Positions 1-28,601 of a stretch of 28,601 bases of DNA are shown here, one piece after another. Numbering within the stretch: position 1 is the first letter of the stretch; each line of letters opens with the position of its first letter. The DNA is from a virus, in the IMG/VR virus record IMGVR_UViG_3300030331_004578, positions 1 to 28,601 of that record, one strand, 5' to 3'. The notes below the pieces were generated by a model, which was not told the origin of the DNA, ran no database searches, and saw nothing but the letters and a program-made list of their open reading frames with translations. The position numbers were made by a program, and so were the translations under genes.

Positions 1-136
1 ACTTGGTCTAAAAGTATATGTTTGCATGGATTATAGTATGTTAATTTGTCCAAACTTCTATGTATGACATAATGGTGGTAATTAAACACTTTTGGTCTAA
101 AGTGATCAATCATAATATCTTGAAAATATTTTAGAT
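1..136. repeat. Left copy of the contig terminal redundancy
   Basis: Bases 1-136 match 28466-28601 at 135 of 136 positions. The difference is G at 78 against A at 28543; in the minus-strand gene this is TAC versus TAT, both tyrosine. The repeat lies inside a glycosyltransferase reading frame that continues correctly through the join. This is what a linear assembly of a circular or circularly permuted genome looks like, and a physical direct terminal repeat in mid-gene is less likely. Confidence 0.95.
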
Positions 137-455
137 GGTGTCCCTGCTCAACAACATTGTTCCAAATTATGTCTATTGGATACTGTTTAAATATCTTATC
201 CAAAATATTAGGATTAAAATATACAACTTGGTGTTTTTTACTGTTTGGAAATGGAACTCTAATAATTTTGACATTTTTGTCTAAATCTCCTTGAACATAT
301 GGTCTTTTGTTGTCAAGCAATAAAATAAAGTTAAATTTATTTGTCTGCACTAATTCGTTACAAATTTGCTTTATGATAATATAGTTGCTGTCGGAGTTTA
401 TGTTATGCACCGACAACATAGGATAGATGAGTACATTTAATTTATTACTTTGCAT
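1..455 (-). CDS. Glycosyltransferase 1, N-terminal part (gene continues at 28601)
   Basis: This is the 5' part of a gene that crosses the contig join. ATG at 455-453 opens a frame (MQSNKLNVLIYPML) that stays open to base 1 and continues in phase at the right end, giving a full protein of 451 residues. This part holds the N-terminal Rossmann-like half of a GT-B fold: an initial hydrophobic strand (NVLIYPML), the FNFILLLDNKRP strand and the DIIWNNVVEQGHHLKYF segment around residues 95-111. Its start overlaps the end of the ParB-like gene by 19 bp, so the two are probably translated together. The start is chosen because it is the first ATG in the frame and fits the dense overlaps of the neighbours. 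The donor-binding half is described in the entry for the right end. Confidence 0.85.
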   Translation of the reverse strand, partial: MQSNKLNVLIYPMLSVHNINSDSNYIIIKQICNELVQTNKFNFILLLDNKRPYVQGDLDKNVKIIRVPFPNSKKHQVVYFNPNILDKIFKQYPIDIIWNNVVEQGHHLKYFQDIMIDHFRPKVFNYHHYVIHRSLDKLTYYNPCKHILLDQ

Positions 456-964
456 TTTATTTCTGAGTGTGTGGTTATAATTGCATTAAATTCCTTATCT
501 ATTTTTTTGTATATCTCTATTGGCATTTTCATTTGGATGGTCACTTCGTCCTTGTCTGTATCTGACAAATCCTCTATATCTTCTTCTTCGAAATCAAAAG
601 TTTTTAGTCCTAACTCTAATTCTGTAAAACCCCAATCGTTAAGATCCGAGATGTCAAATTCGTTGGCTAAGATATCCATGTCAAATTCTCCCCCTGATTT
701 ATTTAACCTTATATTTAATTCCCTCTCTTGTTGTTTGTCTAAATCTAAAATTATACAACCTATCTCTTTGTGGTTTAAATCCTGACAAACTTTTAACCTT
801 TGATGACCACCAATAACTGTAAAATCTTGGTTTACTATAATAGGATCTACAACACCAAAGCGTTTTATGGACTCTAATAAATCTGCATATTGTTTTTTGG
901 TTATTTGCCTTGGATTGTAACTTGCAGGTTTAAGTTTTTCTATTTGTATTTTTTCTAGTTTCAT
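437..964 (-). CDS. ParB-like N-terminal domain protein
   Basis: The 175-residue protein has a ParB/sulfiredoxin-fold domain over about residues 5-95. The ASYNPR box is at 14-19 and the GGHQRL phosphate-binding box at 52-57, followed by a typical ELNIRLNKSGGEFD stretch. There is no partner ParA and no ParB DNA-binding or dimer domain, so plasmid-style partition is unlikely. Stand-alone proteins of this kind are common in tailed phages near terminase, HNH or DNA-modification genes; the fold can bind or hydrolyse NTPs or cut DNA. The gene overlaps HNH upstream (35 bp) and glycosyltransferase 1 downstream (19 bp). The acidic C-terminal half (EEEDIEDLSDTDKDE) is not recognised. The domain is certain; the role (packaging, or recognition or processing of a modified base) is open. 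Confidence 0.85.
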   Translation of the reverse strand: MKLEKIQIEKLKPASYNPRQITKKQYADLLESIKRFGVVDPIIVNQDFTVIGGHQRLKVCQDLNHKEIGCIILDLDKQQERELNIRLNKSGGEFDMDILANEFDISDLNDWGFTELELGLKTFDFEEEDIEDLSDTDKDEVTIQMKMPIEIYKKIDKEFNAIITTHSEIKCKVIN

Positions 965-1253
965 TTTTAAATTTTTTGTTATATTCTATCATGCCATAAA
1001 TATGGTTACAAACATTTTCTAAATGCTTTATTCTACAAAACATATTAAAAATATTATCATTTTCTGCTTGCATGTGACAATATCTGCATAATCCGACTAA
1101 ATTCTCTATATAGTCTTTTGTTAAACTACCCCCCATGCCTCTCCTTTCTATGTGGTGTACATCAACTGCTTTATCGCCACACATCTCACATGGAATAAAA
1201 TCCTGTTCTGCATATTCAAAAAAATCCATATATAATTTAATGTGCTTTTTCAT
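930..1253 (-). CDS. HNH endonuclease
   Basis: This 107-residue protein is a minimal HNH nuclease. A zinc-binding C22-x2-C25 is followed by the catalytic DVHH (residues 31-34), the ERRGMGG turn, N51, and C56-x2-C59-H60, which together give the HNH fold and its zinc site. Small phage HNH proteins near the terminase genes act as nicking or packaging endonucleases with TerL in several siphoviruses. Here it lies five genes before TerS in the same transcriptional direction, which fits that role. It overlaps its neighbours at both ends (17 bp with the gene upstream, 35 bp with the ParB-like gene downstream). A homing-endonuclease origin is less likely because it interrupts no gene. Confidence 0.88.
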   Translation of the reverse strand: MKKHIKLYMDFFEYAEQDFIPCEMCGDKAVDVHHIERRGMGGSLTKDYIENLVGLCRYCHMQAENDNIFNMFCRIKHLENVCNHIYGMIEYNKKFKNETRKNTNRKT

Positions 1254-1605
1254 TGTCGCAACTATTCTTATAAACTTTTTCTAATTGTTGTAAAGTTTTT
1301 TTTATACAACTGCCACAACCACTTGGTTTTTTGTTTGCATTAAACACTTTATTATATAATTTAATGATATTAGCGTGATCATTACCCTTTAGAACATTTT
1401 TAGTTCTACCCATTATATCCTCGTATATTTTTTTTTCATCAGGTGTAAATTGCCTAACTTTTGTATATGGAAATATACTATTAAGTGTTTTTTTCCTTTC
1501 TTCACATCCACAATCCTCGCCTAAAACTTTTTTTGCAATTTTATCTACACCAATTTTTTGTAATGCCTGTTCTATGCTATCACCTAAACCTTTATTTTTT
1601 ACCAT
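1237..1605 (-). CDS. Conserved phage protein with GLGD / EDCGC motif
   Basis: This 122-residue protein opens with GLGDSIEQALQKIGVDKI, then EDCGCEERKKTLN. I associate this arrangement with small proteins of Bacteroidota phages that have no assigned function. The CGC near residue 32 and CGSC near residue 97 could form a zinc or disulfide site. The rest is helical and charged, with no membrane segment. The gene lies between a 30-codon membrane peptide (5-bp overlap at its start) and HNH (17-bp overlap at its end). A role around DNA packaging or modification is suggested only by position. Confidence 0.7.
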   Translation of the reverse strand: MVKNKGLGDSIEQALQKIGVDKIAKKVLGEDCGCEERKKTLNSIFPYTKVRQFTPDEKKIYEDIMGRTKNVLKGNDHANIIKLYNKVFNANKKPSGCGSCIKKTLQQLEKVYKNSCDNEKAH

Positions 1606-1691
1606 AGTATAATAGTTATTAATATTGTTATAATTAGTAGAACGCCTCCAACTAATATTCTTTCTATAAATTTCTCTTCTTTATTTGTCAT
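1599..1691 (-). CDS. 30-residue single-span membrane peptide
   Basis: A 30-codon frame fills the apparent gap between the sigma-like gene and the EDCGC gene. It has a charged head (MTNKEEKFIERI) and one strongly hydrophobic segment (LVGGVLLIITILITIILW). Its ATG forms an ATGA overlap with the stop of the sigma-like gene, and its stop lies inside the start of the next gene (5-bp overlap). This is the same coupling used by recognised genes here. The hydrophobic span makes it a likely inner-membrane peptide. Function unknown; it is far from the lysis block, so a holin role is not favoured. Confidence 0.6.
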   Translation of the reverse strand: MTNKEEKFIERILVGGVLLIITILITIILW

Positions 1692-2188
1692 AAATTTTTC
1701 AAAAATTTTTTTACTCTGTTTATTGTGTGGTAAATAGTATTTCTATCTATTTTTGTGACTTTAGCTAACGAATTTAAACTATGATCTTTCATATAATACA
1801 ACTTAAATATTTGTCTGTCAAACCAATGACAATTGTCTAAAACCTTCTGTATTTTTTTAACATATTCTTGTCTTAATGCTTGATCGTTATCATCTGTGCT
1901 ACTTTTAGTTATTTCGTTATTTATTTCTGTAACTGCTAATTCGTAATATTTTCTATATTCGTAATAGTATCTGCTTGTCTTGGAATAGTATTGGTTCATC
2001 ATTATTCTTGCTATATAGAAAGTAATTTGTTTTTTTTGTATAATTGTATTAATTTTTTCCTGATCTGCATTTAACAGTTCTTCAATTACAACACTTAACA
2101 AATCATCCTGATCACCATTTCCACCACAAACATTATAAGCCATATCTTTTAGCCTATCATAGTTTTCTGAGATGTAGTTGTTAAGCAT
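1688..2188 (-). CDS. Sigma-70-like RNA polymerase factor
   Basis: The 166-residue protein resembles the short sigma-like factors of Bacteroidota phages. Residues about 1-80 look like region 2: NGDQDDLLSVVIEELL, then an aromatic, basic helix around YYSKTSRYYYEYRKYY. The C-terminal 50 residues form a region-4-type helix-turn-helix (SLNSLAKVTKIDRNTIYHTINRVKKFL). It probably directs host RNA polymerase to phage promoters, and the shared bipartite element upstream of three late genes is an obvious candidate target (inference). Its start overlaps the preceding gene by 40 bp and its stop forms an ATGA overlap with a membrane peptide. A plain DNA-binding regulator is the alternative. Confidence 0.75.
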   Translation of the reverse strand: MLNNYISENYDRLKDMAYNVCGGNGDQDDLLSVVIEELLNADQEKINTIIQKKQITFYIARIMMNQYYSKTSRYYYEYRKYYELAVTEINNEITKSSTDDNDQALRQEYVKKIQKVLDNCHWFDRQIFKLYYMKDHSLNSLAKVTKIDRNTIYHTINRVKKFLKNL

Positions 2189-2478
2189 AGTTTACTAATC
2201 GGGGGTATGCCATTTGTTCTCATTAAGTTGTATTCGTAAAAACTAATTTTTCCAATATCTATTTCTGTAACATTGCCAAATATAGTATTTATTTTATTAT
2301 AAATATAATTTAATACCTTTTTGTCTTTTTTCAAATCTCTTAAAACAAAACACATCTCTGCACCTGTGGTAAAGTTTATTATAAACAAATAATTGTTAGT
2401 ATCTGTATAATCTTGGTAACATCTACCATTGCGACTGTTATAAAAAGTCCTATTTGGAATATTATAAGTTGGCTTCAT
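2149..2478 (-). CDS. Hypothetical protein
   Basis: I do not recognise this protein. I prefer the ATG at 2478 (MKPTYNIPNRTFY, 109 residues) over the upstream ATGs at 2505 and 2487 because it reduces overlap with the preceding gene to 17 bp. It is rich in Asn, Tyr and Thr, with strand-like segments (NNYLFIINFTTGAEMCFVL) and a basic helix (LRDLKKDKKVLNYIYNKI), compatible with a small alpha/beta protein. It overlaps the sigma-like gene by 40 bp at its 3' end. No motif indicates a function. Confidence 0.65.
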   Translation of the reverse strand: MKPTYNIPNRTFYNSRNGRCYQDYTDTNNYLFIINFTTGAEMCFVLRDLKKDKKVLNYIYNKINTIFGNVTEIDIGKISFYEYNLMRTNGIPPISKLCLTTTSQKTMIG

Positions 2479-2710
2479 AGTCTGCATATTCGGCACCTTC
2501 TGCATCTACTTTAGGATGATATATATTAATATAAGATCCATATGCTCGGTACCATTCAAGTTCTTTTTTTTGTTCTGCAATAATTATATTTAAATCTGTT
2601 ATTTCGTTTTTTATATTTTCACTCATAATTTTATTTTTATTATCAAGAGCCATCCTTAACATCTTATCTGCATGTAAACTGACTCTAATTTCTTGTTCTC
2701 TTTCACTCAT
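2462..2710 (-). CDS. Hypothetical coiled-coil protein
   Basis: This 82-residue protein is mostly charged helix. Residues 1-55 (SEREQEIRVSLHADKMLRM to IIIAEQKKELEWY) have heptad-like spacing and suggest a coiled coil; the tail is acidic (DAEGAEYADYEANL). The ATG forms an ATGA overlap with the stop of the VRR-NUC gene. Function unknown; position in the early/middle minus-strand series suggests a DNA-metabolism accessory. Confidence 0.65.
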   Translation of the reverse strand: MSEREQEIRVSLHADKMLRMALDNKNKIMSENIKNEITDLNIIIAEQKKELEWYRAYGSYINIYHPKVDAEGAEYADYEANL

Positions 2711-3057
2711 AATCCTAAATATTTATCTATTGTTTTTATTGTTTCGTTCCATCCATTGCACACCATAGCACAATAATTTCTTTTATTTAATTGATCAATC
2801 CAATCTTTTTGTTTTTTTGATGCTTTATTATATCCAACTTTTAATTCAATTGCAAGTCCACAATATTGTCCTCTTGGTTCATAAATAAATAAATCAGGAA
2901 AACCTGACTTGTATCCTGTTTTTTTTGCTTTTATTCTTACAGAATGGTATAATTGATATTGTCCACCCATAGATCCACAATATAAAACATCTTTGCTATC
3001 TAAATATTTACAAATCATAACTTGTAAATCGTATTCTTTTAACTGTGCTTTTGTCAT
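2707..3057 (-). CDS. VRR-NUC domain nuclease
   Basis: The 116-residue protein is a single VRR-NUC domain, a PD-(D/E)xK nuclease family common in phages. The catalytic pieces are visible: GFPDLFI (P54, D55), then AIELKVG (E71, K73) and Q83 in the following helix. Stand-alone phage versions are thought to act as structure-specific or recombination/repair nucleases. The gene is joined to neighbours on both sides by ATGA overlaps, two genes after the replication initiator, which suggests work on replication intermediates. Family call is confident; substrate is not known. Confidence 0.88.
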   Translation of the reverse strand: MTKAQLKEYDLQVMICKYLDSKDVLYCGSMGGQYQLYHSVRIKAKKTGYKSGFPDLFIYEPRGQYCGLAIELKVGYNKASKKQKDWIDQLNKRNYCAMVCNGWNETIKTIDKYLGL

Positions 3058-3170
3058 CTATAAAATTTATAAATTATATAACTTGCAATTGGTGTGGTGA
3101 TCAATAATGAAAAAATATTAATATGTGGTTCGCCACACAATCCTAAGATATGTTTTATTATTTCTATCAT
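3054..3170 (-). CDS. 38-residue membrane peptide (CGEPH motif)
   Basis: A 38-codon frame exactly bridges the gap between the replication initiator and VRR-NUC, with ATGA overlaps at both ends. It reads MIEIIKHILGLCGEPH, then a hydrophobic span (INIFSLLITTPIASYIIYKFY) ending in Arg. The perfect fit at both ends and the single membrane span argue that it is real. It may be an inner-membrane peptide. No function can be assigned. Confidence 0.65.
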   Translation of the reverse strand: MIEIIKHILGLCGEPHINIFSLLITTPIASYIIYKFYR

Positions 3171-3955
3171 ATTGTAGATTTTTTACGCCACACTGTACCT
3201 GCAGTTGGACTATATATTGTTTCATATCCTAATTTTTTTAGGTGTTGAGAATATTCATTTTGTCCATTTTTGTCCAATTGTTTCCATGTGTATTCGTTAA
3301 AATATTCAGGAAATTTGCTTTTTTGTTTTTTACCAAAATTGTTGTTTTTCCACCTTGTTAATCGCCTACCTAAATGCCATGTCTTTTCCATCTCAAATCG
3401 TAATTTACTTCCTGATTTATTAGGCTCTGTCCAATATTCAACAAATGCTATCTTATCTTCATTATTCATATCAATAATATTAGATAGAACAGATTTTTTA
3501 AAATCTGCAATTCTTTGGTCTAATGTTGTTTTATTTGATTTTATTTTATCTGATTTAATTTTATTTAATTTAATAGCATTGCGATCGCTTTGCGATTGCA
3601 TTTCGTTTGCATTAGTCCATCTCTTTTTTGCATTTTCAGATGCTTTTACAGATTTAGATTGTATTTCATTAATAACATTATCCAATCTTTTGCTATAAAA
3701 ACAATTATCCTCTACTATAAATAAATCAAAATTTAAAATTATATTTTTTAATATTTCGCTATCACATTGCAATCCAAAAGCTAATGTTTCGTAGTCATCT
3801 ATACATAATTTATTGTCCTCGCTAAATAAAAGTTCAATTAATGCAAAATAAATACCATAACCTTCGTAACCATATTTTGATCGCAAACGGATGAGTTTTA
3901 TATCATTACGAGCATTCGAGTCGTGAGAAAAGTAAGTTTGTTTTATTTTTTTCAT
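3167..3955 (-). CDS. Replication initiation protein (DUF4373 / Lin1244-Lin1753 N-terminal type)
   Basis: The 262-residue protein begins with a domain (about 1-95: YFSHDSNARNDIKLIRLRSKYG, then YGIYFALIELLFSE) matching the DUF4373/Lin1244 family, a winged-helix N-terminal domain of phage replication initiators. A low-complexity linker follows (about residues 115-145) with a 5-residue repeat (LNKIK, SDKIK, SNKTT), then a C-terminal region (KTWHLGRRLTRWKNNNFG). The linker DNA holds three 12-mers at exact 15-bp spacing, suggesting that the origin lies inside the gene, as in lambda O. A terminator hairpin sits just before the start codon. No polymerase, primase or helicase gene is visible, so this protein probably loads the host replisome (inference). 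Confidence 0.75.
   Translation of the reverse strand: MKKIKQTYFSHDSNARNDIKLIRLRSKYGYEGYGIYFALIELLFSEDNKLCIDDYETLAFGLQCDSEILKNIILNFDLFIVEDNCFYSKRLDNVINEIQSKSVKASENAKKRWTNANEMQSQSDRNAIKLNKIKSDKIKSNKTTLDQRIADFKKSVLSNIIDMNNEDKIAFVEYWTEPNKSGSKLRFEMEKTWHLGRRLTRWKNNNFGKKQKSKFPEYFNEYTWKQLDKNGQNEYSQHLKKLGYETIYSPTAGTVWRKKSTI
3529..3600. other. Candidate replication origin: iteron-like array inside the initiator gene
   Basis: Three near-identical 12-mers, TTTTATTTGATT (3529), TTTTATCTGATT (3544) and TTTTATTTAATT (3559), start exactly 15 bp apart. Immediately beside them is a GC-rich island with the palindrome GCGATCGC (3581-3588) and a repeated TTGCGAT, conspicuous in such AT-rich DNA. Iterons next to an AT-rich stretch inside the initiator gene is the lambda O arrangement. 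The repeats also encode a 5-residue protein repeat, so a purely protein-level explanation remains possible. Confidence 0.45.
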
Positions 3956-3966
3956 AATTGTAATAT

Positions 3967-3994
3967 AAAAAAAACCCCCGTTAGATACGAGGGT
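3967..3994 (-). terminator. Rho-independent terminator between the OB-fold and replication initiator genes
   Basis: On the minus strand ACCCTCGT (3994-3987) and ACGGGGGT (3981-3974) can form an 8-bp stem with one G-T pair and a 5-nt loop, followed by a run of T (opposite A 3967-3974). It follows the stop of the OB-fold gene and ends only 11 bp before the initiator ATG, leaving no room for a promoter in between. Downstream genes would depend on read-through or antitermination. Confidence 0.75.
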
Positions 3995-4002
3995 CTTTTA
4001 AT

Positions 4003-4422
4003 TTAAAATGGTGCTTTCTTATCTACAAAAGGCAAACTGCTTAAATCTTTACCTAACACCCAATCTGCAAAATATTCTGCTCTTGCAATAATATCTTCTT
4101 TACCATAGATGCCTTGTGCTACACATAAGGTTACTGCTCTATCTAATGAAGATTGTCTAACAATATATTCTTGTACTTTATCTTTGTTCATTGTATTATT
4201 ATTTTGAAAATTATTTATTGGTTTTATTTTAGGATACTGTCCATCTTTAAATTCGTAGTCTACGGTTTGATCAACCACAAATTTAGTTTGGTCTTTGTAT
4301 TTAGAGAGATATTCACCAACATCTCCGTTTTCCATCTCTATTTCAAATTTATAGGTTAGTCCATAATTACCTTCCCATGTACCATTTGGCGTAATAGAGG
4401 TTACTTTAGAATTTTTAATCAT
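4003..4422 (-). CDS. Putative OB-fold single-strand DNA-binding protein
   Basis: The first 70 residues of this 139-residue protein (KVTSITPNGTWEGNYGLTYK, FEIEMENGDVGEY, VDYEFKDG, YPKIKPI) alternate strands in the way of small OB-fold proteins found in Bacteroidota phages. After an Asn-rich linker (NNFQNNNTMNK, about 70-80) comes a helical tail (VQEYIVRQSSLDRAVTLCVA) that may mediate contacts. It is cotranscribed after the Cro-like regulator (ATGA overlap) and before the replication initiator, fitting a role in coating single-stranded DNA. It lacks the acidic tip of bacterial SSB. The fold is inferred from pattern only. Confidence 0.55.
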   Translation of the reverse strand: MIKNSKVTSITPNGTWEGNYGLTYKFEIEMENGDVGEYLSKYKDQTKFVVDQTVDYEFKDGQYPKIKPINNFQNNNTMNKDKVQEYIVRQSSLDRAVTLCVAQGIYGKEDIIARAEYFADWVLGKDLSSLPFVDKKAPF

Positions 4423-4649
4423 TTTAAGTCATTTAAAGGGTTAATATATTTAACAAAATCAATATTAAGAATCTCACACAATTTTTCGGTGTCATCAAAA
4501 CTCATAGAACCTAAATTTTTTAATTTATATAATATGGTAGGATAACTATAACCTAATTTTTTTTCTAATCCTCTTTTATTGATTTTATTCTCAAACATAG
4601 CTTGAGAAATTAAATTTTTTCTCAATTCTGTTTTAGTATTTTTAATCAT
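4419..4649 (-). CDS. Cro/XRE-like helix-turn-helix regulator
   Basis: This 76-residue protein is a compact helix-turn-helix DNA-binding domain. Residues about 22-55 (NKRGLEKKLGYSYPTILYKL, then MSFDDTEKLCEILNI) show the helices and turn typical of XRE/Cro proteins. It is the first gene of the minus-strand series, directly beside the divergent promoter region with a perfect 9-bp inverted repeat, a likely operator. It probably controls the switch between the plus-strand early block and the minus-strand block. With no integrase, a Cro-like timing role is more likely than a lysogeny repressor. The OB-fold gene follows with an ATGA overlap. Confidence 0.75.
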   Translation of the reverse strand: MIKNTKTELRKNLISQAMFENKINKRGLEKKLGYSYPTILYKLKNLGSMSFDDTEKLCEILNIDFVKYINPLNDLK

Positions 4650-4673
4650 AATATTTTATTTAAGTATAAAGAA

Positions 4674-4681
4674 CAAACATA
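4674..4681 (-). promoter_or_regulatory. -7 element of the minus-strand early promoter
   Basis: On the minus strand bases 4681-4674 read TATGTTTG, a full match to the Bacteroidota -7 consensus TAnnTTTG. It lies 24 bp before the ATG of the Cro-like gene. I see no good TTG at the -33 position, so the promoter may be weak or need an activator. Confidence 0.45.
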
Positions 4682-4719
4682 ATAAATTTTTTTTACTTAA
4701 TGTTAGATTTTTTTACTAT

Positions 4720-4744
4720 TTATTAACATTATATCTGTTAATAA
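4720..4744. promoter_or_regulatory. Operator-like inverted repeat in the divergent region
   Basis: TTATTAACA (4720-4728) and TGTTAATAA (4736-4744) are perfect 9-bp inverted arms separated by 7 bp. The repeat lies between the two divergent promoters. Further TGTTA half-site sequences stand nearby (4701, 4747 and 4778). This is the best candidate binding site for the Cro-like protein encoded beside it (inference). Confidence 0.55.
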
Positions 4745-4771
4745 GTTGTTAAATATTTTTTATAGATGCTG

Positions 4772-4801
4772 TTGTGGTGTTAAATAACCTTTATATATTT
4801 G
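4772..4801 (+). promoter_or_regulatory. Early plus-strand promoter (Bacteroidota type)
   Basis: TTG at 4772-4774 and TATATTTG at 4794-4801 are separated by 19 bp, matching the flavobacterial consensus TTG-N17-23-TAnnTTTG. The start codon of the first early gene follows at 4831, leaving a leader of about 25 nt. It is probably recognised by the host primary sigma factor. Confidence 0.75.
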
Positions 4802-4830
4802 TTACATAAACAATTATAAAAAATAATATT

Positions 4831-5097
4831 ATGTCTAAAAATTATATACAAACCAAATTATCAACTCGTTCTGTTGGTACTATACAAGCCCTTATCGATA
4901 CAGAAATAAAAAAAATAGACGATATGTATAGTGACTACAAAAAGAAATTAAATGTTGCTAATTCTGAAAGTGATGTTCGACTAAAACAATCATTCTTAAA
5001 AATGTTAAAAACACAGAAAAAAGATTTACAAACAACTCTTAAAGAATTAGATAACGGAGTACATTTAACAATCCACAACTTATACGATCATGTCTAA
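4831..5097 (+). CDS. Early hypothetical protein, coiled coil
   Basis: This 88-residue protein is the first gene after the early promoter. It is mostly charged helix (TIQALIDTEIKKIDDMYSDY to KMLKTQKKDLQTTLKELDNG) with probable coiled coil over residues 18-72. I do not recognise the family. First-expressed phage proteins often alter host functions, but nothing in the sequence shows this. Its stop overlaps the start of a zinc-ribbon peptide. Confidence 0.65.
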   Translation: MSKNYIQTKLSTRSVGTIQALIDTEIKKIDDMYSDYKKKLNVANSESDVRLKQSFLKMLKTQKKDLQTTLKELDNGVHLTIHNLYDHV

Positions 5098-5218
5098 AGA
5101 AATACCAATACCAATTTGTTTAAATTGTGGAGAAGAACACCCCGAATGGTACGAAGATAGTTTTTGTTGCACTGGTTGTAAGCAAAATTATGATTACGAG
5201 ACCTACTACAAAGATTAA
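5090..5218 (+). CDS. 42-residue zinc-ribbon-like peptide
   Basis: A 42-codon frame starts inside the last codons of the preceding gene. It has C10-x2-C13 and C27-C28-x2-C31 (ICLNCGEEHPEWYEDSFCCTG), a spacing that would hold one zinc ion, and an acidic, tyrosine-rich tail (YDYETYYKD). Such peptides in early phage regions can bind nucleic acid or host proteins. It fills an otherwise empty gap in an operon without other gaps. Confidence 0.6.
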   Translation: MSKEIPIPICLNCGEEHPEWYEDSFCCTGCKQNYDYETYYKD

Positions 5219-5242
5219 TAAATAACTTAAAAAAATAAAAAA

Positions 5243-5644
5243 ATGAAATACTTATCACATTATATGGAACAAAAACAAAGTAAATTATTTAAAGAAAATA
5301 AATGTTTTTTTGCATTTAGTATGCAACAAATGGAAAATGCTTTATTTAATGTCAATTTATCTAAAAAAAATATTGTTTCATTAGGTAGTGGAATGTACTG
5401 TCCACGAGAAAATGCCAAATTTGTTGTTGATCAATTACAAAAAATATATAAAGATGCCATAAAACAAGATTTAAAAGAAAATGGTAAAGAAAAAATAATT
5501 TATAGAGAATTATCTAACCACGAATGTTTTCTCGTTAGCGATTATACTGACTGTGTAAATAAACTTATTGATTATCCAATCACAGAAAAAGAAATTAAAT
5601 CTGTTTATCTTAAAAATTATCAAAAAGAACTATCAAAATTTTAA
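5243..5644 (+). CDS. Conserved early protein of Bacteroidota and their phages (possibly DUF7659-like)
   Basis: The 133-residue protein carries blocks I associate with a small family of unknown function in Bacteroidota and their phages: KYLSHYMEQKQSKLF, FFAFS, VSLGSGMYCPREN (around residues 45-57), DAIKQDLKENG and ELSNHECF, ending in PITEKEIKSVY. I believe it is annotated as a DUF (possibly DUF7659), but the number is from memory. It is soluble, without membrane segments. His and Cys in ELSNHECF could be a site, but no activity is known to me. Confidence 0.65.
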   Translation: MKYLSHYMEQKQSKLFKENKCFFAFSMQQMENALFNVNLSKKNIVSLGSGMYCPRENAKFVVDQLQKIYKDAIKQDLKENGKEKIIYRELSNHECFLVSDYTDCVNKLIDYPITEKEIKSVYLKNYQKELSKF

Positions 5645-5649
5645 TACAC

Positions 5650-5667
5650 TATAAAAGATATTTTATA
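5650..5667. promoter_or_regulatory. Palindrome TATAAAA-GATA-TTTTATA upstream of the 5698 gene
   Basis: This 18-bp element is a perfect inverted repeat with 7-bp arms, 30 bp before the start of the next gene. Bases 5650-5668 match 24814-24832 at 18 of 19 positions, and that copy also precedes a plus-strand gene. TATATTTA at 5666-5673 overlaps its right edge and could be a -7 element. It is a candidate operator, or a shared promoter for two unlinked plus-strand genes. Confidence 0.5.
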
Positions 5668-5697
5668 TATTTATATATAACTTAAATTATTACAACT

Positions 5698-6225
5698 ATG
5701 AATATTTTTTACCTTGACAAATCACCTGTGCAATCTGCAAGATATCAATATAACCGACATGTGGTCAAAATGATATTAGAATCTGCACAAATGTTATGTA
5801 CTGCACACCACGAATATGGTAACGGACATAATGTACCATATAAACCTGCTTATGTCAATCATCCATCTACAAAATGGTGTAGACAAAATGTTGCACAATA
5901 TAAGTGGTTATATATACATTTTTTAGCACTTGGTCGCGAGTATGAGTTGCGATATGGCAAAGAACATACAACAATCACTAAATGTCGCGTTGCTTTACGA
6001 TCAACACCACCAAATATGCCTACCACACCATTTACACAACCCCCACAATGTATGCCTGACCAATACAAATGTTCTTGTAGTGTCAAAGCATATTGGCGAT
6101 ATTATATCGCAGAAAAGCATACAGTCGCACACAAATCAGAAAAAATTTACAAACATAGTCCATTAGAAAAATTACAAAATCTATTTATCCGTGCAGGTAG
6201 ATTTTTTATCGCTAAACCTGTATAA
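5698..6225 (+). CDS. Conserved phage protein, HVVKMILESAQ family
   Basis: The 175-residue protein begins MNIFYLDKSPVQSARYQYNR, followed by HVVKMILESAQMLCTAHH. It also carries YVNHPSTKWCRQN (about 52-64), the MPDQYK box (about 119-124) and AYWRYYIAEK. This set is familiar to me from marine phages, including T4-like cyanophages, and some bacteria, where it lacks a proven function. The conserved His, Lys, Glu and Gln residues suggest an enzyme. It has more His and Pro than its neighbours, which may reflect acquisition from elsewhere. It has its own upstream palindrome and possible promoter. Confidence 0.7.
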   Translation: MNIFYLDKSPVQSARYQYNRHVVKMILESAQMLCTAHHEYGNGHNVPYKPAYVNHPSTKWCRQNVAQYKWLYIHFLALGREYELRYGKEHTTITKCRVALRSTPPNMPTTPFTQPPQCMPDQYKCSCSVKAYWRYYIAEKHTVAHKSEKIYKHSPLEKLQNLFIRAGRFFIAKPV

Positions 6226-6226
6226 T

Positions 6227-6421
6227 ATGAAAAAATCAACTTACACAAATATCCATAATATAAATACTTTTCAATGTACAACAGACAATGAGATATACCT
6301 TTGTGGTGAGAACGAACATGGTGAAGATGTTTGTATTGTATTTGATGCTATTGAGATATTACAATGGTTAGACATTGATCACATAAAAGAACAAACAACT
6401 AAATATATTAAAAATTTATAA
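6227..6421 (+). CDS. Hypothetical small protein
   Basis: The preferred start is the ATG at 6227 (MKKSTYTNIHNIN, 64 residues), one base after the previous stop; an upstream ATG at 6191 would overlap that gene by 35 bp. The protein has two strand-like parts (TTDNEIYLCGENEHGEDVCI) and an amphipathic helix (FDAIEILQWLDIDHIKEQTT). It ends two bases before the next start. No family or function recognised. Confidence 0.6.
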   Translation: MKKSTYTNIHNINTFQCTTDNEIYLCGENEHGEDVCIVFDAIEILQWLDIDHIKEQTTKYIKNL

Positions 6422-6422
6422 A

Positions 6423-6638
6423 ATGAAAATTACACAAAAAGTTAGAGTATTAAAACATTTAGAAAAAGGATATTCTATATCCACTTTTAACGCTATGTAC
6501 TATCATGGTATTGCAGATTTGCAAGGTGTTATAAGACAAATTAAAGACGATGGTCACCCTATCGTTGCAAAATATCGAAAAGTAAAAACTCGTTTCAATG
6601 GTTATGCAACGGTTAAATCTTATAGTTTAAGTAAATAA
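6423..6638 (+). CDS. Helix-turn-helix protein (HTH_55-like)
   Basis: This 71-residue protein resembles small helix-turn-helix domains of the HTH_55 type. Residues 3-45 (ITQKVRVLKHLEKGYSIS, TFNAMYYHGI, LQGVIRQIKDDGHPI) give the helix, turn and recognition helix, followed by a basic wing (KYRKVKTRFNGYATVKSY). It is the last gene of the early plus-strand block and may regulate phage or host genes. Its stop codon abuts, without any gap, the stop codon of the convergent gene at 6639. Confidence 0.7.
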   Translation: MKITQKVRVLKHLEKGYSISTFNAMYYHGIADLQGVIRQIKDDGHPIVAKYRKVKTRFNGYATVKSYSLSK

Positions 6639-6776
6639 CTATTTCATTTGTTTGAGAATGGCATTAAATTCTCTTTTGAGTTTTTTTACATCATAGACTT
6701 TCTTGTCGTTTTTATCGTAAATGTACTCAGCATCTAATTTAATCTCACTCGCAAATATGTGCTGTCTTTTATTCAT
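6639..6776 (-). CDS. 45-residue hypothetical protein
   Basis: A 45-codon frame follows the phosphoesterase gene with an ATGA overlap. It reads MNKRQHIFASEIKLDAEYIY, then DKNDKKVYDVKKLKREFNAI, a basic, mostly helical peptide. It is the last gene of the minus-strand series and ends exactly where the plus-strand early block ends. The coupling and lysine-rich content support it. Function unknown. Confidence 0.6.
   Translation of the reverse strand: MNKRQHIFASEIKLDAEYIYDKNDKKVYDVKKLKREFNAILKQMK
6654..6687 (+). terminator. Possible plus-strand terminator inside the opposing gene
   Basis: Just after the last early gene the plus strand has GAGAAT (6654-6659), an 8-nt loop, ATTCTC (6668-6673) and then a T-rich run (6674-6687, interrupted by GAG). 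The stem is short and AT-rich, so the call is weak, but its position is right for ending early transcription. Confidence 0.3.
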
Positions 6777-7504
6777 AATTCCATTAATAAATTTAGTGGT
6801 ATTTTACCACTATTCAAAATCACACCACAACCAATCGCAGGTTTCTTACCTGACTTAGCATAAGCCATAGCATAACTATCGTGGTTTATTCCTGATCCGA
6901 CTTGCATTCCATAAACCCTAAAATTTTGTCCAACATAATGCTCACAATACGCTTGTGTATGTAGATGTCCTTGTACTGTATTCATCATGTCTGCTCGGCA
7001 TTTCGTTCTTGCAGTTCCACCTTCACCATGTAGATACTGTACATTATCTTTGACATATCTTTCTACAAAATTCCAATCAGGAACTTCTAAAACCTCTTGA
7101 TAACTTTTTATCCATTTGCTTGGTATAGCAGATGTTTGACTCTTTCTCATAATCATCCTATCATGGTTTCCAATGATCACAGTTGCAACAGGAAACTCTT
7201 TGTACCAACGAGATATTCTTTCTATGGCATATTCTAACTCATCTGCACCACCCATTCCATCTGCATCTGTTTCGTGGTAACTTGAATAATGGTTATCTAT
7301 TATATCGCCAATAAAGACAACTTCTGAACACTCAAATTCTTGGTATTTGCAAACACAAAATTCTAAATATTTGTCTAAACTAAATGGTTCGTGCAAATCG
7401 CCAATAACTAAGACATTGTTGTATCCTTGTCCTTGTGTTTGTCTTTGTTCCTGAATTAGATCGTACTCTAATTTTGATAATCTTAATCTATATTCTTTTT
7501 TCAA
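6773..7504 (-). CDS. Calcineurin-like metallophosphoesterase
   Basis: The 243-residue protein has the full set of metallophosphoesterase motifs: GDLH (35-38), GDIIDNH (66-72), GNHD (112-115), a His-Gly pair (159-160) and GHLH (179-182). These bind two metal ions and cut phosphomonoesters or diesters, so it may act on nucleotides, cyclic nucleotides, nucleic-acid ends or a phosphoprotein. The start codon is TTG at 7504, overlapping the upstream stop as TTGA; the next Met is near residue 84, inside the catalytic domain, so no ATG start is possible. It lies at the end of the late series after the lysis genes. Confidence 0.9.
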   Translation of the reverse strand: MKKEYRLRLSKLEYDLIQEQRQTQGQGYNNVLVIGDLHEPFSLDKYLEFCVCKYQEFECSEVVFIGDIIDNHYSSYHETDADGMGGADELEYAIERISRWYKEFPVATVIIGNHDRMIMRKSQTSAIPSKWIKSYQEVLEVPDWNFVERYVKDNVQYLHGEGGTARTKCRADMMNTVQGHLHTQAYCEHYVGQNFRVYGMQVGSGINHDSYAMAYAKSGKKPAIGCGVILNSGKIPLNLLMEL

Positions 7505-7740
7505 TTATTGCAATTTTTTCCACAACAACGATTCTCAAACATTGATAAACATAAAGGCAGAATACCAATAGCGCATAATACTACACCCTCCCAACTAATG
7601 CTTTCACCCATAGTTTTTATTGAATATAATACTATAACGCCACCGATACTCCGTTTTGCAGACCACCTTCGTAAATCGCCAAATTTTTTATCTTTAAAAA
7701 TTGTGGTTATATCTAAATTTTGTAGAATTTTATTCATCAT
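7501..7740 (-). CDS. Small membrane protein with two spans, possible lysis accessory
   Basis: I take the start at 7740 (ATG, MMNKILQNLDITTIF, 79 residues; 7737 is equally possible), which overlaps the preceding gene by 11 bp. Two hydrophobic stretches, GGVIVLYSIKTM and WEGVVLCAIGILPLCLSMF, suggest two membrane spans, followed by a Cys-rich tail (NRCCGKNCNN). A positive segment (RRWSAKRS) precedes the first span. With the neighbouring single-span protein and the M15 peptidase, it is a candidate holin or antiholin. Alternatively it is an unrelated membrane protein. Confidence 0.6.
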   Translation of the reverse strand: MMNKILQNLDITTIFKDKKFGDLRRWSAKRSIGGVIVLYSIKTMGESISWEGVVLCAIGILPLCLSMFENRCCGKNCNN

Positions 7741-7894
7741 TTTTGTAGTTTGGTATAATAGCATCAAATATGTTATCTATCCAACTAAAAACTTTGTTGT
7801 CCTCTATTGTCGGAGTTAGATTAACAATTATTTTAATAAATGCCATTGCACCAACTAATAATTCTAACCAATTGTTTGTAATAAAATCTGTCAT
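7730..7894 (-). CDS. Small holin-like membrane protein
   Basis: The 54-residue protein from the ATG at 7894 (MTDFITNNWLELLVGAMAFIK) has one membrane span and the IVNLTPTIEDNKV segment, a pattern I know from small holin-like proteins in Bacteroidota phages. The ATG at 7894 is 10 bp after the peptidase stop; an upstream start at 7978 would extend deep into the peptidase gene and is rejected. Its place beside the M15 peptidase supports a lysis role. Confidence 0.65.
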   Translation of the reverse strand: MTDFITNNWLELLVGAMAFIKIIVNLTPTIEDNKVFSWIDNIFDAIIPNYKNDE

Positions 7895-7904
7895 AATATA
7901 AGTT

Positions 7905-8282
7905 TTAATAAGTCCATATAATTTTGTTTGTTTTATCCTTATCAATGTCACAATGGATAAAGTCATGTGCAATTCCAATTCTTGTTATTCCTACAAATAA
8001 CAATGCTTGTACTATTGCAAATTTTTTCTGTGGTGTATCCGCCTTTATGTCGGCAGCTATTCCCTTACAATGTGATGAATTAGAAGATGCTTTGTATCCA
8101 TTTTTTATAAGTTGTTCGTTATATTCTTTAGTTCTATATCCTGATGTGATCACAAATGGAATGCCTGCAACAAATCTTGCCTTGTCTAACAATTTTAAAA
8201 AATCATTATCCATAAATATTTCGCCTTGTCCAACACCACTCTTACAATCAAATTCGCTATAAGTAAAATGCCTTAAAACCAT
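7905..8282 (-). CDS. M15-family peptidase, probable endolysin
   Basis: The protein (125 residues from the ATG at 8282) is a D-Ala-D-Ala/L,D-carboxypeptidase-type M15 domain. It has TSGYRTKEYN (about 47-55), the zinc site SSHCKGIAAD (S70, H71, D78) and a later H110-C-D112. Phage proteins with this domain cut the peptide cross-links of peptidoglycan at lysis. The start is supported by a TAATG overlap with the preceding membrane protein and AGGA just before it. There is no signal peptide, so release would rely on a holin, and three small membrane proteins sit around it. A virion-associated role is less likely from its position. Confidence 0.85.
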   Translation of the reverse strand: MVLRHFTYSEFDCKSGVGQGEIFMDNDFLKLLDKARFVAGIPFVITSGYRTKEYNEQLIKNGYKASSNSSHCKGIAADIKADTPQKKFAIVQALLFVGITRIGIAHDFIHCDIDKDKTNKIIWTY

Positions 8283-8458
8283 TATTTCCTGCGATTTAAT
8301 AAACTTTTTATCCAATTATATATATCCTTACTAATCATTGCAACAAAACCTCCTAAAAGTCCTAAAATGACTGTTTCCACTAATGTTTGTGTTGGTACCA
8401 TTGATACTGTAAGTAAATTACCACAAAAAAAACAACCTAAATACTCAATTCTTTCCAT
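8282..8458 (-). CDS. Small membrane protein upstream of the lysis peptidase
   Basis: From the ATG at 8458, which forms a TAATG overlap with the preceding structural gene, the protein has 58 residues. A first hydrophobic part (LGCFFCGNLLTVSMV) and a strong span (TLVETVILGLLGGFVAMI) are followed by a basic tail (SLLNRRK). This looks like a small holin or membrane-anchored lysis accessory. It is coupled by TAATG to the M15 peptidase downstream. Which of the three local membrane proteins is the true holin cannot be decided from sequence. Confidence 0.65.
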   Translation of the reverse strand: MERIEYLGCFFCGNLLTVSMVPTQTLVETVILGLLGGFVAMISKDIYNWIKSLLNRRK

Positions 8459-9003
8459 TACACTATTGAACATAATCTATAAGTAATATAAGCATCTGCC
8501 GTAAAATCTCCTGTAAAATTTTGACTTGAGTACATTAACAAATCTTTTGTAGTTAGTGTACCTAAATCGTCACCAGAATTAGTAAAAGGCAATGGTGCTA
8601 GTGAATAAGATGAACTTGATTGATTGTGTCCAAATCTTCTTTGTTGTATAACATATCCTGTTAAAGATGTCGCATTATAACCAATATATAAAGTTGTAGC
8701 ACTTGTGTCTTGTGTAGTAACATTTGTATTAATCGTAACATTTAAAATAACATAAAATAATCCTGTACCTGCAGCAGGTAGTAATTCTACAAAAGTTCCT
8801 GCATTTCCTGTTGCATCCATACTAGTAAATGCACTTGCAGAAATACTTTTTATAGTTGTCTGTATAAGTTGTTCTGCTTTCATTTTTTTACTTGTACCTG
8901 CTGTACTACCTGTGGTATCACTTTCATCCACGATCATGTACAAGTCGTCTTTTGTTGTATTACCTAATAGTAGTGTTTTGTCTGTTAGCCTTTGTCCTGC
9001 CAT
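8458..9003 (-). CDS. Putative minor structural protein
   Basis: This 181-residue protein begins AGQRLTDKTLLLGNTTKDDL, then YMIVDESDTTGSTAGTSKKM. I know this opening from late structural proteins of Bacteroidota phages, often tail-tip or fibre-associated. The remainder is Ser/Thr/Asn-rich with alternating hydrophobic residues, suggesting a beta-rich fold. It lies between the connector gene and the lysis block. Host-recognition or decoration functions are both possible. Confidence 0.55.
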   Translation of the reverse strand: MAGQRLTDKTLLLGNTTKDDLYMIVDESDTTGSTAGTSKKMKAEQLIQTTIKSISASAFTSMDATGNAGTFVELLPAAGTGLFYVILNVTINTNVTTQDTSATTLYIGYNATSLTGYVIQQRRFGHNQSSSSYSLAPLPFTNSGDDLGTLTTKDLLMYSSQNFTGDFTADAYITYRLCSIV

Positions 9004-9085
9004 TGTCTAATTTTTTTAAGTATAATTCTAATTTTTTATAGTTCTCCAATGTTCTTGGATACTCTAATTTTTTTTTAACATCCAT
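8960..9085 (-). CDS. 41-residue hypothetical peptide
   Basis: A 41-codon frame starts within the last codons of the connector gene (11-bp overlap) and covers the 71-bp gap before the structural gene at 9003, which it overlaps by 44 bp. It reads MDVKKKLEYPRTLENYKKLE, then LYLKKLDNG, a lysine- and leucine-rich helix. The gap would otherwise be unused, but the long 3' overlap lowers confidence. Confidence 0.45.
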   Translation of the reverse strand: MDVKKKLEYPRTLENYKKLELYLKKLDNGRTKANRQNTTIR

Positions 9086-9656
9086 AAATAGTGATATTAG
9101 CGCCCTGTAAAAATGATTTAAGTTTTTTGCTCATTGGTGTTTTAGGATCTAAATTAAGTCCACTATAATAGTTGTTAGTAGTTGGATTTAAATCTCCACC
9201 TGTGTTTTGGTTATATTTAGGAAATAGAGTTGTATTATTTGTAATATAATCTATTAATCGTTGCCTATAAAATTCGGCAGCATTTGTAGCAGTATCCATC
9301 ACAGGTTTTAAATCTTCATAACTTGCGCTACTTGATTGTTCTGTTGCACCCATTACCACAACTGCATTGTTTACAAATCGCAATCTAAGAAATGGAACTA
9401 ATTGAGTAAAACTAAATTGTACTAAACATGGTTGTATATAATCCTCCAATAGTGTTTGATCATTACCTGATATAGTTCCTGCTTGTATTTTTGATTTGAT
9501 ATCTTTATCTAATTCTGTTCCTAATATTGGTAATATGTTCATATCCTGTGCTAACAAGATATAAGGCATAATTAGATTATCGTCTACACTTTCTCCAAGT
9601 GCAGTGTCTTTTTTTAACCTTTGTGCCGATATATAAAGTGTATGTTGTATTGCCAT
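9075..9656 (-). CDS. Head-tail connector-like protein (DUF6712-type)
   Basis: The 193-residue protein resembles the head-tail connector or adaptor family of Bacteroidota phages: TLYISAQRLKKDTALGESVD, DNLIMPYILLAQDMN, GTELDKDIKSKI, DYIQPCLVQFSFTQLVPFLR, and AAEFYRQRLIDYI. The mostly helical pattern is like that of gp6/gp15-type adaptors that bind under the portal. It directly follows the portal gene with a 6-bp gap, the expected place. The family number is from memory; the role is inferred by pattern and position. Confidence 0.7.
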   Translation of the reverse strand: MAIQHTLYISAQRLKKDTALGESVDDNLIMPYILLAQDMNILPILGTELDKDIKSKIQAGTISGNDQTLLEDYIQPCLVQFSFTQLVPFLRLRFVNNAVVVMGATEQSSSASYEDLKPVMDTATNAAEFYRQRLIDYITNNTTLFPKYNQNTGGDLNPTTNNYYSGLNLDPKTPMSKKLKSFLQGANITIYGC

Positions 9657-9662
9657 TTTCTA

Positions 9663-11795
9663 TTATTTTACTCCTGGATAGTGTCCGTTGTCTTTCATAT
9701 TATCAGGTGCCATAACAGCATCTTTTATTCCTCTTGGTGTTGGTGTATAACTTTTAGGTATAGAATCTACTTTTTTATAGTCGTCATCTAAACTCTGTCC
9801 ATTCCTTAACTTTGTTCCGTCTTTTAACCTATATAACATAATTTTCCAAGCGTGCCTACAATATACACCACCTTTGAATCTAAACAGATCGTATGGTCTA
9901 CCTTTATGTCCTAATTGTTTATTAACACCCTCTCTACTTGCTTTGTCAATATCTTCTATCCTATATACAAAACCTGCTCTACTCAATTCCATCATGTTCT
10001 TGCAGAATGTTCTTGTTGTTTTGCTTGGTTTCCTACTCTTTTTTATATACTTAAATCTAACTCTATAATATGATTTATCTAAATAACTAAAACTATCCTC
10101 TTTGCTTTTTATCTCATCTGCAAAATTTTTTTTATCTGTATTTATGATCAAATCGTCTGCCCATTGTTCATAGTCATCTACATAGTCTTGTTCATCAACC
10201 AACTCCCATTTGTCATCCATTTTCTCACCCTTTAAGGAGTTAAAGATAACATCAAATTCCTCATCCGTTAAATCTGCCTTTACATTGTCAATTTCTTTAT
10301 TTTTTTTCTCTGCCCAACTTTGTCCTGCATCACCACCCCATAATGCCCATGCTATTCTACCTGCACTTGGAAATTTATCTGAGCCTGGATAGAATCCTTC
10401 TGCTTTTTTATCTACTTCATGTCTACTAAAAAAACTGTGCATTCTTTGTATAGTGTCTAACGATAGATTGGCACCGTTAATTATATCTCTGGCTCTTGCA
10501 ACTGCAACCATCGTCCCTCCACGATTATATTCTTTTCTCCATTCCAATCCTTTTTTTGCCTCTGCAATCATGCCTTTGGTTGGTTTAGTGTCTATGTCTT
10601 TTAAATCTTTAAATTCTCTGAAATCATCTTTTGTAACACCCTCTTTTTCTTGTTCTGCATCCGACTGTGTTTCTGTTACTTCTAAATCAATAAAATCTGC
10701 AGGTTTAAGAGTTTTAAAATATAGGTCTAAGTGTATGTCATTAACACTAAATATTTTTGCAAGACCTTTAAGTAAAATGTTTTGGAATGGTAAAATAACT
10801 GTATTATTAAATAAGCTATAAGCATCTCGCAGTTCATCTGCATTGCTACCTAAACCACCACCTTCTGCTCGTATACCAAACAATAAAGGACTTGTAACTC
10901 TATGTCCTGACAATATTTTATTTACTACCTCTGTTGATAAAAATTGGTATTTCTCACTTGCACCATTACTATCAATAGGAACAATCTCAGGTGCAGTATC
11001 TTTACCATCGTTAAATGTTATAAGTATCTTTCCTGCATTTCCTGAACTTGCAAACTTTTCATTAATTTGCCTTTCAATTGTCCTTCTTTCTTCTTCTGTT
11101 GGCACACCATTTGCAAAATTGATCGCCATGCTTGGAAACATTCCATTGCTTATATTTGACAAATGGAACTGTGCGATTTCTAAATCTAATTGTATATAAT
11201 CCGTAGAGGCTATATAATCAGGTGCAAATCCATAGAACATTGCAGGATTCTTATCTCGTATCATCAAAATCTGACTTGCTTGTGTCCTATCTGTTGTGCT
11301 AAATGCCTTGTAGGCTCTTGGTCTATATCCATGTTTCCTGTAATTACTCCAATCTGCACTATAATAATAATTATCTATCTCACCATCAATAATTCTACCA
11401 CTACGGATATATTGAGAGCCAATATGTGCTATTTTAGCAATGCTTTTCCTGTCTTTAGACCAAATTACATTGACATAGCATCCACCAAACAATTTTAAAT
11501 CCATTGCTAAATCTTTTAACACATCATCTGGACTGTTGTCAAGTAATGTGCTAAGTTTTAACCAACTTTCCATTGTAGATTCGTCTGCATCTTTGTTAGT
11601 TGCATCCAATCCCTCGCCATATATCATTGCGCCAATAGATTTAATTAATGCGCCATTGATCGCACTACCTAAAAACAGGTCTAACAAATAGTTTGGATAT
11701 AAATTATCTTCTCCAAAGTTAATCCAATCTTGATTTGGTTTTTCTACTAAATGTGGAATGTTATAATGAGATAATTTTACAAGGTCTAATTTCAT
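9663..11795 (-). CDS. Portal protein with fused C-terminal domains
   Basis: The protein has 710 residues, longer than a typical portal. Residues about 1-370 are a portal core (NFGEDNLYPNYLLDLFLGSA; LFGGCYVNVIW; QFHLSNISNGMFPSMAINF; GGGLGSNADELRDAYSLF). An acidic linker follows (370-400). Residues 403-500 match a module found in other phage head proteins (GLEWRKEYNRGGTMVAVARA; FPSAGRIAWALWGGDAGQSW). Residues 575-660 form another (YYRVRFKYIKK; CKNMMELSRAGFVYRIEDI; KGGVYCRHAWKIMLY), known to me mostly from prohead protease or morphogenesis proteins. The C-terminus reads APDNMKDNGHYPGVK. The fusion suggests that the portal also carries an assembly function. Start ATG is 2 bp from the preceding stop. 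Confidence 0.85.
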   Translation of the reverse strand: MKLDLVKLSHYNIPHLVEKPNQDWINFGEDNLYPNYLLDLFLGSAINGALIKSIGAMIYGEGLDATNKDADESTMESWLKLSTLLDNSPDDVLKDLAMDLKLFGGCYVNVIWSKDRKSIAKIAHIGSQYIRSGRIIDGEIDNYYYSADWSNYRKHGYRPRAYKAFSTTDRTQASQILMIRDKNPAMFYGFAPDYIASTDYIQLDLEIAQFHLSNISNGMFPSMAINFANGVPTEEERRTIERQINEKFASSGNAGKILITFNDGKDTAPEIVPIDSNGASEKYQFLSTEVVNKILSGHRVTSPLLFGIRAEGGGLGSNADELRDAYSLFNNTVILPFQNILLKGLAKIFSVNDIHLDLYFKTLKPADFIDLEVTETQSDAEQEKEGVTKDDFREFKDLKDIDTKPTKGMIAEAKKGLEWRKEYNRGGTMVAVARARDIINGANLSLDTIQRMHSFFSRHEVDKKAEGFYPGSDKFPSAGRIAWALWGGDAGQSWAEKKNKEIDNVKADLTDEEFDVIFNSLKGEKMDDKWELVDEQDYVDDYEQWADDLIINTDKKNFADEIKSKEDSFSYLDKSYYRVRFKYIKKSRKPSKTTRTFCKNMMELSRAGFVYRIEDIDKASREGVNKQLGHKGRPYDLFRFKGGVYCRHAWKIMLYRLKDGTKLRNGQSLDDDYKKVDSIPKSYTPTPRGIKDAVMAPDNMKDNGHYPGVK

Positions 11796-11797
11796 AA

Positions 11798-12235
11798 TTA
11801 ATAAGTTATATAGACACTATTAGTATCTGTGTCATTATTTGTATATTTAGTAAAAGTTGTCGGTGATTCAACTCTATTCCAAAGATTCATCAGAGTGTGG
11901 TATACAGGCTCAACACCAACAGTATTTGGATTAAGATTTGTGTTAGAGGTATTTTTATATATTGTTACATCATAAAAACCATAGGGATAATCTGTATTAG
12001 CTAAAGTAATATAACCATTTAAAGGATCTTCAACATTTCCACCCCCCGTGCCAAATACCAAAATTTGAACATACCTTTCTATGTTATTGGTAATAACAAG
12101 AAGTGGTAAAAAAAATAAACTTTTGTTAGTTTGTTGACTTTTAAACTCAACGAGTGGTTTTATATCACCATTTATGGCATCTGCAAAATCACCACTGAAA
12201 GCTTCAAAATTATTATTGTAGTCAAATTGTATCAT
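11798..12235 (-). CDS. Putative structural protein, head-tail region
   Basis: The 145-residue protein is beta-rich, with PLLVITNNIERYVQILVFGT, GYITLANTDYPYGFYDVTIY and EPVYHTLMNLW, a pattern I associate with small conserved virion proteins of Bacteroidota phages. It lies immediately before the portal gene and begins with an ATGA overlap after a 42-residue peptide. A neck, head-decoration or tail-associated role is possible. The exact role is not shown by the sequence. Confidence 0.55.
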   Translation of the reverse strand: MIQFDYNNNFEAFSGDFADAINGDIKPLVEFKSQQTNKSLFFLPLLVITNNIERYVQILVFGTGGGNVEDPLNGYITLANTDYPYGFYDVTIYKNTSNTNLNPNTVGVEPVYHTLMNLWNRVESPTTFTKYTNNDTDTNSVYITY

Positions 12236-12360
12236 TTTTTCTCACAATATTTACTTATATATTTATAATACTTATTTTCCAACAACTCTAAATTTTTTTT
12301 ACTTACAGTTTCTAATGTATGTATGACTTTGCCTTTGTATTTATTTTTTAACTTTAGCAT
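12232..12360 (-). CDS. 42-residue hypothetical peptide
   Basis: A 42-codon frame links two genes in what looked like a 370-bp gap. It reads MLKLKNKYKGKVIHTLETVS, then KKNLELLENKYYKYI. This layout (basic start, short strand, then helix with ELLEN) recurs in small proteins next to head-tail genes of phages. Its stop overlaps the next start as ATGA and its own start overlaps the end of the preceding small gene. Function unknown. Confidence 0.65.
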   Translation of the reverse strand: MLKLKNKYKGKVIHTLETVSKKNLELLENKYYKYISKYCEKK

Positions 12361-12508
12361 CTTTCTTTTTTGTTGCAATTTCTTCAAATAACAAATCTCT
12401 TATTCCTTGTTGCAAATTACCAATATCTTTTTGTGTCAATTGATCAAGTGGTTTGTATATACTATCTACACTTGCAGTTTTATACTTGTCTTTGAGTTTA
12501 TATGCCAT
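12341..12508 (-). CDS. 55-residue hypothetical protein
   Basis: This 55-codon frame reads MAYKLKDKYKTASVDSIYKP, then LDQLTQKDIGNLQQGIRDLL and a basic tail (ATKKKDAKVKK). It is the first gene after a strong terminator and carries the bipartite late-promoter element just upstream, so it probably begins a transcript that includes the 42-residue peptide, the 11798 gene and the portal. Helical and charged; function unknown, perhaps an assembly factor. Confidence 0.65.
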   Translation of the reverse strand: MAYKLKDKYKTASVDSIYKPLDQLTQKDIGNLQQGIRDLLFEEIATKKKDAKVKK

Positions 12509-12519
12509 AATCTTTACTA

Positions 12520-12548
12520 TAAATATAAAAAAGTACGGTTTTGTTTAG
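12520..12548 (-). promoter_or_regulatory. Late-type promoter element before the 12508 gene
   Basis: On the minus strand CTAAACAA (12548-12541) is followed after 13 nt by TATATTTA (12527-12520). The same two boxes at the same spacing occur upstream of 14944 and 15957. The element lies between a terminator and the start codon, and ends 11 nt before the ATG, so the mRNA leader would be very short. Confidence 0.6.
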
Positions 12549-12556
12549 TTTTTAAC

Positions 12557-12585
12557 AAAAAAAAGGCACAAAAAGTGCCCTTTTT
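12557..12585. terminator. Bidirectional rho-independent terminator
   Basis: GGCAC (12565-12569) and GTGCC (12575-12579) form a stem with a 5-nt loop. On the minus strand it is followed by eight T (opposite 12557-12564), and on the plus strand by TTTTT (12581-12585). It lies directly after the stop of the 12607-13203 structural gene and ends the capsid-region transcript. Confidence 0.85.
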
Positions 12586-12606
12586 ATAGAATTAATAGAG
12601 TAGATA

Positions 12607-13203
12607 CTAAACGCCTGTTACAAAGTCTATTTTATCGTTATCATCTAAATTATCCCATGGATAGCCTGAAGTCGTAGGACCATTTGTTGGTTCAATTTGT
12701 ATTGGTGGTAATTTTTCATCTGCAGTAAACTCAAGTGTGTATCCACTTAAATCTCCTTTAGCAGCGCCTGTCACCATAGTTCCACCTGTTATATTTACAC
12801 CATTATTCATTCCTATTAGAAAAATATTATCCATAGCATCTCTAACAAATACTTGACTTCTGTTAAATAAAGCCAATTTTATTTGGTTTGTACTGTCATG
12901 GTTTATCTTTTGCAAAGTAATAGAAAGTGTTTGGTTAAAAAAAGTTGTTCCTGTTGCAGGATCACTCGTAAAATTAACAGTCATAGAACTAACATCAGGT
13001 CTGAGATCATATTGCAATAAAGTTTGACTTGATCCTCCATAGGTGTCCCATGTAATAAATCCTGCATTTGTCATCTCATCGTTGGCTATTGTTGCAGATT
13101 CTTCTATATTACTACAATAATTAGGTAATATATATATCATTTTCAATCCTCCAACAGAATCTTTACAGTCTACTTTTCTTCCTAAAGTTAAATTACAACT
13201 CAT
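12607..13203 (-). CDS. Putative major tail or other abundant virion protein
   Basis: The 198-residue protein opens with MSCNLTLGRKVDCKDSVGGL, then KMIYILPNY, an opening I know from structural proteins encoded after the major capsid gene in Bacteroidota phages. The rest is beta-rich (SSMTVNFTSDPATGTTFFNQ, TLSITLQKINHD, LALFNRSQVFVRDAMDN, YTLEFTADEKLPP). Size, position after the capsid gene and flanking terminators suggest a highly made protein; a tail tube protein is my best guess, and no other tail tube gene is evident here. A head decoration protein is the alternative. Confidence 0.6.
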   Translation of the reverse strand: MSCNLTLGRKVDCKDSVGGLKMIYILPNYCSNIEESATIANDEMTNAGFITWDTYGGSSQTLLQYDLRPDVSSMTVNFTSDPATGTTFFNQTLSITLQKINHDSTNQIKLALFNRSQVFVRDAMDNIFLIGMNNGVNITGGTMVTGAAKGDLSGYTLEFTADEKLPPIQIEPTNGPTTSGYPWDNLDDNDKIDFVTGV

Positions 13204-13232
13204 GTTTTTTATTTTAAAAAATTAGTATAAAG

Positions 13233-13254
13233 GGGGAGTATATTCCAACTCCCC
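13233..13254 (-). terminator. Hairpin between capsid and tail-tube-like genes
   Basis: GGGGAGT (13233-13239) and ACTCCCC (13248-13254) form a perfect 7-bp stem with an 8-nt loop. On the minus strand it is followed by CTTTATACTAATTTTTT, an imperfect T tract. It lies between the capsid gene stop and the next start and could be a partial terminator or mRNA end stabiliser that sets the ratio of the two proteins. Confidence 0.55.
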
Positions 13255-13268
13255 ATTTTAAGTATCTA

Positions 13269-14267
13269 TTAAGTCCAGAATGTTGCACCTAACACACCGT
13301 CAGTAGCAACTGCAGTCTGTACACCTATTGCAAAGTTCATTACTATTCTAACATTGTCAGAACCATCATATTGGTAAGTAGGAATAATTCTTGCCTCAGT
13401 CATATCTGTTGCTAAATTAGTTCCGTAAACCATATTAGATACATAAGATAGAACAATTGCATCTGCAGGCATACCTGGACAAACATTGATAGGAATACCT
13501 AAATATGTAGCATTAATGATCGCTTGGTCTGTTCCCTTTAGGTTAATACCTTGATGATTACCAAAAGTTGTAGAACCTGCTAATTGTTGTATGTAATGTC
13601 CATAAGTTTTGTTACCAACATAGAAAGCAACATCAGGCTTAGACAAAAGACCTGGATTATTATCAACCGCAGCGTCATAAACAACACCAAATTGTGCAGC
13701 TGCATTTCCTGCAGTCACTGAATTTATTGTTGCTTCTGTGAAATCTTTACAAGCTGATGCATCTGCACCTGTCTCATCAAACACACCGTCATTGGATAAG
13801 AAACCTGTTCCGTAGACACCACCTGTATCTGCTAACCATAATCCATTCTCAATTGACTCACCTGCTTTTCCTGCAATTGTACCCATTAAGAAATCCTTAA
13901 ATGGTTGTGCTATATCGCCATTTCTTGTCATGTTCTCACCTAAATAAGTAGGGAATATTGTTCCTCTACACACTTCTTGGTTTACTTCTAAATCAGTTAG
14001 AGTTAGAGTTTGTAAAGTTTGGTCAAGTGATATGTCGTTAGCATCAAAGTTACAAATTGCAGCTTTAACTGGATCGTTTAAAGATAATCCTGTAATGTTT
14101 GCAGCTTTTCTTAGACCGTCTATTTGTCTTACATATCCTTTAGCAACTGTGTCAGGACTTTTTACCGCAGCAGTTACATAGGGCAATGCCAACTTACCAA
14201 CATAGTTGTCGGCAGTCACATCTATATCAAACTGATATTCTTTGCTTAAATTATATTTATTTGCCAT
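13269..14267 (-). CDS. Major capsid protein (HK97-fold type)
   Basis: The 332-residue protein has the size and composition of a compact HK97-fold capsid subunit, with few Cys, many Gly/Ala/Asn/Thr and strand-rich segments. Typical regions are LRKAANITGLSLNDPVKAAI, LTDLEVNQEVCRGTIFPTYL, FKDFLMGTIAGKAGESIENG, and the C-terminal part QYDGSDNVRIVMNFAIGVQT. It follows an acidic scaffold-like gene and a prohead protease, the standard order. No obvious N-terminal delta domain is fused; the separate acidic scaffold gene would serve instead. Start at 14267 is 11 bp after the scaffold stop. Confidence 0.85.
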   Translation of the reverse strand: MANKYNLSKEYQFDIDVTADNYVGKLALPYVTAAVKSPDTVAKGYVRQIDGLRKAANITGLSLNDPVKAAICNFDANDISLDQTLQTLTLTDLEVNQEVCRGTIFPTYLGENMTRNGDIAQPFKDFLMGTIAGKAGESIENGLWLADTGGVYGTGFLSNDGVFDETGADASACKDFTEATINSVTAGNAAAQFGVVYDAAVDNNPGLLSKPDVAFYVGNKTYGHYIQQLAGSTTFGNHQGINLKGTDQAIINATYLGIPINVCPGMPADAIVLSYVSNMVYGTNLATDMTEARIIPTYQYDGSDNVRIVMNFAIGVQTAVATDGVLGATFWT

Positions 14268-14278
14268 TTTTTTAATTT

Positions 14279-14944
14279 TTATTTATTGTTAATGTAATAT
14301 GCTGCCCTTTCTTTAATAGACAGTTTACTTAAATCACTTGTTGCACTTAAATTAGTGCCTTCAGGATTATATTTGATCACTTCTTCTGCAGGTTGTTTAT
14401 TTAATTCTACAATCTTAGAGTTTAGTTCCTCTATTTGTGTCATCAATTCACCTATAACATCCTCGCTTGACATTTCGGTTTTTTCCTCTACAACTTCCTC
14501 TACTTTTTCTTCCTCTTTTGTTTCTTTAACATCTTCACTCATTTCCTCTTTGTCTTTATCTTTCATTTCTTCTATTTCTTTTTCCAAAGCTGCCAATCTT
14601 TTTTCTACATCCTCTAAATTAATTTCTGCTTCCATCTCCTCTTTTTCTTCTTCTTTTGCTTCAATGTCCTCTGCCTCTGCATCTTCGCCCATGTCTAATA
14701 TTCTTGACTCGTCATCTATGGACAATTTATTACCATTTTCCATGGTGTATTCGCCTTTTGTTAGTGGCATTGCTTCACCGTCATCACCAACAACAAAAAC
14801 TTTACTACCAATCATAAATTGCTCATCCTCTGTTGCAACGACTCGACCATCGTCTAATTTCATTTCTGCGTAGAATTTTACGCTATAAGATTTAGCTTCG
14901 TTTTTCATTTTTAAAATATTTAAAATTTTTTCTAAAGTATTCAT
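14279..14944 (-). CDS. Scaffold-like acidic coiled-coil protein
   Basis: The 221-residue protein has an N-terminal beta part (SVKFYAEMKLDDGRVVATED, FMIGSKVFVVGDDGEAMPL, KGEYTMENGNKLSIDD). A very acidic segment then runs from about 90 to 155, with repeated EE, EK and EM, followed by a coiled coil (IGELMTQIEELNSKIVELNK). Charge, coiled coil and position between protease and capsid genes mark it as the scaffold. The last residues (LSKLSIKERAAYYINNK) would contact the capsid. A late-promoter element lies just before its start. Confidence 0.75.
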   Translation of the reverse strand: MNTLEKILNILKMKNEAKSYSVKFYAEMKLDDGRVVATEDEQFMIGSKVFVVGDDGEAMPLTKGEYTMENGNKLSIDDESRILDMGEDAEAEDIEAKEEEKEEMEAEINLEDVEKRLAALEKEIEEMKDKDKEEMSEDVKETKEEEKVEEVVEEKTEMSSEDVIGELMTQIEELNSKIVELNKQPAEEVIKYNPEGTNLSATSDLSKLSIKERAAYYINNK

Positions 14945-14952
14945 ATCACCAA

Positions 14953-14980
14953 TAAATATAAAATTATTACCGTTTGTTTA
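14953..14980 (-). promoter_or_regulatory. Late-type promoter element before the scaffold gene
   Basis: On the minus strand TAAACAA (14980-14974; with flanks GATTTAAACAA) is followed after 13 nt by TATATTTA (14960-14953). This matches the element before 15957 in flanking bases as well: both read GATTTAAACAA, 11 nt, then TTTATATTTATT. The ATG of the scaffold gene follows 8 nt later. Confidence 0.6.
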
Positions 14981-14985
14981 AATCT

Positions 14986-15957
14986 TTATCTTTTTACAGA
15001 TTTATTTTTTATAGCAGCACAAACTTTAGCAGCTATCTTTTTATCGCCATATTCCTTCATTTGGTCAGACATGCACTCACTCCAAGAGTATTTTGCTAAT
15101 GCTTTTCGTTTAGCAAAATTTATGTAGTCTAACATTTTGTATCTTTTTTTTCTTTTCTTTTTCTTCTTGTATGAATATTCCTCTCGCATTGTTGCAGAAC
15201 TGTGATCAACGCAAGGCATATACAACTTATCACCATCCACAATATGAGTATGACTACCGCTACAAGACTTAAACATTTCTGCATAAAGTTCGGCTTCTTC
15301 TTTTGTTCTAAATAATGGTTCTCCATCTAATTCTGCTACGGGATTTAATTCATTTTGTAATATAACATCTTTTATTCTACTCAATGTGACTTCATCTACA
15401 CAATCTGTACATTTTTGCTTACTTGCTTCAACTAATTTATCTGTAAACCAACCCTCTATACTAAAACCTCTAACTTCTTTATCTTTTATTTTTTGCCATA
15501 TTTCATTATTGCCTTCTGCACTAACTTGTACAAACCAAGTACCAACAGGCATATTTTTAAAACCCCACATGTTTGACTTGTCAAATTTTTCATCCTCTTT
15601 TATCCATGACTCAACAACTGTCAATCCTTCTACAGGCTCTTTATGTTCCAAAGTGTGGTTGTTATTGTTTAAACTTTGCATAAATAGTTTCTGTGCTTGT
15701 GCGATTGTTTCTTTTGTAAAGTAAACATCATATTCTTCGTTGGTTTCCTTGTCAAATCTTGGTATTTTTTTGTCAGGTATAAGAACAGCACCAACTAATT
15801 GTTTTTTTTCTTCATCAACTTTTGCTAAACTTAGAAAATCATTATTAAAAAAAACAAAGTTTTCTTCTATTGCAGGAAATTTTACTACACTTATAGCTTC
15901 AACTCCAAACATTTCTGCAGTTTCGTCTATAACTAATTCAATTAATTTTTTGCTCAT
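14986..15957 (-). CDS. Prohead maturation protease, XkdF-like
   Basis: The 323-residue protein resembles XkdF-type prohead proteases. The N-terminal part (FGVEAISVVKFPAIEENFVF), then LVGAVLIPDKKIPR, the His-containing HTLEHKEPV (H105) and the Ser-containing RGFSIEGWF (S166) give the His/Ser pair expected for this protease class. A CTDC pair and a lysine-rich patch (residues 264-274) precede a C-terminal helical motif (YSWSECMSDQMKEYGDKK, VCAAIKN) also seen in other phage head proteins. It is the first gene of the head block, preceded by a terminator and a late-promoter element. It would cut scaffold and/or capsid during maturation. Confidence 0.8.
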   Translation of the reverse strand: MSKKLIELVIDETAEMFGVEAISVVKFPAIEENFVFFNNDFLSLAKVDEEKKQLVGAVLIPDKKIPRFDKETNEEYDVYFTKETIAQAQKLFMQSLNNNNHTLEHKEPVEGLTVVESWIKEDEKFDKSNMWGFKNMPVGTWFVQVSAEGNNEIWQKIKDKEVRGFSIEGWFTDKLVEASKQKCTDCVDEVTLSRIKDVILQNELNPVAELDGEPLFRTKEEAELYAEMFKSCSGSHTHIVDGDKLYMPCVDHSSATMREEYSYKKKKKRKKRYKMLDYINFAKRKALAKYSWSECMSDQMKEYGDKKIAAKVCAAIKNKSVKR

Positions 15958-15962
15958 ACTAA

Positions 15963-15990
15963 TAAATATAAATAAATGTCTAATTGTTTA
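15963..15990 (-). promoter_or_regulatory. Late-type promoter element before the prohead protease
   Basis: On the minus strand TAAACAA (15990-15984; in GATTTAAACAA) is followed after 13 nt by TATATTTA (15970-15963). Only 5 nt separate it from the ATG at 15957, so if it is a promoter the head-block mRNA would be leaderless or nearly so. It sits directly after a strong terminator, which supports a new transcript starting here. Confidence 0.65.
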
Positions 15991-15999
15991 AATCATTGT

Positions 16000-16042
16000 A
16001 AAAAAAAAGGCATCTGCTCATACCCCTATAAAACAGATGCCT
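16000..16042 (-). terminator. Rho-independent terminator after the tape measure gene
   Basis: AGGCATCTG (16008-16016) and CAGATGCCT (16034-16042) are perfect 9-bp inverted arms with a 17-nt loop. On the minus strand nine T follow directly (opposite 16000-16008). It ends the tail-gene transcript and separates it from the head block, whose promoter element starts 10 bp further on. Confidence 0.88.
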
Positions 16043-16111
16043 GATAAACAACTTAAATTTCGTTTAAAAAATAATTTTTGCCTTTTAATGAACAAAACAC
16101 AAATATAGTAA

Positions 16112-17623
16112 TTATAATGTACTTTGCAAATCCAACTCTTGTTGTAAGGCTTGAGCATCTGATATATCACTTTCTATGACAAATGCTTGAGTAGGTGCTT
16201 GTTGTCCAATTGTAGGTTGATCAATGGCTTGGATATTTGGTGCACCTAAATCTAAACCTTGTGGTGGTGCATCTTGTCCACCACCTCCGTCTGTACTTAC
16301 ATTTGTATCTATATTTGGTTGTGGTCCATCTTTTACTTTACCTAAAATTTGTTTTGCACTTACTATGCCTGACAAAACAGATGCCACACCTGTTGCAATA
16401 GCACCTAAGTTTAGTGGAAAGGGCAATCCTGCACCTGCTGCAATAGCGCCTGAGACACCTTTTGCAGTATCAATTAAAATACCTGCAATAGCAGCCGCCT
16501 TGGCTGCCTTTGTTCCTTCTCCTGCTAAAGCAGCCACAGATGTCAATATATCTTTAGCCGCTGTTACTCTTAAGGCTTTGTCTGCTTGTATTTTTGCTTG
16601 CTGAATTGCCAAAGCATCTCTTGCCTCTTGCTCTTGTATAGCTTTTAGTTCGTCTGCTTTTTTTTGTGCTAACTCTATCTCTTTTTGGTTTTCCAACTCT
16701 ATTTTTTCCAACCTCTCATTTTCTGCATCTATTTGTGCTTGTATTTCATCTGCTTGTTCTTTTTCTAACGCTTTTAAATTTGTTAATTGTTCTGACCTTT
16801 GTCCTGTAATTCTTTCGTCTAAATCTGCAAGTTCTGTTTTAGCATCAATCAAAGCAACCTGTAAATCTATATTGTCTTTGTTTCTTGACAACTCTAACTC
16901 TGCTAATTTAACTTTTTGTTGTGCTAATGCCTGTTCCTCTGCAAATTGCTTATCTAAAATTTCGCCTAATTTGTTATTTGCAGCAATCCGTTCTTCAAAT
17001 GTTAAACTAATGTCATCTCTAATTTGCCTTTGTATTTCTGCATCTTTTTGAAATGTTAGTTGTAGTTGTCGTTGTTGTGCCTCTGCTAATTTTACACTAT
17101 TCTGTAAATTAACTAAATCTTTAGCAAATTGCACGGTTTCTTTTGCCGACTCTTTTGCATTTTTTATAAAATCTTTAAAACTTTTATTATTACCTACAAT
17201 CGCATCTTTAACACCATTAAAACTTTCTTTTGCTAAATCACCTGCCTCTGCAAATTCACCTCTTAAAACTTTACCAACTGCCTTACCTAATAAACCTAAA
17301 CTTTTTACAACTGATACTATAACAGTACCAATTTTATTAAATATGTCACCAAGAACTGCACTAGCAATATTAACTTTATCAATAACTGATTGATTTTGTT
17401 GTAACATCTCTGCTAATTTTGCAAAGCCTGCTACTATTAGACCAATACCAAGTGCTTTAAATGCAGTACCAACTAAACCAATGCCACTTTGCATAGCTTT
17501 AAAACCACCTTTAGTTTTTTTAGCCGAATCTCCTGTTTGTTTTACTTTTGTATTTAGACTGTCTACTTGTGATATTGCATTTTTAGCATCTACTTTTATT
17601 TCTATTGTTTTTTCTATCGCCAT
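16112..17623 (-). CDS. Tail tape measure protein
   Basis: The 503-residue protein has a helical N-terminal part (KIEVDAK-like opening, residues 1-45), a hydrophobic helix (GLVGTAFKALGIGLIVAGF), a long charged coiled coil with many Gln/Glu/Lys/Ala (about 165-350) and a membrane-like Ala/Gly segment (AAAIAGILIDTAKGVSGAIA, then GAIATGVASVLSGIV). A Gly/Gln-rich tail follows. This is the tape measure pattern. At about 0.15 nm per residue it predicts a tail near 75 nm. Unusually, it follows the large tail protein, whereas in many siphoviruses it precedes the tip genes. A 57-residue gene overlaps its start by 10 bp. Confidence 0.85.
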   Translation of the reverse strand: MAIEKTIEIKVDAKNAISQVDSLNTKVKQTGDSAKKTKGGFKAMQSGIGLVGTAFKALGIGLIVAGFAKLAEMLQQNQSVIDKVNIASAVLGDIFNKIGTVIVSVVKSLGLLGKAVGKVLRGEFAEAGDLAKESFNGVKDAIVGNNKSFKDFIKNAKESAKETVQFAKDLVNLQNSVKLAEAQQRQLQLTFQKDAEIQRQIRDDISLTFEERIAANNKLGEILDKQFAEEQALAQQKVKLAELELSRNKDNIDLQVALIDAKTELADLDERITGQRSEQLTNLKALEKEQADEIQAQIDAENERLEKIELENQKEIELAQKKADELKAIQEQEARDALAIQQAKIQADKALRVTAAKDILTSVAALAGEGTKAAKAAAIAGILIDTAKGVSGAIAAGAGLPFPLNLGAIATGVASVLSGIVSAKQILGKVKDGPQPNIDTNVSTDGGGGQDAPPQGLDLGAPNIQAIDQPTIGQQAPTQAFVIESDISDAQALQQELDLQSTL

Positions 17624-17787
17624 AATACTCTAAATATTTGTTTAAACATTCTTTTTATGCTTGTGTGATATTCTTGCATACCATAAACAAAATCTAATTC
17701 CTTGTCTTTATAATCTACCAACTGTATATGATCAATAGTTTGAGTAATTAATTTTGTGGTATTTTTTATATAATTTTCTAATTCCAT
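17614..17787 (-). CDS. 57-residue hypothetical protein
   Basis: A 57-codon frame fits exactly between the large tail gene and the tape measure, overlapping each by 10 bp. It reads MELENYIKNTTKLITQTIDH, then YKDKELDFVYGMQEYHTSIK and a basic end (MFKQIFRVLWR). It is helical and charged. Position beside the tape measure suggests an assembly chaperone role, but nothing in the sequence proves it. Confidence 0.65.
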   Translation of the reverse strand: MELENYIKNTTKLITQTIDHIQLVDYKDKELDFVYGMQEYHTSIKRMFKQIFRVLWR

Positions 17788-20700
17788 ATTAAATAATCTC
17801 CATTTTCGTATTCTATAACTTCTCCATTTTGAAATAGTGCAAATGTTTCATTAAATGGTCTTTCTATATTTGGCACTCTTTGTATATCTATATCCACAGT
17901 AAGTGTCCACAATCTTTGTGCATCTGCTATTGCATCTTGTAAACCAAATCTTATAACACCTGTATCTTGTATAGTGTCGATGTATAAAGTGCATTTTGCA
18001 GGAACAGTCGTATCTTGTCTAATGTGGCTATTTTGCACACCACCTGGCAATCCAATTTGTGTTGTTATTCCTAATCGATTGCTAAATCCTGTAAAATATT
18101 GGAAAGATTCTACATATCCTAATCCAAAAGTTGCATCTGTTCCACCAATCACAATTGCTGTTCCATTTACAGATATTCTACAAACACCTTCAGTTGGTAC
18201 TTTTATTGATCGTCCTGTCGTTTCGCCATTCGTTGTAGCAAAACCACGAGTTGTTCCGACAGTATTTCCTAATAAAATTATTTTATGACTTTCTCCTTGT
18301 ATAGGTGGTGCTAATCTATTTTCGTTCCTATATTTTATAACAAAATCATTTGGACTATTTCGTATAATATTGGTTCCAAATTTGTTTGTGTTGTTACCAA
18401 TAGTTAAACCACCATTTTTACCTGCAAGAACAAAACTACTTAGGTTTTTAGCGTTAAATGAAGCGTTAAATATTGGTGTTAGATTTAGCAAAGATGTTTG
18501 TTGCACACTCAAGCTACCTGCATTTGCCCAACAGAAACCTAAACCATTAAAAGCGAGATTTACAAAAGTACCATTGTTGCAATCACAACAAGCTTGGTTA
18601 GTTAAGAAAGTATTTGGATTTGTGGAGTCAAAAGTGCAACCTGGATCATCTTCAGGACACCATATAAATAGTTGTTGAGAGGTGTTAGCGTTAGTAGATA
18701 TTGCAGATTGTGGTATTTGATTACAACCTGGACATGTAACATTATATAACTCACCAATTAACAACAAAGTTACTTTCGTACTTTTTTTACCACCAATAAT
18801 ATAATTTTTGATTGATAATACCCTGTAATAACTATCTTTTATAAAAATGTTATCGCTAAACTTAAAGTTGTGTATATCATTTTGGTTAAGATTCAAATAC
18901 AACTCGACAATCCGACTATTTTTATCGTAGATAGCATTTAAATATTGCGAGTAATATTCATAATATAGACTCCTACCAATGTTTGTGGTTGCTTCGTTAT
19001 AAGAAAAACAAGTTAAATTTGGTGCTATTGGTGGGTTGGCATTCCAATATAGTGATCGAGTACTTGTTCCAATTGTTTGTGTTGGATCAACTTCAAATGG
19101 TGAACAGACAGGATGAGTGGTAAAATTATATGCCTCTATTTCTGTATTTCCTTCTGGTATTGTTATAAATGTATGGTGCAAATTATAACTATATCCTGAT
19201 GGCTCCATGCTATGTGGACTACCACTATAATAAAAAAGTTTTGGTTTTGTAGCCTCTAATTTCTGTTCTACTTGTCCCTCGCTATTACGATCATAACTTA
19301 TCTCATATTGCACAGTCATATTGGTTAAATATGTTGGTGCACCTGTATCTACAGTGTCACTCCAAACCTTGTCGTTTATAAATGGTGCAAAAATGGATTT
19401 ATTTTTTAACTCTCCACTTGCAAACTCATTCTCTGTATTTGTAATTTCTATTTTTCCGTATGGACTATGTACAGGTGTAGTTTCTTTTATCCTTTTGTTG
19501 TTTAAATCGACATCTTCCTGATCACCTAACTTTATGGTTTTCTTCTGTAATGAGGTAGTGTCTTTTACAATTATTTCCTTACCTAAATCTACTTTATCTG
19601 TCCAATATTTTAAATCACCACCTGCTAAATATGTGCTATATGGTTCTATAATTAAATTTGTTGGTGTGTTAGTGTCAGGTGCTATAACCAAATTAAATCT
19701 TTGCACTAAATCTTGTAAAAAATCTTTTTGAGTTATGCTTGCATCTATGCAATTTGGTATATCCACTTCCTTGCCATATATAGCAGTATCTATATATCCA
19801 CCAAAACCAATACTGACTTCGTTGAATAATCCTGCAAACATATAATTCTGTGGTGCAGTATCGTCGCATACACTTGCACTCGGCAAACATTGTTTACCAA
19901 AAGTTATTTGTGTTGTCTGTGATGTGTCATTTACTTTAACACCTCGTAATCTGCAAAGAACTCTTATTGCATCACCTACTGCACAATCCTCCCAATCAAG
20001 ATTAAATTGGATTGGTATATTAACAACACCTCCTGAGAAAATTGTATTCTCCATTTCTTCGGATGTATCAGTAATAAGTGGCATTTCCTGCTCATACAGT
20101 GTATAACCTAACTCAAAGTTTCCGTTTCCGTTGTCATAATAACGAACAACTCGTATAGCAAAGACCATATTTGATATAGGACCACCTTGTGGTGGTTGTC
20201 CTCCACATGGTTCTAGATTGTTAAATCGTATCCAACTTTTAAAAGTTAAAGGTGGTAATTCTGCATTTACCCTACGGTATAAAGTGTTATCGCCATAACT
20301 TTGTGCAATCCCCATTGGATCCATCGGTACAGAAAAACCTGTTGTTGGTGTTGTTGTATCTACATTAAAGCTACCTAAATTAACACCTGCAGTATATCCA
20401 TTACAAGCAATAGTTTCTCCAGGTGCATATGTCCTGACAACATTTGAACTGTTACCTGCAACAAACAAACCACCTAATCCTGCCGCTGATGAATATGGAT
20501 ATGGACCAGGTATTGGTCTATCATTGCAGGTTGTCATATACAATTTCCTGAAATACGATCCATCTATAAATTGAGATGTATAAGTAAAACCTGCTCTATT
20601 TAACAACCTTGTCAGTAATTCTCTCAATTGTACCGCAGGTCTAAATTGCTCAATATCTACTGTTAGTTCTGATATTTGCGCCAAACCTTGATCAAAGTTG

Positions 20701-21374
20701 GCAATGTCAAAATCTATTGTAGTTTGGTTTAGTGTCAGATATTGTGTGCCTTGTGGATTAAATATGAAGTTTGGTTTAGTTATAGATAATGGATACATAA
20801 CCTTGTTTACTTGTCCTGCTGTATCTCTCAGGCTTTGTCCACTTATGTTTAAAAAAGATGTTGAGCCATCACCTTGCCAACTATTTTCTATATTTTGTGC
20901 ATTGTATAAATGGTTAAGGTCCCTTGTATAAGTTTCTTCGTCATCATTTAAAAAAATATCTTTTAATTTTTTGCTACCTATATTTGTAAATAAATCTGCA
21001 GTTGTTCCTAACACCACAACCTCATATAATCTTGCTTTTAACCTTACAGATTTTAACTGTATAACCCCCTCAAATTGCATTAGAGTACCGACATATATCA
21101 CCGCAGGAAATTTTTTAGATGATGTATATACAAGGGTTTCTAAATTGACATCAAACCAATTTTGGAAAAATGTATTATTCTTTTCTGTAAAAGGCAACTT
21201 AAATGTCTGTGTAAAACTTGCTTTCCTTTTATTTGGTTCAGTTATATCTGCAAATTGGTAATTTATAGATATATTCGGTGACTCTTGCAAGTCCAATTCA
21301 AATGGTTGTTCTTTAAAAGGTACAGTTGGTCCTAAATCCTGTGCTTTTCTATATGCAACTAATCTTACATTCAT
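17778..21374 (-). CDS. Large tail protein (tail tip / baseplate hub-like)
   Basis: At 1198 residues this is the largest protein. The N-terminal 130 residues (ELDLQESPNISINYQFADIT, KRKASFTQTFKLPFT, LMQFEGVIQLKSVRL) and the central part (KDFLQDLVQRFNLVIAPDTN, LNQNDIHNFKFSDNIFIKDS) match a family I know from Bacteroidota phage tails, probably the hub or tip. Residues about 890-950 hold a cysteine cluster (CPGC, then CPEDDPGC, then ACCDC, ending GFCW). The last 250 residues are beta-rich and Gly/Thr/Asn-rich, ending FALFQNGEVIEYENGDYLIW, and may be the receptor-facing part. It shares the A of a TAATG with the preceding gene. Confidence 0.75.
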   Translation of the reverse strand: MNVRLVAYRKAQDLGPTVPFKEQPFELDLQESPNISINYQFADITEPNKRKASFTQTFKLPFTEKNNTFFQNWFDVNLETLVYTSSKKFPAVIYVGTLMQFEGVIQLKSVRLKARLYEVVVLGTTADLFTNIGSKKLKDIFLNDDEETYTRDLNHLYNAQNIENSWQGDGSTSFLNISGQSLRDTAGQVNKVMYPLSITKPNFIFNPQGTQYLTLNQTTIDFDIANFDQGLAQISELTVDIEQFRPAVQLRELLTRLLNRAGFTYTSQFIDGSYFRKLYMTTCNDRPIPGPYPYSSAAGLGGLFVAGNSSNVVRTYAPGETIACNGYTAGVNLGSFNVDTTTPTTGFSVPMDPMGIAQSYGDNTLYRRVNAELPPLTFKSWIRFNNLEPCGGQPPQGGPISNMVFAIRVVRYYDNGNGNFELGYTLYEQEMPLITDTSEEMENTIFSGGVVNIPIQFNLDWEDCAVGDAIRVLCRLRGVKVNDTSQTTQITFGKQCLPSASVCDDTAPQNYMFAGLFNEVSIGFGGYIDTAIYGKEVDIPNCIDASITQKDFLQDLVQRFNLVIAPDTNTPTNLIIEPYSTYLAGGDLKYWTDKVDLGKEIIVKDTTSLQKKTIKLGDQEDVDLNNKRIKETTPVHSPYGKIEITNTENEFASGELKNKSIFAPFINDKVWSDTVDTGAPTYLTNMTVQYEISYDRNSEGQVEQKLEATKPKLFYYSGSPHSMEPSGYSYNLHHTFITIPEGNTEIEAYNFTTHPVCSPFEVDPTQTIGTSTRSLYWNANPPIAPNLTCFSYNEATTNIGRSLYYEYYSQYLNAIYDKNSRIVELYLNLNQNDIHNFKFSDNIFIKDSYYRVLSIKNYIIGGKKSTKVTLLLIGELYNVTCPGCNQIPQSAISTNANTSQQLFIWCPEDDPGCTFDSTNPNTFLTNQACCDCNNGTFVNLAFNGLGFCWANAGSLSVQQTSLLNLTPIFNASFNAKNLSSFVLAGKNGGLTIGNNTNKFGTNIIRNSPNDFVIKYRNENRLAPPIQGESHKIILLGNTVGTTRGFATTNGETTGRSIKVPTEGVCRISVNGTAIVIGGTDATFGLGYVESFQYFTGFSNRLGITTQIGLPGGVQNSHIRQDTTVPAKCTLYIDTIQDTGVIRFGLQDAIADAQRLWTLTVDIDIQRVPNIERPFNETFALFQNGEVIEYENGDYLIWN

Positions 21375-22918
21375 TATGAGTTGTTATTATATGGATTAGC
21401 GTATTCAATGTTTACTGTGTATTGTATTAGTCCATCTGTTTCTGATTTTTTGATCACAAAACTGTTATCTGTAACCACAACAGGATAAACTACATTTACC
21501 TGTGTACTACCACTCATAAAAGATACCAACATGTCTACTCGTCTTGATAAAAATAAATCTGCAAATAGTTGTCCTTGACTTTGTGGAATATAGTCGGATT
21601 GCAAAGTTTCTTTTATTTTAGAATGGACTTTAACTGTCGTAGTTCCTCTATCTGCATTATCATATCTATATTTACTTCCACTAAAAACACCTAACATCTT
21701 ATCGTAATTATCTCTTTTTATGTCAATTGTTTGAGTGTTTCTCATTGTAAAGTTCAAATAATCATACCCACCAACAGAATTTATAAATGCCAACCTTCTT
21801 TTGCTCTGCACAAATTTTGTACAACTATTGTCTTTAAAAAAATAATATTTTGCACTGCGATCACTACCACCACCACTTGTTGCAGATTTGGCTTGTACTG
21901 TATAGTATACAAATGAACTATTATTACTTGGTCTTGCACTTGTATTATCACTTTGTGCTTGTAAATTACCAGGTCCACAACCAAAATATAATAATCTCTG
22001 ACCATCATCGGTTGGTGTGACATATGGGGAATATCCACCTGTGGTGTCTAAGTTGTCAAAAGCATAAGAACCAATTGACGAGTTGCTACTGTCAAAATAT
22101 TCCACCTCCATGGATGCGCCTTCTGAGTTAAAAGCTGATCCATTTAGAAAAGCTAATGTATGTAAATCCCCTTGATTTGTATCTGTATCAAAAAAAACAT
22201 TATTTCTATATCCATTAATGTTTGTACCTCCAACAGTAAATTCGGTTGGTATTATTGTTGATAAAAACCTACTTGCAGATGAAGTTAATCTAAAACTATT
22301 AAATGCTATACCCTGTATGTAAGTTGTGTTTACTGATCCACCTCCACCTGTTACAAACCTTGGTGCCTCTAATGGTAAAGATGCTTGTAAATAATATTGG
22401 TTGTCTTGTCCTTGTGCAGTGACATTAAATGTGGATGTAGGTGATGCACTAATACTTGTACTTGACTCTTCTCCTGCTTGGACATGTAGTTTTACTATTT
22501 GGAATTTAGCTTGTGATCTATTACCGTTTACACTAAATGGTAAGGCTGTCAATTGTGTCCCTGACGAACTATTAGTTCCTGTACTTGCACCAACTGTATG
22601 TATCGATTGAAATGGTGCACCATCACAATTTTGGTTAAAATATGTATCTACAACTTGTGCATTTGCTATTTCTCTGACATCAAAAAAAGCCCTTGCATTA
22701 TTATTTTGGATATCTACGCTATAACCATTCCCTCTTTGTTTCATTAGTGCTACTATTTCTCCTGTGATGTCACCTAAGCGTACTCGCAATATTAATTTTT
22801 GGTAAAATAAAGATGAATTATTTGTATTGCTAAATACCATGTAACCTGTCATAGGTGTCCAATTGGTGATCACAGGAACGGATTGATTGTTTGGTAGTTG
22901 TACTAATGTAATTGCCAT
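21374..22918 (-). CDS. Tail protein, distal-tail-like
   Basis: The 514-residue protein is beta-rich throughout, with Ser/Asn/Thr/Gly-rich loops. The C-terminal third (RRLAFINSVGGYDYLNFTMR, then QTIDIKRDNYDKML and a basic loop) is a block I know from tail proteins of Bacteroidota phages placed next to the large tip protein. It probably belongs to the distal tail or tip complex with the 1198-residue protein, whose start overlaps its stop as TAATG. It could carry host-binding loops. Role inferred from pattern and position. Confidence 0.65.
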   Translation of the reverse strand: MAITLVQLPNNQSVPVITNWTPMTGYMVFSNTNNSSLFYQKLILRVRLGDITGEIVALMKQRGNGYSVDIQNNNARAFFDVREIANAQVVDTYFNQNCDGAPFQSIHTVGASTGTNSSSGTQLTALPFSVNGNRSQAKFQIVKLHVQAGEESSTSISASPTSTFNVTAQGQDNQYYLQASLPLEAPRFVTGGGGSVNTTYIQGIAFNSFRLTSSASRFLSTIIPTEFTVGGTNINGYRNNVFFDTDTNQGDLHTLAFLNGSAFNSEGASMEVEYFDSSNSSIGSYAFDNLDTTGGYSPYVTPTDDGQRLLYFGCGPGNLQAQSDNTSARPSNNSSFVYYTVQAKSATSGGGSDRSAKYYFFKDNSCTKFVQSKRRLAFINSVGGYDYLNFTMRNTQTIDIKRDNYDKMLGVFSGSKYRYDNADRGTTTVKVHSKIKETLQSDYIPQSQGQLFADLFLSRRVDMLVSFMSGSTQVNVVYPVVVTDNSFVIKKSETDGLIQYTVNIEYANPYNNNS

Positions 22919-22920
22919 AT

Positions 22921-23481
22921 TTATATGTTAATTTTATCTAAATAATTATCTATATCTTTTGAAAATGCCTCTAATATTATAGGCTCTTGATTATCTAATT
23001 CTTTGTTATATGCTTTAGTAAAAAATAGAGTTCGAGTTAATCCTCTTTGTGCAATTGCTCTACCTATTAAAAAAGCAGCGTTCTTAATATTTTTTTTATT
23101 TTTTTCTACAAACCTACCTTTTGCACCTCTTATCCTAAGTGGTTTGTTTTTTATCCATTTTTCTACTACACCTCTTGCTAAATTTTTGCTTTTAAACTTA
23201 AATGGACTACCCATTGCTCTTGCTCTACCTCTACCACCTTTGCCTTTGTATCCACCTGACCCTCTAACACCTTGATCGACAAATTTCCAATAGTCTTCTG
23301 CATCACCAAAAGTCCATTCTACAAAAACAGATTTATTATCACCTTTTACTAAATAGTTAATATCATTAAACAAGGTATTTTTAGATGTTTCCTTTTTATC
23401 TTTTTTAAGGTTTTTTCTGCTTTGCTCTACAACAGATTGTCCTAAATTTTGCATTGCTTGTATGGTGTTTTTTAGATCCAT
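22921..23481 (-). CDS. Neck / tail-completion-like protein (HK97 gp10-type)
   Basis: From the ATG at 23481 (MDLKNTIQAMQNLGQSVVEQ), 2 bp after the previous stop, the protein has 186 residues; an upstream start at 23508 would overlap that gene. It is very basic, with a helical N-terminus, EWTFGDAEDYWKFVDQGVRG, a Gly/Arg-rich loop (GGYKGKGGRGRARAMG) and IKNAAFLIGRAIAQRG. The DYWKFVDQGVRGSGG block is typical of head-tail joining proteins of the HK97 gp10 class in phages of this group. Confidence 0.65.
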   Translation of the reverse strand: MDLKNTIQAMQNLGQSVVEQSRKNLKKDKKETSKNTLFNDINYLVKGDNKSVFVEWTFGDAEDYWKFVDQGVRGSGGYKGKGGRGRARAMGSPFKFKSKNLARGVVEKWIKNKPLRIRGAKGRFVEKNKKNIKNAAFLIGRAIAQRGLTRTLFFTKAYNKELDNQEPIILEAFSKDIDNYLDKINI

Positions 23482-23483
23482 AA

Positions 23484-24005
23484 TTATGATAAGCTTGGTA
23501 TTATGCAAAGGTTATTTTCATTATTAACTTGTAACACTAAATCTGCACTATAACCTGTAAGTAAATTGTTAAATCTTGCAGTAAATGGTTCTGCATTAAT
23601 TGGCAATTGTAACACAATTTGGTCGTCTACAACACTTTCGCTATTCAAATTTTGTCTAAATTGTGCAATAACATCTTGTAATATTCTTAACTGTTCGCTA
23701 TATGTGTCTATTCTACCTAAATATTGCCTATCTGCAGTTTTAATAGCGCTCGCAGCAGGAGAATGGTTTGTTGTTGGACCAACTATATCATTAATCATAT
23801 CCATGCAGTATATAGTCATTGTATAAGACAAGCTACCTCTGTCAATATTGACTGTTCCTGGTTCGACATATAAGATAGGATAATTGTTTGCATTTAATTT
23901 AGTAATGTCAACCTCATCTAAAAAACCTGAGTGTACTGAATTGATCTGGAAATGTTTGTTTGCAATTGTAACAAAAATTTCTATTATATCTTTATAAGTG
24001 ATCAT
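23484..24005 (-). CDS. Tail terminator-like protein
   Basis: The 173-residue protein has the alpha/beta pattern of tail terminators: an N-terminal helix (YKDIIEIFVTIANKHFQINS), then YPILYVEPGTVNIDRGSLSY and MTIYCMDMIND, a helix (SEQLRILQDVIAQFRQNLNS) and a C-terminal part with FTARFNNLLTGYSADLVLQV. It lies between the tail chaperones (14-bp overlap) and the gp10-like gene, a usual place. The fold is inferred from pattern. Confidence 0.65.
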   Translation of the reverse strand: MITYKDIIEIFVTIANKHFQINSVHSGFLDEVDITKLNANNYPILYVEPGTVNIDRGSLSYTMTIYCMDMINDIVGPTTNHSPAASAIKTADRQYLGRIDTYSEQLRILQDVIAQFRQNLNSESVVDDQIVLQLPINAEPFTARFNNLLTGYSADLVLQVNNENNLCIIPSLS

Positions 24006-24153
24006 ATTTATTTCTTTGCTTTATATTGTAATCCTGCCTATAACATAAAAAAGTTAAAACCTCTAATATTGGTAATTTTACTATTTTACCTATGTCTAAA
24101 ATATTGTCTGACAAACTATATAATACATTATACCATCCCCATTTTGACTGCAT
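23992..24153 (-). CDS. Tail assembly chaperone, second (T-like) part
   Basis: The 53-codon frame from ATG 24153 (MQSKWGWYNVLYSLSDNILD, then IGKIVKLPILEVLTFLCYRQ) resembles the C-terminal part of tail assembly chaperones in Bacteroidota phages. The same frame is open far upstream, to 24273, overlapping the preceding gene in the -1 frame across a T9 run. It may therefore be made mainly as an extension of the preceding protein (predicted fusion about 247 residues) as in lambda gpG-gpGT. Independent initiation 2 bp after the upstream stop is also possible. Confidence 0.65.
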   Translation of the reverse strand: MQSKWGWYNVLYSLSDNILDIGKIVKLPILEVLTFLCYRQDYNIKQRNKYDHL

Positions 24154-24155
24154 AC

Positions 24156-24734
24156 TTACACTTTTTGTTGTGTCATGTTCACTGTGTCCAAATAACGGAG
24201 AGAAATCTTTGCCAATTGTTCGCCTAAAGTCAAAAAAAAACCTAAGGCACCTAAAGCTATATCCATTTTGCAACCTAAAAAAATTTGCTCTCTAAACTCG
24301 TCAGGATTATAACTCTCAATAGTATATCTATCACCACGAGAAAATGTAACAGGTCTAAATAGGATGCTCATAATCATATGTAGGTTTTCTATTGGCTCTT
24401 TGCATAATGTTTCTAAATCAATGTATTCACCTGTGGTGAGTTTAGACATGTTTGGTATAAATCCATATTCCTCTTTATCTAATTTAAACCTCTTTGTAAA
24501 ATTAGTTTTACTTGGTTCTGTATCGACAAGTTTCTTTATGATCGTAACTATTTCCAACAAATCGCTATATTCCATTTTTCGCACTATGCTATCTTTTGTG
24601 TCACATAATAAAGCAACACTTTTAAGTATTTTATTTTTCTCTGACATCTTACTGTTCTGTATTTTATAATACTTTTGGTAAGTTCCAATCGTTATGTCAT
24701 TCCAATTATTAGGTATAGTAAGTTTAACTTCCAT
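24156..24734 (-). CDS. Tail assembly chaperone, first (G-like) part
   Basis: The 192-residue protein opens KLTIPNNWNDITIGTYQKYY, a pattern I know from the gene just before tail genes in Bacteroidota phages. It continues with helical segments (KNKILKSVALLCDTK, YSDLLEIVTIIKKLV), a middle block (FIPNMSKLTTGEYIDLETLC) and MIMSILFRPVTFS. It is the first gene of the tail block. In its last third GGT TTT TTT TTG (9 T, 24240-24232) allows a -1 slip into the overlapping frame. A promoter-like element precedes it. Confidence 0.65.
   Translation of the reverse strand: MEVKLTIPNNWNDITIGTYQKYYKIQNSKMSEKNKILKSVALLCDTKDSIVRKMEYSDLLEIVTIIKKLVDTEPSKTNFTKRFKLDKEEYGFIPNMSKLTTGEYIDLETLCKEPIENLHMIMSILFRPVTFSRGDRYTIESYNPDEFREQIFLGCKMDIALGALGFFLTLGEQLAKISLRYLDTVNMTQQKV
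24232..24240 (-). other. Candidate -1 ribosomal frameshift site (T9)
   Basis: On the minus strand GGT-TTT-TTT-TTG contains the heptamer T TTT TTT in the correct phase of the first chaperone frame. The -1 frame is open from 24273 to 23992 and encodes the second chaperone part. A slip here would join 167 residues of the first frame to 80 of the second. I did not find a clear downstream pseudoknot by eye. Confidence 0.6.
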
Positions 24735-24741
24735 ATATATA

Positions 24742-24768
24742 TAAATATAAATTTTTTTGTTTTGTCTT
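24742..24768 (-). promoter_or_regulatory. Weak late-type promoter element before the tail block
   Basis: On the minus strand TTTATATTTATA, containing TATATTTA at 24749-24742, lies 7 nt before the ATG of the first chaperone gene, as in the three stronger copies. The upstream box is poor (AAAGACAA ending 12 nt before it, in place of TAAACAA). It fits a promoter for the tail block, or read-through from TerL makes it unnecessary. Confidence 0.35.
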
Positions 24769-24781
24769 TTTTTAATTAAAA

Positions 24782-24799
24782 TATAAAAGAAACTTTATA
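24782..24799. promoter_or_regulatory. Imperfect copy of the TATAAAA-N4-TTTTATA palindrome
   Basis: TATAAAA-GAAA-CTTTATA has the 18-bp form of the palindromes at 5650 and 24814 with one mismatch between arms. It lies 32 bp, about three helical turns, from the 24814 copy, so a protein bound to both would lie on the same face of the DNA. Confidence 0.35.
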
Positions 24800-24813
24800 A
24801 ATAGTTGTGGGTG

Positions 24814-24831
24814 TATAAAAGATTTTTTATA
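24814..24831. promoter_or_regulatory. Palindrome TATAAAA-GATT-TTTTATA upstream of the 24860 gene
   Basis: This is a perfect 7-bp-arm inverted repeat, 28 bp before the start codon. It matches the element before the 5698 gene at 18 of 19 positions (24814-24832 against 5650-5668). A TTG at 24805 and TATATTG at 24828-24834 suggest an overlapping, imperfect Bacteroidota promoter, so a regulator bound here could block or stimulate it. Confidence 0.5.
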
Positions 24832-24859
24832 TTGTATTATATTTAAAAATACAAAAATT

Positions 24860-25018
24860 ATGTCTTACTTAATAAAAATACTTGATACAAACGAAATTTG
24901 GGATTTTAATACAAAAAACGAAATGATCAATTTCTCTGATAACCTTGGTGAATCTCATAAATTATATGAAGTTGATTCTAATAATGATTGCAACGAAATA
25001 AAAACTATTTGGTTTTAA
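24860..25018 (+). CDS. Lone plus-strand 52-residue gene between TerL and the tail block
   Basis: This 52-codon frame (MSYLIKILDTNEIWDFNTKN, then EMINFSDNLGESHKLYEVDS and IKTIWF) is the only gene I see on the plus strand outside the early block. It is acidic, apparently one small beta-rich domain, of no family I recognise. It has its own upstream region with the palindrome shared with the 5698 gene. Its TAA stop directly abuts the TerL stop on the other strand. Position and separate control are those of a moron-type accessory gene or an early gene placed elsewhere. Confidence 0.6.
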   Translation: MSYLIKILDTNEIWDFNTKNEMINFSDNLGESHKLYEVDSNNDCNEIKTIWF

Positions 25019-26185
25019 TTACATAATATAATATTTTCCACTATTACCAACACCTAATTTATTTAGTGCTATATAACGACTTGCATCTATACTGTGGTTG
25101 TAAGCATCAACAGGTTTGTTGGTTATCTCGTTATTTTTGTCTTTTATCCATTTATAATTTCTAAACTCTTTGATTGTATTTATACTATCTCTTGTTATAT
25201 AAATAAGGTGCCTTCTCATAATGTCTATTCCTGATCGTACACTATCTGCACCCTTTTTTGTTGGCTTAATATTTATATTTCCCATCCTGTGTATTTCTTC
25301 TATGGATTTAGGCTCTGCACTATCTGCAAAAATTTCTATACTTCTATCTATACCTAAATCTTTTATTTTATTTGCTATATCTTGATTTGTTAAACCTTTC
25401 TCATATATTAATTCTTGTATGTAAATACTATTATCTTGTTTGTATAATTTAACAAGAGAAGTAGGATCAGCAGTATAACCAAAATCCAAACCTAATGCAA
25501 TTTCTTTAGCATTCTCAGGTATCTCATCTGCTATTTTAAAATTTGGAAATATTGTTTCCATACTTATACCTCTTTGTCCCTGTCCAAAAACTCGCCATAA
25601 ATTTGCATCTGTATCTTTTAATCTTTCTATTTCTTGTATTGTCGATTTTTCTAAAAATGGATTGTCTTTGTAGGTTGATATATGGAAATCTACATCATCT
25701 CTGTCTGCATCTATAAGTTGAGTGTATAACCAATGGTATTCTTCTGACGGGTTAAAATCAATAATTATCTTAAATGTCGTCCTAAGAGATAATTGCACAA
25801 AATCATCCATTGAGAACTCATTTGCCTCATTCATAAATAGCACATCTCTTTTCCTACCTCTTACACGGACTGGTTGATCAACAGAAATAAACTCAAAGTT
25901 ATTACCATATAAACTATATAAACCACTACTTTTGTTATGATTTCTCTCGTCATAAATATTTTCCTTTTTTAATATCTCAAAGAAATCTCTCATTGCTGTA
26001 CCTCGTAAAGCAGGAAAAGTTTTCCTTGCAATTGTTATATATAAGTTTTTTCCTTTGTTTTTATAAGCAAACTCTATCAAGGCTAACAATATAGAGTAGG
26101 TTTTACCACTACGAGTTCCACCTTGCATTATACAAATCCTTTTAGCAGAATTTTTTACATCATAGTATGGTTTCGCCTGTTTCAT
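25019..26185 (-). CDS. terL: Terminase large subunit
   Basis: The 388-residue protein (from ATG 26185, MKQAKPYYDVKNSAKRICIM) is the packaging motor ATPase and nuclease. Walker A is GGTRSGKT (residues 22-29). Walker B is DVLFMNEAN (about 114-122), with the Glu expected for ATP hydrolysis. The C-terminal RNase H-like nuclease shows GLDFG (Asp about 234), FADSAEP (Asp about 288) and NHSIDASRY (Asp about 367). It belongs to the PBSX/Terminase_3 group. Upstream starts at 26227 or 26197 would lengthen the overlap with TerS; 26185 leaves 26 bp. Length is a little below the usual 410-450. Confidence 0.93.
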   Translation of the reverse strand: MKQAKPYYDVKNSAKRICIMQGGTRSGKTYSILLALIEFAYKNKGKNLYITIARKTFPALRGTAMRDFFEILKKENIYDERNHNKSSGLYSLYGNNFEFISVDQPVRVRGRKRDVLFMNEANEFSMDDFVQLSLRTTFKIIIDFNPSEEYHWLYTQLIDADRDDVDFHISTYKDNPFLEKSTIQEIERLKDTDANLWRVFGQGQRGISMETIFPNFKIADEIPENAKEIALGLDFGYTADPTSLVKLYKQDNSIYIQELIYEKGLTNQDIANKIKDLGIDRSIEIFADSAEPKSIEEIHRMGNINIKPTKKGADSVRSGIDIMRRHLIYITRDSINTIKEFRNYKWIKDKNNEITNKPVDAYNHSIDASRYIALNKLGVGNSGKYYIM

Positions 26186-26501
26186 CTTCGTCTGCATTAA
26201 TCCAAGATGGTGGTGTAGCACTAACATTTACATTTTGATCAGGCAATCCTTCTATTCTATCCAATATTTCTTTTATTGCCCTTAATTTTTCGTTATTGTT
26301 ACTATCTTGACTAAACGCTATTTTAATTAACATTTTTGCTATTGGTGATCCAAAGTGTCCCTCACCACCTATATTTTTGTCTTGTGTTGATAATAATTCT
26401 TTTAGTACAGTTGCTACATTCCTACTACCCTTTGGTCTACCTCGTTTGTCAGGTTGATTTGTAGAACTAAATTGTGTTGATTTGTTTGGAAATTTATTCA
26501 T
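26160..26501 (-). CDS. terS: Terminase small subunit (DUF5681-like N-terminus)
   Basis: The 113-residue protein has NQPDKRGRPKGSRNVATVLK (about 16-35), an AT-hook-like basic GRPKGSRN followed by a helix, as in DUF5681-type small terminases. A helical middle follows (SPIAKMLIKIAFSQ, EKLRAIKEILDRIEG) and an acidic tail (NADEDETGE). It would recognise the packaging site and direct TerL. It lies directly before TerL (26-bp overlap) and after a zinc-ribbon peptide (8-bp overlap). Confidence 0.82.
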   Translation of the reverse strand: MNKFPNKSTQFSSTNQPDKRGRPKGSRNVATVLKELLSTQDKNIGGEGHFGSPIAKMLIKIAFSQDSNNNEKLRAIKEILDRIEGLPDQNVNVSATPPSWINADEDETGETIL

Positions 26502-26631
26502 TTATTTTTCTATATTTAATTAAACATGGATTAGAACAAATTAAATCGTTTTTTGGTGCATACAGTATCCAATTGTGTTTAATGATTTTACCACAAATAA
26601 AACATTTTTTGTTTTTTGTTTCCGTTATCAT
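26494..26631 (-). CDS. 45-residue zinc-ribbon peptide before TerS
   Basis: A 45-codon frame fills the gap between glycosyltransferase 2 and TerS. It has C10-x2-C13 (KCFICGKII) and C32-x3-C36 (LICSNPCLI), a four-cysteine zinc-binding arrangement, with NWILYAPKND between. Its start overlaps the glycosyltransferase stop as ATGA and its stop overlaps the TerS start by 8 bp. It could assist DNA recognition by the packaging machinery; this is inference from position. Confidence 0.65.
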   Translation of the reverse strand: MITETKNKKCFICGKIIKHNWILYAPKNDLICSNPCLIKYRKINE

Positions 26632-27581
26632 ACCGATAAATTATCCATTAAAACTTTAATGTAATTATCTTTCTTATAAATAGAGCTTTTTTGTTGTTGC
26701 TTCAATATTAATTCTTTTCTTTTATTCACATCAATGGTTAAGTCGTCAATTTTTGTATATAATTCTTCTAAATCTTTAAACAATAAATCCTTTATTATCA
26801 TTTCCCTATAACAAGTTTCTTCCGTATCTAAAACTAAAGGACATAATCCATTTTCTATGGCTTCGTGGACACCATACCCAAAAGTTTCGTGTGTTGCTAA
26901 AGATATTTGAAAACCACTATCTTTCAATAAAGATTGATATTGCATATAAGGAATTTTAAAATAAAAGTTTTTATATAATTTTTTTAGTTTAGGTATAGAG
27001 CCTAATGCACCTTTAGGACTTGATATTATAATTCTATCCCTATATTTTTCTTTTATATTGTATAAATGCTTTAGACCTTTTTCTTTAGCCAACCTATGAT
27101 TGAAAATAATTTTATTTTTCAAATTTGGTTCTTTAAAATTATTCTTTATGGGTAATCCTATAGGTATAGTTTTAGCATTTATATATTTACTTAAAAATTT
27201 AGAATTAGTAAATAATTTATTTGCCATTTTAACTATTCCGTCCTCATAATATATCAATCTCGAATCCGTGCCCACATCACCGGGTTGATTATTAGATGAG
27301 TGTGCTATTCCATATATTTCCCTAACAAAACCCGCTTTAATGAAATTATTACTAAAATCATCTATATAATTGACAAAGAAAACCTTATTAATTTTTTCCT
27401 TTCGCATTATTTCTATTAGTTTTGCTTCGTACCTCATCTGCATAGTACGTCCAGGCAAATAGGTTTTTTCTGTAAATTTTATAGGATCATAAAATATATT
27501 ACTAAATAAATGGTTTAATTCTTTTGCCCAATTAATATCGTAGCAATGCTTAACTAATATTATATCATTTCTTTTTCTCAT
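26628..27581 (-). CDS. Glycosyltransferase 2 (GT-B fold, NHR motif)
   Basis: The 317-residue protein has the two-domain pattern of GT-B glycosyltransferases. The N-terminal half ends around LPGRTMQMRYEAKLIEIMRK, FFVNYIDDF and IYGIAHSSNNQPGD. The donor half starts at about residue 160 with IIFNHRLAKEKG and continues to FQISLATHETFGYGVHEAIE, NGLCPLVLDTEETCYREM; the HE-x7-HEAIE region is the nucleotide-sugar site typical of GT4-like enzymes. The NHR motif is shared with the gene upstream, which suggests an old duplication. It overlaps that gene by 17 bp. Acceptor unknown: DNA, a virion protein or a host glycan are possible. No sugar-nucleotide synthesis genes are present, so the donor must come from the host. 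Confidence 0.8.
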   Translation of the reverse strand: MRKRNDIILVKHCYDINWAKELNHLFSNIFYDPIKFTEKTYLPGRTMQMRYEAKLIEIMRKEKINKVFFVNYIDDFSNNFIKAGFVREIYGIAHSSNNQPGDVGTDSRLIYYEDGIVKMANKLFTNSKFLSKYINAKTIPIGLPIKNNFKEPNLKNKIIFNHRLAKEKGLKHLYNIKEKYRDRIIISSPKGALGSIPKLKKLYKNFYFKIPYMQYQSLLKDSGFQISLATHETFGYGVHEAIENGLCPLVLDTEETCYREMIIKDLLFKDLEELYTKIDDLTIDVNKRKELILKQQQKSSIYKKDNYIKVLMDNLSV

Positions 27582-28601
27582 ATTTGTCGTAGGTTAAATT
27601 GTAAACATATCCAAATTCTTTTAGTAACAATTGTAATTTTTGTATTGGAAAAGATTGACTTGCATATCCAAGAGAGTAAACAAATTTTCTAAAATCTTGC
27701 ATACTTGTTACTTTATTGCTATCAATATATTGTTTGATTTTCTTTTTTGAACTTTCTTTTTTTATCCTGTTAAATATCAAATCTTGTTCTGTTGTTTGTT
27801 TTAACTGTGTAAATTGATCACCAATCCATTTGGCATGTTTTGACAATAACAATCTGTCTTTGCTTTTGTGTTTATACTCCGTAATGCCTTTGTCTAAAAT
27901 ATGTTTTATTTTTTTGTATTGCTCATCTGTTGTATCAAACAAATAAGGATAACTTTTGTCCAACAACTCAGGAAATGTGCATCTGTTTGGTGCTAATATT
28001 ATTTGGTTATTCATAATACTTTCCGCTATACTTATACAATATGTTTCGTGGATTGAGTTTATCATATTAGCATGGCATTTAGACAATTCTTGTAAATAAT
28101 CGCTATGCCTCCGTAATGATTTGACTATTACATAAGGTTTTTTTTCTAAAGTCGATAGGTTGTCTTTATCACCTGCAGTAAATAAAACTTGGAAATTATA
28201 TCCATCACTATATAATTTATCATATACTTCAAATGTTTCTTTCCATTTTTTGTATCCATTTAACCTGTGGTTATATATAAAGGTAAATTTCTTGTATTTT
28301 TTATTTGTTGTAATTTCTTGACTATATCCTCCTAACTTAACAATTGATCTTTCTTCTAAATTTTGTATTTGTTTTTTGCACAAAATATCTTTAGCTTCTT
28401 CAAACATCATATTGTAGCAATGTTTTGTGTGGAAATAATTAACATCTGCAAGCATACTACCGACTACTTGGTCTAAAAGTATATGTTTGCATGGATTATA
28501 GTATGTTAATTTGTCCAAACTTCTATGTATGACATAATGGTGATAATTAAACACTTTTGGTCTAAAGTGATCAATCATAATATCTTGAAAATATTTTAGA
28601 T
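27565..28601 (-). CDS. Glycosyltransferase 1, C-terminal part (gene begins at 455)
   Basis: This is the larger part of the 451-residue enzyme cut by the contig ends. The frame is open to base 28601 and continues in phase at base 136 or lower on the left. The donor-binding half has FIYNHRLNGYKKWKETFEVY, a hydrophobic strand (NFQVLFTAGD), then MINSIHETYCISIAESIMNN and QIILAPNRCTFPELL, which correspond to the GT4-type nucleotide-sugar site. The combination of NHR with PNR-x3-PELL resembles both glycosyltransferases of marine T4-like phages and the tRNA-queuosine mannosyltransferase family; I recall these from memory and cannot align them here. A basic tail (KKESSKKKIKQYIDSNK) follows. It overlaps glycosyltransferase 2 by 17 bp. 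Confidence 0.82.
   Translation of the reverse strand, partial: LKYFQDIMIDHFRPKVFNYHHYVIHRSLDKLTYYNPCKHILLDQVVGSMLADVNYFHTKHCYNMMFEEAKDILCKKQIQNLEERSIVKLGGYSQEITTNKKYKKFTFIYNHRLNGYKKWKETFEVYDKLYSDGYNFQVLFTAGDKDNLSTLEKKPYVIVKSLRRHSDYLQELSKCHANMINSIHETYCISIAESIMNNQIILAPNRCTFPELLDKSYPYLFDTTDEQYKKIKHILDKGITEYKHKSKDRLLLSKHAKWIGDQFTQLKQTTEQDLIFNRIKKESSKKKIKQYIDSNKVTSMQDFRKFVYSLGYASQSFPIQKLQLLLKEFGYVYNLTYDKYEKKK
28466..28601. repeat. Right copy of the contig terminal redundancy
   Basis: This is the second copy of bases 1-136, with one silent difference at 28543. Removing one copy gives a circle of 28,465 bp. The single mismatch argues against an exact k-mer assembly echo and suggests population variation or a read error. 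Confidence 0.95.

What the first reader, a model, noticed from the sequence alone, without database searches (positions are those of the whole stretch)
12520..15990. A repeated bipartite promoter-like element upstream of late genes, with very short leaders
Three minus-strand gene starts (12508, 14944, 15957) are each preceded by TAAACAA, exactly 13 nt, then TATATTTA. Two copies share GATTTAAACAA, 11 nt, TTTATATTTATT. Two stand directly after rho-independent terminators, so transcripts probably restart there. The right box differs from the host -7 consensus (TAnnTTTG) in its last base, and the left box sits where the host TTG would be. This could be a phage-specific promoter class for the sigma-like protein encoded at 1688-2188. 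The right box ends 5-11 nt before each ATG, which would make mRNAs nearly leaderless. A weaker copy precedes the tail block at 24742. An AT-rich translation signal is the alternative.
Basis: partly seen in the sequence, partly recalled or inferred. Interest (0 to 1): 0.75.

Follow-up and report, generated by a model that had tools for sequence, protein, structure and literature searches.

The report
Late-gene promoters for phage sigma factor
A family of uncultured phages, probably infecting marine flavobacteria, places the same two-part DNA switch just before each block of virus-building genes, most likely so that a sigma-like protein made by the phage can redirect the host's RNA polymerase to those genes, producing messages that begin almost at the start codon.

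Summary
TAAACAA-N13-TATATTTA occurs three times, always on the minus strand 5, 8 or 11 nt before an ATG; chance predicts 0.001-0.006 copies. A fourth, one-mismatch copy (spacer 12) precedes the tail block.

Relatives make it far stronger. Across about 160 viral loci the element precedes the same four genes (protease, scaffold, a small head gene, first tail gene) in 220 of 234 cases. It precedes none of six genes inside those blocks (0 of 394), major capsid included. Spacing within the element is fixed (12 or 13); its distance to the ATG varies from 5 to 20 nt. This fits a promoter and not a translation signal. Early genes instead carry the ordinary host box TATATTTG with leaders of 21 nt or more.

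The sigma-like protein (1688-2188) is conserved in 24 of 25 long relatives and models as an ECF-type sigma (region 2 plus region 4). The cultured Nonlabens phage P12024L, with a syntenic sigma-region-2 gene, has a sister element, AAACAA-N15-CGTTAATA, before seven genes; four flavobacterial phages without an annotated sigma have neither.

Best explanation: late promoters read by host core polymerase carrying the phage sigma, yielding leaderless or nearly leaderless mRNAs. Sigma dependence and 5' ends are inferred, not shown.

The parts
12520..12547 (-). Late promoter element, exact: TAAACAA (12547-12541), N13, TATATTTA (12527-12520); 11 nt before ATG of the small head gene at 12508
   Evidence: orthologous site in 61 of 61 loci
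14953..14980 (-). Late promoter element, exact; 8 nt before ATG of the scaffold-like gene at 14944 (unit scaffold, capsid, cement)
   Evidence: orthologous site in 58 of 70 loci; the eight misses that were printed have AAACAC or AAACAG as left box
15963..15990 (-). Late promoter element, exact; 5 nt before ATG of the head maturation protease at 15957
   Evidence: orthologous site in 61 of 62 loci
24742..24767 (-). Late promoter element, variant: AGACAA, N12, TATATTTA; 7 nt before ATG of the first tail-block gene at 24734
   Evidence: orthologous site in 40 of 41 loci
1688..2188 (-). Sigma-like protein, 166 aa (ECF-like: region 2 plus region 4); proposed reader of the element
   Evidence: PHROG 1740 RNA polymerase sigma factor E 2.6e-7; AlphaFold model whose top PDB matches are ECF sigmas; 24 of 25 long relatives
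12550..12590 (-). Rho-independent terminator directly upstream of the 12520 element
   Evidence: -13.7 kcal/mol, z -4.1
16000..16041 (-). Rho-independent terminator (GGCATCTG stem, T run) directly upstream of the 15963 element
   Evidence: sequence
4772..4801 (+). Host-type promoter TTG-N19-TATATTTG of the rightward early block, 29 nt before ATG at 4831; internal contrast to the late class
14986..15957 (-). Head maturation protease (Peptidase_S78_2)
   Evidence: Pfam E 1.7e-16
13269..14267 (-). Major capsid-like virion structural protein, no element of its own
   Evidence: PHROG 1623; 0 of 79 loci with element
25019..26227 (-). Terminase large subunit
   Evidence: Pfam Terminase_3 E 1.3e-26

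Best explanation
The repeated element is the late promoter of this phage family. AAACAA is the -35-like box and TTTATATTTAT the -10-like box, 12 or 13 bp apart. An ECF-like sigma factor encoded in the phage's leftward early/middle operon (1688-2188) replaces the host sigma on host core RNA polymerase: region 4 reads AAACAA and region 2 melts TATATTTA. Transcription then restarts at four points (tail block; protease; scaffold-capsid-cement; the small head gene and following portal unit). With initiation about 5-8 nt downstream of the box, the 5' end falls on the ATG (protease), or a few nt before it at the other sites, so these mRNAs would be leaderless or have very short leaders. Shown here: the element, its conservation at the same four genes, its absence inside blocks, the contrast with host-type early promoters, the conserved sigma-like gene and its predicted fold, and a sister element in a cultured phage. 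Inferred: that the element is transcribed, that this sigma reads it, late timing, and the exact start sites.
For: Exact copies are far above chance and matrix hits strongly strand-biased, 121 to 4. The element is present at the four block-starting genes in 220 of 234 cases and at 0 of 394 of six internal genes. Spacing is fixed at 12/13 while distance to ATG varies 5-20 nt. Box columns average 0.86-1.00 identity against 0.62-0.72 for the spacer. The last right-box base is A in 129 of 129 matrix hits, whereas opposite-strand early genes carry TAHHTTTG, mostly TATATTTG, with 21-47 nt leaders; host -7 boxes are about 7-fold enriched before those early genes and the phage right box is absent there. 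In Flavobacterium the -7 element is TAHHTTTG with nearly invariant G-5 and starts 4-5 nt downstream (PMC6847099). The sigma homologue is in 24 of 25 records. Its AlphaFold model matches ECF sigmas (SigW, E. coli sigma-E, AlgU, mycobacterial ECF sigmas) best, and its C-terminal domain fits sigma-E region 4 bound to -35 DNA, 63 residues at 1.9 A. Nonlabens phage P12024L and relatives have AAACAA-N14/15-CGTTAATA before block starts, with a syntenic gene that passes the Pfam Sigma70_r2 cut-off; four flavobacterial phages without an annotated sigma have neither element near a start.
Against: No transcript data exist for these phages. The sigma-element link is genomic association only; all relatives carry both, so gene loss could not be tested inside the family. 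Pfam sigma models hit P0002 only below their cut-offs, the full-length model has low pTM (0.47), and no Foldseek match reached E 0.001. P12024L gp35 could not be shown to be homologous to P0002 (hhalign probability 0.2). The right box shares seven of eight positions with the host box TATATTTG, so some host sigma recognition is conceivable.
Confidence: 0.8

Rival explanations
1. Late promoters read by the host primary sigma, with a phage activator (possibly the protein at 1688-2188) binding the left box, in the manner of ArpU/RinA-like or MotA-like late regulators.
For: The right box TATATTTA is one base from the host TATATTTG, and PHROG 248 (transcriptional activator) is a weak secondary match of P0002 (E 0.0056). 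A left box displaced from the host TTG position would suit an activator site.
Against: The last base is A in 129 of 129 matrix hits where host promoters have nearly invariant G. In one clade the right box is TATATATAC and in the P12024L group CGTTAATA, neither of them a host -7. The protein models as region 2 plus region 4, not as a lone DNA-binding domain.
Confidence: 0.13
2. An AT-rich translation-initiation signal of mRNAs that lack Shine-Dalgarno sequences.
For: Close to ATG and AT-rich; flavobacterial initiation depends on A at -3, -6, -12 and -13 (PMC6847099).
Against: Distance to ATG varies 5-20 nt while internal spacing stays 12/13; capsid, cement, portal and other internal genes lack it, 0 of 394; the left box lies 23 nt or more upstream; no RNA structure.
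Confidence: 0.03
3. A non-promoter DNA site (packaging, replication or partition repeat) that happens to stand between late genes.
For: Repeated and on one strand.
Against: Fixed orientation and tight position before start codons of the same four genes across relatives, with few convincing copies elsewhere.
Confidence: 0.02
4. Chance AT-rich similarity.
For: The genome is 31% G+C and loose matches (3 mismatches) are common: 30 found, 14 expected.
Against: Exact expectation 0.001-0.006 against three found, and conservation in relatives.
Confidence: 0.01

Closest known systems
phiEco32 gp36 and phage 7-11 gp47 sigma factors with their middle/late promoters
   Same: A small sigma made by the phage directs host core polymerase to late genes; early genes use host sigma promoters and run opposite to the late genes; starts lie 6-8 bp downstream of the element in phiEco32 (PMC8948821).
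   Different: The phiEco32 promoter is a single element, tAATGTAtA; here it is bipartite with a conserved left box. Different hosts (E. coli and Salmonella there, probably flavobacteria here), and the starts here would fall on or next to the start codon.
Flavobacterial sigma-A promoters (TTG / TAHHTTTG)
   Same: The right box TATATTTA shares seven of eight positions with TATATTTG.
   Different: Invariant A instead of G at the last position, AAACAA 12-13 bp upstream instead of TTG about 19 bp upstream, near-zero predicted leaders (host mean 33 nt, PMC6847099; median 24 nt and 5.5% leaderless in F. psychrophilum, PMC9723704).
ECF sigma promoters (AAC-type -35, CGT-type -10; SM6 of F. psychrophilum, PMC9723704)
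   Same: The P12024L element AAACAA-N15-CGTTAATA looks like a classical ECF promoter, and the window's sigma models closest to ECF sigmas.
   Different: In the window's family the right box is TATATTTA, not CGT, and no anti-sigma partner was looked for.
T4 late promoters (gp55 sigma)
   Same: AT-rich late -10-like box read by a phage sigma (own knowledge).
   Different: T4 late promoters have no -35 box and the sequence TATAAATA (own knowledge).

Membership tests
Phage-encoded sigma late-promoter system (phiEco32-like in function) | Phage gene for a sigma-family protein with regions 2 and 4 | tested here: met
   PHROG 1740; AlphaFold model with sigma-fold matches over 1-166, best to ECF sigmas. 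Pfam region 4 only below cut-off.
Phage-encoded sigma late-promoter system (phiEco32-like in function) | Common non-host promoter motif before late transcription units | tested here: met
   220 of 234 orthologous block starts, 0 of 394 internal genes
Phage-encoded sigma late-promoter system (phiEco32-like in function) | Early genes served by host-type promoters | tested here: met
   TTG-N19-TATATTTG at 4772-4801; 7-fold enrichment of the host -7 before opposite-strand genes
Phage-encoded sigma late-promoter system (phiEco32-like in function) | Transcription from the motif depends on the phage sigma | not testable with these tools
   needs in vitro transcription or infection RNA-seq
phiEco32 gp36 promoter class proper | Single element tAATGTAtA | tested here: not met
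   Element here is bipartite AAACAA-N12/13-TATATTTA
Flavobacterial sigma-A promoter | -7 element TAHHTTTG with nearly invariant final G | tested here: not met
   Final base A in 129 of 129 matrix hits
Flavobacterial sigma-A promoter | TTG at the -33 position | tested here: not met
   Four window sites have no TTG 19-22 nt upstream; conserved box is AAACAA at 12-13 nt
ECF sigma factor | Two-domain sigma (region 2 and region 4, no region 1 or 3) | tested here: met
   166 aa, helices for both domains, best structural matches ECF sigmas; region 4 at 1.9 A over 63 residues
ECF sigma factor | Sequence match to curated sigma-70 region 2/4 families above cut-off | tested here: not met
   Sigma70_r4_2 18.0 bits against 25.7; region 2 not hit. 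Hence 'ECF-like', not filed as a member
Bacteroidetes translation-initiation signal | Position locked to the start codon, present at translated genes generally | tested here: not met
   Distance 5-20 nt, absent at six internal genes

The most novel reading that the evidence does not exclude
A late-transcription system of flavobacterial phages in which a phage ECF-like sigma reads a dedicated bipartite promoter placed so that transcripts start at or within a few nucleotides of the start codon. The left box (AAACAA) is kept while the right box has changed between phage groups (TATATTTA, TATATATAC, CGTTAATA), so late structural mRNAs are systematically leaderless in hosts whose own mRNAs rarely are.
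Probability: 0.5. Interest if true: 0.72.

Novelty: new variant of a known kind. Interest (0 to 1): 0.6.

Why it matters
To judge by the open-access papers searched, late gene control in phages of Bacteroidetes has not been worked out. This gives a specific regulator-promoter pair, shared by many uncultured and probably marine phages and with a cultured counterpart (Nonlabens phages P12024L/S) where it can be tested directly. It offers a marker for late operons and sigma genes in uncultured viruses, a possible orthogonal expression part for flavobacterial genetics, and a test of how these ribosomes handle leaderless mRNAs at high output.

Tried and rejected
Near-DNA search of cultured phages and tblastn with the capsid and sigma proteins gave no match; only the protease and the terminase reached cultured phages. 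A prokaryote-genome scan with the sigma alignment gave one partial match in a 36-kb contig of a metagenome-assembled genome, so no host was identified by it. A high-scoring match inside the gene upstream of the sigma gene (2300-2326), conserved 111 nt before the sigma start in relatives, was considered as a self-activating promoter. The NYIY codons AAT TAT ATT TAT are the same in all records that keep those residues (ATT is used for 38% of Ile), but the left box is not conserved and the spacer is 13 in genomes whose other sites use 12, so it is left open. Matches before the gene ending at 17623 (5 of 44) and inside the sigma gene of one clade read as coding coincidences. Covariation of right box with sigma clade is suggestive but could not be separated from shared ancestry. 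Literature searches for Bacteroidetes phage late promoters or phage late sigma promoters found no description.

Full report
What was claimed. Three minus-strand genes are each preceded by TAAACAA, 13 nt, TATATTTA. The pattern search finds exactly those three exact copies, at 12520-12547, 14953-14980 and 15963-15990, and none elsewhere on either strand. The sequence confirms the gaps to the ATG (11, 8 and 5 nt) and the longer shared string GATTTAAACAA-N11-TTTATATTTATT in two of them. Shuffles give 0.001 exact copies on average and Markov models of order 1 to 3 give 0.003-0.006. A terminator hairpin stands upstream of the 12508 gene (-13.7 kcal/mol, z -4.1) and another (GGCATCTG stem, T run) upstream of 15957. 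The weaker fourth copy is AGACAA-N12-TATATTTA at 24742-24767, before the first tail gene.

What the window is. It is a 28.6-kb virus record encoding terminase, portal, protease, a capsid-like virion structural protein and a sigma-like protein. Searching IMG/VR with the capsid protein gave 243 relatives, of which the best 80 loci were kept. Twenty-five long records were searched for the sigma protein and 24 have it; those 24 were read in full.

Conservation. A weight matrix built from the relatives finds 121 sites on the late-gene strand against 4 on the opposite strand and 5 in shuffled genomes. Upstream alignments show the element before the same four genes in all but truncated or undetected cases. 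Over roughly 160 loci (some from the same contigs, so not all independent) it precedes the tail gene in 40 of 41, protease in 61 of 62, scaffold in 58 of 70 and small head gene in 61 of 61; the eight scaffold misses that were printed have AAACAC or AAACAG. It precedes capsid 0 of 79, cement 0 of 76, portal 0 of 64 and three other internal genes 0 of 175. Boxes are conserved (0.86-1.00) while the spacer is not (0.62-0.72). The spacer is 12 in most genomes and 13 at three sites in the window and its nearest long relative.

Transcription, not translation. The gap to the ATG runs from 5 to 20 nt while the internal spacing stays fixed, and internal genes, the capsid gene among them, lack the element. 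Early genes of the same phages, on the opposite strand, instead carry the flavobacterial -7 box, mostly TATATTTG, with leaders of 21-47 nt; in the window TTG-N19-TATATTTG lies 29 nt before the ATG at 4831. The final base, G in the host box (nearly invariant, PMC6847099), is A in 129 of 129 matrix hits. So two promoter classes coexist, split by gene class.

The protein at 1688-2188 matches PHROG 1740 (RNA polymerase sigma factor), has 29 invariant columns among 12 diverse relatives, and is predicted as a region 2 plus region 4 fold whose best solved matches are ECF sigmas; its C-terminal domain overlays E. coli sigma-E region 4 bound to -35 DNA over 63 residues at 1.9 A. The full-length model is of moderate confidence (pLDDT 77, pTM 0.47) and the Pfam sigma models fall below their cut-offs, so I call it ECF-like.

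A cultured counterpart. The protease search led to Nonlabens phage P12024L, whose VRR-NUC, sigma-region-2 gene (gp35) and terminase are arranged as in the window. Before gp01, gp05, gp08, gp37, gp42, gp45 and gp46 it has AAACAA-N14/15-CGTTA elements, most reading CGTTAATA, the C of CGTT standing 12 nt before the ATG in six and 11 nt in gp37; 8 matches in the genome against 0.3 in shuffles. Uncultured relatives of gp35 (47-92% identical) have the same element with N15 at block starts. Four flavobacterial phages without an annotated sigma (11b, 6H, P2559S, P12002L) have neither element before a gene start. This shares the left box and swaps the right box for an ECF-like one. Homology of gp35 to the window's sigma was not demonstrable, so the correspondence rests on synteny, sigma annotation and the element.

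Start sites. Flavobacterial starts lie 4-5 nt after the -7 box and phiEco32 sigma starts 6-8 nt after its element. Applied here, protease mRNA would begin at about its ATG and the other late mRNAs 0-7 nt before theirs. Host mRNAs are rarely leaderless (5.5% in F. psychrophilum). This is inference.

Comparison and verdict. Function resembles the phiEco32 and 7-11 systems, where a phage sigma takes over late genes, but the promoter differs in being bipartite, in host group and in proximity to the start codon. No description of late promoters in Bacteroidetes phages was found in the open-access library. I rate it a new variant of a known kind, with high confidence in the promoter reading (about 0.93) and about 0.8 in the full reading with the phage sigma.

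Noticed in passing
window 2300-2326 (-): A strong match to the element lies inside the gene just upstream of the sigma gene, conserved 111 nt before the sigma start in relatives; right-box codons are invariant but the left box is not. Possible self-activating promoter or a coding coincidence.
   Followed up: partly
window 16100-16129 (-): TTG-N19-TATATTTG host-type promoter at the end of the gene at 16112, about 60-90 nt before a terminator at 16000-16041: room for a small RNA just upstream of the protease promoter.
   Followed up: no
L155/L156 (Nonlabens phage P12024L, NC_018272): Early leftward genes gp53 and gp58 and rightward gp25 have host-type TTG / TAHHTTTG promoters while late blocks have the AAACAA-N14/15-CGTTA element: the same two-class layout in a cultured phage.
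   Followed up: yes
G008, G009, G013 (L031, L032, L039 records): A clade with a more diverged sigma (about 35% identical to the window's) has a changed right box, TATATATAC or similar, at the sites examined.
   Followed up: partly
window 5698-6225 (+): Early-block gene matching pyrimidine dimer DNA glycosylase (Pfam Pyr_excise, E 8.7e-6).
   Followed up: no
window 9663-11795 (-): Portal protein with a long C-terminal extension that matches a separate PHROG (2859) at residues 399-497.
   Followed up: no
L236 (PAPR01000004.1): The only sigma relative in the prokaryote genome collection is a partial match on a 36-kb contig of a metagenome-assembled genome labelled Pseudooceanicola, possibly a misbinned phage contig.
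   Followed up: no
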